In this document: piece after piece, positions 1 to 55,150 of the stretch
How the letters are laid out: each line of letters opens with the position of its first letter
Numbering within the stretch: the stretch's first letter is position 1
NCBI GenBank assembly: GCA_013204605.1
Contig: JABMNI010000014.1
Location: 1-55,150 of the forward strand
Length of the DNA: 55,150 bases
Source: Ignavibacteria bacterium
GTDB taxonomy: Bacteria > Bacteroidota > Ignavibacteria > Kapaibacteriales > Kapaibacteriaceae
Direction: 5' to 3'
Notes under the pieces: generated by a model
The model's database searches: none
Seen by the model: only the letters and a program-made list of their open reading frames with translations
Told to the model about the DNA's origin: nothing
Position numbers and translations under genes: made by a program

Positions 1-3
1 CGC

Positions 4-90
4 GGAAAGGTGGATGAGCGGTTTAAGTCACACGCCTGGAAAGCGTGCGTGGGGTTATACCCACCGCGGGTTCGAATCCCGCCCTTTCCG
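4..90 (+). tRNA. tRNA-Ser (anticodon GGA)
   Basis: A complete type II tRNA can be folded by eye. The acceptor stem pairs 4-10 with 83-89 (7 bp). The anticodon stem pairs 31-35 with 43-47, with loop CTGGAAA placing anticodon GGA at 38-40. A long variable arm (about 48-65) fits a class II tRNA. The T stem pairs 66-70 with 78-82 around a TTCGAAT loop. The discriminator is G90, as is usual for serine tRNAs. CCA is not encoded (the sequence continues CACC), so it must be added after transcription. It should read UCC/UCU codons. It lies 31 bases ahead of the ECF sigma gene. Confidence 0.95.
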
Positions 91-121
91 CACCGTTTTG
101 GTCAGGAAATTCTCTTATTAC

Positions 122-763
122 ATGTCGGATATAACCCAACCTGTCAACGATTCTGCGGCAGCCGATCTAGTTGTCGTACAACGAGTTCTGGCTGGTGAAG
201 TGAATGCCTATGCTGTTTTGGAATCCAAGTACAAACGGATTGTAGCATTCCTAGTGCGGAAAATGATTAGTAATGAGGAAGATGCTGCCGACATTGTTCA
301 AGATACCTTTGTTAAAGCATTTTCGGCGCTGAAAACGTATAAGGGAGATTACCCGTTCTCCCGCTGGCTGTATAAGATCGCCTCGAACAAGTGCATTGAT
401 TATCTGCGTCGGAAGCGATTTGCCATGGTGTCGATTGACTCCCCAATAGCAACAAAGGACGGCGGAGAAATGACGTTCGATCCGATGGATTTAGGCCCTG
501 TTCCTGTTGACATCGTATTAGCAAATGAGCGAAGCGCAATGTTAAAGAACGCACTGCAGTCTTTGCCGGAAAAGTATCGAAACGTTATTCGAATGAGACA
601 TGAAGAAGATTTGGAATACCAAGAGATTGCCGACAAGTTGGCTAAGCCCCTTGGTACCGTGAAGGCTCATATTTTCAGAGCTAGAAAGTTGCTTTATAAA
701 CGGTTGCTTAAGCACGGGGATCATTTCGAAGAGTATATGCCCGACGTCGAGGAAGATCAGTGA
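122..763 (+). CDS. ECF-type RNA polymerase sigma factor (sigma-70 family, RpoE/SigW-like)
   Basis: A 213-residue sigma factor with region 2 (about residues 30-95, including the DAADIVQDTF core and a basic FSRWLYKIASNKCIDYLRRK stretch) and region 4 (about 140-195, with LPEKYRNVIRMRHEEDLEYQEIA and GTVKAHIFRARKLL helix-turn-helix). It would direct core RNA polymerase to a regulon I cannot identify. The reading frame stays open back into the tRNA, but ATG at 122 is the first start after the tRNA and gives the usual ECF length. The stop overlaps the GTG start of the next gene by 4 bases, implying translational coupling. That neighbour has a single membrane helix but no visible anti-sigma zinc motif, so I do not call it an anti-sigma factor. 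Confidence 0.9.
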   Translation: MSDITQPVNDSAAADLVVVQRVLAGEVNAYAVLESKYKRIVAFLVRKMISNEEDAADIVQDTFVKAFSALKTYKGDYPFSRWLYKIASNKCIDYLRRKRFAMVSIDSPIATKDGGEMTFDPMDLGPVPVDIVLANERSAMLKNALQSLPEKYRNVIRMRHEEDLEYQEIADKLAKPLGTVKAHIFRARKLLYKRLLKHGDHFEEYMPDVEEDQ

Positions 764-1200
764 GAGTCGAGGAAAAGCGCAAGATCTGGCCTTGGGTTGT
801 AATCGGCGTTTTAGGAACAGTGGTTTTGGTATTCCTAGGTTCGCTGGTTTGGCGAATGGTGAATCCTCCAATTGTTCCGTATGTGGAACTAGAAGGTCCA
901 CGATCTGTTATTCAGTTAACAATTTCCAACTCTTCCGGTGTAACAGGAGTTGCAAGAAAAACTCTAAACTACCTACGTGAGCGAGGATTCGATGTGGTTG
1001 AGTTGTCTACCGCACCAGATACGGTAAAACTTAGCCGAGTGATCGATCGAGTTGGAGACAGAATCTCGGCCATGAAAGTTGCCAAGGTTTTAGGAATTTC
1101 TGACACTCTAGTAGTAAGCGATATAGATTCGATGCTTTTTGTACGGGTAAGTGTGATACTCGGATCTGATGTAAAAACACTTAGCCCCTTTGATGATTAA
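760..1200 (+). CDS. Membrane-anchored LytR C-terminal (LytR_C) domain protein
   Basis: A 146-residue protein with a basic N-terminus, one transmembrane helix (about residues 10-33) and an extracytoplasmic domain of about 100 residues. The pattern ISNSSGVTGVA followed by LRERGFDVVEL resembles the LytR_C (LytR_cpsA_psr C-terminal) fold, which occurs alone or after phosphotransferase domains in cell-wall proteins. The GTG start at 760 lies inside the stop of the sigma gene (GTGA overlap). No catalytic residues are known for this domain, so the role is unassigned beyond the envelope. rsfS follows after a 30-base gap. Confidence 0.7.
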   Translation: MRVEEKRKIWPWVVIGVLGTVVLVFLGSLVWRMVNPPIVPYVELEGPRSVIQLTISNSSGVTGVARKTLNYLRERGFDVVELSTAPDTVKLSRVIDRVGDRISAMKVAKVLGISDTLVVSDIDSMLFVRVSVILGSDVKTLSPFDD

Positions 1201-1230
1201 TGAAAATTAGAATTTAATACAGGAGAACTT

Positions 1231-1650
1231 TTGGCTGTTTCAAAAAAACCAAGGACCACAAAGGGGAAGGCCGTTTTGTGTGCTCGAGCTGCTCAGGAAA
1301 AAATGGCTAGGGATATCACGGTGCTCGATATTTCAAAAATCGACTCATCACCTGCCGATTTTTTTGTTGTTGTAACCGTGGATTCTGATCCGCAGCTTAG
1401 GGCCGTAAGTAATGAAATTATTCAAGCCGCGAAAGCAGCTGGAATGGGTCTGCCACGTAAGGATGGAAAGGGAACCACAACATGGATGATTCTCGACTAT
1501 TTCGATATTGTGATTCACGTTATGCTAGAATCCGCACGATCGTTTTATAAGCTTGAAAAATTGTGGGGAGATGGTAAATTTTATTCTCTTTCGCCATCTG
1601 GAGTGGCGCGCGCAGTTAATACTTTGGCCATAAAAAAACAAACCGAATAA
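1231..1650 (+). CDS. rsfS: Ribosomal silencing factor RsfS (Iojap family)
   Basis: A 139-residue Iojap-family protein. The conserved core is visible: DITVLDISKIDSSPADFFVV, then DYFDIVIHVM, then FYKLEKLWGD. In the family RsfS binds ribosomal protein uL14 and blocks joining of the 30S and 50S subunits, lowering translation in starvation. The start is TTG at 1231 with an AGGAG ribosome binding site at 1221-1225 and a 5-base spacer, which settles the start choice. The stop TAA overlaps the argS ATG by one base, so the two are probably cotranscribed. The N-terminal 15 residues are a basic extension. Confidence 0.9.
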   Translation: MAVSKKPRTTKGKAVLCARAAQEKMARDITVLDISKIDSSPADFFVVVTVDSDPQLRAVSNEIIQAAKAAGMGLPRKDGKGTTTWMILDYFDIVIHVMLESARSFYKLEKLWGDGKFYSLSPSGVARAVNTLAIKKQTE

Positions 1651-3287
1651 TGCTGAATAGTTTTGTTGAATCTGAGCTCCAAGCGGCGTTGATTAATGCA
1701 GGAATTACCTTTGCAGATCCAATTCCGTTTGAGAAACCTCGACAATCTGGGCATGGACATTTGTCTACGACCGTTTGTATGTCGTTAGCTAAGGCGCAAA
1801 AAGTAAACCCTCGAACTTTGGCAGAATCAGTAGTGGCGGCTCTGAAACTCGACAGCAGATTTGTTAGCGATGTGCAGATTGCCGGTCCTGGCTTTATCAA
1901 CTTTACGTTCACGCCGCTTGCGTTTCAATCTTTGCTAGCCGACATGGTTTCGGCCGGTTCAGCATTGGGTAAATCGACTATTGGCGTCGGGAAAAAAGTA
2001 AATGTTGAGTACGTGAGTGCCAATCCTACAGGACCGCTACATGCGGGCCACGGACGCAATTGCGCCATCGGCGATAGCGTTGCCAATCTGTATGCTAGCT
2101 GTGGGTACGAAGTAACGCGTGAATATTATTTCAACAACGCTGGCAATCAAATGAACTTGCTGGCCGAGAGTATTAGCGTTCGATACAAGCAAATTGAAAA
2201 CCCAGAACTTCCGTTTCCGGAAAACGGATACAAAGGTGACTACATAATTCAAATTGCCCAAGAATTAAATTCTCAGAAAGCATTGGTCGGGAAGAGTCAA
2301 GAAGAAGCACTTCAGATTGGCAGACAAGCCGGTGAGGATTGGTGCTTTACTAGTATCAAAAAAACACTTCAAAGTTTGAGAATTTCGCACGACGTATTCT
2401 TTAACGAAGACACGCTTTATAGCACTGGCGTTGTATCCAAAACGGTGGAACAACTGCGAAATGCTGGGTTAGCATATGAAAAAGATGGTGCTACTTGGTT
2501 TGCACTCACTAAGCTGGGCGGTCAGCAGGACAAAGTAATTATTAAGTCAACTGGCGAGCCCACGTATCGTCTGCCGGACATCGCGTACCACCGCAATAAG
2601 TTAGAGCGCGGATTTGATGTTGTGGTTGATGTATTTGGTTCCGACCATATTGCAACTATCCCCGATGTGTTATCTGGTGTTCAAGCACTCGGACTAGACA
2701 CGTCGAAGGTTCGCGTAATTATCCATCAAATGGTAACGTTTTTTGAGAACGGTGAAATAGTCAAATTCTCCAAGCGGTCCGGCAATACGTACACGCTCGA
2801 TGATTTGATAGAAGAAGTAGGTGTGGATGTGGTGCGATTCTTTTTCATAATGCGAACCGCCGGTACGCATCTTGAATTTGATTTGAATTTGGCGAAAGAG
2901 GAAGGCGACAAAAACCCTGTGTTTTATTTGCAGTATGCCCACGCCAGAATTAGCTCCGTTGTTGCAAAAGCTTTTGATAAGGGGCTTTCTGTTACTGAAA
3001 CAGCAGATCTATCTGTATTGGAGCACGAAAAAGAATTGTTGCTCATTGACTTACTTTCGAGAGTGAAACATACGGTTGAGCGAGCATGCGAAAGCTTGGA
3101 GCCGCACACGTTAGCTGAATACCTACGCGAAGTTGCCGCCGCGTATCATGTGTTTTACCATGATTGTAGAATTCTAGATTCGGGTGAAGAATTGGAAAAA
3201 GCACGACTGTTACTAGCCGAAATAACCCGTCGTGTTCTCAACAATGGTCTTGCCATATTGGGCGTAAGTGCACCACAAAAAATGTAA
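1650..3287 (+). CDS. argS: Arginine--tRNA ligase (class I)
   Basis: A 545-residue enzyme charging tRNA-Arg. The N-terminal Arg-tRNA-synthetase additional domain (about 1-85) is followed by a Rossmann catalytic core with the HIGH equivalent HAGHG at residues 131-135 in the context ANPTGPLHAGHGR. The KMSKS region reads KFSKRSGN, with the Lys-to-Phe-type deviations usual for this synthetase. The C-terminal DALR anticodon-binding domain begins about residue 425 (FYLQYAHARISS). The length matches bacterial ArgS. The start overlaps the rsfS stop by one base. A copy of the dispersed AAGGGGCTT word lies at 2979-2987. Confidence 0.97.
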   Translation: MLNSFVESELQAALINAGITFADPIPFEKPRQSGHGHLSTTVCMSLAKAQKVNPRTLAESVVAALKLDSRFVSDVQIAGPGFINFTFTPLAFQSLLADMVSAGSALGKSTIGVGKKVNVEYVSANPTGPLHAGHGRNCAIGDSVANLYASCGYEVTREYYFNNAGNQMNLLAESISVRYKQIENPELPFPENGYKGDYIIQIAQELNSQKALVGKSQEEALQIGRQAGEDWCFTSIKKTLQSLRISHDVFFNEDTLYSTGVVSKTVEQLRNAGLAYEKDGATWFALTKLGGQQDKVIIKSTGEPTYRLPDIAYHRNKLERGFDVVVDVFGSDHIATIPDVLSGVQALGLDTSKVRVIIHQMVTFFENGEIVKFSKRSGNTYTLDDLIEEVGVDVVRFFFIMRTAGTHLEFDLNLAKEEGDKNPVFYLQYAHARISSVVAKAFDKGLSVTETADLSVLEHEKELLLIDLLSRVKHTVERACESLEPHTLAEYLREVAAAYHVFYHDCRILDSGEELEKARLLLAEITRRVLNNGLAILGVSAPQKM

Positions 3288-3315
3288 TTGTTAAATCCGT
3301 AAAGCCCCTTACCAA

Positions 3316-4188
3316 ATGAAAAGAGATTACTATTATGAGCTTTCAGATAAGGGTGAACTGACTATAGATGGACACGTGCAAGATGATCCGTGGTTTTTGG
3401 ATTTCTTTTTTCGCAGGCTGGCGCCAACAGCCGATGAGCATTATAAGGAGTTTCCGTTCGTGTGCCGGTGTGGCGACGAGATGAACTATTTAAAGCCGGT
3501 CGACGCACCAATAGTGTATCATCGGCTGGAAGATGCTCGACTGATGTACGGAAGTAGCTTGACCTCTTTTTTCAATCCCAATAAACTTGCGGTTTCGAAT
3601 TCGGGTGTAATGTATCATTGGGCACCCGTTGGTGAATGGGGGAGACTGGTTGCAAACGTTGCTTTAGAAATTGCTCAGAACGTAGAAGCGTGGGGTCCGT
3701 TTTTAGCCTTTGTTGATAGAGAAGCCGGCGTGCGGTATCCCATCTTACCACTGTGGTTGCAGGACAAGTATACCTTTGTCCGACCTAAACGCGATAATGC
3801 CTGTGTGGCCTGCGGCGAAGCCAATCCCTTTTCAATGAAGCTAACCTTTGTGTTTGACTCCGAAACCGAAGTGATGAGTACGTATGTCAAACCGGATATG
3901 CGTATGATGGGGACTCATGGAATTACTCATGGTGGATATGTTTCGATGTTGTTGGATGAGACAATGGGAAAGAGTTTGTCGTTTAAGGGAGTAAGGGCGC
4001 CGACCGCCAACTTAAACGTAACTTTTCGAAAACCCATGTTGTTGGGTGAAGAGTATCACATCAAATCGTGGATAGAAAAAACTGATGGTAGAAAGAATTT
4101 TCTACGTGGTGAAATTGTATGCACATCCAACCCCGAAATAATTGTAGCCACGGCAACGGCACTATTTATTACTGTTAAATCGTCTTAG
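3316..4188 (+). CDS. DUF4505 (UPF0598/C8orf82-like) domain fused to a PaaI-type hotdog thioesterase
   Basis: A 290-residue two-domain protein. Residues 1-145 resemble the UPF0598/DUF4505 family known from human C8orf82: YYYELSDKGEL, FLDFFFRRL, FPFVCRCGDEMNYL, then YHWAP and GRLVANVALEI. Residues about 155-290 form a hotdog fold of the PaaI/4HBT acyl-CoA thioesterase kind, with the lead-in CVACGEANPFSMKL and the active-site pattern HGG (205-207) followed by LLDETMG (212-218). The second half is therefore expected to hydrolyse acyl-CoA thioesters; the role of the first half is unknown. It starts at ATG 3316, just after an AAGCCCCTT word at 3302-3310, and lies 28 bases downstream of argS. The domain assignments come from memory of family patterns. 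Confidence 0.75.
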   Translation: MKRDYYYELSDKGELTIDGHVQDDPWFLDFFFRRLAPTADEHYKEFPFVCRCGDEMNYLKPVDAPIVYHRLEDARLMYGSSLTSFFNPNKLAVSNSGVMYHWAPVGEWGRLVANVALEIAQNVEAWGPFLAFVDREAGVRYPILPLWLQDKYTFVRPKRDNACVACGEANPFSMKLTFVFDSETEVMSTYVKPDMRMMGTHGITHGGYVSMLLDETMGKSLSFKGVRAPTANLNVTFRKPMLLGEEYHIKSWIEKTDGRKNFLRGEIVCTSNPEIIVATATALFITVKSS

Positions 4189-4193
4189 GCGAT

Positions 4194-5483
4194 GTGAATC
4201 ACCAAACGAACATTCTTCTTTTCAGTGTAATATTTGGGGTTTTCTTGTTTGTGCTTGACCTATACACTATAGGCAGGTTTACCCAATTCGTTAGGAAAAG
4301 CAACAAAAGTAAATGGCTTTACAGATCCACGTGGTCTTTAGCAGCTATAATTGGTTGCCTTTATTGGTTTGTAGCATACCGCCGGCACATGTTCCGGCTA
4401 GATGGCATAGATGTCATTCTCTTTTCAATAATTAGCCTCTGGTATCTGCCCAAGGTCCTAATTGTTGTGGTATTGCTCATGAGAGACGTGATACGTGCTG
4501 CGGTTTGGCTAGCTAAGAAAATCACTGGAACTGTCAAGGCACCAACTGTAGCTACTGAGGCTACCACTTTCTCTGAGGCCGATGGAATTGTACACGTGCG
4601 ATCGGCCGGCGAGTCGCGACGAGATTTTCTCAAGAGTGTTGGCTGGTCCGCCGCTGCGGTTCCATACGTAATAGTGGGCAATGGGATGTTCCGCACGTTG
4701 TACGACTTTCAGGTACAACATCATGAGATAGTTTTAGACAATCTTCCGCGTTCCTTAGACGGCTTTGTGCTGGTGCAAGTCTCTGACATTCATGCTGGTT
4801 CTTTTCCGGATGAAAAACCCTTTCGCGAAGTAGTGCGATTAGTGAATTCATACAAAGCTGATGCAGTTGTTATAACCGGTGATTTTGTGAACGCCGTGCC
4901 AGAAGAGCTTGCTTTGGTTTCAGCCGGACTTACCAAGCTTCGTGGTGAGTATGGCGTTTTTGGCTCATTGGGAAATCATGACCACTACAATTCACTAACT
5001 CAACATAAGCAGTTGATTTCTGGCGTCAAGAGATTTGGCGTGGATTTATTGGTGAACGAAAACAGAGTGATCAATGTTGGCGCGGATAGACTTGTGATTG
5101 CTGGCACTGACAACACTGGATTCAATCAAAAGTTTGCGAATCTGGATAAGGCACTTCAAGATGTAACGAGAGAAGACGCAACCATTTTATTGGCGCACGA
5201 TCCAACTTTTTGGGACCTCGACATTGTGGGTAAAACGGATGTGGACTTGATGCTGGCCGGTCACACACACGGTGGGCAATTCGGAGTAAGCTTAATGGGC
5301 TTTGAGTGGAGTCCCGCAAAACTGATCTATAAGCAGTGGGCAGGCTTGTATAAGAACGGCAATCAACAGCTGTATGTGAATCGCGGTATTGGTACTGTAG
5401 GCCCTCCAATGAGAATCGGTATACGGCCCGAAATAACCGTATTTACCTTGCGAGCGGCATCTATTGACCAGAATTATTCTTGA
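4194..5483 (+). CDS. Membrane metallophosphoesterase (calcineurin-like) with internal twin-arginine motif
   Basis: A 429-residue protein. Three hydrophobic helices (about 8-25, 47-63 and 73-100) precede a linker, then SRRDFLKSVGW (RR at 142-143) with a hydrophobic stretch, then the phosphoesterase domain. The metal ligands are all visible: DIH (198-200), GD (229-230), GNHD (260-263), H335 and GHTH (356-359). The catalytic half resembles YkuE/YaeI-type enzymes, which act on lipid or nucleotide phosphodiesters. The same layout (N-terminal helices plus internal twin-arginine) is familiar from Bacteroidota. The start is GTG at 4194; the ATG two bases upstream runs straight into TGA. It lies 5 bases after the hotdog gene. 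The substrate is unknown. Confidence 0.85.
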   Translation: MNHQTNILLFSVIFGVFLFVLDLYTIGRFTQFVRKSNKSKWLYRSTWSLAAIIGCLYWFVAYRRHMFRLDGIDVILFSIISLWYLPKVLIVVVLLMRDVIRAAVWLAKKITGTVKAPTVATEATTFSEADGIVHVRSAGESRRDFLKSVGWSAAAVPYVIVGNGMFRTLYDFQVQHHEIVLDNLPRSLDGFVLVQVSDIHAGSFPDEKPFREVVRLVNSYKADAVVITGDFVNAVPEELALVSAGLTKLRGEYGVFGSLGNHDHYNSLTQHKQLISGVKRFGVDLLVNENRVINVGADRLVIAGTDNTGFNQKFANLDKALQDVTREDATILLAHDPTFWDLDIVGKTDVDLMLAGHTHGGQFGVSLMGFEWSPAKLIYKQWAGLYKNGNQQLYVNRGIGTVGPPMRIGIRPEITVFTLRAASIDQNYS

Positions 5484-5499
5484 ACGATTTACTCAAGAA
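5477..5499. terminator. Weak bidirectional hairpin between convergent genes
   Basis: A 7-bp inverted repeat, TTCTTGA (5477-5483) and TCAAGAA (5493-5499), with a 9-base loop, fills the gap between the metallophosphoesterase and the convergent M20 gene. It includes the TGA of the former. There is no clear T-run on either side, so termination by it is only a suggestion. Confidence 0.3.
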
Positions 5500-6696
5500 C
5501 TATCCTTGCGCGAGCGCATTGACAGCCACTTGAGCCAATAGTGCGGCTCCAGTTACCATAGCTCGCTCGTCGGGCGCAAATTTGGAATTGTGCAAACCTG
5601 GCATAAATTCTAATTCAGCTGGTCTTCCTCCGAGCATCCAAAAGCAAGCAGGAATTTGTTCGCCATAAAAGCTAAAATCCTCGGCCCACATTTTCGGTTC
5701 AAAGTCTGTAACACGCTCGTCTCCGAACATTGAGGTAGCAACTGAACGCGCAAAGTTCGTAGCACCGTCGTCATTCACAAGAGGCGGGTAACCTTTTAAA
5801 ATCTCCACTGTTCCTTGGCATCCATGTAATGCGCAAAATTTCTCAGTTGCATCCACGATAAACTCCCAAGCAAATTCTCGCCACTCTTGGTCGAATGCCC
5901 GCAACGTCCCTTTCATTTCTACCACCTCAGGTATAATGTTAGTGGCCGAGCCGCCATGAATGCTAGTGATCGACAATACTCCAGGCAGTAACGGATTGCG
6001 TCTCCGAGTAATTAACGTTTGTAAATGTTGGATCAAACCGGCGGCGGCCACAATTGGATCGCGTCCAGTTTGTGGTTGAGCAGCATGGGCACCAAAACCG
6101 CGAACCGTGAAGTACAATTCGTCAGCTGCAGCCATCATCGGACCCGATACAAAGGAGACTTCGCCGCATGTTGCACCGGGGTTAATGTGCTGTCCAAAAA
6201 TCATGGTTGGTGTAGGATTTTGTAGCGCACCTCCGGCTATCATTAAACTCGCCCCCCCCGGACTTTTTTCCTCGCCAGGTTGAAAAAGTAACTTCACCAC
6301 TCCATTTAATTCAGCCTCACAACCTTTCAAAATCTTAGCGGCCGATAAAAGCATGGTTGTGTGCATGTCATGCCCACATGCATGCATTACACCCGGATTC
6401 ACAGATGAGAATTCCAGATCAGTCTCCTCCAAGATTGGCAGCGCATCTATATCTGCCCTCAGCGCCACACATTTAGCGCCGGTTCCAATATGAGCAACAA
6501 CTCCCGTTCCCGCAATAACCTGATGCTCCACGTTCAAATCTGAAAGCACAGACTGAATGTATTTACTTGTTTCAAATTCTTGAAATGAAAGTTCTGGATT
6601 TCTATGAATGGTGCGTCGAATTGCCGACATTCCACTAAAATCTAATTCAGTTAATTCCAATATTGAGTTCATTAAATTCTTTACACCTTGGTCCAT
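5500..6696 (-). CDS. M20D-family amidohydrolase/deacylase (hippuricase or N-acyl-aminoacid deacetylase type)
   Basis: A 398-residue M20-family metallohydrolase. Visible features are HRNPELSFQE near the N-terminus, DIDALPILE (82-90), the metal motif HACGHDMH (105-112), GEEKSPGGA (141-149), a dimerisation domain beginning about residue 185, and the terminal ligand region PGLHNSKFAPDE. This is the M20D group, which includes hippurate hydrolase, IAA-amino-acid hydrolase and N-acetyl-L,L-diaminopimelate deacetylase. It lies 8 bases downstream of dapF in the same direction, which makes a role in the acetylated diaminopimelate branch attractive. The sequence alone does not decide the substrate. Confidence 0.8.
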   Translation of the reverse strand: MDQGVKNLMNSILELTELDFSGMSAIRRTIHRNPELSFQEFETSKYIQSVLSDLNVEHQVIAGTGVVAHIGTGAKCVALRADIDALPILEETDLEFSSVNPGVMHACGHDMHTTMLLSAAKILKGCEAELNGVVKLLFQPGEEKSPGGASLMIAGGALQNPTPTMIFGQHINPGATCGEVSFVSGPMMAAADELYFTVRGFGAHAAQPQTGRDPIVAAAGLIQHLQTLITRRRNPLLPGVLSITSIHGGSATNIIPEVVEMKGTLRAFDQEWREFAWEFIVDATEKFCALHGCQGTVEILKGYPPLVNDDGATNFARSVATSMFGDERVTDFEPKMWAEDFSFYGEQIPACFWMLGGRPAELEFMPGLHNSKFAPDERAMVTGAALLAQVAVNALAQG

Positions 6697-6704
6697 AATT
6701 GAAA

Positions 6705-7547
6705 TTATCGTAAGTACTTTGCCGCTACTACATCAAATTCTGTTGGTTCTGCATCGTACACGGCATCTCCAGTCAAAGATACCTCAACAATTTTTTCCGC
6801 TTCATGCCCGATTTTCACTACGAGGGGGCTTAAACTGGGAGGAATAATCTCAACCTCATCTGATGCTTTCCCCAAACGCCACAACGCAATGGCTACGCTA
6901 ATGGCACCGGTACCACAAGCCTGCGTAAAGCCTTCTACCCCACGTTCGAACGTCGCAATTGAAATCGAATCGCCCGAAACTGCCTTTACTATGTTCACAT
7001 TGCATCCGTTAGGAAAAACGGGTGCACGTCGGACAGCTAAAATTTGTTCAATTGTTAATTCATGAATGTCGGTTACAACCGCGTGGTCTGAGTTTACATC
7101 AACGTAATACACGTTACTGGGAACGTTCGGAAAACTACCTGATTCAAAAATGCGTTCACTAAGAGGAGGCTCGAATACAATAGTGACCGTTCCGTTTACA
7201 TTTAACCAGCCCACGTATAATTTAGAATTCATTAAAAACGCTATATGGCCGCCTGCGCCAGGAGGAAGTGCGAATTCTGATGCATATTTAAAAATGCACC
7301 TAGAGCCATTCCCACACATCATACCACTTGAACCATCCGGGTTGAAATACAAGCAGCTAAACGTGTCCTCGCCCGATGAAATCAAAACCAGTACGCCCTC
7401 GGCCTTTTCGAGTCCAATTGCAGATCTATCACAAATTTTCGGGACAAGGGGCTGAATAGTGCTTTGTTGAGTGGCAGGGTTACCTAGTAGCCTCCCGTCT
7501 ATCACAACAAATCGATTTCCAGCTCCACTCATGTGCCAGGTTTTCAT
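6705..7547 (-). CDS. dapF: Diaminopimelate epimerase
   Basis: A 280-residue DapF that interconverts LL- and meso-diaminopimelate for lysine and peptidoglycan synthesis. Both catalytic cysteines are present in the expected settings: MMCGNGSRC (Cys78) and TQACGTGA (Cys211). The N-terminal signature reads HMSGAGNRFVVID where GNDF is more usual, so the Asp of that motif is Arg here. The start overlaps the upstream phosphatase stop by 4 bases (ATGA), and the M20 gene follows 8 bases later, so the three form an operon. A 5-G variant of the dispersed AGGGGCT word lies at 6823-6830. Confidence 0.93.
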   Translation of the reverse strand: MKTWHMSGAGNRFVVIDGRLLGNPATQQSTIQPLVPKICDRSAIGLEKAEGVLVLISSGEDTFSCLYFNPDGSSGMMCGNGSRCIFKYASEFALPPGAGGHIAFLMNSKLYVGWLNVNGTVTIVFEPPLSERIFESGSFPNVPSNVYYVDVNSDHAVVTDIHELTIEQILAVRRAPVFPNGCNVNIVKAVSGDSISIATFERGVEGFTQACGTGAISVAIALWRLGKASDEVEIIPPSLSPLVVKIGHEAEKIVEVSLTGDAVYDAEPTEFDVVAAKYLR

Positions 7548-8332
7548 GCTTCAAATCCGGTTAATGCAGCTACCAACTCATTGTGAATTATAGAATTTGT
7601 TGCCACAATGCTGTTGCTTGAAAGCACAAATTGTTTACCATCGTAGTGGGTTACTTGGCCGCCAGCTTCGGTGAGCAACAACACACCAGCAGCCATATCC
7701 CATGGTTGCAGAGAAACTTCCCAATATCCGTCGAATCTTCCAGCAGCTGTGTAAGCCAGGTCCAGCGCAGCGCTCCCAAGTCGGCGAATGGGAAGCCCCC
7801 TTCCAACGAGCGCGGCGAACTGGTCGATACAGCCTTTCGGGTTTGAATTTACAGAGTATGGGAAACCGGTAACCAACATGGATTCTTGAAGGGTTTGAGT
7901 GCTTGAAACGTTAATCTTGATGTCATTCAGAAATGCCCCCTGACCCAGCGAGCAGGTAAAAAGCTCACCCAAAACGGGGTGGAAGATTACTCCCGCCACA
8001 AGTTGGTTGTCGACTTTTGCGGCAATGCTGACGCAAAAAATCGGAATCCCATGTGCGTAGTTAACCGTCCCGTCAAGCGGATCTACAATCCATTCCACGT
8101 TTCCCGCACCAACGTGGGCAATGGATTCTTCTCCTAGAAATGATGAATTAGGCACTGCCTCCAGGAGAATTCGCTTTATCTCAGACTCGCATTTGATGTC
8201 GTAGTCCGTCACAATATTGTGCGTTCCGTCCTTAAAACGCACATCTATCACTTTACCGTAGCCCTCCATCAAAATAGCGCCAGCGGTCAATGCGGCATGC
8301 TTGGCTACGGTTAGTAGCTGATCATTTTTCAT
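7544..8332 (-). CDS. Inositol monophosphatase family protein (SuhB/CysQ-like)
   Basis: A 262-residue Mg-dependent phosphatase of the IMPase superfamily. Motifs: LGEES (metal ligand Glu), WIVDPLDGTVNYAHG (DPxDGTxN metal and catalytic motif) and QPWDMAAG (WDxAAG). It should hydrolyse a sugar- or inositol-type monophosphate or a related small phosphate ester. The frame is open to 8380, but the ATG at 8332 (MKNDQLL) starts the normal N-terminal helix and fits family length, so I use it. It is first gene of the operon with dapF and the M20 hydrolase, and is divergent from the SLBB gene at 8428. Confidence 0.9.
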   Translation of the reverse strand: MKNDQLLTVAKHAALTAGAILMEGYGKVIDVRFKDGTHNIVTDYDIKCESEIKRILLEAVPNSSFLGEESIAHVGAGNVEWIVDPLDGTVNYAHGIPIFCVSIAAKVDNQLVAGVIFHPVLGELFTCSLGQGAFLNDIKINVSSTQTLQESMLVTGFPYSVNSNPKGCIDQFAALVGRGLPIRRLGSAALDLAYTAAGRFDGYWEVSLQPWDMAAGVLLLTEAGGQVTHYDGKQFVLSSNSIVATNSIIHNELVAALTGFEA

Positions 8333-8412
8333 AAAGGTTGTTCTTTTCTCATATTTTGTAAATCTACGAATCAAAACCACCGCCCATTATCGAACGGGAG
8401 TCAATCCATTGT

Positions 8413-8420
8413 TATCTTTG
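8413..8420 (+). promoter_or_regulatory. Candidate -7 box (TATCTTTG) for the SLBB export gene
   Basis: TATCTTTG fits the Bacteroidota housekeeping -7 consensus TAnnTTTG and ends 7 bases before the ATG at 8428. A transcript starting at the usual distance would be nearly leaderless. I see no convincing -33 TTTG at the usual spacing, so the call is tentative. Confidence 0.4.
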
Positions 8421-8427
8421 CAACTTG

Positions 8428-10119
8428 ATGTTAAAAAATTATTGGATACGTATTTCATTGTTGTGGCTTAAAACGGGTCGACGGACAACGTTACTTGTGA
8501 CGCTGTTTTTTATCGTGGCATCAAATCTATTTGCACAAGTACCAGGATTCTCGAAACCCAGGTTTATTCCCAAGGGACCATACCAGTTTGACACAGCTGA
8601 TGTGAACAAATCTGTGATATTGTCGAAGGAAACAGCAAATCTACTTGACAAGGAGATCGACGCTTCAACCTACGTGTTGGGTCCGGGCGATATTGTGACA
8701 ATTAGCATTTGGACAACCGAATCCCAACACCAACAAATTGCTGTAACGCCTGAAGGAAAGCTGATAATTCCTAGGGCTGGCATTATTTCGGTAAAGGGGC
8801 TTACCCTCGATTCAGCGCAGAAGTTGATCACGATGGAAGCGCAAAAGGTTTACCGAAATGCTAAAATCGATGTTTCATTATCAGCCCTTAGGAGATTCAA
8901 AGTATTCGTATTAGGGGCTGTGAGCGTCCCGTCGGTTGTGCCCGCAACGGGCGCTGACAGAGTGTTCGACGCTTTGGAGCGCGCAGGTGGAATACTTGAT
9001 ACCGGCTCGGTTCGAAAAATTACTATAGTTCGGGAGGGGGCTTCCCAGCCCGTTAATGTTGATTTGGAACGCTACATTTCCTATGGCGATAATTCAGGTA
9101 ATCCGCTATTACTTTCAGGCGATAGAATAGTTGTACCATTCAGATCGCATAAGAGTACTGTTGGTATTTATGGAGAAGTAGTAAAAGAGCGGGAGTTCGA
9201 ATACCTGGAGTCAGATTCAGTTTCAACTTTGATAAGACTTGTTGGTGGGTTTCTACCTACTGCACGTACAGATAGTGTGAGGCTGGTTAGGTTGAGTGGA
9301 GATGGAAGTAGGTTGCAAGAAACCATTCTTGACCTAACGGATTGGACTGAGAACTTAAACTCGTCGATGGTATTGCCTGGCGATTTTCCTTTGGAAGTGG
9401 GAGATCGGATTTATGTTCGTTCCAGATCAAATTGGAATGTAAAGCATGATGCAGTGATTTCAGGTGAGGTAAGATTTCCGGGTAGATATCCATTAATTCC
9501 CAATGTTACTAAGCTTACAGATTTGATAGAAGCTGCCGGGGGGTTCACAGACAAAGCTTCGCTTGAGGATGCCGTTATTTTACGAACATCAGAGATGAAT
9601 CTTCTTGATAAAGAGTTCGAGCGACTACGTCTTATGCCTCCATCCGAGATGAGTGTAAATGAACTTCAGTATTACAAAGTAAAGTCTCGTGAAGTAAAGG
9701 GTGTAATATCAGTGGACTTCGTAGATGTCTTTGTTAGAGATAAACTCGGTAATAATCCTACGCTCAGAGATGGAGATAGCATAAATGTTCCAGAACGGAA
9801 CAATTATGTAAACGTAACAGGATCTGTGAGAAATCCCGGACGTGTGGTTTATAAGGAGGGTCTAGCTTTTTTGGACTATGTAAGACTAGCTGGCGGTTAT
9901 GGTTTTAGGGCGGATCAAAGTGCTACACTTGTAGTTAAGCCAAAGGGTGATCAATTCCCTGCAAGCAGTGAAAATTACAAAATGGAACCGGGCGATAATA
10001 TTTTAGTACTCGATACACCAGAAACTCGGTTTATCGATGTGTTTACCAAGGTACTTACAATTACGGCTCAAATCGTAACGATAGTTGGCGTTGTGCTTGC
10101 AGTAGTGAGATTGAAATAG
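8428..10119 (+). CDS. Polysaccharide biosynthesis/export protein with SLBB domains (Wza-like)
   Basis: A 563-residue secreted or outer-membrane protein. It has a signal peptide (hydrophobic about 22-38, ending LFAQ), a Poly_export domain (YVLGPGDIVTISIW, about 83-96), then repeated SLBB modules (FVLGAVSVPSVVPATG; VGIYGEVVKEREFEY; AVISGEVRFPGRYPL; VNVTGSVRNPGRVVY). Near the C-terminus there is a hydrophobic helix (about 540-560). The family forms export channels or adaptors for capsule or exopolysaccharide. ATG at 8428 is chosen over the TTG immediately upstream. The Wzz-like gene follows after 8 bases, a typical pairing. No glycosyltransferases or polymerase are nearby, so the rest of the pathway must be elsewhere. 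Confidence 0.88.
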   Translation: MLKNYWIRISLLWLKTGRRTTLLVTLFFIVASNLFAQVPGFSKPRFIPKGPYQFDTADVNKSVILSKETANLLDKEIDASTYVLGPGDIVTISIWTTESQHQQIAVTPEGKLIIPRAGIISVKGLTLDSAQKLITMEAQKVYRNAKIDVSLSALRRFKVFVLGAVSVPSVVPATGADRVFDALERAGGILDTGSVRKITIVREGASQPVNVDLERYISYGDNSGNPLLLSGDRIVVPFRSHKSTVGIYGEVVKEREFEYLESDSVSTLIRLVGGFLPTARTDSVRLVRLSGDGSRLQETILDLTDWTENLNSSMVLPGDFPLEVGDRIYVRSRSNWNVKHDAVISGEVRFPGRYPLIPNVTKLTDLIEAAGGFTDKASLEDAVILRTSEMNLLDKEFERLRLMPPSEMSVNELQYYKVKSREVKGVISVDFVDVFVRDKLGNNPTLRDGDSINVPERNNYVNVTGSVRNPGRVVYKEGLAFLDYVRLAGGYGFRADQSATLVVKPKGDQFPASSENYKMEPGDNILVLDTPETRFIDVFTKVLTITAQIVTIVGVVLAVVRLK

Positions 10120-10127
10120 GAACATGT

Positions 10128-11273
10128 GTGAATATTGATCGCAAAAACATTCTGTCACTTTATCGGCCATATGTCCGATTGTTCCTTGTCACTATAGTTG
10201 TGGCAATTGGTTTAGTGGTTGTTCTCAGTTTCATTTTGCCCTACAAGTATAAGGCTGCTACAACGCTAATGCCGCCTGAAGATAAGGGATCAAACTCGGG
10301 GCTGTCTTCTTTATTGGCAGCAGCACCGATATCTATAGGCCTGGGTGGTTCAGACAATAAGTCTACTATGACGTTTCTCGAAATTCTAAAATCAAGGACC
10401 CTACTTGAGGGTGTGGTAGATACGCTTGAACTTGCGAAGAACTCACTGTTTGCCAATTACGACCGATGGAAAATAGTTGGAACTCTTGCTGAAAGTATAG
10501 TTGCTGAAGGCAAGAAGTCTGGTTTGATTACAATCAATATGGACGTTAAGACCGGATGGTTCCCAAATGGCGAACAGAAAGAGAATGCAAGGTTGTTGAG
10601 TGCGGATTTAGCGAATTCATGCGTTGTTATTCTTGACAAAATGAACAAAGAAAAGTCAGTTTCTCAAGCAAGAAGATCCAGAATGTATATTGAGAGACTA
10701 CTGCAAAACACTCGACATGAAATCGATTCTATACAAGATGTATTTAAGCAGTTTCAAAGAGATAATAAAGTTTTGGCACTAGATGATCAAGTGACTGCTA
10801 TAGTTACAAATGCAGTTTCAATTGGTTCTGAGTTAGCCAAAGCTGAAATCGAATTGAATATCGTGAAAATGGACTTTCAAAACAGCTCGCAACAAGTTCA
10901 ATTAATGCAAAAGCGAGTAGAATCGTTGAAAGAACAATACCAGAAGGTTCAACAGGGTGGATTAGTTTCGACGGATGGGTTTTCCATCCCTTTGGATCAA
11001 ATTCCGACACTGACTAAAACTTACACGAATTTGATTCGTGATTTGAAAATTCATGAACAAATAAATGCCTACTTGGAATCGCAGCGAATGCAGGAGTTGA
11101 TTCAAGAATCAAAAGATATCCCGACGGTTATTACACTAGATCTCGCTGTGGCGCCTTTAAGTCAGGATTCACCTGCTAGGGTAACTATGTCGATTTTGGC
11201 AATTATTGTTCTCTGTGTAGTGTTTGTGGTAGGCGTGCCTGTAAGAGAGGCCCTACGAGCAGAACCAAGCTGA
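10128..11273 (+). CDS. Wzz/GumC-like polysaccharide chain-length determinant
   Basis: A 381-residue inner-membrane protein with the PCP layout: N-terminal transmembrane helix (about 17-38), an extracytoplasmic region beginning YKAATTLMPPEDKG, a long coiled-coil segment (about 180-290), and a second transmembrane helix near the C-terminus (about 350-372) after the Pro-rich APLSQDSPAR. No cytoplasmic tyrosine-kinase domain is present, so it is a Wzz/GumC-type protein rather than a full Wzc. The start is GTG at 10128; the ATG at 10124 runs into TGA after four codons. It sits 8 bases after the SLBB gene and probably forms one trans-envelope export complex with it. Confidence 0.85.
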   Translation: MNIDRKNILSLYRPYVRLFLVTIVVAIGLVVVLSFILPYKYKAATTLMPPEDKGSNSGLSSLLAAAPISIGLGGSDNKSTMTFLEILKSRTLLEGVVDTLELAKNSLFANYDRWKIVGTLAESIVAEGKKSGLITINMDVKTGWFPNGEQKENARLLSADLANSCVVILDKMNKEKSVSQARRSRMYIERLLQNTRHEIDSIQDVFKQFQRDNKVLALDDQVTAIVTNAVSIGSELAKAEIELNIVKMDFQNSSQQVQLMQKRVESLKEQYQKVQQGGLVSTDGFSIPLDQIPTLTKTYTNLIRDLKIHEQINAYLESQRMQELIQESKDIPTVITLDLAVAPLSQDSPARVTMSILAIIVLCVVFVVGVPVREALRAEPS

Positions 11274-11287
11274 ATCAACCTGTACTA

Positions 11288-11908
11288 TCAGCCTAAAAAC
11301 TTGTTTGCTACGCTGCGAATTTCTTCACGCAAATACTCTAAACAAGCATTAGAAGACTTTTCGGCGATTGGTAGGTATCTCGAAAACGTATTCTGGATGT
11401 AAATGTGTGGGTTGCGTTTAAGACTAAAGCCGAGGCACCGAAAATTATCCAGTCTCGCGGTAAGTCTGATTATCACGCAGTCGTCGCTAGCGGCCGAAAG
11501 CGCAGCAACGTGCTGAATGTCTACTTCATCGGGAGCCATTTTAGCACGCGACAAATCCTTAGTCAAAACCTCCACCATGTAGGCAACGTAACTGCCAAAA
11601 TTGTACTCCAGTACACCTCGAGTAATCGCGTCGGAATCCTCCAGAACATCATGTAACAGCGCAGCCGAAATCACATCAGCGTCGAATACATGTAACTCAT
11701 CCATGAGAATCTTGGCAACGCGCGTACTGTGATAGAAATAAGGTGTCCCGTCATTTCGTTTCTGAAATTCATGTACACTCTTCGCCATGGCATAGGCATC
11801 CAAGACCTTAGCAACTGAAAGTGCTTCGCCTTTGTCAAAAAGCCTTGCTTCCAGCTCGTCCGCCGTCATCCATTGTTGATTATATGGGAAACCTTCAGGC
11901 TTTAGCAT
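11288..11908 (-). CDS. HD-domain protein resembling the SpoT/RelA ppGpp hydrolase domain, one metal ligand apparently missing
   Basis: A 206-residue stand-alone HD protein similar to the hydrolase half of SpoT and to small alarmone hydrolases. Visible motifs: YFYHSTRVAKIL (His60), ALLHDVLEDS (His86-Asp87, Glu90-Asp91) and IIRLTARLDN (148-155). In SpoT-type enzymes the last motif is normally KLADRLHN, whose Asp is a metal ligand; here that position is Ala151 (codon GCG, read directly from the DNA). Asp154 two residues later is a possible substitute. No synthetase or TGS domain is present. It is probably the last gene of the hflX-small ORF-recN cluster, 39 bases after recN. Activity on ppGpp is inference. 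Confidence 0.7.
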   Translation of the reverse strand: MLKPEGFPYNQQWMTADELEARLFDKGEALSVAKVLDAYAMAKSVHEFQKRNDGTPYFYHSTRVAKILMDELHVFDADVISAALLHDVLEDSDAITRGVLEYNFGSYVAYMVEVLTKDLSRAKMAPDEVDIQHVAALSAASDDCVIIRLTARLDNFRCLGFSLKRNPHIYIQNTFSRYLPIAEKSSNACLEYLREEIRSVANKFLG

Positions 11909-11947
11909 AGCTGTTTGGGTATTACACTTGTCATTTACTGCTTCTTG

Positions 11948-13603
11948 TCATTTACTTTTAATCAATTCTCTCGCCGTTGCAATAGTAGACTCAGTGACTT
12001 CAGCGCCACTCATAAGTTTAGCTATTTCAACTTCGGCATCACTGCCGTGCACGTAAACTGCAATCGCTTCGGTTCTTCCATTCTCCTCGAACTTTTCCAC
12101 TCTAACTACGTGGTCAGCCAACGATGCTATTTGAGGAAGGTGAGAGATCGCCAGGATCTGATGCGATGCAGATAACTTATGCATAAGCTCACCGACCTGC
12201 CTTGCAACCCGACCACTAACTCCCGTGTCGATTTCATCAAACACCAACGTAGATCGCCTCTGAGTGTCGGCGCCGGCCTTCTTCAGTGCAAGCATTACTC
12301 TCGAGAGTTCACCACCCGACGCAATTTTGTTAAGGGGCTTTGTGTTCTCGCCAATATTTGCTGAAAGTAGAAACTGAACAGAGTCGCAACCAGATTCGTT
12401 TAATTCAGATTGTGAAATTTCAATCGAAAAATCCGCCGATTTCATTCCCAACTCTGCAACCGTTTTGCAGACACTCTGTTGCAACTCTACGGCCTTTTTC
12501 GATCTGATTTTATTCAATTCTGTAGCCAGGGCCAATGCACTAATCCTACTTGAATTCACAAGACTCTCTGCTGCTTTTAAAGACTTATCTATTTCAGATA
12601 AATCCAGTACCCGCTGCCGATTCTTCTCGGCGGTTTCTACCGCCTGTTCAATGGAGCCATGCTTTCTCGCTAATCTCTGCAATGCTGCTAAACGTAATCT
12701 CAATTTTTCGTGGTATTCTGGCGTATAATCCACTTCAACTTGAAGGCTCGATACCGCCAGTGCAATCTCATTGCACGTTATTTCCGCTGATTCCAAATCT
12801 GGGACAAAACTGTTCAATTCGGGATTGAATACAGCCAAGCCAAGTAGGGCCTTTTTGGCGTCGTGAATTAAACTCAACGCACTTGTATCACCTGAGTATA
12901 GTAGTTGGTGTGCTTCAGTTGCATGGCGGGCAATGACTTCTTGACCTTCAATTCTATTCAATTCCAAAAGTGTAGATTCAATTTCGCCAACCATGGGTGA
13001 CACTTCTGTTATCTCTTTCAACCCGAATTGCAAGCGTTCTATTTCATCTGCGGCATTGCTGACTGACGCCAGCAATTCTTTGTGACTTCGATTAGCAGTT
13101 TGCAATCTAGTCCAGGCACTTGAAAGTTCATGTAGCAATTCCTGCACACCCGCAAACCCATCAAGTATAGCGCGCTGACCTATAGGTGAAAAAAGTCCTT
13201 GAGTCTCGTGTTGACCGTGATAGTCCAGCAGCAGTGCCCCAACGCTTCTGATAACAGATTGCTGAACGGGAGTGTCATTTATGAAAGACCTAGATCCGCC
13301 TGAACTCGTTATCTCTCTTCTAATTATCAACTGGTCATCCGACCAATCCAAATTGTCGTCAAGAAAAATCGATCTCAGTTCTTCGCTATCAACATCAATA
13401 AATGAAACTTCGACTATTGCTTTTTTAAGTCCCGATCTAATAACATCGGATGAAGATCTCTCACCCAAGGCCGCGTTAAGGGCATCGATCAATATTGACT
13501 TACCAGCACCAGTTTCGCCTACTAAAACAGTGAGCCCCTTTTCAAAAGTTAGGGTCACTTCCGAGAAGAGGGCAAAATCTTTTATGAAGATCTGCTTTAA
13601 CAT
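11948..13603 (-). CDS. recN: DNA repair protein RecN
   Basis: A 551-residue SMC-like ATPase. Walker A is GETGAGKS (29-36), a long coiled coil occupies about 150-370, the ABC signature region is KIASGGELSRVMLALK, and Walker B is TLVFDEIDTGVSG. It acts in double-strand-break repair by tethering or presenting ends for RecA. Length and motif order are normal. It lies 15 bases downstream of a small membrane-protein gene and in turn of hflX. Words of the dispersed AGGGGCT family fall at 12333-12339 (encoding the KPL just before the signature) and at 13533-13539. Confidence 0.95.
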   Translation of the reverse strand: MLKQIFIKDFALFSEVTLTFEKGLTVLVGETGAGKSILIDALNAALGERSSSDVIRSGLKKAIVEVSFIDVDSEELRSIFLDDNLDWSDDQLIIRREITSSGGSRSFINDTPVQQSVIRSVGALLLDYHGQHETQGLFSPIGQRAILDGFAGVQELLHELSSAWTRLQTANRSHKELLASVSNAADEIERLQFGLKEITEVSPMVGEIESTLLELNRIEGQEVIARHATEAHQLLYSGDTSALSLIHDAKKALLGLAVFNPELNSFVPDLESAEITCNEIALAVSSLQVEVDYTPEYHEKLRLRLAALQRLARKHGSIEQAVETAEKNRQRVLDLSEIDKSLKAAESLVNSSRISALALATELNKIRSKKAVELQQSVCKTVAELGMKSADFSIEISQSELNESGCDSVQFLLSANIGENTKPLNKIASGGELSRVMLALKKAGADTQRRSTLVFDEIDTGVSGRVARQVGELMHKLSASHQILAISHLPQIASLADHVVRVEKFEENGRTEAIAVYVHGSDAEVEIAKLMSGAEVTESTIATARELIKSK

Positions 13604-13618
13604 GGGTTTGAATAAAAA

Positions 13619-13783
13619 TTATAGACGCGTAATCTTTGCTTGAAACAGCTTAAAGGCGCCAAAAGAAATTACGATAAATAGAACCACAGAAAGTAGTGGG
13701 TGAATCTCTTGCCCAAGTACGATTAACGCGATAGTCGCAAAAAACGTGGCTACTGAAATTACTGATATCCAAAGTGCTGCCAT
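13619..13783 (-). CDS. Small hydrophobic protein, 54 residues, unknown function
   Basis: A short frame between hflX and recN encodes 54 residues: MAALWISVISVATFF, then ATIALIVLG, a short polar turn QEIHP, a second hydrophobic stretch LLSVVLFIVISFGAF, and a basic tail KLFQAKITRL. It reads as a two-helix membrane hairpin with a positive, presumably cytoplasmic, C-terminus. The ATG at 13783 is 5 bases after the hflX stop; a TTG at 13792 overlaps that stop by 4 bases and is an alternative start. The fit between two same-strand genes, the amphipathic order and the lack of any other use of this gap support a real gene. I recognise no family. Confidence 0.55.
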   Translation of the reverse strand: MAALWISVISVATFFATIALIVLGQEIHPLLSVVLFIVISFGAFKLFQAKITRL

Positions 13784-13788
13784 ATGTT

Positions 13789-15090
13789 TCAATGCTCTTG
13801 TAAAGTTTCGGTGAAATACTGTTGAAATTTCGCGATAATCTCTTCTACCTTATCCGGACTAATCTTAATACAAAGCTCTATGCCATTGTCTGAATCCACT
13901 CTTTCAATTATCTCAACTTCCTTGTATAGCGTATTTACATCTTTCATAGAATCATATGGAATTAAGAGATTCTTCACGGTAGATAACTCAGCAAGCTTTG
14001 CTTCAACAAGTGCTAACAATTTTTCTAAATTGATGCCGCGACTAGCAGATATAAATATACATCCCGGATAGTCCATCTCAAATCCGTCGATGTCAAACTC
14101 TGTACCTACAGCGTCAATTTTGTTGCATACTAGTATTGTTGGAGTTTCGCCGGCACCAATACTGTCAAGCGTTGCAACCACAACATCAATCTGGTCACGG
14201 GCGTGAGCGTGACTAATATCTACAACGTGAAGTAGCAGTTCTGCTTCGGTGGTTTCGGACAACGTGGAGCGAAACGAAGCAACCAGTTGAGGCGGCAACT
14301 TTCGAATAAATCCAACAGTGTCAGAAAGTAGAACCTTGCGACCATTAGGTAATGCTAGAGAACGAACTGTGGTGTCGAGAGTAGCGAACAACTTATCCTC
14401 GACGTATACATTGGCATCTGTAAGCGCACGCAACAAGGATGACTTACCAGCATTTGTGTAACCCACAATAGCTATTCTGGGAAGCCCCTTCCTATTACTT
14501 CTTTGCAATACTCTTTGACCCTCAATTTCATCGAGTTTTGTGCGTAACATCGACATACGAGAACGATTCATTCGACGATCCGTTTCAATCTGCGTCTCAC
14601 CCGGACCCTTAGTTCCAACTCCACCAAATTGTTTAGAAAGGTGCGTCCACATTCTCGTAAGCCGCGGAAAGAGATACTCTAGCTGTGCCAGTTCGACTTG
14701 CGTTTTAGCTTCAACGGACATAGCATGCGAGGCAAAAATGTCGAGAATAACCCCGCATCGGTCCAAGACTTTTACAAGTAAAACCTCTTCGAGATTCTTT
14801 GTTTGCACTGGCGTTAAGTCGTCATCAAAAACAACCATCTCCACTTTGAACTCTTCAACCAAAGCGAGTAGTTCTTCAACCTTGCCCTTGCCTAAAGCTG
14901 TCGCGACATTAGGCCGTTGACGTTCTTGGTAAATTCGCATCACAGAATCTGCGCCGGCTGTATCTAAAAGCAGGGCCAGCTCGTCCAGGTGTTCCTGAAC
15001 AATTGCGGGATCGGTACCTTTGCGCACAACGGAGACTAAAATTGCCTTTTCGCGGGGCTTGAGACCTACGTCTGTAAGAGTATTTTTCAT
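13789..15090 (-). CDS. hflX: GTPase HflX
   Basis: A 433-residue ribosome-associated GTPase that splits stalled or heat-damaged ribosomes in the family. The N-terminal glycine-rich and helical domain (about 1-200) includes GKGKVEEL and a QFGGVGTKGPGETQIE segment. The G domain has G1 GYTNAGKSSL, G3 DTVGFIRKLP and G4 NKID. A C-terminal domain follows. It is the first gene of a minus-strand cluster (hflX, small membrane protein, recN, HD protein). The divergent OstA-like gene starts 36 bases away, so both promoters must lie in a very short AT-rich gap. An AAGCCCCTT word is at 14482-14490. Confidence 0.95.
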   Translation of the reverse strand: MKNTLTDVGLKPREKAILVSVVRKGTDPAIVQEHLDELALLLDTAGADSVMRIYQERQRPNVATALGKGKVEELLALVEEFKVEMVVFDDDLTPVQTKNLEEVLLVKVLDRCGVILDIFASHAMSVEAKTQVELAQLEYLFPRLTRMWTHLSKQFGGVGTKGPGETQIETDRRMNRSRMSMLRTKLDEIEGQRVLQRSNRKGLPRIAIVGYTNAGKSSLLRALTDANVYVEDKLFATLDTTVRSLALPNGRKVLLSDTVGFIRKLPPQLVASFRSTLSETTEAELLLHVVDISHAHARDQIDVVVATLDSIGAGETPTILVCNKIDAVGTEFDIDGFEMDYPGCIFISASRGINLEKLLALVEAKLAELSTVKNLLIPYDSMKDVNTLYKEVEIIERVDSDNGIELCIKISPDKVEEIIAKFQQYFTETLQEH

Positions 15091-15126
15091 ATTAATTAAC
15101 CTGTAAAGTTACTAAGTATTAAAACG

Positions 15127-16452
15127 TTGCGCTCAAATAAAAACCATCGAGTTTGTTTAGGTCTGTTGGTCTACTGCTGTTTGGTGTCTGCTGTGACCAC
15201 CAGTTTGCAAGGACAGTCACAAGATGAAACAGGACCTCAACCGCCAATCCAGTTGATTTATGCCGATAGTCTTGTTGGTACATCGGCAGATCAGAACACG
15301 ATTCGCGAATTCATTGGTAACGTGAAGTTTACGCAGGGAAATGTGACAGTTACCTGCAATAGGGCTGTTCAGGATTTAGCAAACAATCAGGTGGAACTGT
15401 TCGGAAAGGTTGTAATCAGGCAGGAAGCCCTCAAGATTAGTGCGCCACACGTAATCTATTCGGGTTCAAATAATGTGGCAAGGGCTGATGGCGGAGTGAA
15501 AATCACGGATGCTAACGTAACAGCAAGCAGCGAACGGCTTATTTATGACGTTAGGTCTAGAGACGCTCGGTTGATAGACAGCGTGGTGATTGTGGACGAT
15601 TCCACAAAAATTTGGGCCGATTCAGGATTATATAACCGAAACAATAAGAATAGCACGGCTTGGGGAAGAGTAGTTGTTGTGGGGTCAAACGGAACCTCTG
15701 TTGTAAGGGCTGACACGGTGTTCAATTATCCAAGCGCTCAACACTCCATTGCCAAGGGACATGCCATTGTATGGAAGATCAACGTTGGCGCTGAAGAGTC
15801 GCCGGCCGATACAACCGTAATCCAGGCCAGAACTATAGAAAAATTTGATGTACCAGCGGTGAAATACGTTGCTGCTGGTGATGTGGAAATCGTAAATAAA
15901 ACTACAGCGGCGCGAGCAGACTCCTCAATTTTTCATTCCGATAACGAATCCGTGTTACTATTTGGAAATCCATTCCTTTGGTCTGCGGCAACGAAATTGA
16001 AGGCTGACATGATAAGGTCCATAGCGGTAAACAGTTCATTGTCAGACGTCGACGGAATTGGTCACGCATTTTTACTTTCTGTCGGAGATTCAAGTCTCCC
16101 TGAACGCGTCGATCAGGTATCGGCCGATTCGATACTTATAAAATTCGAAAACGACACTATTAACAGTTTGAAAGCCATTGGAAATGCCAGGAGTATAAAC
16201 TTTCATTCTGAGAACGAGTCGGGCGATGGATTGGTGCAGTTCTCATCCGATACTATAACGGCTAAATTCATTTCAGGTGGTCCGAGAGATATCTACTGGC
16301 TTGGCAGTGTTCATGGGGAACACCATCCTGAAAATTTGGCAAGGGGAAAAGCAGAGACATTCCGGCTACAAGATTTCCCCGATATACCCAAAAAGCCCAT
16401 GCGGTTACACGTTGAATATGGAAGAGATGTGCTTATATTACCAAACCCATAA
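15127..16452 (+). CDS. OstA/LptA-like lipopolysaccharide-transport family protein
   Basis: A 441-residue secreted protein with an N-terminal signal (hydrophobic about 8-26, then SLQGQ). Repeated beta-strand modules of the OstA type follow: LIYADSLVG, REFIGNVKFTQGNVTVTCNRA, NQVELFGKVVIRQ, ISAPHVIYSGSNNVARADGGVKI and later copies. LptA-type proteins form the periplasmic bridge that carries LPS to LptD. This version is about twice the length of E. coli LptA, as is common in Bacteroidota. The start is TTG at 15127; I see no better in-frame start. waaA elsewhere in the window agrees with an LPS-bearing outer membrane. The surface protein gene follows after 34 bases. Confidence 0.75.
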   Translation: MRSNKNHRVCLGLLVYCCLVSAVTTSLQGQSQDETGPQPPIQLIYADSLVGTSADQNTIREFIGNVKFTQGNVTVTCNRAVQDLANNQVELFGKVVIRQEALKISAPHVIYSGSNNVARADGGVKITDANVTASSERLIYDVRSRDARLIDSVVIVDDSTKIWADSGLYNRNNKNSTAWGRVVVVGSNGTSVVRADTVFNYPSAQHSIAKGHAIVWKINVGAEESPADTTVIQARTIEKFDVPAVKYVAAGDVEIVNKTTAARADSSIFHSDNESVLLFGNPFLWSAATKLKADMIRSIAVNSSLSDVDGIGHAFLLSVGDSSLPERVDQVSADSILIKFENDTINSLKAIGNARSINFHSENESGDGLVQFSSDTITAKFISGGPRDIYWLGSVHGEHHPENLARGKAETFRLQDFPDIPKKPMRLHVEYGRDVLILPNP

Positions 16453-16486
16453 TTCGCCTCATAATTGGTAAGGACAGTACAGCCCA

Positions 16487-19400
16487 ATGTCTCGGTTTGC
16501 AATTATCCTTTTTTTAATCTTCACTTTTGTTGCCAATGGTTTGGCGCAAGTGGAAAGGGTATTGCCTAAAAATAATGGCTCGTCGTTAGAGGGAACGTCG
16601 TTCGTAGTGGGTTTCATGCAAAATGAATTGGTTGAAAGGGGCTATACGCCTCGTTTGCAGTTGTTTATCTGCTCTAGATTCGACGCCGCTGTTACCATCG
16701 AGTATCCCGGTGGTTGGGTTGCGTACAGGAGTATTCCAGCAGATTCAATTTTGGTTGAGAATGTTGGCCCGCAATTGATGAGTTCGAAATCCGAAGTAAT
16801 TGATTTGAAATCAATTTTTATCAAGAGTGACGTTCCAATTGTTGTGTACGCGTTGAACACATTGGCAACCTCAACGGATTCTTATTCGGCGATCCCAATT
16901 AAGCACCTTGGTAAAAGCTACTTGACTTTCAACAAGCAGAATGACAGATATGGCTTAAATGCAAACATTCAAGATGCTACGGATACGATGGCTCGCGCCA
17001 GTGAGTTCATGATATTAGCAGTAGAGGACGGGACCTTTGTTGACATTATACCAACTCAATTGACCGAAAGAGGTTTTTCACGTACCCGACCCATCTCAAC
17101 TGCCTTAAATAGGGGACAATCGTACTTAGTAAAGTCATCAAATGCCAGAAATCAAAATGGTGATTTGACTGGGTCGAGGATAACATCAAATAAACCCATA
17201 GCAGTGCTTAGCGGACACGTTCGAGCAGGACTGCCCGCTGGACCTGCCGCGTCAAAGGATCATTTGGCTGAGATGTTAACCCCAGTTGAAAAGTGGGGCA
17301 AAAGCTACGTTTCAACCAAATTCGCAGTTGCTTCATTCTTAGATATTATTCGAGTAATGGTAGCTGAGGATGATACTTGGGTTGACATTATGACCAATAC
17401 CGGTGTTAATTCACAGTACTTTGCTAAAGCAGGTGACTATAGAGAATTCTCAGCGTCAAAGCCAACCTACTATAGCAGCTCGAAAAATTTTGCTGTTGCA
17501 CAATACATGCAAAGTTCTTCAACTGCACCAGGTGCTAATAAAATTTATGATCCGGCGCTAGTTATACTTCCTGCTACAAATCAATTTGTGTCTAGCGCCT
17601 TGTTCCAATTTCCGATCCTGGATTCCCAAAGCATCCAAAATGGGCAACAGGTATTCAGTTATTACGTGAACGTTATTGCAGATAGTATTGCGTTGCCTTC
17701 GTTAACACTTAACAATGTGTTGGTTTCAACCATGGCTCCACAGATATTAACACAAAGGGTGCCGGGAACTCCGCTGTATTGGACCCAACTAAGTTTACCG
17801 TTGGGAAAAACGTACTTGATGAGGTCAGATACCGGAACATTTAGTGGAGTAATGTACGGCACATCTAATTACGATTCTTATGCCAACCTCTTTGGAATGT
17901 CCTTTGAGCCCCCTTCAAAAACGGATGAAACACCTCCTAAATATGCCTTGAACTATAATTGCGGGGTAGTATCTGGAATTATTCGGGATTACTCTTCAGA
18001 AACTCCGTACTTATCGGATGTTTCGGTACAGACCAAGCAGTCCTACAATTATAATTGGAGTATTTCAAACGAGCTTGATACATTCGGGACGAGACAAATA
18101 GACGCAAATGTGAAAGACCTTTCTAGGGATGGACAGCTTGTAATCCATTCGTACGACAACAAAGGAAATGGTCGAGAATGGTCAGTATTTTACGATGCCC
18201 CGAGTTACACGGCAACCAAAAAGGCAATATTTCCTATGCAGATGGGCGTTGAGATTTGCAGTACGATTGTAATTCGGAATACCGATAAAACCCCGATGGT
18301 TATTAATCGTGTTTCGATTAATGGGGCTTTGGAGTATTCTTTAAAAAATGCACCGACTGCAGATATAATAGTGGCCCCAGACGACAGCGTATCGTTGTTG
18401 GTTTGCTACACCGCAGTGAAGCCCCCGACGAATTCAAAAGGCACTGTGGAAGTGCGTTTTGCGTGCGGATTGACCCATTCTATCCCAGTAGAGAACGAAC
18501 TCTCGCCTTTGATAACTCTGACAGACTTAGATTTTGGAAGTGTTCGAATTGGTGATACCGCTTGTGGTGTTATAAAAATTAGCTCAGAGGGAACTCAGAC
18601 AGCATACATTGAATCAATCCACCCAGCCATAGATTATACTTCCGAATTTTTCTACGATTTGTCAGGAATCATTTTTCCCATTGAATTGAAGCCTGGTGAA
18701 AGTATTGATTTGTCAGTTTGTTTTGCACCAGATTATCAGAAAGCATACTTCAAGTTAGACACAGTGTATTCGAGCGCTGGTAATGTTCAGTATCGTTTTT
18801 CGGGTAGGGGAGTAAGGCCTCAGGTTGAAAGTATCGTTATAGATTGGGGCAAGCGTCGGGTGGGTACAGTTTCGGATACATTTGCATTGATATGGAATAA
18901 TGGAGATGATAAGTGTATAATCGATTGCGGCAAGATTGGAAACTCAAGCCCAGTTTTTACCACGCCGGATTTCTGTTCACCGAGTGCTACGATCAACGTT
19001 AATCAAGCCTCGACCTCAAAAATTTCTTTCCAACCCAATAGAGAAGGAATTTTCGAATGGAAATTGCCGGTACTTGTTGACTGGAAGTTTCACGATACAG
19101 TTTGGGTGACGTTGCGAGGCGAAGGCACGCTGCCGTTACTTCGTACTCAGATGATTGATATGGGCTCAGTAGTAATTTTTAGTAGGAAGGACAGCGTTGC
19201 TGAGTTTTTCCGTTTGGATGGTACCGAAGCGCTGGATATTACCAGCGTCGTGCAAACTGGACCAAATTCGAACATGTTCGAACTACCTGTTGCACTTTTT
19301 GGAGTTAAAAGACTCGACGTTAATGATATCATAACAGGTACGGCCACCTTCGCACCAACAGCCGTCGGCCCGTTCTTGACGGAAATTGAACTTCGGCACA

Positions 19401-20476
19401 AAGGCCTGCCAGGTTTTGCCGAAACTATCGATAAAGTCATTGTAAAGGGGATGGGCATTCCCATCGACACTATGGGTATCAAAGCAAGTTTAGATGCTGA
19501 TTTGGTTGTTAATGCCTGCGTTGTAAATGACGCAAAGGTGGAAGTGGTTAACACGGGTAATATTCCACTGGTAGTCAATTCAATTGTCGTGTTGTTTGAC
19601 GGCAAAAACATTTCGGTTTCAACTGCAGCAGATACAATTGCTGTTGGGTCAAAAAATATTTACACATTTTCATTTATTGCCGACCGCACAAGTGGGTCCA
19701 ATTTTGTGGTAAAAATTCAATATGCCGATTCACTTGAATTAGTAATTCCGCATTCATTTGACATTAATTACTTCAAGCCCACAATTACGGCAGAACACCC
19801 TAACTCAATAGGAGCGGGAACACCTGTTGAACTTAGGATGCATGTTAGTCAAACACGTTCGTACGACACACCGGATGAATTTGTGCTTGATTTGAATATT
19901 GATGATACTAGATTTGAACTAACCAGCGTGACAGCGGACGTTAATGTGTCGGATGCGCTTTATTCTAACGAAGTAAGAAAATGTCAATTAGTTAAATCTA
20001 AAAATAACGTGAGAATGCTGCTAGGTAGATTAGTGCAAGCGCCGTACGCTGTCGACATCAAATTCTCTGGGACTGCGCTTTGGAGAACACCCGATGCTAC
20101 GCAATTCTATATAAAAAAGCCACCCTCAAGTTGCGAATCCGAGACTACGGAAAATGGCGAGATGTTGATTGATCTTTGTGCGGCGCCGCTGAGGGTGATA
20201 AAGTTTGGGTCGTTCGGGCTAGTAACTGGAAATTTGGTAAGCGAAATAGCCGATAATCTTGTGGAATTAGAGCTAAATTCCACTATAAATACGCCAATTT
20301 CTATCAGTGCGACATCGGTATTTGGAAAAAAAATTGACGTTGTTCATAAATATTCTTTGCAAAAAGGCTACCAACGTTGTAATTTTTCGTGTTCTAGCTG
20401 GGCGACAGGTTTATATTTACTTGAAATCCAGCATCAATCTGGTGTTATTCATGCGTCAGTTTTAATTGTCCACTAG
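16487..20476 (+). CDS. Large secreted surface protein: IgGFc-binding-like N-terminus, Ig-like/SPD-2-type repeats, T9SS-like C-terminus
   Basis: A 1329-residue protein with signal peptide (hydrophobic 4-20, LAQ cleavage). Residues about 25-460 have the periodic pattern of the IgGFc-binding N-terminal domain (SEFMILAVEDGTFVDIIPT; GSRITSNKPIAVLSGHVRA; FLDIIRVMVAEDDTWVDI). The middle (about 600-1010) holds repeated immunoglobulin-like modules of the ASPM/SPD-2/Hydin 'choice-of-anchor' kind (LDFGSVRIGDTACGVIKI; PGESIDLSVCFAPDYQ). A cohesin-like domain follows (about 1100-1210). The final 80 residues resemble a degenerate T9SS sorting domain ending GLYLLEIQHQSG. It should be secreted to the cell surface. 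It shares this overall plan with the protein at 24088. The barrel gene starts 13 bases after its stop. Confidence 0.7.
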   Translation: MSRFAIILFLIFTFVANGLAQVERVLPKNNGSSLEGTSFVVGFMQNELVERGYTPRLQLFICSRFDAAVTIEYPGGWVAYRSIPADSILVENVGPQLMSSKSEVIDLKSIFIKSDVPIVVYALNTLATSTDSYSAIPIKHLGKSYLTFNKQNDRYGLNANIQDATDTMARASEFMILAVEDGTFVDIIPTQLTERGFSRTRPISTALNRGQSYLVKSSNARNQNGDLTGSRITSNKPIAVLSGHVRAGLPAGPAASKDHLAEMLTPVEKWGKSYVSTKFAVASFLDIIRVMVAEDDTWVDIMTNTGVNSQYFAKAGDYREFSASKPTYYSSSKNFAVAQYMQSSSTAPGANKIYDPALVILPATNQFVSSALFQFPILDSQSIQNGQQVFSYYVNVIADSIALPSLTLNNVLVSTMAPQILTQRVPGTPLYWTQLSLPLGKTYLMRSDTGTFSGVMYGTSNYDSYANLFGMSFEPPSKTDETPPKYALNYNCGVVSGIIRDYSSETPYLSDVSVQTKQSYNYNWSISNELDTFGTRQIDANVKDLSRDGQLVIHSYDNKGNGREWSVFYDAPSYTATKKAIFPMQMGVEICSTIVIRNTDKTPMVINRVSINGALEYSLKNAPTADIIVAPDDSVSLLVCYTAVKPPTNSKGTVEVRFACGLTHSIPVENELSPLITLTDLDFGSVRIGDTACGVIKISSEGTQTAYIESIHPAIDYTSEFFYDLSGIIFPIELKPGESIDLSVCFAPDYQKAYFKLDTVYSSAGNVQYRFSGRGVRPQVESIVIDWGKRRVGTVSDTFALIWNNGDDKCIIDCGKIGNSSPVFTTPDFCSPSATINVNQASTSKISFQPNREGIFEWKLPVLVDWKFHDTVWVTLRGEGTLPLLRTQMIDMGSVVIFSRKDSVAEFFRLDGTEALDITSVVQTGPNSNMFELPVALFGVKRLDVNDIITGTATFAPTAVGPFLTEIELRHKGLPGFAETIDKVIVKGMGIPIDTMGIKASLDADLVVNACVVNDAKVEVVNTGNIPLVVNSIVVLFDGKNISVSTAADTIAVGSKNIYTFSFIADRTSGSNFVVKIQYADSLELVIPHSFDINYFKPTITAEHPNSIGAGTPVELRMHVSQTRSYDTPDEFVLDLNIDDTRFELTSVTADVNVSDALYSNEVRKCQLVKSKNNVRMLLGRLVQAPYAVDIKFSGTALWRTPDATQFYIKKPPSSCESETTENGEMLIDLCAAPLRVIKFGSFGLVTGNLVSEIADNLVELELNSTINTPISISATSVFGKKIDVVHKYSLQKGYQRCNFSCSSWATGLYLLEIQHQSGVIHASVLIVH

Positions 20477-20489
20477 GGTCATAAGTGTA

Positions 20490-21299
20490 ATGAGATTCAT
20501 ACAAATTCTAATAATTGCTTTGCTGTTTGGCGGTTCTAGTGTGTTTGCACAACAAGAGTTAGCGAACCCGCTAATACCAGCCAAGAGCAGTCCGCGGATT
20601 TATGTTGGACCGGTTGCCGGGTATAACCGATCATTACATTCTTCCGGATTTGAATCTATATCTGGAGATGTTCTGTGCCCTACGTTTACATCGGGTACTG
20701 CAAATGGATATTATTTCGGCGGATCCATTGAGTATCTGTTGGGGAAACCGAAGGATTCGAAGTCTTCGATTATCGCCCGGGCAGTATACAGCTATTTGCC
20801 AGCTGGATACACACAGCCAGGTGACAGACTTCCTTCATTAGATGAACAAGTAAATGTTGTATACTCAACGGTTAGACACGTTGCGGAGATAAAGTATTCC
20901 ACAATAGACATAGAGGCAATTTACAAGCTCAACTTATTCAATTCTAGTTTTGGAATTGTTGTAGGTCCAACAGTTGGTTTTGTTATGAATGTATCGCGCC
21001 AACAAAGAATGGAACTAATTGAGCCTTTGAATGCTGTGTTTGACCCATCTTTGTTCCCTCCGGGAACAGTCGAGTACATTAATAATGGTCGTGGTATTAT
21101 TACTGCAAACGATAATATTCCAGGACATTCAACTATTCGAATTGCTGTCAAGGCTGGCGCGCAGTATGAACTTCCAGTTGGAAGGTTACTGCTAGTACCA
21201 TGTATATATTACAATTTTGGTATTACAGAAGTTAGCGCTAATGATAACCTTAGAGTCAATGCGCTTCAAATGGGTGTTGATCTGCGATTTGCGCTATAA
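20490..21299 (+). CDS. Outer-membrane beta-barrel protein (PorT/OmpA-barrel type)
   Basis: A 269-residue protein with a clear signal peptide (MRFIQILIIALLFGGSSVFAQ). It then shows alternating amphipathic strands rich in Gly, Tyr and Phe (GPVAGYN; GYYFGGSIEYLLG; STIDIEAIYKLNLF; FGIVVGPTVGFVMN) and ends in a strand LRVNALQMGVDLRFAL with the terminal hydrophobic residues typical of barrels. The frame extends to a TTG at 20466 inside the previous gene, but ATG 20490 begins the signal peptide and is preferred. It may anchor or assist the preceding surface protein, or act in T9SS as PorT-like barrels do; both are inference. An intergenic hairpin follows at 21346-21369. Confidence 0.65.
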   Translation: MRFIQILIIALLFGGSSVFAQQELANPLIPAKSSPRIYVGPVAGYNRSLHSSGFESISGDVLCPTFTSGTANGYYFGGSIEYLLGKPKDSKSSIIARAVYSYLPAGYTQPGDRLPSLDEQVNVVYSTVRHVAEIKYSTIDIEAIYKLNLFNSSFGIVVGPTVGFVMNVSRQQRMELIEPLNAVFDPSLFPPGTVEYINNGRGIITANDNIPGHSTIRIAVKAGAQYELPVGRLLLVPCIYYNFGITEVSANDNLRVNALQMGVDLRFAL

Positions 21300-21345
21300 A
21301 GCCCCCACTGTAATGATTCGAAATACACATAGATAATTCCCCTCC

Positions 21346-21375
21346 AATGCCTGCTACAAAGCGGGCATTGACGTT
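21346..21375 (+). terminator. Candidate intrinsic terminator after the barrel gene
   Basis: AATGCCTGCT (21346-21355) pairs with AGCGGGCATT (21360-21369) over 10 bp, including one G-U pair, around a tight ACAA loop. GACGTTTT follows. The stem is strong but the U tract is short and offset, so termination may be partial. It lies 47 bases after the barrel stop and 19 bases before the HIT gene start, so it could also lie in the HIT 5' leader. Confidence 0.5.
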
Positions 21376-21388
21376 TTAAGGACATCTC

Positions 21389-21886
21389 ATGGAACAATTG
21401 TGGTCACCATGGCGCTCTGATTACATCCAATCTGCACATAGTGATGATGCAGGGTCTTGTTTCTTATGTGCCTGCGCTAATTCAGCAGTCGATGAGACAC
21501 TGCTTGTAGTTGCAGATTTTGAAAACTCCTTCGTGGTTTTAAACAAATTCCCGTACAATGCCGGGCACCTACTAATCGCTCCCAAAGCTCACGAGCCTGA
21601 GTTAACGGCCCTATCGCGCGATACGGCTCACGAGTTAATGACGGTTCTGCAGCTTTCGCTTAAGGTCACTCAAAGCGTATTGAAACCGCACGGATGCAAC
21701 GTTGGAGCGAACCTAGGTCGAGCTGCAGGAGCGGGAGTGCCTCAACATCTCCATTTGCACATAGTTCCTCGTTGGAATGGTGATACTAATTTTATGCCAA
21801 CAATTGGCGATGTGAAGGTGATTTCAGAGTCTGTACACAAGCTATGGAAAGATTTTTCTGAAGCTTTCACTCGCATAAAAGTATAA
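21389..21886 (+). CDS. HIT-family nucleotide-binding hydrolase/phosphorylase
   Basis: A 165-residue histidine-triad protein. The catalytic triad QHLHLHIVPRW (H-x-H-x-H) is near residue 115, preceded by LNKFPYNAGHLLIAPKAH. An N-terminal CFLC pair suggests the zinc-type Ap4A phosphorylase/hydrolase subgroup seen in many bacteria. It should cleave dinucleoside polyphosphates or nucleoside phosphoramidates. The start is ATG 21389, giving the family N-terminus LWSPWRSDYI. rsmA starts at the very next base after the stop. Confidence 0.9.
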   Translation: MEQLWSPWRSDYIQSAHSDDAGSCFLCACANSAVDETLLVVADFENSFVVLNKFPYNAGHLLIAPKAHEPELTALSRDTAHELMTVLQLSLKVTQSVLKPHGCNVGANLGRAAGAGVPQHLHLHIVPRWNGDTNFMPTIGDVKVISESVHKLWKDFSEAFTRIKV

Positions 21887-22717
21887 GTGGGAACAAGTTT
21901 TGCGCCCGAACGGAGTTTAAGTCAGAATTTTCTTACTGATCAGAAGATTTCTAGAAAAATAGTAATGGCGTTAGGCAATATTGAAGGGAATATTGTGCTG
22001 GAGATTGGACCTGGAACAGGAGCATTGACGAAATTTTTACTTCAAACCTCGTTGTTGAAACTATACTGTGCAGAGTTAGATGACAGGTCGATAGAATTTA
22101 TTGCTGAACAACCTTGGGCAAAAGATCCTCGACTAGTTGTAATGAAGAAGGACGTTTTGGAGATAAAGTTGCAGGACTACGCTAGTTCTGAACCTGCCGC
22201 TGAACTTGTTGTTATTGGAAACATTCCTTATTCCATAACCTCACCTATACTGTTTTGGTTGTTCTCGCAGAGACATGTTGTTTCGAAAGCAGTTATTATG
22301 ATGCAGCGAGAGGTAGCGGAACGATGTGTGGCCGCGGGAGGGAGTAAAGAATATGGGATTCTATCTTGTGCAACTAGTTTTGTTTCAAAGGCTAAGATAG
22401 TAATGCATGTGAAGGCTGGAAGTTTCTTCCCTAAGCCAAAAGTTTCGTCTAGTGTTGTGCAATTTGATTTTGCACGAGATCTGATGTCAAATATAGAGTT
22501 TGAAGAGAACATGAAATTTGTTCAGGCTGCATTCAGCCAACGAAGGAAGGTGCTTTCAAACAGTCTTCAAACGTGGTTTTCGTCTCGATATGGAAAGGAC
22601 GTGAAGAGTATTAATCATCTGTTGCCATTTGATTTGCAGCGTACCCGTGCGGAACAACTTTCCCCATCTCAACTACAGTTACTTTTACACGAAATTAAGA
22701 TAAGAGCAGTTGTTTAA
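21887..22717 (+). CDS. rsmA: 16S rRNA (adenine1518-N6/adenine1519-N6)-dimethyltransferase RsmA (KsgA)
   Basis: A 276-residue SAM-dependent enzyme that dimethylates two adjacent adenines in helix 45 of 16S rRNA. Motifs: SLSQNFLTD (N-terminal), EIGPGTGALT (SAM motif I), the catalytic NIPYSIT (motif IV), FFPKPKVSSSVV and FSQRRKVLSNSL. The length is standard. The start is GTG at 21887, directly abutting the HIT stop. The PAP2 gene begins at the base after its own stop, so HIT-rsmA-PAP2 form one operon with no intergenic DNA. Confidence 0.96.
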   Translation: MGTSFAPERSLSQNFLTDQKISRKIVMALGNIEGNIVLEIGPGTGALTKFLLQTSLLKLYCAELDDRSIEFIAEQPWAKDPRLVVMKKDVLEIKLQDYASSEPAAELVVIGNIPYSITSPILFWLFSQRHVVSKAVIMMQREVAERCVAAGGSKEYGILSCATSFVSKAKIVMHVKAGSFFPKPKVSSSVVQFDFARDLMSNIEFEENMKFVQAAFSQRRKVLSNSLQTWFSSRYGKDVKSINHLLPFDLQRTRAEQLSPSQLQLLLHEIKIRAVV

Positions 22718-23674
22718 GTGGCGAACGTTCCACTAATGGGTCAGGTTTCGATATCTAAAATCTTAAGAAAAGATTTTTTAAGCTATGACATATACATAGC
22801 GTGCACACTGGCGATGTTTACGCTACTTGCAATAGTCTATTACCCCAAAGTTGCAAATGCATCGAATATCATTTCGCAAGATTTTCTTATAGCAATTGTT
22901 GTGGCGGCGTTGATTGCGATTAACTTCTTGACAAAAATGCCTCTAGCTACGGCATTGCGTCGGTTTTACGTAATTCCTGTTATTTGGCTCCTGTATGATC
23001 AAGTGCACATGCTTGTGCGAGTTGTCAACCCTGCAGACTTCGACTTGATGCTGATTGAAGCAGATCGGGCAATATTCGGTCTCGACCCGACAGCATGGTT
23101 TAGCCTATTCTCAAATCCGTTTTTGACGGAGTTTCTACAAATCTGCTATTTCAGCTTCTATATTCTACCGATTATGCAAGCAATTGAGTTATGGAAAAGG
23201 GGCGAAATAGACAAATTAGATGTTTTCCTTCGTGCAATAGTGTTCTGTTACATGGTGTCATATTTGGCGTATTTCATTCTACCTGCAGTGGGGCCGAGAT
23301 TCACCTTACACAAGTTCGACCAGCTAGACGTGGAGCTTCCGGGTCTGTTTCTGACCTCGATATTCCGTAGCCTTGTTGAAGTTGGAGGCGGAATTCCATT
23401 AGGGGCTTCTAATCCGGTTGACATCGTCAATCGGGATTGCATGCCAAGTGGGCATACAATGCTGACACTTGTCAACATAATTATGGCGTTTCGGCTCAAT
23501 TCTCGGTTCAAATGGCTTTTTGTTGTGGTCGGCGGAAGCCTAATCATTTCAACCGTTTACTTAAGATATCACTACGTAATAGACGTGCTAGTAGGCGCCG
23601 TATTAGCTGTGATATTCTTGACTTTGGAACCGTATGTGCACAGAAAACTCCAAAACTCAACGCTGCGAGACTAG
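22718..23674 (+). CDS. PAP2-superfamily membrane lipid phosphatase/transferase (inositolphosphotransferase Aur1/Ipt-like)
   Basis: A 318-residue protein with six or more transmembrane helices. The PAP2 active-site motifs are present: CMPSGHTML (PSGH) and YLRYHYVIDVLVGA (catalytic His and Asp), plus AVGPRFTL in the preceding loop. The combination of GPRF, a long segment and CMPSGH is characteristic of the Aur1-like group that moves phosphoalcohol headgroups between lipids, more than of simple PgpB phosphatases; the substrate is unknown. The start is GTG 22718 at the base after the rsmA stop. It is the last gene of its operon, followed by a 413-base gap. Confidence 0.8.
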   Translation: MANVPLMGQVSISKILRKDFLSYDIYIACTLAMFTLLAIVYYPKVANASNIISQDFLIAIVVAALIAINFLTKMPLATALRRFYVIPVIWLLYDQVHMLVRVVNPADFDLMLIEADRAIFGLDPTAWFSLFSNPFLTEFLQICYFSFYILPIMQAIELWKRGEIDKLDVFLRAIVFCYMVSYLAYFILPAVGPRFTLHKFDQLDVELPGLFLTSIFRSLVEVGGGIPLGASNPVDIVNRDCMPSGHTMLTLVNIIMAFRLNSRFKWLFVVVGGSLIISTVYLRYHYVIDVLVGAVLAVIFLTLEPYVHRKLQNSTLRD

Positions 23675-24087
23675 AGGGCAACGAGATTGAAGTACAACGA
23701 GTTTGATTATCAATTGCTTTTGCTTCAATTGCTCTTGCATTCAAGGGGAAATTCGTAAAAAATAGGCGACAAGGTGTACGTCGCGTAAAAAAGGTCGTTT
23801 TTAAAGAATTAGGGACATTATTTGAAAAAGGGTGTAACCTTTCCAATTTCATCTGGTTGTTGTGTTAAGTGCAAAGAATCATTGAGCCTTGCACAGAATT
23901 TAATTAGTTGTCAACAATGTGTAGTTTCCCCTTGGAAATTCGTGGTAAACTGTTATTTTCTATGTAAATAGGCTGGTCTTGAAGTCAGTATTCTATGTAA
24001 AGAAACCGAAATCTGAATTGATTTCGGATATAGATTGAAATTGAAATTTTGTAATTGTCTAATTAACTATTATCTGGAGTTAGTTCT
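23675..24087 (+). promoter_or_regulatory. 413-base AT-rich leader region upstream of the large surface protein gene
   Basis: No ORF is convincing here. Visible elements are: an inverted repeat GCGAC/GTCGC (23766-23770 and 23780-23784); a dyad GTGCAA/TTGCAC (23869-23874 and 23889-23894); a 10-base direct repeat GGAAATTCGT at 23747-23756 and 23934-23943; a direct repeat TTCTATGTAAA near 23958 and 23991; the perfect hairpin at 24006-24027; and a GGAG ribosome binding site at 24076-24079, 8 bases before the ATG. I find no exact TAnnTTTG box. The length and density of dyads suggest a regulated or long 5' leader, which fits a highly expressed gene. Confidence 0.45.
24006..24027 (+). promoter_or_regulatory. 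Perfect 8-bp hairpin or operator dyad in the leader
   Basis: CCGAAATC (24006-24013) and GATTTCGG (24020-24027) are exact inverted repeats around a TGAATT loop, 60 bases upstream of the surface-protein ATG. There is no T-run after it, so it is not a terminator. It could be a transcription-factor operator or, if transcribed, a 5' stem-loop that stabilises the mRNA. Confidence 0.45.
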
Positions 24088-27000
24088 ATGCAACTATTCT
24101 CGTCTAATTTTCGGAAGCTTTCAGTGTTTGCCATTATCCTCATTGTGGGTGTTATGGCTGTTACTGCACAAGTAACCGAGCGACGCGGAACCACGGCGCT
24201 TGTTGAGGGACGCCGTTATATGGTAGCCTTCCCTAAAGTATGGGCAAGTTCGTCGGAAAAGCCACTTCCTCAACCGATGGTATTATTTGTTTCTTCACGT
24301 TCGAAGGCAACTATTACAGTGAGCACTCCGGCGCTCATCAATAGTGCACCGAAGTTGAACAGACAGTATAATCTTGAGGCAAATAAAGTTTTGGTTATTC
24401 CGATTTCCACAACATACATGAATGAAGATTCTGAGTCTAGACTTGGATTGGGAATTTCTGTGATTGGTGATAAACCAATATCAGTTTCTACATATCAAGC
24501 TTGGATGGGTAATGGGGAGTTAGCTCGTCACCTACCAGTTGAAGCTTGGGGTAAGAATTATTACTCGATGAACTTCTATCAAGATAGATATGGTGGATCG
24601 ACTGGACGAAAATATCGTCCATCTCAAATTCTAGTTATTGCTTCAAAAGATAACACCGTAGTAACCTACACTCCGACATTTTCTACTGAAGGTGGAAGAG
24701 AAACCCCTTCTGTCGCAAAAGGTGCTAGTCAGTCAGTTACGTTAGAAAAAGGCGAAACGTATTTAATACTTGCAAAAATTGACGAGCTCTTGAATAAAGA
24801 CTTTAGGTCTGATCTAACAGGAACAGTCATCAAGTCAAGCAAGCCAGTTGGTGTTGTATCGGGTCACACGAAGGTAGCCATCATGCGTTACCCGGATGTA
24901 TTGCCTCCAACAGGTATGTACGCAGCTGAGGCGCATTTTGTTCGTAACAACGTACATGATGCGATGTTACCTTTAGAAATGGCCGGAACGTCATTTATTA
25001 CTACACCGTGTAAATACACTGCCACACGCGTAACAACAGGTGCCGGTGCAGAGTTTGGAATTGATGATGACAAAGGTGATGTAGTACGCGTTATAGCTTT
25101 GGAAGACAACACAGTTGTTAAGGCGATGCGTCAAAATGGCAGTGACTTCTTAAATATGTACACTTTGAAAAAAGGTGAATCAAGATTAGCAACTTCCCTT
25201 GAAGTCGCTACGTATTGGGTATCAGACAAGCCAGTTCTAATGGCTCAGTATGGTAAGTCATACGCTAAGATCTTACCGCCGGTTATAAATAAAGGTGGCG
25301 ATCAAACTCAAGGACACCCGACAGTTGAGTCAGGCATGCCGATGATGCAGTATGTAGCGTCGACAGACCGGTACGTGAACTACGCTGTCTTCAAATCAGT
25401 TGAGGGCATGGATAACTTCTTTAACATCGTGTTTAAAGAAGAAGAAATCGGCAAAATTAAAATTGATGGTAAGGCTTTGAATTCCGCCTTTGGTGGATCA
25501 ATGCGTAAGATTCAAGGTTCACCATACTCGTATATCGCAACTTCAATCGGTGCTGGCGATCACGTAGTAGAATCAGTTGATGAGTCAGTTAAATGGACAG
25601 CTTGGTCGTATGGATCTCTTGATGGTCTAGCAATGGGTCGTGCCTATGGTACTCCTGTAGCGGTTGACCTGTCAATTCCTTGCGATGATTCATTGTCTGT
25701 AACAGAGGAAATCGTTTGTGGTGACGTGAATGGCGTAGGTAAAATTCTTCCTGAAGAAACTACTTGTGGATCAATCTTCGCCATCTACGCTGATGATTTG
25801 AATAACTACACTTTTGAAGAAGATCCAGCCAACGAAGAAAATAATAAGATTGCAAAATTCACTTTGACGGTAATTGACAAGACAAAGGATGCTTCTGGTA
25901 AGATTCTTGTTATTACACGTTCAGGTAAATTTGTTGAGCGCACTTATACGTACATTGCTGACAAAATTGGTTGGGATCCTGAGAAAATCGACTTCGGTGC
26001 AATTGCTTTCAACACTCCTGTTTGCAAGCAAATGACTCTAATCAATAAGAGTCTTGACATGCCGGTTACTATTCTTAATGTGCATGGTAAATACTTCCCA
26101 GGAGTATACACGTTCAATCCTAAAGGACCTTTTGTTATTCCTCCGGGTGGACGTCAGAACATCGAAGTTTGTGCTGTAATTTCTGATACTAGGGAAAAGC
26201 TTGATACAGTGATAGCTGATTTGGCTTGTTTCCAACAGATAACAACCGAATTGCGTGTTCGTGGTGATGAGCCTTTGCTTTATGTAGGCGATCAAACATG
26301 GACCAACATTCCTGCTAGTTCTCCTGGTATTGTTAAGCCGGTAGAAATCATTAACGGTGGTAAGGTAGATTTGATTATCACAGGTTATGATAGATCTCTA
26401 CTTGACAAAAACACAAGTAACTTCTTTGATCCTCAAAACCTTGACAATGTTCTTCCTTTGACTCTAAAAGCTGGTCAAAAACATCTTTTCATGGTAACCT
26501 ATAGTCCTAAGGGTGATGCTGTTACGCAACACCAAGTTGACGTTCCATTCTACTCTAACGCGTTGAAAGTTGATTCGATTGCTGTTCTAAAAGGTAACGG
26601 CGTGACTATTGACATTTCTGCAGACATCAATGCATGGAACGAGAGAGTTATCGATGTGATCCAGACAAATCAGGGTATTGCGAAGTACATGAAGAAAGCT
26701 ACTTTCAACAACTTCGGTCTACTACCAGTTGAGTTTGGAACTCCATTTATTCGCGGAACAAACGCATCAGCATTTGAAATTGTGAACCTTGGTGATGCAG
26801 GTACATTCCCAATTCAACTTCAAGCTGGAAATACTTCTCAATCCAAGTATATTACAGTGGATTTTGTGCCAACTGAATTACCAAATCGTGCTGGCGAAAA
26901 GAATGATTATGCAGCTGAATTGGTATTCCCAACTAACGCAGCATCGGGCGAACTAGTAGTACCACTAGTAGCTCAAGCATGGCAGCCGCAAGTAAAAGGT

Positions 27001-28536
27001 GCTGACCAAGACTACGGTACATTTAACGTTGGTGATGCATCCGTTGTGATGGATATTCCAATTGTGAATGAGCATTACCAAGGTCTTGCTAACGGTGTTA
27101 CTGGCGACGCTAAAGGAACTCACGATGTTGTGATTACTGATATCCGTATCAAGGGTGCTGCCAATGGTTTCCGTATGGAAAACGCTCCTTCTGCAACGAA
27201 CCCATGGAGAGTTTCTGCATCTGATGTTATGAATTTGCAAGTACGTTTTACTCCAGCGTTGTCGGGTAGCTTTGTTGCTGACTACGAGATCATTACGTTG
27301 CCAACTGATATGACAGATGGTGCGGCACCATACACACCTGCTTATAAATTGAATGCAGTTGTTGTTGGTGGTGAGTTCATGGTTACAGGTGACTCAGCTG
27401 ATCAGTATGTATATAATGACAAAGAGTTGATCATTAAAGTAAGACACACAGAAGCAGCTCCTCGTAGCTTTACAATTTCTTCTGCTTTAGGTGCCGACGC
27501 GTCGAGATTTACAATTGTTGAGCCCCTTTCTGGTTCGATCGTTGTACCTCAAGGACAAGAAGGCATCATTCGTGTACAGTTTGTTCCGGACTACATTACA
27601 AAAATGAATGCTGGTCAAACAGACACATGGTTGGCATCTAAAGGTGTTCCGCAAGGCTTAAATAAGCGTGCGAACTACTTTATGGCTACCATTGATGTTA
27701 CTGATGATATCAACGGTAAGGTTCAAACCGCTCGCGTAGCTGGAAACGGTATCTATCTTGAAACTACAGATAAGATCCGCGACGACTATACAGTGAACGT
27801 TGGTAAGTCTGTGGATGTAGCTATTGAGCTTGAAGGTACTCCTGAAGCAATTCAGGCGGCAGGAATCACTCAGATCAGAACTCGAGTTTCTTATGATAAT
27901 ACGTTGATCCGGCCTCGTATCGATCAGATCGTAACTGCTGGTACTCAAACTGAAGGTTGGACAGTACTTAAAGTTGATCAGGTAGTTGAAGGTATGATTG
28001 AGATAGATTTGGCTGATAAGCGTGCAACGCCAGTAGCTCTTACTAACTCATCAAACGCACCTATGTTTAAGGTTACATTTGATGCTTACCTGGCTCCAGG
28101 TAAAGATCCAAGTGCGCCATTTACTAGCCCATTAGGTGTATATTCATACTGGGTAGACCACACTAGCAAAGGCGAAAGAAAAGAGTTTACGCTAATTCGT
28201 GATATCCCTGGTAAGATTCTTGTTATTCAAGAGTGTGCAAGAGGAATGCGATTAGTAAGCATCTCTTCTACTCAATTTGCTGTGAAGCCTGTATCACCAA
28301 ATCCAGTTTCTGGAAGTGCAATTATCAATTATTCAATTGGATTGTCCGGTGCTACTAAGATTGCTCTTTACAATAGTAATGGTGACTTCATCATGGACTT
28401 CGTAAATGAGAATCAGGCTAAAGGAACTTACGAACTGACAATCGATGTATCTACGATTCCTTCTGGAACATACTTCTTTAAAGTTATTTCTGGACCGTAT
28501 TCTTCAGATGCTCAAGTGCTGAACGTTATTCATTAA
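24088..28536 (+). CDS. Very large secreted surface protein with IgGFc-binding-like N-terminus, cohesin-like domain and T9SS type A sorting domain; probably highly expressed
   Basis: A 1482-residue protein: signal peptide (hydrophobic about 12-27, ending VTAQ), an IgGFc-binding-like region (about 30-520; IASKDNTVVTYTPT, SSKPVGVVSGHTKVA, ALEDNTVVKA), Ig-like/SPD-2-type repeats (about 620-1200; IDFGAIAFNTPVCKQMTLIN and copies), a cohesin-like domain (about 1240-1380) and a T9SS type A domain at the end (SPNPVSGSAIINYSI, IPSGTYFFKVISG). Codon use differs from its neighbours: strongly biased to GGT, GCT, GTT, CGT and ACT endings, the usual mark of abundant proteins. It has a GGAG ribosome binding site, a long leader and a strong terminator of its own. 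I infer an abundant surface-layer or sheath component. The dispersed AGGGGCT word occurs only once in its 4.4 kb. Confidence 0.78.
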   Translation: MQLFSSNFRKLSVFAIILIVGVMAVTAQVTERRGTTALVEGRRYMVAFPKVWASSSEKPLPQPMVLFVSSRSKATITVSTPALINSAPKLNRQYNLEANKVLVIPISTTYMNEDSESRLGLGISVIGDKPISVSTYQAWMGNGELARHLPVEAWGKNYYSMNFYQDRYGGSTGRKYRPSQILVIASKDNTVVTYTPTFSTEGGRETPSVAKGASQSVTLEKGETYLILAKIDELLNKDFRSDLTGTVIKSSKPVGVVSGHTKVAIMRYPDVLPPTGMYAAEAHFVRNNVHDAMLPLEMAGTSFITTPCKYTATRVTTGAGAEFGIDDDKGDVVRVIALEDNTVVKAMRQNGSDFLNMYTLKKGESRLATSLEVATYWVSDKPVLMAQYGKSYAKILPPVINKGGDQTQGHPTVESGMPMMQYVASTDRYVNYAVFKSVEGMDNFFNIVFKEEEIGKIKIDGKALNSAFGGSMRKIQGSPYSYIATSIGAGDHVVESVDESVKWTAWSYGSLDGLAMGRAYGTPVAVDLSIPCDDSLSVTEEIVCGDVNGVGKILPEETTCGSIFAIYADDLNNYTFEEDPANEENNKIAKFTLTVIDKTKDASGKILVITRSGKFVERTYTYIADKIGWDPEKIDFGAIAFNTPVCKQMTLINKSLDMPVTILNVHGKYFPGVYTFNPKGPFVIPPGGRQNIEVCAVISDTREKLDTVIADLACFQQITTELRVRGDEPLLYVGDQTWTNIPASSPGIVKPVEIINGGKVDLIITGYDRSLLDKNTSNFFDPQNLDNVLPLTLKAGQKHLFMVTYSPKGDAVTQHQVDVPFYSNALKVDSIAVLKGNGVTIDISADINAWNERVIDVIQTNQGIAKYMKKATFNNFGLLPVEFGTPFIRGTNASAFEIVNLGDAGTFPIQLQAGNTSQSKYITVDFVPTELPNRAGEKNDYAAELVFPTNAASGELVVPLVAQAWQPQVKGADQDYGTFNVGDASVVMDIPIVNEHYQGLANGVTGDAKGTHDVVITDIRIKGAANGFRMENAPSATNPWRVSASDVMNLQVRFTPALSGSFVADYEIITLPTDMTDGAAPYTPAYKLNAVVVGGEFMVTGDSADQYVYNDKELIIKVRHTEAAPRSFTISSALGADASRFTIVEPLSGSIVVPQGQEGIIRVQFVPDYITKMNAGQTDTWLASKGVPQGLNKRANYFMATIDVTDDINGKVQTARVAGNGIYLETTDKIRDDYTVNVGKSVDVAIELEGTPEAIQAAGITQIRTRVSYDNTLIRPRIDQIVTAGTQTEGWTVLKVDQVVEGMIEIDLADKRATPVALTNSSNAPMFKVTFDAYLAPGKDPSAPFTSPLGVYSYWVDHTSKGERKEFTLIRDIPGKILVIQECARGMRLVSISSTQFAVKPVSPNPVSGSAIINYSIGLSGATKIALYNSNGDFIMDFVNENQAKGTYELTIDVSTIPSGTYFFKVISGPYSSDAQVLNVIH

Positions 28537-28558
28537 TAGCGCTCTCGTAGAAAAACTC

Positions 28559-28599
28559 AGCCCCTTTACATTAGTTTGGGAAGGGGCTTTGTATTTTAG
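28559..28599 (+). terminator. Intrinsic terminator built from an inverted pair of the dispersed motif
   Basis: AGCCCCTT (28559-28566) pairs with AAGGGGCT (28581-28588) over 8 bp, with a possible ninth T-G pair inside. TTGTATTTTA follows. It lies 22 bases after the surface protein stop and is the best terminator in the window. Each arm is a copy of the AAGGGGCT word found elsewhere singly. Confidence 0.8.
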
Positions 28600-28623
28600 G
28601 CCTATTGTACAGGAGAGGATAAA

Positions 28624-30252
28624 TTGAATTCTACGCAGAAATTTGCACAGTTTTGTTGCAGACTAGTCGCAATGGGTTGTAGCAGTCTAGTGACTTTGTG
28701 TTGTAGCAGACTAGTTGCGCTGTGTTGTGGCATACTGGTAGCACTATGGGCAATTGGTTTCAGTGCAACGTTGCATTGCCAAGTTGTAGAGTCAGGTTCA
28801 ATTCCATGGACACAAACAGACAATTCGGGACTTGAGAGGGTTGAGATTAGAGTGCCACCACGATTTTCTGCCCTAGGACTAAATCCAGCCGTCAATTATC
28901 TGTATATACCAATCGGGTGGTCAGCGCAGATATTTTTCTCTGGCTCAGAGTTAAATAAGGCTAGATTTATCACATGGGGTCCCGATAGCGTGTTGTTCGT
29001 GGCCAATATGAATAGGAATAACGTGTTAGCCTTGGTTGACGCCGACAATGATGGTATCGCAGATACAGCAATAGTGGCTGCAAGCGGTTTTTCTTATGGT
29101 CATGATGTTCGATTTTATCGTGATACTATGTTTGTGATCCAAGAATCTGGTGTGGTTAAGTTGTGGAGATCAAATCAGAACTCCTACGTTTACGACCAGC
29201 GGGTTACACTCGTAAATAAAGGCGCCCAAGCAAATCAAACTGGAGGAAACCATCGCACCAGAACCTTGGTTCTAGACACGAATGAATTCAAACTGTACAT
29301 TAACGTTGGTTCACGTGGAAATGCTGACAGGGAACAGGATAGGGCAGTGATTGAGCAATACAAATGGGACGGTACTGGAAAAAGAGTTTATTCTATGGGG
29401 GTTAGGAACGCGGTTGGAATGACCCTGCACCCGAGAACCGGTAAAGTTTGGGCTAATAACAATGGTAGTGATCAGCAGGGAAACAATGTCCCTCCAGAAT
29501 GGTTTGATATAGTACGAGAAAACGGTTTTTATGGATACCCGTTTGCGTACCACTATAAAAAATGGTTTGATTTCGCGGTACCTGATTACAAGGATCTTTT
29601 ACCGATCACTTCTGCAGACACCACGCTGTTTAATACCATGGTGCCACCCTCTGCCTTACTCGCTTCACATAGTGCACCAATGGCTGTAGTATTTGCTTCT
29701 CCTTCAAATCCGACTACTTACAAGAATGGTGCTTTTATGGCACTTCGAGGATCTTGGAATCGAACAACTGTAAGTGGCAACAAAGTAGTATTTGTGGAGT
29801 ATGATAACGACATGGATACCATTGCCAATGTAGTTAAAGACTTCTGCGTTGGCTTCATCCCCGATACTACAAGATCAGACAGTCGGTGGGCTAGACCGGT
29901 AGGTATCGCAGTTGCAGGAGATGGCTCGGTATACATTACTAGCGACGATTTGAAACAGTTCGTTCTGAAAGTAACTCCGCCAATAATTTCATCAGTTGGG
30001 TCTGTCACCAATGACGATATTCTTACGTGCTCACCTAATCCAACTTCGACAGACTTCACATGCCATTGGAAAGGGGCTTTCCAGACGCAACAGTTGGTGA
30101 CCTTTACAGCTGCTGGTTCTGTTGTGCATTCTGAGACCGTTCCAAGTGGTACAAATAGCGTTAGTATTCAGTCATTACCGTCTGGTGTATACACTTTGCG
30201 CCTTATAGCTGACGGTAAAATCTATATCCGACGGGTCGTGGTATCAAAGTAA
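28624..30252 (+). CDS. Secreted sorbosone-dehydrogenase-like (PQQ-type) beta-propeller with T9SS-like C-terminus
   Basis: A 542-residue protein. After a long N-terminal hydrophobic signal region (see the repeat at 28654-28749) comes a six-bladed propeller of the soluble glucose/sorbosone dehydrogenase kind: FITWGPDSVLFVANM, DADNDGIADTAIVAASGFSYGHD, GGNHRTRTLVLD, VGSRGNADREQD, YSMGVRNAVGMTLHPRTGKVWANNNGSDQ, and FMALRGSWNRTTVSGNKVVFVEY. The family oxidises sugars with PQQ; the substrate here is unknown. The last 75 residues (SPNPTSTDFTCHW ... LPSGVYTLRLIADGK) resemble a T9SS sorting domain, so the enzyme should be exported. The start is TTG 28624 with AGGAG at 28611-28615. An AAGGGGCTT word at 30071-30079 lies in the sorting domain. 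Confidence 0.8.
   Translation: MNSTQKFAQFCCRLVAMGCSSLVTLCCSRLVALCCGILVALWAIGFSATLHCQVVESGSIPWTQTDNSGLERVEIRVPPRFSALGLNPAVNYLYIPIGWSAQIFFSGSELNKARFITWGPDSVLFVANMNRNNVLALVDADNDGIADTAIVAASGFSYGHDVRFYRDTMFVIQESGVVKLWRSNQNSYVYDQRVTLVNKGAQANQTGGNHRTRTLVLDTNEFKLYINVGSRGNADREQDRAVIEQYKWDGTGKRVYSMGVRNAVGMTLHPRTGKVWANNNGSDQQGNNVPPEWFDIVRENGFYGYPFAYHYKKWFDFAVPDYKDLLPITSADTTLFNTMVPPSALLASHSAPMAVVFASPSNPTTYKNGAFMALRGSWNRTTVSGNKVVFVEYDNDMDTIANVVKDFCVGFIPDTTRSDSRWARPVGIAVAGDGSVYITSDDLKQFVLKVTPPIISSVGSVTNDDILTCSPNPTSTDFTCHWKGAFQTQQLVTFTAAGSVVHSETVPSGTNSVSIQSLPSGVYTLRLIADGKIYIRRVVVSK
28654..28749 (+). repeat. Four 24-bp tandem repeats within the signal peptide coding region
   Basis: Four imperfect 24-base units encode the 8-residue periodic series CCRLVAMG, CSSLVTLC, CSRLVALC and CGILVALW. 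All lie in frame. The units share GTTGTAGCA-CTAGT-type cores. Together they make the hydrophobic core of the export signal, unusually rich in cysteine. Gain or loss of one unit would preserve the frame and change only signal length. Confidence 0.85.
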
Positions 30253-30328
30253 AGATTACCTAGCTGCAAATGAGCTGCCGTATTCATGCAAGGGCAGAGC
30301 TGTAGTTTGTGTTAGTGTAGTCCCTCTC

Positions 30329-30355
30329 TGCCAATGAATTGTTGGACAAATTGAC
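30329..30355 (+). repeat. Left terminal inverted repeat of the IS3-family element
   Basis: Begins TGCCAATGAATT and runs through TTGGACAAATTG. It matches the reverse complement of the right end (TGCCAATAAATT ... TTGGACAAAATTG) apart from a few substitutions and single-base gaps. Confidence 0.8.
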
Positions 30356-30400
30356 TACTTTTAATTAGTCTACAATTTGAGGGCGAAAAGGAGAGAGAAT

Positions 30401-30822
30401 ATGTCAGTGAAAACTAACAATGGGATTGGCGTTTCCCCAGGTCTGATACGTCAGAGTACAGAGGTAAAAGTAGGCGAGGAACGCCGACGATTCAGTGAGT
30501 CGTACAAAGAAAAGATTCTGGAAGAGTTGGATCATGCAGGTCACGGGGAGAAAGAAGCCGGCTTCTGATCATGCGTAGAGAGAACTTGTACGCAAACACT
30601 GTGAACAAGTGGAGACGCCAACTCACTGGTAGTGAATTGAGCGTGCAAGCGAAAAAAAAGGTTGGTTCTGATGAGGAGTTTCGAAAGCAGGTGCAGCGTT
30701 TGGAACGTGAGAAACAACAGCTACAACGGAAGTTGGTAGAAGCTGAGAAGATCATAGAGATCCAAAAAAAAGTATCGGAACTACTTGGAGTACTGACCAC
30801 GAACGAAGGGTCGACACCATGA
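30401..30822 (+). pseudogene. IS3-family transposase OrfA, interrupted by a frameshift
   Basis: The first part (30401-30568, 55 residues, ATG with an AAAGGAGAG ribosome binding site) carries the start of the helix-turn-helix (RRRFSESYKEKILEEL) and ends at TGA (30566-30568) after GEKEAGF. The continuation is in another frame from about 30559: RLLIMRRENLYANTVNKWRRQL, then a heptad-rich segment (FRKQVQRLEREKQQLQRKLVEAEKI) to the stop at 30822. In relatives these form one protein with a GALLRREGLY-type junction, so a single-base change seems to have split this copy. A programmed shift at CTTCTGA cannot be excluded but lacks a standard slippery site. The end overlaps the orfB ATG. Confidence 0.75.
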
Positions 30823-31838
30823 ACGAAATAGAGACTCTACGTGGTTTGATCCCTGTTTCCCGTCTGTGCGATGCGTTGGGAATGCCTCGGTCAACGTACT
30901 ACAACTGCCGGAAGAACAAGCCCAGTAAGACACGACGAACACCGGCAAAGGAGCCACGGCAGCATCCAAGAGGACTGACTAGAAAAGAACGCGCAGAGGT
31001 AGTTCGGGTCTTGATGTCTGAGATGTACATCGACAAGTCGCCAGGGCAAATCGTTGCCAACCAACTAGATGAAGGCAGGTACATCTGCAGCGAGCGCACA
31101 TACTACCGCATTCTGCACGAGCACAATGCTGTGGGTGAACGGCGAGCAATTGCTAGGCGGTCTACGTTTAGTGCTCCTGAACTCATGGCAACAGCTCCAC
31201 GAATGGTTTGGACATGGGACATAACAAAGCTCAAAGGTCACAAGAAGGGTATCGTGTACAACTTGTATGTCATACTTGACATGTACAGCCGTTACGTTGT
31301 CGGGTGGCTACTAGCGCACCGGGAGCAAGACAACCTTGCTGTCGAGCTGATTGAAGCATCGTGCAGACGAGAAGGCATTCAACCGTCGCAGTTGGTGATT
31401 CACGCTGATAGAGGATCTTCGATGCGCTCTGCCAGTGTGAGTGCCCTTTACGACCGTATGCACATCACCAAAAGTCATTCACGGCCGTACTGCTCAAACG
31501 ACAACCCGTACAGCGAAAGCCAATTCAAAACCATGAAGTACTCCTCCAGATTTCCTGATCGTTTCGAAAGTATTGAAGCTGCAAGACTTTTTTGCGAACG
31601 GTTCTTCGATGAGTATAACAACGAAATGTACCACTCCGGTCTTGCTATGCTTACGCCAGCGGCAGTACATTTCGGCCGCGTGGAGGAAGTTGTTTCACGC
31701 AGACAACTAGTACTTACGCAAGCATTTCAAAGTCATCCAGAGCGATTTGTAAACGGTAAACCGACACACAGAACACCGCCACAAAAGGTCTGGATTAATA
31801 AACCAATCAACATTGCAAATCATACACTAAATTCGTGA
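30819..31838 (+). CDS. IS3-family transposase OrfB (DDE integrase core)
   Basis: A 339-residue integrase-type transposase. An N-terminal HTH-like segment (GLIPVSRLCDALGMPRSTYY) and HTH_21-type region (ERAEVVRVLMSE) precede the rve core. The catalytic acidic residues are present: Asp in VWTWDITKLKG, Asp in HADRGSSM and Glu in NDNPYSESQFKTMKY. The C-terminal part (YNNEMYHSGLAMLTPAAVHFG) is typical of this IS3 subgroup. The frame is intact although orfA is broken. The ATGA overlap with orfA shows translational coupling. Confidence 0.9.
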   Translation: MNEIETLRGLIPVSRLCDALGMPRSTYYNCRKNKPSKTRRTPAKEPRQHPRGLTRKERAEVVRVLMSEMYIDKSPGQIVANQLDEGRYICSERTYYRILHEHNAVGERRAIARRSTFSAPELMATAPRMVWTWDITKLKGHKKGIVYNLYVILDMYSRYVVGWLLAHREQDNLAVELIEASCRREGIQPSQLVIHADRGSSMRSASVSALYDRMHITKSHSRPYCSNDNPYSESQFKTMKYSSRFPDRFESIEAARLFCERFFDEYNNEMYHSGLAMLTPAAVHFGRVEEVVSRRQLVLTQAFQSHPERFVNGKPTHRTPPQKVWINKPINIANHTLNS

Positions 31839-31864
31839 ACAATTTTGTCCAAAATTTATTGGCA
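31838..31864 (-). repeat. Right terminal inverted repeat of the IS3-family element
   Basis: Read on the minus strand from 31864 it begins TGCCAATAAATTTTGG, matching the left end at 30329 with scattered mismatches. It abuts the orfB stop codon. Confidence 0.8.
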
Positions 31865-31881
31865 GGTTCCGAGTCATGCAA

Positions 31882-31992
31882 GAGTAGCATTACTCAAGTG
31901 TACTTACTTGATAAGTTTTGATCGAGTATGCTTGATGAGTATACTTGCTCGAGTAGTTGAATACGAGTGAGTGTGGTCAAGTATTATTGGGT
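31882..31992 (+). repeat. Degenerate 14-bp tandem array beside the IS right end
   Basis: Eight consecutive units of 14 bases (one of 13) can be laid out: GAGTAGCATTACTC, AAGTGTACTTACTT, GATAAGTTTTGATC, GAGTATGCTTGAT, GAGTATACTTGCTC, GAGTAGTTGAATAC, GAGTGAGTGTGGTC and AAGTATTATTGGGT. A loose consensus is GAGTATACTTGATC. Nothing coding is convincing here. The array begins 18 bases outside the IS right end and lies between the IS and the 3' end of waaA. The remaining intergenic bases to 32078 contain only one 5-C copy of the dispersed word (32035-32044). Confidence 0.5.
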
Positions 31993-32078
31993 TCACAACG
32001 TGTAATCCAGGAATTACTACAAAGTAAAACCACCAAGCCCCCTTCAATGAGACTATTAGGACGCTGCTGCTATAATTG

Positions 32079-33305
32079 TCACATCAATTTGGCAATGATT
32101 TCAGCCGCAGCATGCGATGAACCCGACATTTTTGAGAAGTATTGAAGTGTCTCATTGCCGATCTGAATTCGACGTTCAGCGTTCAACACGGCGTCGTTAA
32201 CCCATCTGGTTGCATCTTGTGAACTTTGAACAATAGTTAGAGCGCCGGCACTTCGCAGTCCAAGGGCATCGCGTGAACGGTTAATCTCAGGTCCGCAAGA
32301 AATTGGTACTCCCTTACCCGCCGGTTCCAAAAGACTGTGCACTCCAGCCCCAAATCCTCCACCAACGTACACGGCATCTGCCAATTGGTACAGCTTCAGT
32401 AACTGACCAACTGCGTCGACAACAATATTGGATGACTTTAGATTTCCAATTGAAGACAAAGGGACTGCATCGAAATCCAGAGCAATTATTGATACAAATT
32501 CCGCACTGGGTTCGTGCGGAACGATGATAAACCGTACCCGTTGTTTTTGCAAATCGAAGGTAGGTTGGAAGATTTCCATATCTCTTGGCCAAACGCTACC
32601 TAATACTATCGTTACTCTTGTGTCATCTATTAATCCAGATAGTTCTGCATCTGACTTTTTGAAAGAATTCTGAATTCTATCAGCTCGAGTGTCAGACAAA
32701 CAACTAACGGATTTGTGCAGTAGAGATTCAAAGAGTATTTGGTCTTGCCTTGTGACAGCAATTATTTCATTTGTGCGACCGTAGGTATTGGACGTCCAAT
32801 TTCTCAAAAGCAATTGTCGGCCACTAGATGGAAAGGTAGCATTTAACACCACCACCGGCGTACCATTTCGCTTAGCTGCCAACACAACATTTCTCCAAAC
32901 ATCGTATCGTGCAAATAATAACACTTTGGCGTTCATGGTTTTTGCGAACTTGTATGACATCCGCAACGTGTCATCGGGCAAAAAAACTGCTAAGTCTAAA
33001 ACTGACGATTTTATACCGGCGTGAAAACCAGAAGGAGAGTAGAACGAACCAATAACCACATGCGACGGAAACATGGCTCTCAGTTGCTCTAAAACAGGAA
33101 TTACTTGCTCAAACTCACCCATGGATGAACTATGCACCCAAATTCTAGGTTTACTTTCATCAATAGTCTTAAGCACTGAAATTGAATCTGAAATACCCTT
33201 TATCCGCTCCCTAGCTTTTGAGCTAACCAGACCAGACAGTCGCAGCCCAACCCACATAATGGGGATAAACACTAAGTTGTAAATCAGGTCGATAAGGAAA
33301 ACCAT
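32079..33305 (-). CDS. waaA: 3-deoxy-D-manno-octulosonic acid (Kdo) transferase
   Basis: A 408-residue GT30-type enzyme that adds Kdo to lipid A precursor at the inner face of the cytoplasmic membrane. It has an N-terminal membrane helix (about 3-25), the catalytic-Glu motif WVHSSSMGEFEQVIP, SFYSPSGF, LPDDTLRMSYKF, and in the second domain VLGSVWPRDMEI, IIVPHEPS and VGGGFGAGVHSLLEPAGKGVPI. The length is standard. It begins 3 bases after the crotonase stop, so it is cotranscribed with it. It implies an LPS-type outer membrane, in line with the OstA-like gene. Confidence 0.92.
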   Translation of the reverse strand: MVFLIDLIYNLVFIPIMWVGLRLSGLVSSKARERIKGISDSISVLKTIDESKPRIWVHSSSMGEFEQVIPVLEQLRAMFPSHVVIGSFYSPSGFHAGIKSSVLDLAVFLPDDTLRMSYKFAKTMNAKVLLFARYDVWRNVVLAAKRNGTPVVVLNATFPSSGRQLLLRNWTSNTYGRTNEIIAVTRQDQILFESLLHKSVSCLSDTRADRIQNSFKKSDAELSGLIDDTRVTIVLGSVWPRDMEIFQPTFDLQKQRVRFIIVPHEPSAEFVSIIALDFDAVPLSSIGNLKSSNIVVDAVGQLLKLYQLADAVYVGGGFGAGVHSLLEPAGKGVPISCGPEINRSRDALGLRSAGALTIVQSSQDATRWVNDAVLNAERRIQIGNETLQYFSKMSGSSHAAAEIIAKLM

Positions 33306-33308
33306 AGC

Positions 33309-34085
33309 CTATTTGCCCGCAAATGTAGGCTGTCGTTTTTCAAGGAAGGCAGAAGTTCCTTCTTTAAAATCATCTGTCCCGCAAATTTCGCCAAACAAGC
33401 GAGCCTCAGCAGCCAGCCCATCATTTAAGGGCTCCCAAGCCATCGTAACGGTTTGAACGCAACCTCGCATGGCTATGGGGGCCTTCAAGGCCAGTTGGTG
33501 CGCGAACTCTGAGGTCTTTGCCATCAACTCCTCTGGTTCGTATACCCGATTCACCAGCCCCAATTTCAATGCCTGCTCAGAATCTATAAGATCGCCTGAA
33601 ACGATTAACTCCATTGCCTTTGGCCGTCCTACTAGTCTGGCCAATCGTTGTGTACCACCATAACCGGGGATGATACCAAGGTTGATTTCCGGTTGACCGA
33701 ATTTGGCCTTATTTGAAGCAAATCTCATGTGGCAGGCCATTGCCAATTCACAGCCGCCACCCAAGGCAAATCCGTTGACAGCCGCAATTACCGGGATGCG
33801 TAAATTTTCAATCGCGGAAAAAACACGTTGCCCACTTTCAGAAAATTCCAATCCTGTTACGGAATCGCAGGAGTGTAACTCGGAAATGTCAGCTCCGGCT
33901 ACAAAAGCCTTTGGTCCGGCGCCTGTAATAATCACACACCTCACCTCGGGATTATACTCGATGGATTTGATGGCCAGGTCTAATTCGGAAAACACCTGCG
34001 CGTTCAAAGCGTTGAGTTTATCTGGCCGATTAATAGTAATTGTGGCTACAGCGTGAAGAATTTCTACGTCAATTACGGTGTACAT
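33309..34085 (-). CDS. Enoyl-CoA hydratase/isomerase (crotonase family)
   Basis: A 258-residue crotonase. The oxyanion-hole segment (FVAGADISEL) and both catalytic glutamates (GFALGGGCELAMAC and FGQPEINLGIIPGYGGTQRL) are present, so true 2-enoyl-CoA hydratase activity is likely. It closely resembles the crotonase at 41026 (same motifs), suggesting duplication. It is first gene of a two-gene unit with waaA, a pairing with no obvious metabolic sense. The start is ATG 34085, facing a 343-base gap. Confidence 0.9.
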   Translation of the reverse strand: MYTVIDVEILHAVATITINRPDKLNALNAQVFSELDLAIKSIEYNPEVRCVIITGAGPKAFVAGADISELHSCDSVTGLEFSESGQRVFSAIENLRIPVIAAVNGFALGGGCELAMACHMRFASNKAKFGQPEINLGIIPGYGGTQRLARLVGRPKAMELIVSGDLIDSEQALKLGLVNRVYEPEELMAKTSEFAHQLALKAPIAMRGCVQTVTMAWEPLNDGLAAEARLFGEICGTDDFKEGTSAFLEKRQPTFAGK

Positions 34086-34428
34086 GTTGAAATAAATAGG
34101 GGTAGTGACAGTTTATTGAATGCGTATCAGTCGCAAAACTACACACCTTAGCGTTTTTTAGTGAATCGGTGTTGATATTTCTTAGTTGGGATGCTTACTA
34201 TATGCACCTAACTTTATGCAAAATGAGACTAGCAACAAATCATCATTCTCAGTCGGCCAGGAAAATACTCTTGCAGAGCTTCCATCCAACGATGAGTACC
34301 TGGGCATGTATGACGGTCTCGTTAGATATGGGAATGGTAAATATGTCTAGTTTTTATTGGAAGGGGCTAAGTAGAGGTTTCAAATTCGGAGTTGAAGCTA
34401 GGTTTAAGATCAACTTGGGCACGGAACA
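34086..34428. other. 343-base gap holding only doubtful short frames
   Basis: Between the crotonase and the phosphodiester glycosidase I see no secure gene. One frame (34216-34350) would encode 44 residues starting MQNETSNKSSFSVGQ and ending VRYGNGKYV. An overlapping frame runs into the next gene and ends in a strand-like FGVEARFKINLG that could be the tail of a decayed barrel protein. An AAGGGGCTA word is at 34361-34369. Divergent promoters for both flanking genes must be here, but no exact TAnnTTTG box was found. Confidence 0.4.
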
Positions 34429-35823
34429 GTGATAAGAGCGATTAAATCCGGACTTGCTTTTAGATTGACACTGCTGTGCTTAATGGCCATGTTGCTGGTT
34501 GTGCAGGACGTTGCAGCACAAAGGAAGCGAAACAGACGGAAGAGAGTTGTTCGCAGTAGACCCGCCGCGATTACAAAACTCACCATAGTGCAAGAGAGCG
34601 AAGTTTCGGAAGGAGTGAGATATGCTGAATTCAAGAGCAACGGGCGCACCCCAGTGGACATTCATGTTGTTTACGTTGACCGTACGGTTGCAGCCAATGC
34701 CATTCGGATAGTGAAGGGCGAGGATAAATATGATGGCAAGGAATCTGTTGTGAACATGTCCAAGCGATACACTGAACAGACGAACAGCTCGGTGTTGGCC
34801 CTAGTGAATGCAAATTTTTGGAGAGCGGTACGAAATACAGCCATTGGACCATGTGTTGTTGATGGCGAGGTTGTGGAGATGTTGCCGTATAAAGGTTGGA
34901 CGAGCGCATTTGTAGACGTCCGCAATAGAATTACAATTGATACTTTCAAGTTGAAGGCCACAATACGGTACAAGGGGAGCACTCGTACTGTTACGTCCGT
35001 GAATCGGAGATTAGACTCTTCCGGTATAGTTGTTTACAACGCTTATGCCGGTGACATTGTGCCATACATTAATACTTCCGAGATTGAACGAGAGTTCAGA
35101 GAGGCGATGAAAGACAGCGTGTTTATGGATCGAGACTCTACAGAAATGGAGTTGACCCAGCAACTGCTTCGTACTGAGATTGTGCAAGCAAAGAGGGAAG
35201 CAAGCACTGAGCATCCGCTTACCAAGATCTCGCTTCGTTATTTGCGCACTCCGAGTGTGAACGAGCCGTTGATATGTAGGGTGATAGCGGTAGACACAGG
35301 CTCGGTGGCTATGCCACTCAGAGGCTGCATTGTTTCGCTTCCAACTAAATGGGAATTGGATTCAATCCCAAAACAGGGGGATACGATTACGTTGCATTTT
35401 TCAACGAATGTTTCCACCGATACTAAGTTCATGAATGCTGTTTGCGGAACCCCTCGTTTAGTACGAAATGGGGTTGCCAAGCACGAGGCTCAAAAGGAAG
35501 GTTCAACTGGGTCGAGATTCATAAAACATCAGTTATCTCGAACGGCGTTGGGGACTGACAAGAGTGGCAACAAGATACTGTTAGTTGCAATCGAGCCACC
35601 ACAGGGGAGTCAGGGCACCACAGGTGCAACACTGGATCAAATGGCGCAGATTATGAAGCTACTCGGTGCGTACCAAGCGATGAATCTCGATGGCGGTGGA
35701 TCGGCTGGAATGGTAGTGAATGACGACCATATGTTTTTCGAGGGTGTCGATCCCGATACTCGTCGCGTATCCGTTGGAATTGCCGTTGTAAAGTTATCGC
35801 ATGTATTGCGCTCATTGCGCTGA
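34429..35823 (+). CDS. Secreted phosphodiester glycosidase (NAGPA/DUF2233) domain protein
   Basis: A 464-residue protein with a signal peptide (hydrophobic about 13-26, VAAQ cleavage) and a very basic segment after it (KRNRRKRVVRSR). The catalytic domain includes SSVLALVNANFWRAV, GPCVVDGEVVEML and the family signature MNLDGGGSAGMVV (near residue 425) followed by RRVSVGIAVV. Relatives include the human uncovering enzyme NAGPA and bacterial exopolysaccharide phosphodiester glycosidases. About 100 residues in the middle (FREAMKDSVFMDRDSTEME and onward) are an insertion I do not recognise. The start is GTG 34429. Confidence 0.8.
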   Translation: MIRAIKSGLAFRLTLLCLMAMLLVVQDVAAQRKRNRRKRVVRSRPAAITKLTIVQESEVSEGVRYAEFKSNGRTPVDIHVVYVDRTVAANAIRIVKGEDKYDGKESVVNMSKRYTEQTNSSVLALVNANFWRAVRNTAIGPCVVDGEVVEMLPYKGWTSAFVDVRNRITIDTFKLKATIRYKGSTRTVTSVNRRLDSSGIVVYNAYAGDIVPYINTSEIEREFREAMKDSVFMDRDSTEMELTQQLLRTEIVQAKREASTEHPLTKISLRYLRTPSVNEPLICRVIAVDTGSVAMPLRGCIVSLPTKWELDSIPKQGDTITLHFSTNVSTDTKFMNAVCGTPRLVRNGVAKHEAQKEGSTGSRFIKHQLSRTALGTDKSGNKILLVAIEPPQGSQGTTGATLDQMAQIMKLLGAYQAMNLDGGGSAGMVVNDDHMFFEGVDPDTRRVSVGIAVVKLSHVLRSLR

Positions 35824-35875
35824 AGTAGATAGACGTGAAGTGCTGCAAGGTGCTGCAAGCTACCTTAAGAACGCC

Positions 35876-37120
35876 TTAATACAGCAAGTACTGTATTCTC
35901 TTTGTTTTGAATGATTCAACTCCTTGAGTGATCAAATCAGAATAACACTTCCACTGACTTCGATTTATTACGCACTGTAAATATTGAGCATTGCCAGATG
36001 CCTTGACAAACATTTGTCCACTGTTCGATTTTGCAATAGAGGGAGAAATGGGAACCTTGCTGGCAACCGAATGGATTAACAACATAGCAGCTAGATACGG
36101 ACGAAACAACGAATCTGCAACAAATGCTAAATGGTAACCACTGCAAAATTGTTTGGAGTACTTCCCACTTGGCGGCACAAACTGCGCTGCAAACAACTGC
36201 ACACCAACACTTCGAAGTTTCGCAATATCAACTGTGTCTAATGAAAATTCGGGTGCTCCTATTATTGTAAAGGGGCTTGTCGTTCCAATCCCGATGGATA
36301 TCAATCCTAGCTCGCCCATAACTCCAGTTACTGCATAGCCCCTTACTGAATTAACTGAAGGAATATTCGGCGAGGTAGGGTACCACGGTAAGCCGGTGTT
36401 CTCCCATTGCATTTCACGCAACCAGCGCTTGCATTTCACAACGGTTACGTCACACTTCAAGTACTCATTGTTAGAATTTTTTCCTAGCCAATGCTCGCCG
36501 TTTGCCATCAATGCAAGTTCGCCCATCGTCATTCCGTGAAGGTACGGAGTGGGCAGGCGTGCAATGAATGATCTAATTGAAGGGTCGGGTACATTCCCGT
36601 CTACAATTTCCCCGCCAAATGGATTTGGTCTATCAAGAATCATTACCGGAATATTTAACTCGGCGCATGAAACTAAAACTTCTGTCATTGTACTTATGTA
36701 TGTGTAACTCCTAACTCCAATGTCCTGCAAATCAATTACTACAACATCGGCGTCCTGCAACTCAACTTTGCCAGGCTTACGTTTTGCACCATACAATGAA
36801 TGAACCTCCACACCATACAGGGTGCTATTCCCAACGGTTTCGCCGGCCGAAGCAACTCCAAAAAAACCGTGTTCGGGAGAAAGAATCCGGATTAATTGTA
36901 AAACATCAGAAGTGGCAAATTCTTCGGCCGTATTTCTGCCTGTGTAGCACCGCGCAGCTGCATGGCTTACGAGTACAACACGTTTTCCCTTCAGTAATTC
37001 GAATTGCGTGTCTACCAAGTTGTCGACACCGCATTTCACAATTGGGAGGGCTGCGCTAACGTGAAATGATAGACACAATATCAACACGATTACGAATATT
37101 TGACAAGTTGTGAATTTCAT
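35876..37120 (-). CDS. Secreted DUF1343 / NamZ-type exo-beta-N-acetylmuramidase
   Basis: A 414-residue protein with signal peptide (hydrophobic about 7-24, VSAALP). The DUF1343 blocks are clear: LLKGKRVVLVSHAAA, ILSPEHGFFGVASAGE, VHSLYGAKRKPGKVEL, DLQDIGVRSYTYISTM, LDRPNPFGGEIVDG, YLHGMTMGELALMANGE, TGLPWYPTSPNIPS. NamZ removes terminal N-acetylmuramic acid from peptidoglycan fragments. One block reads GLISIGIGTTSPF where GRGTT is the pattern I remember, so an Arg may be replaced by Ile. Its start overlaps the xerD stop (ATGA). It is the last gene of a long minus-strand run. Confidence 0.82.
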   Translation of the reverse strand: MKFTTCQIFVIVLILCLSFHVSAALPIVKCGVDNLVDTQFELLKGKRVVLVSHAAARCYTGRNTAEEFATSDVLQLIRILSPEHGFFGVASAGETVGNSTLYGVEVHSLYGAKRKPGKVELQDADVVVIDLQDIGVRSYTYISTMTEVLVSCAELNIPVMILDRPNPFGGEIVDGNVPDPSIRSFIARLPTPYLHGMTMGELALMANGEHWLGKNSNNEYLKCDVTVVKCKRWLREMQWENTGLPWYPTSPNIPSVNSVRGYAVTGVMGELGLISIGIGTTSPFTIIGAPEFSLDTVDIAKLRSVGVQLFAAQFVPPSGKYSKQFCSGYHLAFVADSLFRPYLAAMLLIHSVASKVPISPSIAKSNSGQMFVKASGNAQYLQCVINRSQWKCYSDLITQGVESFKTKRIQYLLY

Positions 37121-38073
37121 TTTTTGCCAGCTCGCTTAATCGAACGTGGATGAAACAACGTGTGCACTTCCTTGATGTATTCGCGATTAATGTGGGTATA
37201 GATTTGTGTTGTACCAATATCCGCATGACCCAGCATTTCCTGCACAGCACGCAAGTCGGCTCCACCTTCCAACAAATGTGTGGCAAAGGAATGTCGGAAC
37301 ATGTGTGGGTGAACATGTTGTGTTAGGCCTGCAATTGCCGCTGCATCATTAACGATGGTCCAAACACTCATTCTACTAAGCTTTCTACCTCGAACGCTCA
37401 GAAAAACAACGTCGTCTGTTACCTTGGTTGAAATCAGTCTAGGGCGAACAGTCCCTTGATAATGTTGAACCCATTTGATAGCCTGGTTACCCATTGGTAC
37501 CAACCGTTCCTTCGAACCCTTTCCCAAAACCCGCAATAGTTGAACATCAAAAAGTAGATCTGACTGTCTAATTCCAATGGCTTCGCTAACCCGGAGTCCA
37601 CTGGCATACATGATTTCCACTAGCGCCCGATTGCGAATTTCAAGCGGCGTGTTTGTAGGCGACTGAATGCCCGACGGACAATACGCATGTAACAACGCAT
37701 TCATTTCATGCACGCTTAATGCATCGGGCAGGTGACGTTTACTCAGCGGCAGCTCAATTGCTTCGGTTACGTTCGTTGTGCTCTGATTGGTAGCCAGTAG
37801 ATATTTATGGAAATGTTTTATCGAAGAAAGATACCTCGACCTACTACTGCTACTCAATCCTGCACTAGCAAGTACTTCAAAAAATCCTCGAACATTGCTA
37901 AGACTAACCTTAGAAAAAGACTCTATCCCAACAGATGCCGCATACTCGGTGTAACGCTCAACATCATTTGAGTACGCCGCCACCGTAGTCTCGGCCAATC
38001 CTCTTTCAAGCCTAACGTAATTCACAAACATTTTTACGCTACGCTGCAACTGTTGTGAAATATCTGAGCTCAT
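37117..38073 (-). CDS. xerD: Tyrosine recombinase XerD/XerC
   Basis: A 318-residue site-specific recombinase that resolves chromosome dimers at dif in its family. It has an N-terminal SAM-like core-binding domain (about 10-100) and a C-terminal catalytic domain with Arg in YASGLRVSEAIG, Lys in LGKGSKERLVPM, HMFRHSFATHLL (His-x-x-Arg), GHADIGTTQIYTHI (His and the nucleophilic Tyr). All catalytic residues are present. Overlaps on both sides (4 bases with pgpH and with namZ) show tight coupling. No mobile-element signs surround it, so a chromosomal Xer role is preferred over a phage integrase. Confidence 0.92.
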   Translation of the reverse strand: MSSDISQQLQRSVKMFVNYVRLERGLAETTVAAYSNDVERYTEYAASVGIESFSKVSLSNVRGFFEVLASAGLSSSSRSRYLSSIKHFHKYLLATNQSTTNVTEAIELPLSKRHLPDALSVHEMNALLHAYCPSGIQSPTNTPLEIRNRALVEIMYASGLRVSEAIGIRQSDLLFDVQLLRVLGKGSKERLVPMGNQAIKWVQHYQGTVRPRLISTKVTDDVVFLSVRGRKLSRMSVWTIVNDAAAIAGLTQHVHPHMFRHSFATHLLEGGADLRAVQEMLGHADIGTTQIYTHINREYIKEVHTLFHPRSIKRAGKK

Positions 38074-40205
38074 TTTTGCGCGGCAGGAGGCTGAGTGGGT
38101 ATCTGCTTGTATTGTACTCGTTTATGTGAGCTACCCAATATATTATTTACTAGCGATTCTTTGATAAGATCCAAGTCATGCAAGGTAAGCGGAGTATCAC
38201 TAAGCTGACCGTCCAAAACTCTGTCAACAATTATTGCTTCCACCGCCGATTCGATATCGTCACGCTGACTTGTGTCTACAATCCTAGAGAGCGCTTCGGC
38301 GGCATCGGCCAGCATTACAATTCCAGTCTCCTTCGAGTCGGGCTTTGGTCCGTGGTACCTAAAATCCATTTCATCAATCGCAAGCTCTTTCAACAACGCT
38401 TCATCAACAGCATTCGCATAGAAATGCTTTATTAGAATGGTGCCGTGGTGCGTTGGAATAAATTTCCAAACGCGCTCAGGAAGACCATATTCCTTTGCTA
38501 ACTCAATTCCATCTTGAATGTGTTGACGTATAATGGATGCGCTTTTTTTCGGTGCAAGTTTATCGTGTTTATTATCTATGTCAAGTTGGTTCTCAACAAA
38601 ATATTCACTCTTCTGAATCTTGCCAATGTCATGAAACAAAGCACCTACGCGAGCAAGCATTTGGTTAGCTCCAATGTCAGCAGCTGCGGCCTCGGACAAT
38701 CGCACAACGTTCATAGTGTGCTGGTAAGTTCCCGGAGCGCGTTGGTTGAGTTGCTTCAAGAGTGGGTGATTAATGTCATCGAATTCTTCCAATCGAAGAT
38801 CAGTAGCAACATTGAAAACTTTTTCAAGTATCAGAATTATTGCAAACGTTATAAGAGGCGAAACAACAGCATTTGCAGTTGCAAAAAGTGCCTTTGGCCA
38901 GAGTAGTGCAAGTGGTGTTGATCTTTGCAAATCAATTACAAGTGTGGTTACCACTAAGCCCGTTAAAATAGATAGTATGCTGGTGAATATTTGAGTTCTA
39001 CTTTGAATGTTTCGAGATGAGTACACAGCTAACACACCACCAAACATGAGCACAACAGTAATTGCGTAGTCATCACCTCTCACAGCGCCAACTACGAACG
39101 CCATGGCTACAGTTAACAGAAGAGCCGTGCGGGCTTCATACAGTACCGTAATAAGCATGCTTATAGCAGGAATAATAATCACGTATTCTAGCGGTAGTGA
39201 ATCGCCGTACCTCACCGAGGTCCACGCCATTGCCGCTGCAAACACAAGTAGTGAGAGCAGGCTGCCGAGCTGACCATTTCTGTAAAAAGAGACGGGACGC
39301 AACACATACAAATACAGGACAACAAACAACACGAGAAACGCAACAAAAATCGTTGCACCAATTATTGCGAGCAAAGAAAATGGTACATCTGAACGCTGTT
39401 TGTGTGACGCGGTATAGGACGACAGTCGACCAACATTGGTAGGCGTAAGTCTGACTCCCTTTTTTGCCAGTTCCGTACCCTTTACCACAACTTCCAAGGC
39501 AGTAGGCACACTCAATGCGGCGTCTTCCTGTGACCTACGAGTGGACGCTACGTCGTATACAAATGGAAACACCACAGACTTCATTGTAATTTCAACACAC
39601 TCTTGCTGAATGTCTGATCTTGCATTTGAAAACAACTGACGTATTGATTTCGACAATGCTGTAGAATCTTTTATATCAGCAGATGGAATGTATGTAAGGG
39701 GGCTATGTGGCTCTTGCAATATCGAGTATTCATTTAATCCAGATTCTGGAATGCGGCCAACATATAGTTTCGACGCAAGCTCAGCAATTATCAGTTCTGA
39801 AGTAGCTTTCAGATGGTTCTGCACATCAACACTGCTCGTACCAGATTTTTGAGAAATGCTCGTAACGGTTTGTTGCTTGTATTCAGGATTCGACAGGAAA
39901 ACTATTGAGGCCTTTTTTCTAGCCTCGGTGCGTTCGTCTTGGAGCTGCGACTCTTCTTTATACACTGGAAAGGAATACAGCGCCACAACAGATTCCTTCG
40001 ACCACGTTGTGCCCACTGCCGATCTGCCAAGATATTCTGAATCGACGTTTCCCGGCATACCCGGCATAAAAATCGTAACACCCAAACATGCTGCTACGAT
40101 AATAATTACACGTAGAGTAGTTGACTGACCAAAGCCTCGCTTCTCTTGGGCAGATGTTGATCTATCCTTGATTTGAGCGAACAGCGTTTTATTTGTTTGA
40201 GCCAT
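38070..40205 (-). CDS. PgpH-like membrane HD phosphodiesterase (7TM-HD, c-di-AMP hydrolase family)
   Basis: A 711-residue membrane protein. An N-terminal helix (about 30-48) leads into an extracytoplasmic 7TMR-HDED domain (about 50-270), then seven transmembrane helices (about 275-475), then a cytoplasmic HD domain with HTMNVVRLSEAA, GALFHDIGK, ENQ, IPTHHGT and DAAEALSR. The family degrades cyclic di-AMP. The layout matches PgpH closely, so I am confident of the family but not of the in vivo substrate. It overlaps xerD by 4 bases and follows the PaaG-like gene after 29 bases. A 5-G copy of the dispersed word is at 39697-39704. Confidence 0.9.
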   Translation of the reverse strand: MAQTNKTLFAQIKDRSTSAQEKRGFGQSTTLRVIIIVAACLGVTIFMPGMPGNVDSEYLGRSAVGTTWSKESVVALYSFPVYKEESQLQDERTEARKKASIVFLSNPEYKQQTVTSISQKSGTSSVDVQNHLKATSELIIAELASKLYVGRIPESGLNEYSILQEPHSPLTYIPSADIKDSTALSKSIRQLFSNARSDIQQECVEITMKSVVFPFVYDVASTRRSQEDAALSVPTALEVVVKGTELAKKGVRLTPTNVGRLSSYTASHKQRSDVPFSLLAIIGATIFVAFLVLFVVLYLYVLRPVSFYRNGQLGSLLSLLVFAAAMAWTSVRYGDSLPLEYVIIIPAISMLITVLYEARTALLLTVAMAFVVGAVRGDDYAITVVLMFGGVLAVYSSRNIQSRTQIFTSILSILTGLVVTTLVIDLQRSTPLALLWPKALFATANAVVSPLITFAIILILEKVFNVATDLRLEEFDDINHPLLKQLNQRAPGTYQHTMNVVRLSEAAAADIGANQMLARVGALFHDIGKIQKSEYFVENQLDIDNKHDKLAPKKSASIIRQHIQDGIELAKEYGLPERVWKFIPTHHGTILIKHFYANAVDEALLKELAIDEMDFRYHGPKPDSKETGIVMLADAAEALSRIVDTSQRDDIESAVEAIIVDRVLDGQLSDTPLTLHDLDLIKESLVNNILGSSHKRVQYKQIPTQPPAAQK

Positions 40206-40234
40206 TTGACTTTAATTATTGAAAAAATCTACGA

Positions 40235-41023
40235 TCAACTACCGGTGAATTTTGGACTTCTCTTTTCAATGAAGGCCGCAACACCTTCGGTGTAGTCATT
40301 CGAATCGCCGGCCCTCTGCTGGTAATCAGATTCGAGTGTCAACATCTCTTCAAGCGACTTCACTGCGCCTTGTTGCAGGAGAAACTTTACAAATCCATAC
40401 GATTGCGTTGGACCAGATGCATACTGCAGCGCAACGGCATTCAATGCGCTTTGAAATGCTTTTGGATGAGCAGTTGAATTAACTAAGCCAAGGGCCAGTG
40501 CCTCCTCGGCAGAAATTGGTTTGTTCAACGTGGCAAATTCGAAAGCTTTTGCGTATCCCATCATGCGCGGGTACATCCATGTTGCACCAGAGTCCGGCAA
40601 CAACGCTATTCCAATAAACGCTTCAACAAGTTTGGCCGAAGTGCTCATAACTCTAACATCTGCTGCCAGCGCAATTGAAAGGCCAGCGCCAGCGGCAACA
40701 CCATTGATGCCCGCAATAACAGGTTTTGGCAAGCCCGTTATCAGGCGAATAATAGGATTATATCTTCTAAGCAAACTATCGGTCAGGTTGCGTTTTGTGC
40801 CACTCTTTGGCGCATCTTTGAGGTCTTGTCCGCTGCAAAATGCCTTACCGGCACCGGTAATTACAACGCAACGTACTTCGGTGGAATTCGTGGCAAACGT
40901 TAGTGCGCTAATTAAATCCGTTGTCAGTTGCTCGTTAGCAGCGTTATATGAGTCTGGCCGATTAAGCGTGATTGTGTACACACCACCATGTAACGTAACA
41001 AGTAGGGTCTCAAAATTTTCCAT
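40235..41023 (-). CDS. Crotonase-family enzyme of PaaG type (2,3-dehydroadipyl/epoxyphenylacetyl-CoA isomerase-like)
   Basis: A 262-residue crotonase. The segment FCSGQDLKDAP forms the first oxyanion-hole element. The second site reads INGVAAGAGLSIALAADVRV and IGIALLPDSGATWMYPRMMG. The hydratase glutamates are absent and the PDSG Asp typical of PaaG-type isomerases is present. It therefore probably isomerises double bonds or epoxides on an acyl-CoA. No phenylacetate pathway genes are in the window. The frame extends to a TTG at 41041, but ATG at 41023, 2 bases after the upstream crotonase stop, is preferred. Confidence 0.85.
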   Translation of the reverse strand: MENFETLLVTLHGGVYTITLNRPDSYNAANEQLTTDLISALTFATNSTEVRCVVITGAGKAFCSGQDLKDAPKSGTKRNLTDSLLRRYNPIIRLITGLPKPVIAGINGVAAGAGLSIALAADVRVMSTSAKLVEAFIGIALLPDSGATWMYPRMMGYAKAFEFATLNKPISAEEALALGLVNSTAHPKAFQSALNAVALQYASGPTQSYGFVKFLLQQGAVKSLEEMLTLESDYQQRAGDSNDYTEGVAAFIEKRSPKFTGS

Positions 41024-41025
41024 AA

Positions 41026-41805
41026 TCAGCGTCCCTTCCAATCAGCTTTTCTCTTTTCCACGAATGCGGTCATTCCTTCTTTTTGATCTTCGGTAGCAAA
41101 CAACATGTAGAAATTTTTCCGTTCAAATTCTAATCCCGATTCCAACGATGTGCTGAAAGATTTCAATACCGACTCTTTAGCAAGTTTGACAGCTACTGGC
41201 GCTTTTTGCGCAATTTCTTCGGCGAGAGCAATTGCCTCTTCAAGATAAAATTCGACAGGCACAACCCTGTTAACCAGTCCGGCAGCTAGCGCTTGTTTTG
41301 CAGAAATCATTCTGCCTGTTAGTACCATCTCCATTGCCAAAGCTTTTCCAACTGCACGAGTTAATCGTTGCGTACCACCGGCACCGGGCATTACCCCAAT
41401 ATTGATTTCCGGCTGACCAAACTGCGCCGTATCACTGGCCACAATCATATCGCACAACATTGTCAACTCGCATCCGCCCCCTAAAGCAAAACCACTAACG
41501 GCTGCAATAATGGGCTTCTTCGTTTGCTTAATGCGTTCCCACCTAGCAAATTGGTCGCGCTCCAACATAGTAACGGCGGTCGCGCCCTGCATTTCAGTAA
41601 TGTCGGCTCCGGCCGCAAAGGCCTTCTTGTTGCCGTGAATTACAATACATCTTACATCGTCCGATGCATCGTACAACTCAAAAGCGGCCACCAGCTCTAT
41701 CATAGTTTGCAAATTCAACGCATTAAGCACCGCCGGACGGTTAAGCCGAATGGCGCCCACGCCAGCCGCCGCCGCATATAATTCGATACAGGAAAACTGT
41801 TCCAA
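41026..41805 (-). CDS. Enoyl-CoA hydratase (crotonase family)
   Basis: A 259-residue crotonase with both catalytic glutamates: GFALGGGCELTMLC and FGQPEINIGVMPGAGGTQRL. The oxyanion loop is FAAGADITEM. I chose the TTG start at 41805 because AAGGAAG (41811-41817) lies 5 bases upstream and the resulting length matches the family. The frame runs open to an ATG at 41880, but that would overlap the rsmE start codon on the other strand. It leads the run that continues with the PaaG-like gene, pgpH, xerD and namZ. It is very similar to the crotonase at 33309. Confidence 0.88.
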   Translation of the reverse strand: MEQFSCIELYAAAAGVGAIRLNRPAVLNALNLQTMIELVAAFELYDASDDVRCIVIHGNKKAFAAGADITEMQGATAVTMLERDQFARWERIKQTKKPIIAAVSGFALGGGCELTMLCDMIVASDTAQFGQPEINIGVMPGAGGTQRLTRAVGKALAMEMVLTGRMISAKQALAAGLVNRVVPVEFYLEEAIALAEEIAQKAPVAVKLAKESVLKSFSTSLESGLEFERKNFYMLFATEDQKEGMTAFVEKRKADWKGR

Positions 41806-41878
41806 ATCAACTTCCTTGATATTTTTCCGATTGCGTGGAAAATACGGCATTTTGACGCAGTAGTTAATTTTACAGCAC

Positions 41879-42574
41879 ATGAATTATCTCTACTCTGACT
41901 CAGCAACACCCGCGCCGAAACAAATCGACGTTACACCCGAAATGCTAGCACACGGAAATGCGCTTCGATTAACCACCGGCGAACACGTTTTTGTGATTAA
42001 TGGTAGGGGGCTAAGGGCTACATGTAGGGTGGATAGGGTCTCGAAAAACTTATTTGTTTTGCATACTACAGATCTCATTGAATCCACTGCACGGCCCGTC
42101 CTAACGCTTGTAATGGGCACGCTCGATTCGAGGGACAGAATGGAATTTGCAATTGAAAAGTCGATTGAGTTAGGAGTTGGAAAAATCATACTACTCAATT
42201 CGAAGCATGCTCAGCAAAGAAAACTCTCCAATGATAGGCTAGCATTGAAGGCTATTGCCGCCATAACACAGTGCGGGGCGCTTTGGTTGCCAACCATTAC
42301 TCGGGCTGATTCAGTCGAGGCTGTGTTGGCATCGTTGGATGACAACTGTAAAATTGCAGTAGGAGAAATTACTGGAACAGTACCAGCCTTTGAGGGGCAG
42401 AACGTTGGGGCTGTCATGGTAGGACCGGAAGGTGGATTTTCCGAGCAAGAATTGCGTGTACTTCAAAATGACAGCAGGGTCACGTTTTGGCGCATAGGTG
42501 AAAACCGACTACGCGCAGAAACGGCCGCTGTAGCAATGCTATCAGCGACCGTTATCGTAAACAAAAATGTTTAG
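41879..42574 (+). CDS. rsmE: 16S rRNA (uracil1498-N3)-methyltransferase RsmE
   Basis: A 231-residue SPOUT-class methyltransferase. An N-terminal PUA-like domain (HGNALRLTTGEHVFVINGRG) is followed by the SPOUT fold: GTLDSRDRMEFAIEKSIELGVGKII, the SAM-binding VGPEGGFSEQELRVL, and the knot ending RLRAETAAVAMLSA. It methylates N3 of U1498 in the ribosomal decoding region. It is a single-gene unit, divergent from the crotonase and convergent with the nuclease gene, whose stop is only 5 bases beyond its own. A 5-G copy of the dispersed word is at 42005-42012. Confidence 0.95.
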   Translation: MNYLYSDSATPAPKQIDVTPEMLAHGNALRLTTGEHVFVINGRGLRATCRVDRVSKNLFVLHTTDLIESTARPVLTLVMGTLDSRDRMEFAIEKSIELGVGKIILLNSKHAQQRKLSNDRLALKAIAAITQCGALWLPTITRADSVEAVLASLDDNCKIAVGEITGTVPAFEGQNVGAVMVGPEGGFSEQELRVLQNDSRVTFWRIGENRLRAETAAVAMLSATVIVNKNV

Positions 42575-42579
42575 AATTT

Positions 42580-44364
42580 CTACTTTACAACTTGCACTGT
42601 AACTACACTTGTCCCTTCGGGAGTAATGGCGTGCAATGAGTAGCAGCCGTTTGATAGTGTGGCAACGGGAAGTTGAAGAATTTTTATTTGTGGTTCAGAA
42701 TACTCGTCAGACAAAACGATAACTCTACCAAGTTGATCTACAAGCTGTATGGTAATCTTGCCCGGTTTGTTTACCGTGAGCTCGATGGTAGCAGACGTGT
42801 AAACCGGGTTTGGAGCAACACGCAAATTGCCATTTGCCAAAATCCGATCTTCGGCTATTCCAGTAGTAGCATCTAACCGAATGCGAGTTGTAACGGGCAA
42901 GTGGTCTGTAACGGTAGAACTATATGATGAAAGATAGGCCGTAGGTGCCTCTAGATAGGTACGATGAATTCTGTTTTTCAATTGCTTGGAAACCAACACG
43001 TGATCTAAGAAAGATCTTGTGAAACCCACATACGATGCTAAACCACGTTGCTCCATTGGTAACGTTAATGCAGTCCAACTGGCTGTATCATCAAGAAACG
43101 CTTTGTACGGCGTAGAAAACGTTGAGTCAACAACCGAAGCAGTTAGGACATCGTTGAAATCGCCGGTAAAGATTACGGCAGAGTCGGCGTAGAAATCTCT
43201 CAAGTACGCATGAAATGTTTCCGCATCCACTTTTCTGCGATTGTAATCCACAACCGCGGTTGAAGTGTCAGTTGCTTTTGCATGAATATTGAACACTGTT
43301 ATTCGTTGAGTTTTTCCGTCTACTGTTGCGGACAACGTAAGTCGGTAAGGGAACCTTCCGTTTGCCCAAGCTTGCGCTCCTCCGTTAACTGCTAAACCGT
43401 CTGAGATTTTGGTCACAGTTGCAGTATTATACATGTACGCCATTCTTTGTTCTGAAGTAATTTCTGTTGGATAAAGTGTTGCGTACGTGCCAACTACAGA
43501 GTCGGTCAACGCCATTAGTGCCTCAGATGAAGTCACTTCTTGAAAGCAAAACAAGTCGCTGGAAACTGAATCGATCACCCGACGAATGCTTTGGCGTTGA
43601 CGATTCTTGTCCTTCGGACCTTTAGTAGTATCCGACGAGCCATACCAATTCAAATTCCACGTTGTTACGTCGAACGTTAACGACTTCTTCACAGTATCAA
43701 CTTCCACTGGAGGCAGACTAATATCAGTTGCGTATCGCGGTACAAGTTGGTATCCGCCGCGGAATTGCGACACAAGTCCAATCACGTCTACTTCATCGGT
43801 TGGAATTGGCAGTGAATTGACGGCTATTTCTGTTCCTCCATCAACTCGAACTGCTACGTCATTTCCCAGAGCATCACGCACGTTGTAATTGGTTTCACCC
43901 TGAAATGACCCTGTCTCGATAAACTTTACTCTTCGGATTTTCACCAATTGACCTTCAACGCTTTCGCCAATCAATGGGATAGTTGTTGTTTTGGCAGCTG
44001 GTTCAATACGAGCGCCTGGAATCACGGTAAAACGGAATGTCGATCCCGACAACTGTGTGCTACCTGTTCCCGGCGCTCCAGTAGTAGCTTGGAACTCAGT
44101 GAGCTGAGCCGAATCGATCACTACTGAGTCTCCTACACGAACACCGGATCTGAAGTTTGAGTTGAAAATTGCAATTCCTGCCGTTTTATCTTGGATGTAT
44201 GAGGTATTCCTAAACTCGCCTGAAGCAGTTACTCGTCCTGCTACCCTTCCAACTATCGATAAAAAGTTTTGCTTTCTAGCCTCAGAAATTGGGATTGGCG
44301 TTTGACATAATGCATCAGCTGCTGAAAGCAAAACTGAAAGCACAAAAACAATACGGATAAACAT
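42580..44364 (-). CDS. Secreted endonuclease/exonuclease/phosphatase (EEP) protein with OB-fold and T9SS sorting domain
   Basis: A 594-residue protein with signal peptide (hydrophobic about 4-20, LCQ). Residues about 25-225 form an OB-type region of the kind placed before secreted nucleases (SIVGRVAGRV, TSYIQDKTAGIAIFNS). The EEP catalytic domain follows: TWNLNWYG, LFCFQEVTS, FNIHAKA, FTGDFNDV, FLDHVLVS and VTDHLPVTTR hold the metal and catalytic residues. The C-terminal 85 residues (VAPNPVYTSATIELTV ... LSNGCYSLHAITPEG) are a T9SS type A domain. It should act outside the cell on nucleic acids or phosphodiesters. It lies downstream of the TonB receptor and DUF4397 lipoprotein on the same strand, with a 107-base gap. 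Confidence 0.85.
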   Translation of the reverse strand: MFIRIVFVLSVLLSAADALCQTPIPISEARKQNFLSIVGRVAGRVTASGEFRNTSYIQDKTAGIAIFNSNFRSGVRVGDSVVIDSAQLTEFQATTGAPGTGSTQLSGSTFRFTVIPGARIEPAAKTTTIPLIGESVEGQLVKIRRVKFIETGSFQGETNYNVRDALGNDVAVRVDGGTEIAVNSLPIPTDEVDVIGLVSQFRGGYQLVPRYATDISLPPVEVDTVKKSLTFDVTTWNLNWYGSSDTTKGPKDKNRQRQSIRRVIDSVSSDLFCFQEVTSSEALMALTDSVVGTYATLYPTEITSEQRMAYMYNTATVTKISDGLAVNGGAQAWANGRFPYRLTLSATVDGKTQRITVFNIHAKATDTSTAVVDYNRRKVDAETFHAYLRDFYADSAVIFTGDFNDVLTASVVDSTFSTPYKAFLDDTASWTALTLPMEQRGLASYVGFTRSFLDHVLVSKQLKNRIHRTYLEAPTAYLSSYSSTVTDHLPVTTRIRLDATTGIAEDRILANGNLRVAPNPVYTSATIELTVNKPGKITIQLVDQLGRVIVLSDEYSEPQIKILQLPVATLSNGCYSLHAITPEGTSVVTVQVVK

Positions 44365-44421
44365 GGTTAGAACTTTAGATGTGGCAGAATTAGTTTTGAA
44401 AAAAAATCGAATTTATAGTGC

Positions 44422-44462
44422 TAATTGGTAATTGGTAATTCGTCCCTCGTCGCGCTCGGGAC
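44422..44462. repeat. Short tandem TAATTGG repeat joined to a GC-rich hairpin
   Basis: TAATTGG occurs twice and a third time as TAATTCG (44422-44442). Directly after comes GTCCC (44442-44446) paired with GGGAC (44458-44462) around an 11-base GC-rich loop. It sits in the 107 bases between the lipoprotein gene and the nuclease gene. On the minus strand the hairpin is read first, with an eight-T run about 30 bases further on, so it could weaken transcription into the nuclease gene. Confidence 0.45.
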
Positions 44463-44471
44463 TGTTAACTG

Positions 44472-45173
44472 CTAGTCAAACACAGAAACGCCCATGGCAT
44501 CCACGTTAGGGGGCTGAGCATCGTACGTGTAAAGCATATATGATTTTCCACTTTGAATTACAACATTCGGCAGCTCAATTAAAACGTTTGTTGTGCGATA
44601 TTCACGAATCTCAAAGGTGTACGTTCCGGGTGCAATATCGGTATAACTTGGCGAAGACAATCCAGGATCGAAATCCTCTGGGAATAGCCGCCCAGCACCC
44701 TTCACCCAGACTTCTAGCGTTACGGCTTTGTCTACAAGTTCTGCCATGTGCGTGAATCGGATTACAGAGTTTGCTGAGCCCATGGGCAGCAGGGTGTCTT
44801 GAATAACGCGCCTAAACTCCACAAGGTTTTTTTTCGAACCACGCGTGAAGAGAATGATTTTCCCTGAGCCGCCGAGTGTGTAATAGAGCGTATCTCTTCG
44901 TAGCGCCGAATCTTTTTCCATTAAAACAAAACTTATTGGGCGTCCTGCCGGTGCAGTTACTTCAGCTGAAAACGATCCGCGGTTGGCTGTTGCGCGAATG
45001 CTACCGTCGATGAATACGGAAAGCGGATCGATGTCTTCGGTGGTGTTAACAATGCGCACTAAAGCGGGTAGGGGAGTTGGAAATACGAGTACATCTTCCG
45101 AACAGGAAAGTAGAAAAAGACAGGCGAAGAAACTCGCGAATAGTCCACGTAGAAAATTGTTGAAACTGAACAT
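44472..45173 (-). CDS. DUF4397-domain lipoprotein
   Basis: A 233-residue lipoprotein. The signal MFSFNNFLRGLFASFFACLFLLSC ends in a lipobox-like FLLSC, with Cys as the lipid anchor. The rest is beta-rich and fits DUF4397 (ALVRIVNTTEDIDPLSVFIDGS, IRFTHMAELVDKAVTLEVWVKG, IAPGTYTFEIRE). ATG at 45173 is used; the frame is open to a TTG at 45188 that overlaps the receptor stop. It lies 11 bases downstream of the TonB receptor, suggesting it is the receptor's surface partner by analogy with SusC/SusD pairs. No SusD similarity is visible. A 5-G copy of the dispersed word is at 44508-44515. Confidence 0.7.
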   Translation of the reverse strand: MFSFNNFLRGLFASFFACLFLLSCSEDVLVFPTPLPALVRIVNTTEDIDPLSVFIDGSIRATANRGSFSAEVTAPAGRPISFVLMEKDSALRRDTLYYTLGGSGKIILFTRGSKKNLVEFRRVIQDTLLPMGSANSVIRFTHMAELVDKAVTLEVWVKGAGRLFPEDFDPGLSSPSYTDIAPGTYTFEIREYRTTNVLIELPNVVIQSGKSYMLYTYDAQPPNVDAMGVSVFD

Positions 45174-45184
45174 ATTGCCGGAAA

Positions 45185-48100
45185 TCAAAATGTATAGCGA
45201 ACGCCAAGTTGCATTCGCCAGCGTGAGTAAAAGTTGTCTGTAACATACACTCCTGGTTGCCCATTTGTAACGGGCTCAGAGTACGTCATACGAAGCCTAC
45301 CCTGATCGTCGAAAGGTTTGCCGTTCACAACACCCAGACCTAATAAGTTGGCACTTTGAAAATTTACATAGCGCTGTAAACCCCAGTTGGAATTGAAAAG
45401 GTTAAGAATGTTTTGAATGTCTAGTGTGATATCAATTTTGTGGTTGCTGAGTCCGGGCAGACGCTGAGTTAGGCGCCCATCCAACGTATTCACCCACGGC
45501 ACGCGTACTGCATTACGAGGTAATATCTGACCTTGGTACTGCTTTAAAACCGGATTCGCATCAATGAGTGCCATAACCTGCGCCCACACTTGAGCCGGCG
45601 TGCGCAAATCTGTACCCGTGGGTTGCACCACAACAATCTTGGTTCCGTAATCTTCAGCACGTGGTACATAGATAAGATCGTTTCCTCCAACCGCGTTGTC
45701 GCCGTTGTAATCTTGTGCGTACGAAAGCGAATACGTTTGCCCTGTGGATCCGGAGTAGAACAGTCCAATTGTTGTTGCGATATCTTTCGACCACTGAAAT
45801 TTGTAACTCGTGTTAACAACGAATCGGTGCGGCACATCAAAACTTGAACGCGCAATAGTAACGTTGTTAGGGTCGATAGCATCGGTCCCGTTCCATTGCG
45901 ACAACGCAGTGGCTGACTGCGCACTGGTTAGATCTTGGCTATGGCCGAAAACGTAACCCATAGTGGCCGATACGCCCGGTAATATTTTGTTGCGCTCATC
46001 AATGCTGAGCTGTGCCGACAACGAATATTGATATCCGGCATTCCTACTACTCATTCGAATAACTTGCGTGAATTCTTTGGCTACCAGAGAGTCGGGGGTC
46101 TCACCAGCATACAACGGACGTCCATCCAACGGACTAACGCCTCTAACTGTGTCACCGTTTGAAATGTACAAGGCTTTGGATCTTTTCAGATTCAAGTTTT
46201 GATAGGCAACTTGATTTAAGAAACTGCCATACATCGCTTCGATCGTGACTGAAACCCCTTGAGTAAGTTTTTTGTCGAAGGCTATCGTACTTCTCCATAC
46301 TTGAGGAATTTTGAAATCTTTATCTGTAATGTTTATTGCTGATGTGGCTATGGGGAGTCCTGGGTATCCGGCATCACCTGGTTTTAATGGTGGTGCGTTT
46401 AGGTCCCATCGTACCGGCAACTTCGTAGTAGCATCAACAATAGTCGATTGAGAGTTGTTCCCGCCTAACTGTGCGCGAAAGATGTCAACGCCAGTATTTG
46501 AATATTGGTTGCTAAGCCAGACTGCGGCAACACGTCCGGTAAAGAGTCCGGTTCCGCCTCGAATTTGAAATGACTTGTCGCCATTAATATCATAGTTGAA
46601 GCCAACACGTGGAGACCACAACAGTGAAGCCTGCGGAACAACGCTAGTATTTAGGCCGGGAAATCTGACAGCAAACGTGTCGTTGCTGTATGGAGTAGAC
46701 AGATAAATAGGAACGTCCAAACGCGCACCACCCGTTATTCTAAGTCCGGGAGAAACTTGCCACTCGTCCATTGCATACACACCAGCTTGCAACATCGACC
46801 ACTTAGTTCTTGGAAGAACATCACCATTTGTTACTGCAGTGTTCGCATAACTAACACGGTAGTAATTAGCAGTACTATCCCTAAACGCATCGATACTTGG
46901 ATACTGAAGGCTTGAAGTGTAGTCGGCTATAAACAGATTGTTGAATCGCGATAGTTCATTGTGAGTACCAAAGGTAAACGTGTGGTTTCCTTCGAACACT
47001 GTGAAATCATTAGTCAGTGCAATTATGGTTTGGTCGAGTGCGTTTGCTTGTGAATTCCGCTCCGGACCGAACACCACGTTCTGACCCGATCCAACTTGAA
47101 TTCGAACTTCTGGAAACGGCTGCGCGGGCAGCACTCGCTCATCATTAGTCTGCGTGTACGAAAGCCTCAACTCGTTCGAGGTGGCACCTGATACAATTGA
47201 GTTCCACTGCAAAACACTTTGATTGCTAATGCTGGTAAATGTGTTTACACGCGAACTCAAGCTGTAATTGAACGCATCTCTTGAAAGATTTCTATCCTGA
47301 ATACCGTTAGTGTAATTGTGTCGTAGCTGCAGTTTATTCTTGTCATTCACATCCCAATCAAGCCTTGCTATTATGTTGAAAGAGTTGTTGCGATTATTAT
47401 AAACGTCATAGGTGCCCGGATTGTATCCGTATGAGTTTTTCGAAATGGTAATGATTTCGTCTAACGCAGAAGATGGGACAGAAAAATTATTCAACGCTTT
47501 AGGGTCGTTCAACGCTACCTCGATAGGAGTTGACCGAAAACGGCCTTCCATGGTAACGTGAAACCAAAGTTCTTTTTCGATAATTGGCCCACCAACTCGT
47601 CCGCCAAAAGAAACATCGTGGAACGAATCAAATGGACGCTTATACACGTCCGGACTATTTCCCACCAAGTCTTGGTTCCTGCCATAAAGAAATGCGGATC
47701 CGGTAAAAGTATTCGTACCACCGCGAGTAATGGCGTTAATCAAACCACCCGTGAAGCCCCCTTGCCGAACATCGTATGGCGAGACGTTAATCTTGAGTTG
47801 TTCAATTGCATCAAGCGAAACAAAGTTTGAGTTTGCTTGCGATCCGGCAGTTCCAGCCGCACCGAGTGCAAAAACATCATTGGCAACGGCACCATCAATT
47901 TGAAAGTTGTTGAACCGAGAGTTAACACCCATTATACTGAGCCCCTGCAATCCATCGCTGCCATTTGTTTGCGTTTGGTTTGTATACGGATTTATTCGGG
48001 CCATATCGGAGATACTCCGATTGATGGTTGGCGCCGCAGTTATCGTTGCAGAATTAATTACGGAACCGGAACCATTTTTCGACGAACTGAATAACGCATC

Positions 48101-48511
48101 CTGCTCGGCAACTACTACAACGTCGGCAGTAGTACTAGATGTCTGCACAAGTGTGAAATCCAACGTCTTTGTTTCGCCAACCTCCACATTGACTGAGGTT
48201 TTCTCGGAAGGCTTGAAGGATACGTAGGTTACTGTGATCTTGTATGAACCCGGACGCAGGCCTCGAAGTGTGTACCTACCGTCACTACGTGTTACCTGCC
48301 CATAGACGGCCAGTGTTTGGTCGTGCACAGCTTTTACGGTGGCACCAATTAATGGAATGATGATTTTCTTCGAGGCAGATCCGCCTTCCGCCGACTCATC
48401 TCCGTACACAACGCCCTGAATAGACCCCGTAGTAACACCCTGAGATTTAGCCAATTGGGAACTGAGACACATTACAACTAAACCGAGAATACAGGCTACC
48501 GAAAATTTCAT
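45185..48511 (-). CDS. TonB-dependent outer-membrane receptor with carboxypeptidase-regulatory-like N-terminal domain
   Basis: A 1108-residue receptor. Signal peptide (MKFSVACILGLVVMCLSSQL), then a CarboxypepD_reg-like domain (about 25-115; GSIQGVVYGD ... SDGRYTLRGLRPGSYKITVTYVSF), a plug domain (about 140-270; LSIMGVNSRFNNFQIDGA, LKINVSPYDVRQGGFTGGLIN) and a large barrel ending in MQLGVRYTF with the terminal Phe. This is the Oar-like type common in Bacteroidota and relatives. I start at ATG 48511 because it begins the signal peptide; ATG 48568 is the alternative, and the frame opens at 48604, overlapping the divergent phosphatase gene. The downstream lipoprotein and secreted nuclease suggest uptake of products of nucleic acid or phosphoester breakdown; this is inference. 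Confidence 0.88.
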   Translation of the reverse strand: MKFSVACILGLVVMCLSSQLAKSQGVTTGSIQGVVYGDESAEGGSASKKIIIPLIGATVKAVHDQTLAVYGQVTRSDGRYTLRGLRPGSYKITVTYVSFKPSEKTSVNVEVGETKTLDFTLVQTSSTTADVVVVAEQDALFSSSKNGSGSVINSATITAAPTINRSISDMARINPYTNQTQTNGSDGLQGLSIMGVNSRFNNFQIDGAVANDVFALGAAGTAGSQANSNFVSLDAIEQLKINVSPYDVRQGGFTGGLINAITRGGTNTFTGSAFLYGRNQDLVGNSPDVYKRPFDSFHDVSFGGRVGGPIIEKELWFHVTMEGRFRSTPIEVALNDPKALNNFSVPSSALDEIITISKNSYGYNPGTYDVYNNRNNSFNIIARLDWDVNDKNKLQLRHNYTNGIQDRNLSRDAFNYSLSSRVNTFTSISNQSVLQWNSIVSGATSNELRLSYTQTNDERVLPAQPFPEVRIQVGSGQNVVFGPERNSQANALDQTIIALTNDFTVFEGNHTFTFGTHNELSRFNNLFIADYTSSLQYPSIDAFRDSTANYYRVSYANTAVTNGDVLPRTKWSMLQAGVYAMDEWQVSPGLRITGGARLDVPIYLSTPYSNDTFAVRFPGLNTSVVPQASLLWSPRVGFNYDINGDKSFQIRGGTGLFTGRVAAVWLSNQYSNTGVDIFRAQLGGNNSQSTIVDATTKLPVRWDLNAPPLKPGDAGYPGLPIATSAINITDKDFKIPQVWRSTIAFDKKLTQGVSVTIEAMYGSFLNQVAYQNLNLKRSKALYISNGDTVRGVSPLDGRPLYAGETPDSLVAKEFTQVIRMSSRNAGYQYSLSAQLSIDERNKILPGVSATMGYVFGHSQDLTSAQSATALSQWNGTDAIDPNNVTIARSSFDVPHRFVVNTSYKFQWSKDIATTIGLFYSGSTGQTYSLSYAQDYNGDNAVGGNDLIYVPRAEDYGTKIVVVQPTGTDLRTPAQVWAQVMALIDANPVLKQYQGQILPRNAVRVPWVNTLDGRLTQRLPGLSNHKIDITLDIQNILNLFNSNWGLQRYVNFQSANLLGLGVVNGKPFDDQGRLRMTYSEPVTNGQPGVYVTDNFYSRWRMQLGVRYTF

Positions 48512-48580
48512 AAGTGCGGAATTTGGTGTCGAATTTGGAAGTGCAAAACTACGGTATTCTTGTTTCATGTTGCTAAGATC

Positions 48581-48588
48581 TAATTTTG
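48581..48588 (+). promoter_or_regulatory. Candidate -7 box (TAATTTTG) for the SpoIIE-type phosphatase gene
   Basis: TAATTTTG matches TAnnTTTG exactly. It ends one base before the ATG at 48590 and 7 bases before a second in-frame ATG at 48596. Transcription from the usual distance would begin at about 48595, making the second ATG the start of a leaderless message. Confidence 0.4.
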
Positions 48589-48589
48589 T

Positions 48590-50299
48590 ATGGTAATGAC
48601 CCAACGCCCTACATCAATTCACAGCTTCGATTACGCCTTTCACTTAACGTCCTTGTTGGACCTAAGTGCTGTTTTGCATAAGGGAAAATCGGCCTCTGAG
48701 CTGCTGGGAATGGTGCTCCTGAGCATTATGGGCAGGCTAGGAGTCACAAAATCATGTGCCTTGTTGCCCACTCCTCAAGGGTTTCGGGCTGATTTGGTAA
48801 GGGGCTTCCCAGAATTCAATTGTCCAGGGCTTGAAGGACCAGTGCTTAACACCGTGATTATTGAAACGGATTCCGAGTTATCGCTATCGCTTCCAGAGAA
48901 GCTTATAGAACTAGGCGTTGGCACAACCATCCCCCTTGTTTACGATGGCAAAATCATAGCTATTCTGTGTTTGGGCAAAATGAAGCTCCCAAATCGCAGT
49001 AGTGAAGGTTTGGTGAATTATTTGTCGTTGGTTAAAATGATGACCACAATTGCCGTTCATAATGCCGGAGTAGTTTCTTCATTAATGTCAACATCTGAAG
49101 AGTTGCGGGCGCAAAATTTGATGGTTACAACGATGTTTGAGATATCGCGTGATTTTACGGCGGCAAAATCAAAGCGCGAACTTTTGAAAATAATCGCTCT
49201 TCATCTAATGGGTCGATTAGTGATTACAAGTTTTGCATTGTGTTTCAACGAGCCTATTGACGGTGAGCAGGTGATTTACACGAAGATCGTCGACGAAGAT
49301 CTTGAGTCACTGATTCCAGACGTATTAGAAATTGATGGGCCGGTGCGAGTTTCTGAGTTGGATATTTCTGAGCCCCTTACCAAAAAATTATTAGCGCATA
49401 GAATTGAACTAGCCGTTCCGATGAACGTTAATGGTGAAAAAAGAGGTGTTCTAGTAACAAGAGGTAAACTTTCGAAGGCGGAATTTACTAATGATGATTT
49501 GGCGTTTCTGCAGGCTGTGGGTAATACGGCGATGACCGCGATTGATAACGAAAGATTGTCGACGGCGGAGACTATTTTAAAAAGTGAGATGGCAATTGCG
49601 CTGGAGATTCAGCGCAATTTATTGCCCGAGGAGACCCCTATTGTAGAAGGTGTGGATCTGGCTACATATTGGCATGCTAGTAGGACCATTGGTGGTGACT
49701 ATTACGATGTGATTCCTGTTTCGGCGGGTAAGACGTTGTTCGCAATTGCCGATGTGGCGGGCAAAGGGGTACCGGCAGCGTTGTTAATGGCTAACACACA
49801 GTCTGCATTGACTATACTTGCGCAGTTGGATCTGCCACTTACGGTAGTTGCACATAAACTGAATTCACTGTTGTGCGAAAACACCAAGCCCGAGGTATTT
49901 GTAACAATGTTCTTGGCTATAGTTGACACAATTAATGGTCAACTCAGCTACGTATGCATGGGACACAACCCACCTATCTTGGTGACATCTGCCGGCGTTG
50001 AATATTTGAGTGAGGGTGGTGTGCTGGCTGGTGTGGTTACAGATCCGCCGCCGTATGAAATGGGAGTACGAAAATTGAACGTTGGTGATACCCTAATGAT
50101 GTATACTGATGGTGTTACCGAATGCACTAACGTTAATGGAATTGAATTTGGAGTTGATGGAATAACGAGAGTTTTGAACGAGCAGAAGAATAGCACCGCG
50201 AAGGTTATGTGTGATTCATTTGTGGCAGAACTGAAGAGTCATGGCAAGGGAACGTCTGTTGCCGACGACACAACGATTATGGTAATTAGGATTTTATGA
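48590..50299 (+). CDS. GAF-domain PP2C phosphatase (SpoIIE/RsbU family)
   Basis: A 569-residue cytoplasmic signalling protein. Two GAF-like sensory regions (about 20-165 and 180-325; the second ends GNTAMTAIDNERL) are followed by a coiled linker (ILKSEMAIALEIQRNLLPEE) and a SpoIIE/RsbU Ser/Thr phosphatase domain. Metal-site motifs include IGGDYYDVIP, ADVAGKGVPAALLM, MGHNPPIL, YTDGVTEC and ADDTTIMVIRI. Such proteins dephosphorylate anti-anti-sigma (STAS) partners; none is in this window. If the promoter call is right, translation may begin at ATG 48596 instead of 48590. The 3' end overlaps the methyltransferase gene by 4 bases. Confidence 0.9.
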   Translation: MVMTQRPTSIHSFDYAFHLTSLLDLSAVLHKGKSASELLGMVLLSIMGRLGVTKSCALLPTPQGFRADLVRGFPEFNCPGLEGPVLNTVIIETDSELSLSLPEKLIELGVGTTIPLVYDGKIIAILCLGKMKLPNRSSEGLVNYLSLVKMMTTIAVHNAGVVSSLMSTSEELRAQNLMVTTMFEISRDFTAAKSKRELLKIIALHLMGRLVITSFALCFNEPIDGEQVIYTKIVDEDLESLIPDVLEIDGPVRVSELDISEPLTKKLLAHRIELAVPMNVNGEKRGVLVTRGKLSKAEFTNDDLAFLQAVGNTAMTAIDNERLSTAETILKSEMAIALEIQRNLLPEETPIVEGVDLATYWHASRTIGGDYYDVIPVSAGKTLFAIADVAGKGVPAALLMANTQSALTILAQLDLPLTVVAHKLNSLLCENTKPEVFVTMFLAIVDTINGQLSYVCMGHNPPILVTSAGVEYLSEGGVLAGVVTDPPPYEMGVRKLNVGDTLMMYTDGVTECTNVNGIEFGVDGITRVLNEQKNSTAKVMCDSFVAELKSHGKGTSVADDTTIMVIRIL

Positions 50300-51492
50300 A
50301 GACGCTGGAATATAGCATTGACACAGTGGCGCGCAAACACGGTGTAACCAACATGAGAGGCATCGAGCCTTTTGCAGCTTTAGATTATGAGAAAGAAGTC
50401 GAGATCAAGCAGGCCGCCTTCGACGATTTTATATGGTCGATGCGTTTGCGCAATGTGGATGTAACCAAGGTGGTACCAGCAAGTAAGCCCCGAAGGTACC
50501 GTACCACGTCTCGGAGGCGGGTCAACGACACCCCAGGTGGATTTATGCTCGTTCACGGTGATGGATCGCCGTTCAATTCTTCCAGCGAACTCGAGCCTAA
50601 GGATCACCTTAGTATTTACAGCGTTGTTCAAGAATTTATGAACAACCAAAGCAAAACCATACGCGCTGCAGTTAATCACGTAATTGTGCGAGGTACCTAC
50701 TCAGAGTACGCGGTGATTATTAATGCGTTGGAATTGAGTGCCGAGATAATTCGCTCGATGCGGCGGCTTGCCTCGGGCTTGCAACGCAAGGTGCCAGGTG
50801 TGAAACATGTTTGGGTTTATGTAGATCCACGCGGCAGCAAATATTTTTTCGATATCGAGCGTCCGGCAATGGGCGTTGGTGCCAAGAAAATTGAAGGTGC
50901 TGCGGCGTGGACGCAGGATGTGAATGACGTTACCTTCCAGGTTGGAATATTTGGATACACGCAAGTGAACTTGGCGATGTTGCCAAAACTGGTTGAAGCA
51001 GTCGAAGATGGAATCCGACCAACAACCGAGCATATAGTACAAGATCTGTTTTGTGGGTACGGACTTTTTGGAGGCATGTTTGCCAAGAAATGCGGCGGGG
51101 TAATTGCAATTGATGCTGATGAAGCATCGGTTAAAAATGCTCGCTACAACATCTCACAGGCAGGTGGAAAAGTAACTGCTATTACAAGCAACCTTTCGGC
51201 TTCCAAGTACGAAGGGATTATGAAAAAAATCCCATTGGTCGTTAGTTCGAAACCTCAACTGGTTGTGGTAGATCCGCCAAGAACGGGGACTGACGAAGGA
51301 TTGATTCAGTCCATTTCAAAAACTCGACCCGATCGTATTTCACACGTGTTTTGCGGACCAGATGAAATTGAACGGAGCTTAAAGGAATGGAATTCCGTTG
51401 GGTACCGAGCCACTAAAATGATACCGTTGGATTTGTTTCCAGGCACGTTAAACATGGAAGTTGTTGTGCACCTGGAGCCACGTCAAGAATAA
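50296..51492 (+). CDS. TrmA/RlmD-like SAM-dependent RNA (uracil-5-)-methyltransferase family protein
   Basis: A 398-residue methyltransferase. SAM motif I is DLFCGYGLFGG, acidic ribose site IAIDADEASVKNARYN, motif IV VVDPPRTGTDEGLI, the nucleophile context SHVFCGPDEIERSL, and the general-base region FPGTLNMEVVVHL. This matches the m5U family (TrmA, RlmC, RlmD). Unlike RlmD it has no N-terminal TRAM domain and no Fe-S cysteines, since no Cys occurs before motif I. The target RNA is unknown. It is coupled to the phosphatase gene by an ATGA overlap and its end overlaps the convergent glgA end by 10 bases. Confidence 0.8.
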   Translation: MKTLEYSIDTVARKHGVTNMRGIEPFAALDYEKEVEIKQAAFDDFIWSMRLRNVDVTKVVPASKPRRYRTTSRRRVNDTPGGFMLVHGDGSPFNSSSELEPKDHLSIYSVVQEFMNNQSKTIRAAVNHVIVRGTYSEYAVIINALELSAEIIRSMRRLASGLQRKVPGVKHVWVYVDPRGSKYFFDIERPAMGVGAKKIEGAAAWTQDVNDVTFQVGIFGYTQVNLAMLPKLVEAVEDGIRPTTEHIVQDLFCGYGLFGGMFAKKCGGVIAIDADEASVKNARYNISQAGGKVTAITSNLSASKYEGIMKKIPLVVSSKPQLVVVDPPRTGTDEGLIQSISKTRPDRISHVFCGPDEIERSLKEWNSVGYRATKMIPLDLFPGTLNMEVVVHLEPRQE

Positions 51493-52955
51493 CGCTCTTT
51501 GGCCCACTGAAACACTTCAACATATTTTTCCGCAGTTGCTGAAATCCAATGATGGCTAGACATTGCGTTCACGCGCAACCTATCCCAATGTGCCCTTTGC
51601 TTGTACACTCGTAGTGCACGATTTATGGTGTCACGCAAATCGCCCGACAAATATCTGCTAAACGTAAACCCATTCCCCGTGAACGTTACGGGATCATATT
51701 CGTGCACCGTATCGTTCAATCCGCCTACTGCACGCACCACGGGTACAGTGCCGTATGCCAACGCAAACATCTGTGTTAGTCCGCACGGTTCAAACTTCGA
51801 TGGCATTAAATAGTAATCAGACGCAGCTTGTATTTTGTGTGAGAGGGGCTCATTGTATCCTGTTCCGACCAACACATTGTTAGGATACCGGCGTGAAAGG
51901 TCATTGAAGTACGATTCAAATCTCTTTTCACCACTTCCCAAGACGGCAATTCTCAATCTGTTATCCGCAACAAACTCCTCTAACGAATCGATTATCAAAC
52001 TCAAACCCTTTTGCTCAGTTAACCTAGTTACCATACCAAACAGTGGCAGATCATGCTTGATTGCAGCATCCGTTAAGCCCCCTTCCTTAAGGAGAGCAGT
52101 TTTGGCGATAATCTTTTTCTCAATGGTATCTAGGGAGTAGGGGACAGGGATGAAGGGGTCGATTTCCGGGCTCCACACAGACGGGTCGATGCCGTTTAGC
52201 AAGCCTATTAGGTCGGAGCCACGCGCCTGCAACGAACTCTGCAGACCCATTCCTTCTGGGGTCCACTGAATTTCTTGCGCGTACGTGGGACTGACAGTTG
52301 TAATCTTATCTGCAAACATAATTGCCGACTTCATAGCATTGAACGCGCCGTCTTGCTCATGCCAGCACCCCGAATAAAATTCATCGGGATTGAAGTTTGC
52401 AAATGTCATGGCACGTTGCGGATCGAAGGTACCTTGATAGGCCATGTTGTGAATAGTAAACACGCCGGCGGAGTTAGCAAAGTGCGGATCGGACTGGCGA
52501 GTAATCTTTAGCATTGGCATCATCATGGCGGTGTGATAGTCGTGCGCATGAATAATGTCGGGTGACCAGTTCAACGCTTTAGCCAATTCAAATGCCGCCG
52601 AACACAGAAAAATAAAACGTCGGTCATTGTCCTCGAATCCTTCATGGTACCCATAGATTCCTGGACGATCATAGTAGTCGGCTGAGCGAATGAAATAGGC
52701 CGGCACATCACTTCCCGGCAGTTTGCCCTCGAGTACCGTAGCCTGTTCCGTATGGCCGGCAAAAGGCACCGTGAGTTCGCCCTCGAGTTGCGTAAGTGAA
52801 TATTTGTCGGCATCGATTGTGCCATACATAGGGAGCACAACTTTCACATCATGACCTGCTGCTCCCCACGCTTTGGGAAGAGCTCCTGTCATATCTGCTA
52901 GTCCACCTACCTTAGCATAGGGTGCTACTTCTGCCGCCGTTACAAGTATGTTCAT
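51483..52955 (-). CDS. glgA: Glycogen synthase (ADP-glucose type, GT5)
   Basis: A 490-residue GT-B enzyme elongating alpha-1,4-glucan from ADP- or UDP-glucose. The N-terminal nucleotide-sugar motif KVGGLADM is at residues 15-22. Other signatures are HAHDYHTAMMMP, TIHNMAYQG, TVSPTYAQEIQ, TRLTEQKGLSLI and the GT5 hallmark PSKFEPCGLTQMFALAYGTVPVVRAVGGLNDTV. The length is standard. It lies 16 bases downstream of ispE, so both are cotranscribed. Its 3' end overlaps the convergent methyltransferase gene by 10 bases, with no room for a terminator. Copies of the dispersed word are at 51844-51850 and 52076-52083. Confidence 0.95.
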   Translation of the reverse strand: MNILVTAAEVAPYAKVGGLADMTGALPKAWGAAGHDVKVVLPMYGTIDADKYSLTQLEGELTVPFAGHTEQATVLEGKLPGSDVPAYFIRSADYYDRPGIYGYHEGFEDNDRRFIFLCSAAFELAKALNWSPDIIHAHDYHTAMMMPMLKITRQSDPHFANSAGVFTIHNMAYQGTFDPQRAMTFANFNPDEFYSGCWHEQDGAFNAMKSAIMFADKITTVSPTYAQEIQWTPEGMGLQSSLQARGSDLIGLLNGIDPSVWSPEIDPFIPVPYSLDTIEKKIIAKTALLKEGGLTDAAIKHDLPLFGMVTRLTEQKGLSLIIDSLEEFVADNRLRIAVLGSGEKRFESYFNDLSRRYPNNVLVGTGYNEPLSHKIQAASDYYLMPSKFEPCGLTQMFALAYGTVPVVRAVGGLNDTVHEYDPVTFTGNGFTFSRYLSGDLRDTINRALRVYKQRAHWDRLRVNAMSSHHWISATAEKYVEVFQWAKERYS

Positions 52956-52971
52956 TCAGTTTTTCGTGTTG

Positions 52972-53823
52972 TTAGATTGGCCGACAAATATACGTTTTGA
53001 GTCCAGCGTGGTTGGTGTTAACAACGCTCTCAGCAGCCATTGCGTTATCCACATTTGTATATAACCCATACACTGTACTGCCACTTCCACTCATCGATGC
53101 AAAAACAGCACCGTTGTTAATAAGCTCGTGCTTAAGTGTTGATAATAAAGGGTATTGCGCAAACAAAGAAGTCTCGAAATCATTGTTGAATACAATAGGG
53201 TTAAGTTGTTGATTATCAAAGGAATGGACGAGCTCACTTGCCAGCTCAAATGGTACTTTGTGTTGAGTTATCCCCAATGTGGAATACGCCTGTGTAGTAT
53301 CTGCATGGATGTTAGGAACAACTAAAAGGAAGTACCACGGCAGCGTGATTGCAAGTGGTGAAACAACCTCTCCACGTCCAGAAACCGCAGCCACGCCGTT
53401 TTTAATGAAGAATGGCACATCGCTACCAATTTCAGGGGCAATACTCTCTATCAACTGCGTTGACACGTTGGGCCAGAGCTTCTGGAGTAGCAATAAAGTT
53501 GTGGCGGCGTTGGATGAGCCCCCTCCCAAACCTGCGCCTGCAGGAATCCGTTTGGATATCTGAATATTCGCGCCCAGAGTGGGCTGTTGCAATGCTTGAC
53601 GTAGTTTTGCAGCCGCAATAAAGGCTAGGTTGGATTCTTGGTTCGTGGTGACATTGGGTGTACAGTCGACGGAGATTTGCGATGTCGCCGTATCAATTTC
53701 AATTTGGTCAGCAAGGTCGACGGCTACGAAAATTGAATTAATATCGTGGAATCCGTCGGTGCGTTTGCCAAGAATTTGCAGACCAATGTTTACCTTAGCG
53801 TAAGCATAAGCGGATCCGGTCAT
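52972..53823 (-). CDS. ispE: 4-diphosphocytidyl-2-C-methyl-D-erythritol kinase
   Basis: A 283-residue GHMP kinase of the MEP isoprenoid pathway. N-terminal AYAKVNIGLQILGKRTDGFHD carries the substrate-binding Lys and His. The ATP-binding loop is PAGAGLGGGSSNAA, the catalytic Asp region EIGSDVPFF, and the C-terminal GHMP motif MSGSGSTVYGLY. The length is normal. A TAnnTTTG box lies 40 bases upstream. glgA follows. The divergent phytol/polyprenol-kinase-like gene also handles isoprenoid alcohols, which may be a functional link. Confidence 0.95.
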   Translation of the reverse strand: MTGSAYAYAKVNIGLQILGKRTDGFHDINSIFVAVDLADQIEIDTATSQISVDCTPNVTTNQESNLAFIAAAKLRQALQQPTLGANIQISKRIPAGAGLGGGSSNAATTLLLLQKLWPNVSTQLIESIAPEIGSDVPFFIKNGVAAVSGRGEVVSPLAITLPWYFLLVVPNIHADTTQAYSTLGITQHKVPFELASELVHSFDNQQLNPIVFNNDFETSLFAQYPLLSTLKHELINNGAVFASMSGSGSTVYGLYTNVDNAMAAESVVNTNHAGLKTYICRPI

Positions 53824-53863
53824 ACAACTTTCAGATGGCGTGAGAAAAGAATAATCTGCAATA

Positions 53864-53871
53864 CAAAGTTA
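53864..53871 (-). promoter_or_regulatory. Candidate -7 box (TAACTTTG) for ispE-glgA
   Basis: On the minus strand TAACTTTG fits TAnnTTTG exactly and lies 40 bases before the ispE ATG, a normal leader distance. The short divergent gap to the gene at 53880 offers few other places for a promoter. No clear -33 box is seen. Confidence 0.4.
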
Positions 53872-53879
53872 TGGAGTAG

Positions 53880-54542
53880 ATGAGCAACCAGATAACATAC
53901 GCCGGCGAGATAGCCCGAAAGGGAATTCACTTAGCATCGGTGGGCATTCCGCTGGTATATCTAAATGTTACGCATTTGATTGCAATGGAAATGTTGTTTG
54001 CGTTAACTGCATTTAGTGTGGTATTGGATTTAGTGAAACATTTTCATAAACCTACACGACGTTGGTTCTTGAAGGCTTTTGGGAAATTACTAAGGTCGCA
54101 TGAGGTGCAAACGGACAAGCTTTTGCTAACCGGTGCGTCTTGGGTTTTGATAGCCGCCTTTCTAACGTTTTTAATTTTTCCTCCCGTGGTAGGCGTTACC
54201 GCCTTTACAATTTTGATTCTGTCGGACACATTTGCAGCGCTAATAGGAAGACGAGTTCAATCACGCAGATTTTTAGACAAGTCGTTAGCCGGTTTCATCA
54301 CATTTGTCATTGCGTCTTGGCTTGTTGTTGGATTTTACGGATACCTGTACGATTTGCCGAGCGAATACTTGTTGGCAGGATGCGTTAGTGGATTCATCGG
54401 CGGAGTTGTTGAGTCTGCATCCATCCGGCTTCGATTAGATGACAACCTATCCGTCCCTTTCAGTGTTGCAGTTTTCATGATGATTTTTAACGCAGTGTTC
54501 GCGCTTGCTGGGATGGAAACATTTACACATTTGATACCATGA
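53880..54542 (+). CDS. CTP-dependent polyprenol/phytol kinase-like membrane protein (SEC59/VTE5/DgkA-like family)
   Basis: A 220-residue protein with about six transmembrane helices. Family motifs are visible: ARKGIHL near the N-terminus, LLTGASWVL, LSDTFAALIGRR, DKSLAGFITF, GGVVESASIRLRLDDNLSVP. These match the dolichol kinase/phytol kinase/CTP-dependent diacylglycerol kinase group, which phosphorylates lipid alcohols at the membrane. The substrate (dolichol-like polyprenol, phytol or diacylglycerol) cannot be fixed from sequence. It is divergent from ispE and overlaps the next gene by 4 bases (ATGA). Confidence 0.82.
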   Translation: MSNQITYAGEIARKGIHLASVGIPLVYLNVTHLIAMEMLFALTAFSVVLDLVKHFHKPTRRWFLKAFGKLLRSHEVQTDKLLLTGASWVLIAAFLTFLIFPPVVGVTAFTILILSDTFAALIGRRVQSRRFLDKSLAGFITFVIASWLVVGFYGYLYDLPSEYLLAGCVSGFIGGVVESASIRLRLDDNLSVPFSVAVFMMIFNAVFALAGMETFTHLIP

Positions 54543-55054
54543 AATATTTGACAAAAAAATCTGCCGTACTTGCAATGATCGTGGCAGGAATTGCTGTCGG
54601 TATGTATTTTATATTTTTTACAAAGTCCGACATCGAGGGATGGTATTCAGTGCGGGACACCTTTGTTGATAGCACAGCAAGAGAAACAGCGGTAATTCTT
54701 TTCGTAGAAGTTCCTGAATACGACTCAGTTAAACTGACCAAGGTTGCGGAATTTGAAAGCGATATATGGCTTTCGAAATCAGAATTGAATGTTAATAACA
54801 AACGAACATTGTTGTTTCATTTTTTTAAAGGGGCTGATACTGCCGCGTTATCAGACTACATGGTTGATGAGTTGTCGTACACTAATCCATCAATTGCAGA
54901 TCCAGCAAGTCTGTTACAAGTTGTACCGCATGGTTGGGTGTTAAAAGTTGATTATGCCCCCAATAAGACAGATCAAGGCTCAACTGAGATTCGGAAGTCA
55001 CAATTTTATATGCCTCGCGCCGGGGTGCACGCGCGCGACTTACGACCGCACTAG
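54539..55054 (+). CDS. Membrane-anchored protein of unknown function
   Basis: A 171-residue protein I do not recognise. It has a basic N-terminus, one hydrophobic helix (about 9-27, LAMIVAGIAVGMYFIFF) and a mixed alpha/beta domain outside the membrane with no cysteines. It is translationally coupled (ATGA) to the polyprenol-kinase-like gene, which is the only functional hint. An AAGGGGCTG word at 54828-54836 encodes the KGAD turn. The C-terminus is arginine- and histidine-rich (RAGVHARDLRPH). Confidence 0.6.
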   Translation: MKYLTKKSAVLAMIVAGIAVGMYFIFFTKSDIEGWYSVRDTFVDSTARETAVILFVEVPEYDSVKLTKVAEFESDIWLSKSELNVNNKRTLLFHFFKGADTAALSDYMVDELSYTNPSIADPASLLQVVPHGWVLKVDYAPNKTDQGSTEIRKSQFYMPRAGVHARDLRPH

Positions 55055-55068
55055 CGCACCTATTAAAC

Positions 55069-55150
55069 TCACTTTTCAAATTGCACGCCCTGATACTCTG
55101 AGAACAAATGCTTAACCGTGTTCCGTTGGTATTTACCCGTACTGGTTACG
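55069..55150 (-). CDS. C-terminal fragment of a gene that continues beyond the window
   Basis: On the minus strand a frame enters from the window edge and ends at TGA (55069-55071), encoding VTSTGKYQRNTVKH then LFSEYQGVQFEK. The composition is protein-like and the position, convergent with the previous gene, is sensible. It is too short to identify. Confidence 0.4.
   Translation of the reverse strand, partial: VTSTGKYQRNTVKHLFSEYQGVQFEK

Follow-up and report, generated by a model that had tools for sequence, protein, structure and literature searches.

The window analysed here is a stretch of 55,150 nucleotides of DNA from an Ignavibacteria bacterium (contig JABMNI010000014.1, assembly GCA_013204605.1). 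Near its start lies an ORF that, according to the original prediction, fuses a DUF4505 domain to a PaaI-type hotdog thioesterase within a single frame. Between the preceding stop and the ATG at 3316 this frame contains no further start codon (ORF 3316-4188). The ORF and its two domains are as follows:

3316..4188, + strand, fusion ORF of 290 aa, DUF4505 domain of predicted DUF1285 fold plus hotdog thioesterase domain
3316..3750, + strand, DUF4505 (UPF0598/C8orf82-like) domain, residues 1-145, from the PF14956 match and the structure model
3769..4185, + strand, hotdog (4HBT) domain and the segment preceding it, residues 152-290, from Pfam, profile and fold

Both domains exceeded their Pfam cut-offs in the fusion ORF, and the fusion proved to be conserved, as described below, so that the predicted architecture was borne out. 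DUF4505 (PF14956) scored 65 bits against a cut-off of 27.3 (E 9.6e-18), and 4HBT (PF03061) scored 31.8 bits against a cut-off of 20.6 (E 1.8e-7, residues 201-271). When the two halves were scanned separately, the first matched DUF4505 only and the second matched 4HBT-type families only; these are the families that had been named in advance as the test for residues 1-145 and for the second half. The PF14956 match spans residues 3-123; in the model, the second helix is followed by a further meander of three strands (123-145).

The second half carries the HGG...LLDE signature that had been reported for it, in the form HGGYVSMLLDE at residues 205-215. Asp214, the acidic residue nine positions past His205, corresponds in position to the Asp proposed as catalytic in PaaI (motif and Asp61 as given in the part of PMC516016 consulted). 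We aligned 33 fused proteins, in all of which His205 and Asp214 are invariant; for Gly206, Gly207, Glu215, Lys219 and Thr230 the sole failure is a degenerate protein (L054) with HWA in place of HGG. The conserved elements of the second half are:

3802..3816, + strand, CxxCG motif (Cys163, Cys166, Gly167) in the segment that precedes the hotdog, its two Cys present in all 33 fused rows
3928..3957, + strand, HGG...D active-site helix (His205, Gly206, Gly207 ... Asp214), from row counts and the alignment to 4gah
4003..4005, + strand, Thr230, in 32 of 33 fused rows and aligned with a Thr of THEM4 (4gah)

A model of the whole chain (mdd519c31a18c, built with 36 sequences) reached a pLDDT of 95.6 and a pTM of 0.86. 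In structural alignments of this model, 2ov9 gave Z 20.0 (135 residues, 2.0 A) and human THEM4 (4gah) gave Z 17.3 (153 residues, 2.7 A). Searched by profile, the solved chains came out with 4gah first (E 8.1e-20), followed by 2ov9 (6.4e-14) and THEM5 (5e-11). We conclude from the Pfam match and the confident model that the second half is predicted to adopt the hotdog fold, and that THEM4/THEM5 and 2ov9 are its best solved relatives by both profile and fold. THEM4 and THEM5 are mitochondrial proteins. The Asp and the Thr of the window's hotdog both align with THEM4, but the THEM4, THEM5 and 2ov9 chains lack a DUF4505 domain and are only 14-25% identical to it. Among the matches listed in our literature search, we found no catalytic residues for THEM4 or THEM5. 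The second half alone scored 18.1 bits against a cut-off of 118.9 for the PaaD/PaaI equivalog model of NCBIfam (TIGR02286) and 21.2 bits against 36.6 for TIGR00369; since both models stayed below cut-off, 'PaaI-type' holds in the broad sense only. Thus, the hotdog part of the predicted assignment stands and membership of PaaI proper does not, the nearest solved structures being THEM4 and 2ov9.

A survey of bacterial genomes found the fusion in dozens of species. In the window's order, which consists of Candidatus Kapabacteria-type MAGs, DUF4505 is present in 46 of 123 genomes. An HGG hotdog could be read in the same frame in 41 of these 46, including one (G675) that ends at a contig edge after HGG. 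As for the other five, one fusion (G015) is covered to residue 289 and was seen by alignment; a second genome (G733) was counted with DUF4505 and has a 292-aa open frame, left out of the 41; two copies run off the ends of their contigs (G045, and G726 beyond the CxxCG segment); and one (G058) has a degenerate second half with neither HGG nor a Pfam match. There is also a diverged 286-aa fusion (G055) whose DUF4505 score lies under the cut-off. The remaining 77 of 123 genomes gave no DUF4505 match, and the fusion protein is therefore dispensable in them.

Within a set of 60 relatives, 41 genomes matched the whole protein at E <= 0.001 and 40 matched DUF4505; the extra match (G053) is weak and C-terminal (E 7.1e-4). 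DUF4505 and the fusion share the same 40 genomes, and, G053's weak match aside, we saw no close unfused hotdog among the 60 relatives. A sample of 395 genomes from the phylum gave 19 matches, all 19 from the window's own order. The original prediction had named a lost stop codon in this assembly as a possible explanation of the fusion. A lost stop codon or an assembly join is ruled out by the recurrence of the same frame in many genera. All 42 fusion-protein matches among the 60 relatives are free of internal stops, and the single TAA seen in a match that runs off its contig (G045) comes before the ATG with which the frame read begins.

One Kapabacteria locus (L063:3986-4852, SKYG35; protein identical to that of L054) retains an intact DUF4505 domain in front of a second half that has HWA for HGG, no Thr230 and no Pfam match, though the CxxC is still present, as is an Asp at position 214. 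This second half is perhaps a non-enzymatic remnant.

Outside the window's order, DUF4505 turned up in spirochaetes. It is found in 15 of 30 genomes of a Leptospirales-type order, and these same 15 are the only matches among 247 genomes of the spirochaete phylum. Eleven of the 15 proteins are stand-alone, three are fused to a hotdog (G425, G584 and G604) and one is fused to a GNAT domain (G538). In seven Leptospirales genomes searched with the window's hotdog, no hotdog lay next to a stand-alone DUF4505. We also scanned GTDB contigs with strict peptide patterns taken from 14 N-halves (alignment A3) and obtained 36 loci, 27 from the window's order, 8 from the Leptospirales-type order and one unplaced (L070); the patterns being strict, more distant DUF4505 proteins may be missed. 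Plasmids searched by tblastn gave no N-half match.

The GNAT protein is a one-gene DUF4505-acetyltransferase fusion in a single genome (L129:1306-2289), with PF13673 at E 4.8e-16 beside DUF4505 at E 4.3e-18. GNAT acetyltransferases use acyl-CoA as their substrate class, so that this is a second acyl-CoA-using partner for DUF4505.

In a tree of 45 N-halves, one branch (91/79, not starred) splits fused from stand-alone copies, and the three Leptospirales fusions group among the Kapabacteria fusions. A transfer of the fusion between the two groups is likely; we put it no higher, since the alternative topology with all Leptospirales rows together was not rejected (p-AU 0.305). In a hotdog tree of 49 rows, 16 of 17 unfused Leptospirales hotdogs group together and apart from the fused ones (84/92). 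The seventeenth (L114) sits inside the fused ones on a very long branch, and its position is untrustworthy. The simplest reading, short of proof, is an old single fusion followed by transfer.

The first half belongs to a family that the original prediction treated as an orphan. Fold searches with the whole fusion returned only hotdog-type top rows, the list being filled by that domain, and we therefore modelled the N-half alone (pLDDT 94.9). Its secondary structure begins with three strands and a helix, continues with nine strands and an additional short one (35-37), and ends with a second helix and three more strands. DUF1285 proteins have been described as two beta3-alpha-beta3 repeats with an extra meander between them (Han et al., PMC2954208, in the part consulted), and the strand and helix plan of the N-half matches that of the longer DUF1285 protein in that paper. 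The N-half superimposed on 2ra9 with Z 11.1 (120 residues, 3.4 A) and on 2re3 with Z 10.3 (134 residues, 3.3 A), with the next row at 3.3 (VIA-align), and Foldseek found the same two structures (2re3 E 3.4e-7, 2ra9 E 1.8e-5).

Sequence searches by themselves did not reach this family. DUF1285 (PF06938) is absent from the Pfam matches of the fusion ORF at E up to 1, and a profile search of solved structures with the DUF4505 alignment (A5, 32 rows) found no chain at E up to 10; the link to DUF1285 thus required comparison of folds and of profiles. For the latter we used a divergent family of DUF1285-like proteins about 150-190 aa long (L148-L156), which PF06938 matches revealed in 9 of the 30 Leptospirales-type genomes, one of the nine above cut-off; five of these nine genomes also have DUF4505. 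The profile of these nine rows (alignment A7) found 2re3 at E 0.0014 and no other chain up to E 10; a phmmer search with one of the proteins reached 2re3 at no better than E 0.63. Comparison of A5 with A7 by hhalign gave a probability of 91.5 (E 8.7e-7 for the pair) over 139 columns, and a control comparison of the hotdog alignment with the DUF1285-like one gave a probability of 0.1. Only two residues of DUF4505 align with invariant polar residues of the DUF1285-like rows:

3478..3480, + strand, Glu55, in 32 of 32 A5 rows and 44 of 45 rows of the wider set, the remaining row having Asp; hhalign pairs Glu55 with Glu54, present in 9 of 9 DUF1285-like rows
3643..3645, + strand, Arg110, in 31 of 32 A5 rows and 42 of 45 rows of the wider set, aligned by hhalign with Arg129, present in 9 of 9 DUF1285-like rows

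The three exceptions at Arg110 are the three Leptospirales hotdog fusions, all of which lack it. Judging by the confident model and the profile comparison, we conclude that DUF4505 has the DUF1285 fold. DUF4505 and the DUF1285 superfamily (PF06938; 2re3, 2ra9) would share a fold over nearly the whole domain and homology over 139 profile columns, the Glu and the Arg included. A 2010 review places UPF0598 with DUF1285 on the strength of personal communications from Aravind and Grishin (PMC2954204, in the part consulted), and our fold and profile comparison is an independent test of the kinship recorded there. The predicted DUF4505 identity of the first half is therefore upheld, but as to structure the family is not an orphan. 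One fusion of a DUF1285 protein is reported in the part of PMC2954208 consulted, and there the partner is a SixA-type phosphatase domain, not a thioesterase.

In that same source, DUF1285 proteins have a conserved cleft formed by the b1-b2 loop, the b6-b7 loop, strand b4 and strands b10-b12, for which a nucleotide-based ligand was suggested. The cleft was said to have no strictly conserved residues and was judged non-catalytic (PMC2954208, in the part consulted). Several of the best conserved positions of DUF4505, counted over 45 fused and stand-alone rows, fall on the corresponding elements. Gly13 (45 of 45) is in the b1-b2 loop; Tyr100 (39), His101 (39, with Tyr in the other six), Gly109 (43) and Arg110 lie on b11 and b12, the second and third of the three strands that lead up to the second helix; and Cys52 (42), which is replaced by Ser, Tyr or Ile in three Kapabacteria fusions, ends strand b4, as counted without the short strand 35-37. 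The argument from the cleft rests on the order of the strands. Arg3 (43 of 45), Tyr7 (42), Asp24 (45), Glu55 and Asn57 are equally conserved and lie off the named cleft elements, which speaks against a role centred on the cleft.

On the basis of the two domains observed, the order in which they occur, the conserved presence of both in one frame, the predicted folds and the conserved motifs, we propose that the fusion protein is an acyl-CoA thioesterase of the HGG/Asp class with an accessory domain of DUF1285 fold that binds a CoA- or nucleotide-type ligand; we give this reading a probability of about 45%. Motif and fold suggest that the hotdog half would hydrolyse an acyl-CoA thioester, with Asp214 of the HGG helix as the catalytic residue. 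For the DUF4505 half, its fold, its conserved positions and its fusion partners suggest that the cleft separating the two repeats may hold a small ligand of the CoA or nucleotide type, through which this half might tune or direct the thioesterase, in a regulatory or delivery role. We favour a CoA- or acyl-CoA-type ligand, since both classes of partner use CoA thioesters and CoA itself carries a nucleotide. No ligand of DUF1285 is given in the literature we consulted on the fold (PMC2954208, in part). Several observations count against the proposal: the GNAT fusion is confined to one genome, Arg110 is gone from the Leptospirales fusions, most Leptospirales DUF4505 proteins (11 of 15) stand alone, a Kapabacteria protein kept DUF4505 beside a degenerate second half, and 77 of the 123 genomes of the order do without DUF4505. 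The pointer from the fusion to acyl-CoA metabolism, which the original prediction drew, is for DUF4505 guilt by association, and its ligand or activity stays a predicted one.

Hotdogs with recruited domains are common, examples being START (BFIT/CACH), CBS/DRTGG, HAD and an acetyltransferase (YiiD) (PMC516016, in the part consulted). The window's protein follows the same plan of a hotdog plus a recruited domain, but both the partner and the fold of the partner differ. This precedent would also suit a purely structural role, in which DUF4505 binds no small molecule and instead acts as a scaffold, holding the hotdog in a given quaternary structure or docking it onto a partner, and the pTM of 0.86 for the whole chain suggests a fixed arrangement of the kind expected of a scaffold. 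However, stand-alone copies keep the same polar residues although they carry no hotdog that these could touch, and we consider a scaffold rather unlikely.

Somewhat less probable, in our view, is a two-step bifunctional enzyme in which DUF4505 itself acts on the substrate or product of the thioesterase. Asp24, Glu55, Tyr7, Cys52 and the pair His101/Arg110 are candidate catalytic residues, the domain also occurs alone, and Asp24, Glu55, Arg3, Tyr7 and Cys52 are each found in 42-45 of 45 rows. Against this, there are exceptions at Cys52 (three Kapabacteria fusions), at Arg110 (three Leptospirales fusions) and at His101 (six rows); the related DUF1285 clefts were judged non-catalytic in the part of PMC2954208 consulted; and Glu55 and Arg110 alone meet invariant polar residues of the DUF1285-like rows. 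We regard as least likely of all a chance joining of two neighbouring genes, fixed without functional linkage: the 91/79 branch of the N-half tree is compatible with a single origin and the surrounding genes are unrelated to lipid metabolism, but mean pairwise identity is 49% for 25 fused A5 rows and 47% for 23 hotdog A6 rows, the motifs of both domains being retained, the 60 relatives showed no close unfused hotdog and carry DUF4505 and the fusion in the same 40 genomes, and three Leptospirales genomes carry the fusion as well.

The family of the first half is best known from human C8orf82. The tie of the window's protein to it is the above-cut-off match to PF14956. UPF0598 is given as a family found in Metazoa (PMC2954204, in the part consulted), whereas the window's DUF4505 domain comes from a bacterium and is part of one chain with an enzyme. 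A published table lists C8orf82 among the proteins of the mitochondrial matrix (PMC7066081, in the part consulted). By analogy, the fusion predicts, without proving, that C8orf82 may act together with a matrix thioesterase or on acyl-CoA. A bolder and doubtful extension of the thioesterase-plus-ligand-domain reading is that DUF4505/DUF1285 could be a family that senses or binds CoA thioesters, with C8orf82 partnering a matrix thioesterase of the THEM4/THEM5 kind as the two-gene equivalent of the fusion. If so, the nucleotide-based ligand suspected in 2010 would be the nucleotide end of CoA.

The literature searched, in the parts consulted, gave no function for C8orf82. It contained no mention of 'DUF4505' or 'PF14956', most subscription papers lying outside the search, and we found nothing in it on F59C6.12, on a Kapabacteria thioesterase or on a fusion of a hotdog thioesterase with a DUF domain. 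The words 'DUF' and 'UPF' are also absent, as separate words, from the part of PMC516016 consulted. Hotdogs with accessory domains are thus already known, and DUF4505 as a predicted partner, recognised here by sequence, appears to be new to the literature searched; the architecture may well be listed already in domain databases. The conserved fusions to a thioesterase-type domain and, once, to an acetyltransferase make C8orf82 and DUF1285 proteins experimentally testable for CoA-type ligands, and the bacterial fusion protein, being small and having a high-confidence model, is a convenient handle for this.

Gene neighbourhoods gave no functional hint that we would trust, either for the fusion or for stand-alone DUF4505. 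In the window, the neighbours of the fusion encode RsfS, ArgS, a metallophosphoesterase, an M20 peptidase, DapF and an inositol monophosphatase family protein; there is no lipid gene among them, which counts against the acyl-CoA thioesterase proposal. The metallophosphoesterase gene (PF00149, 4194-5483) starts 5 bases past the stop codon of the fusion, and its product has an RRDFLKS stretch that we take to be Tat-like. This gene adjoins the fusion in 20 of 20 loci of the window's family (17 genomes) and in some other families; elsewhere, the neighbours of the fusion vary between families. In four loci, of which three were scanned with Pfam, the gene in front of the fusion encodes a D-Tyr-tRNA deacylase.

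Stand-alone DUF4505 genes, for which we scanned one or two members per cluster, lie beside GtrA/GT2 genes (five loci) or rhodanese genes (six loci), or near FliS and BacA. In the five GtrA/GT2 loci, DUF4505 follows directly behind the GtrA and family-2 glycosyltransferase genes (for example L083:3191-4450 and L086:3231-4456), with a one-base overlap in L086 and spacings of 30-45 bases in L083. The window also holds two very long ORFs, at 16487-20476 (1329 aa) and 24088-28536 (1482 aa).
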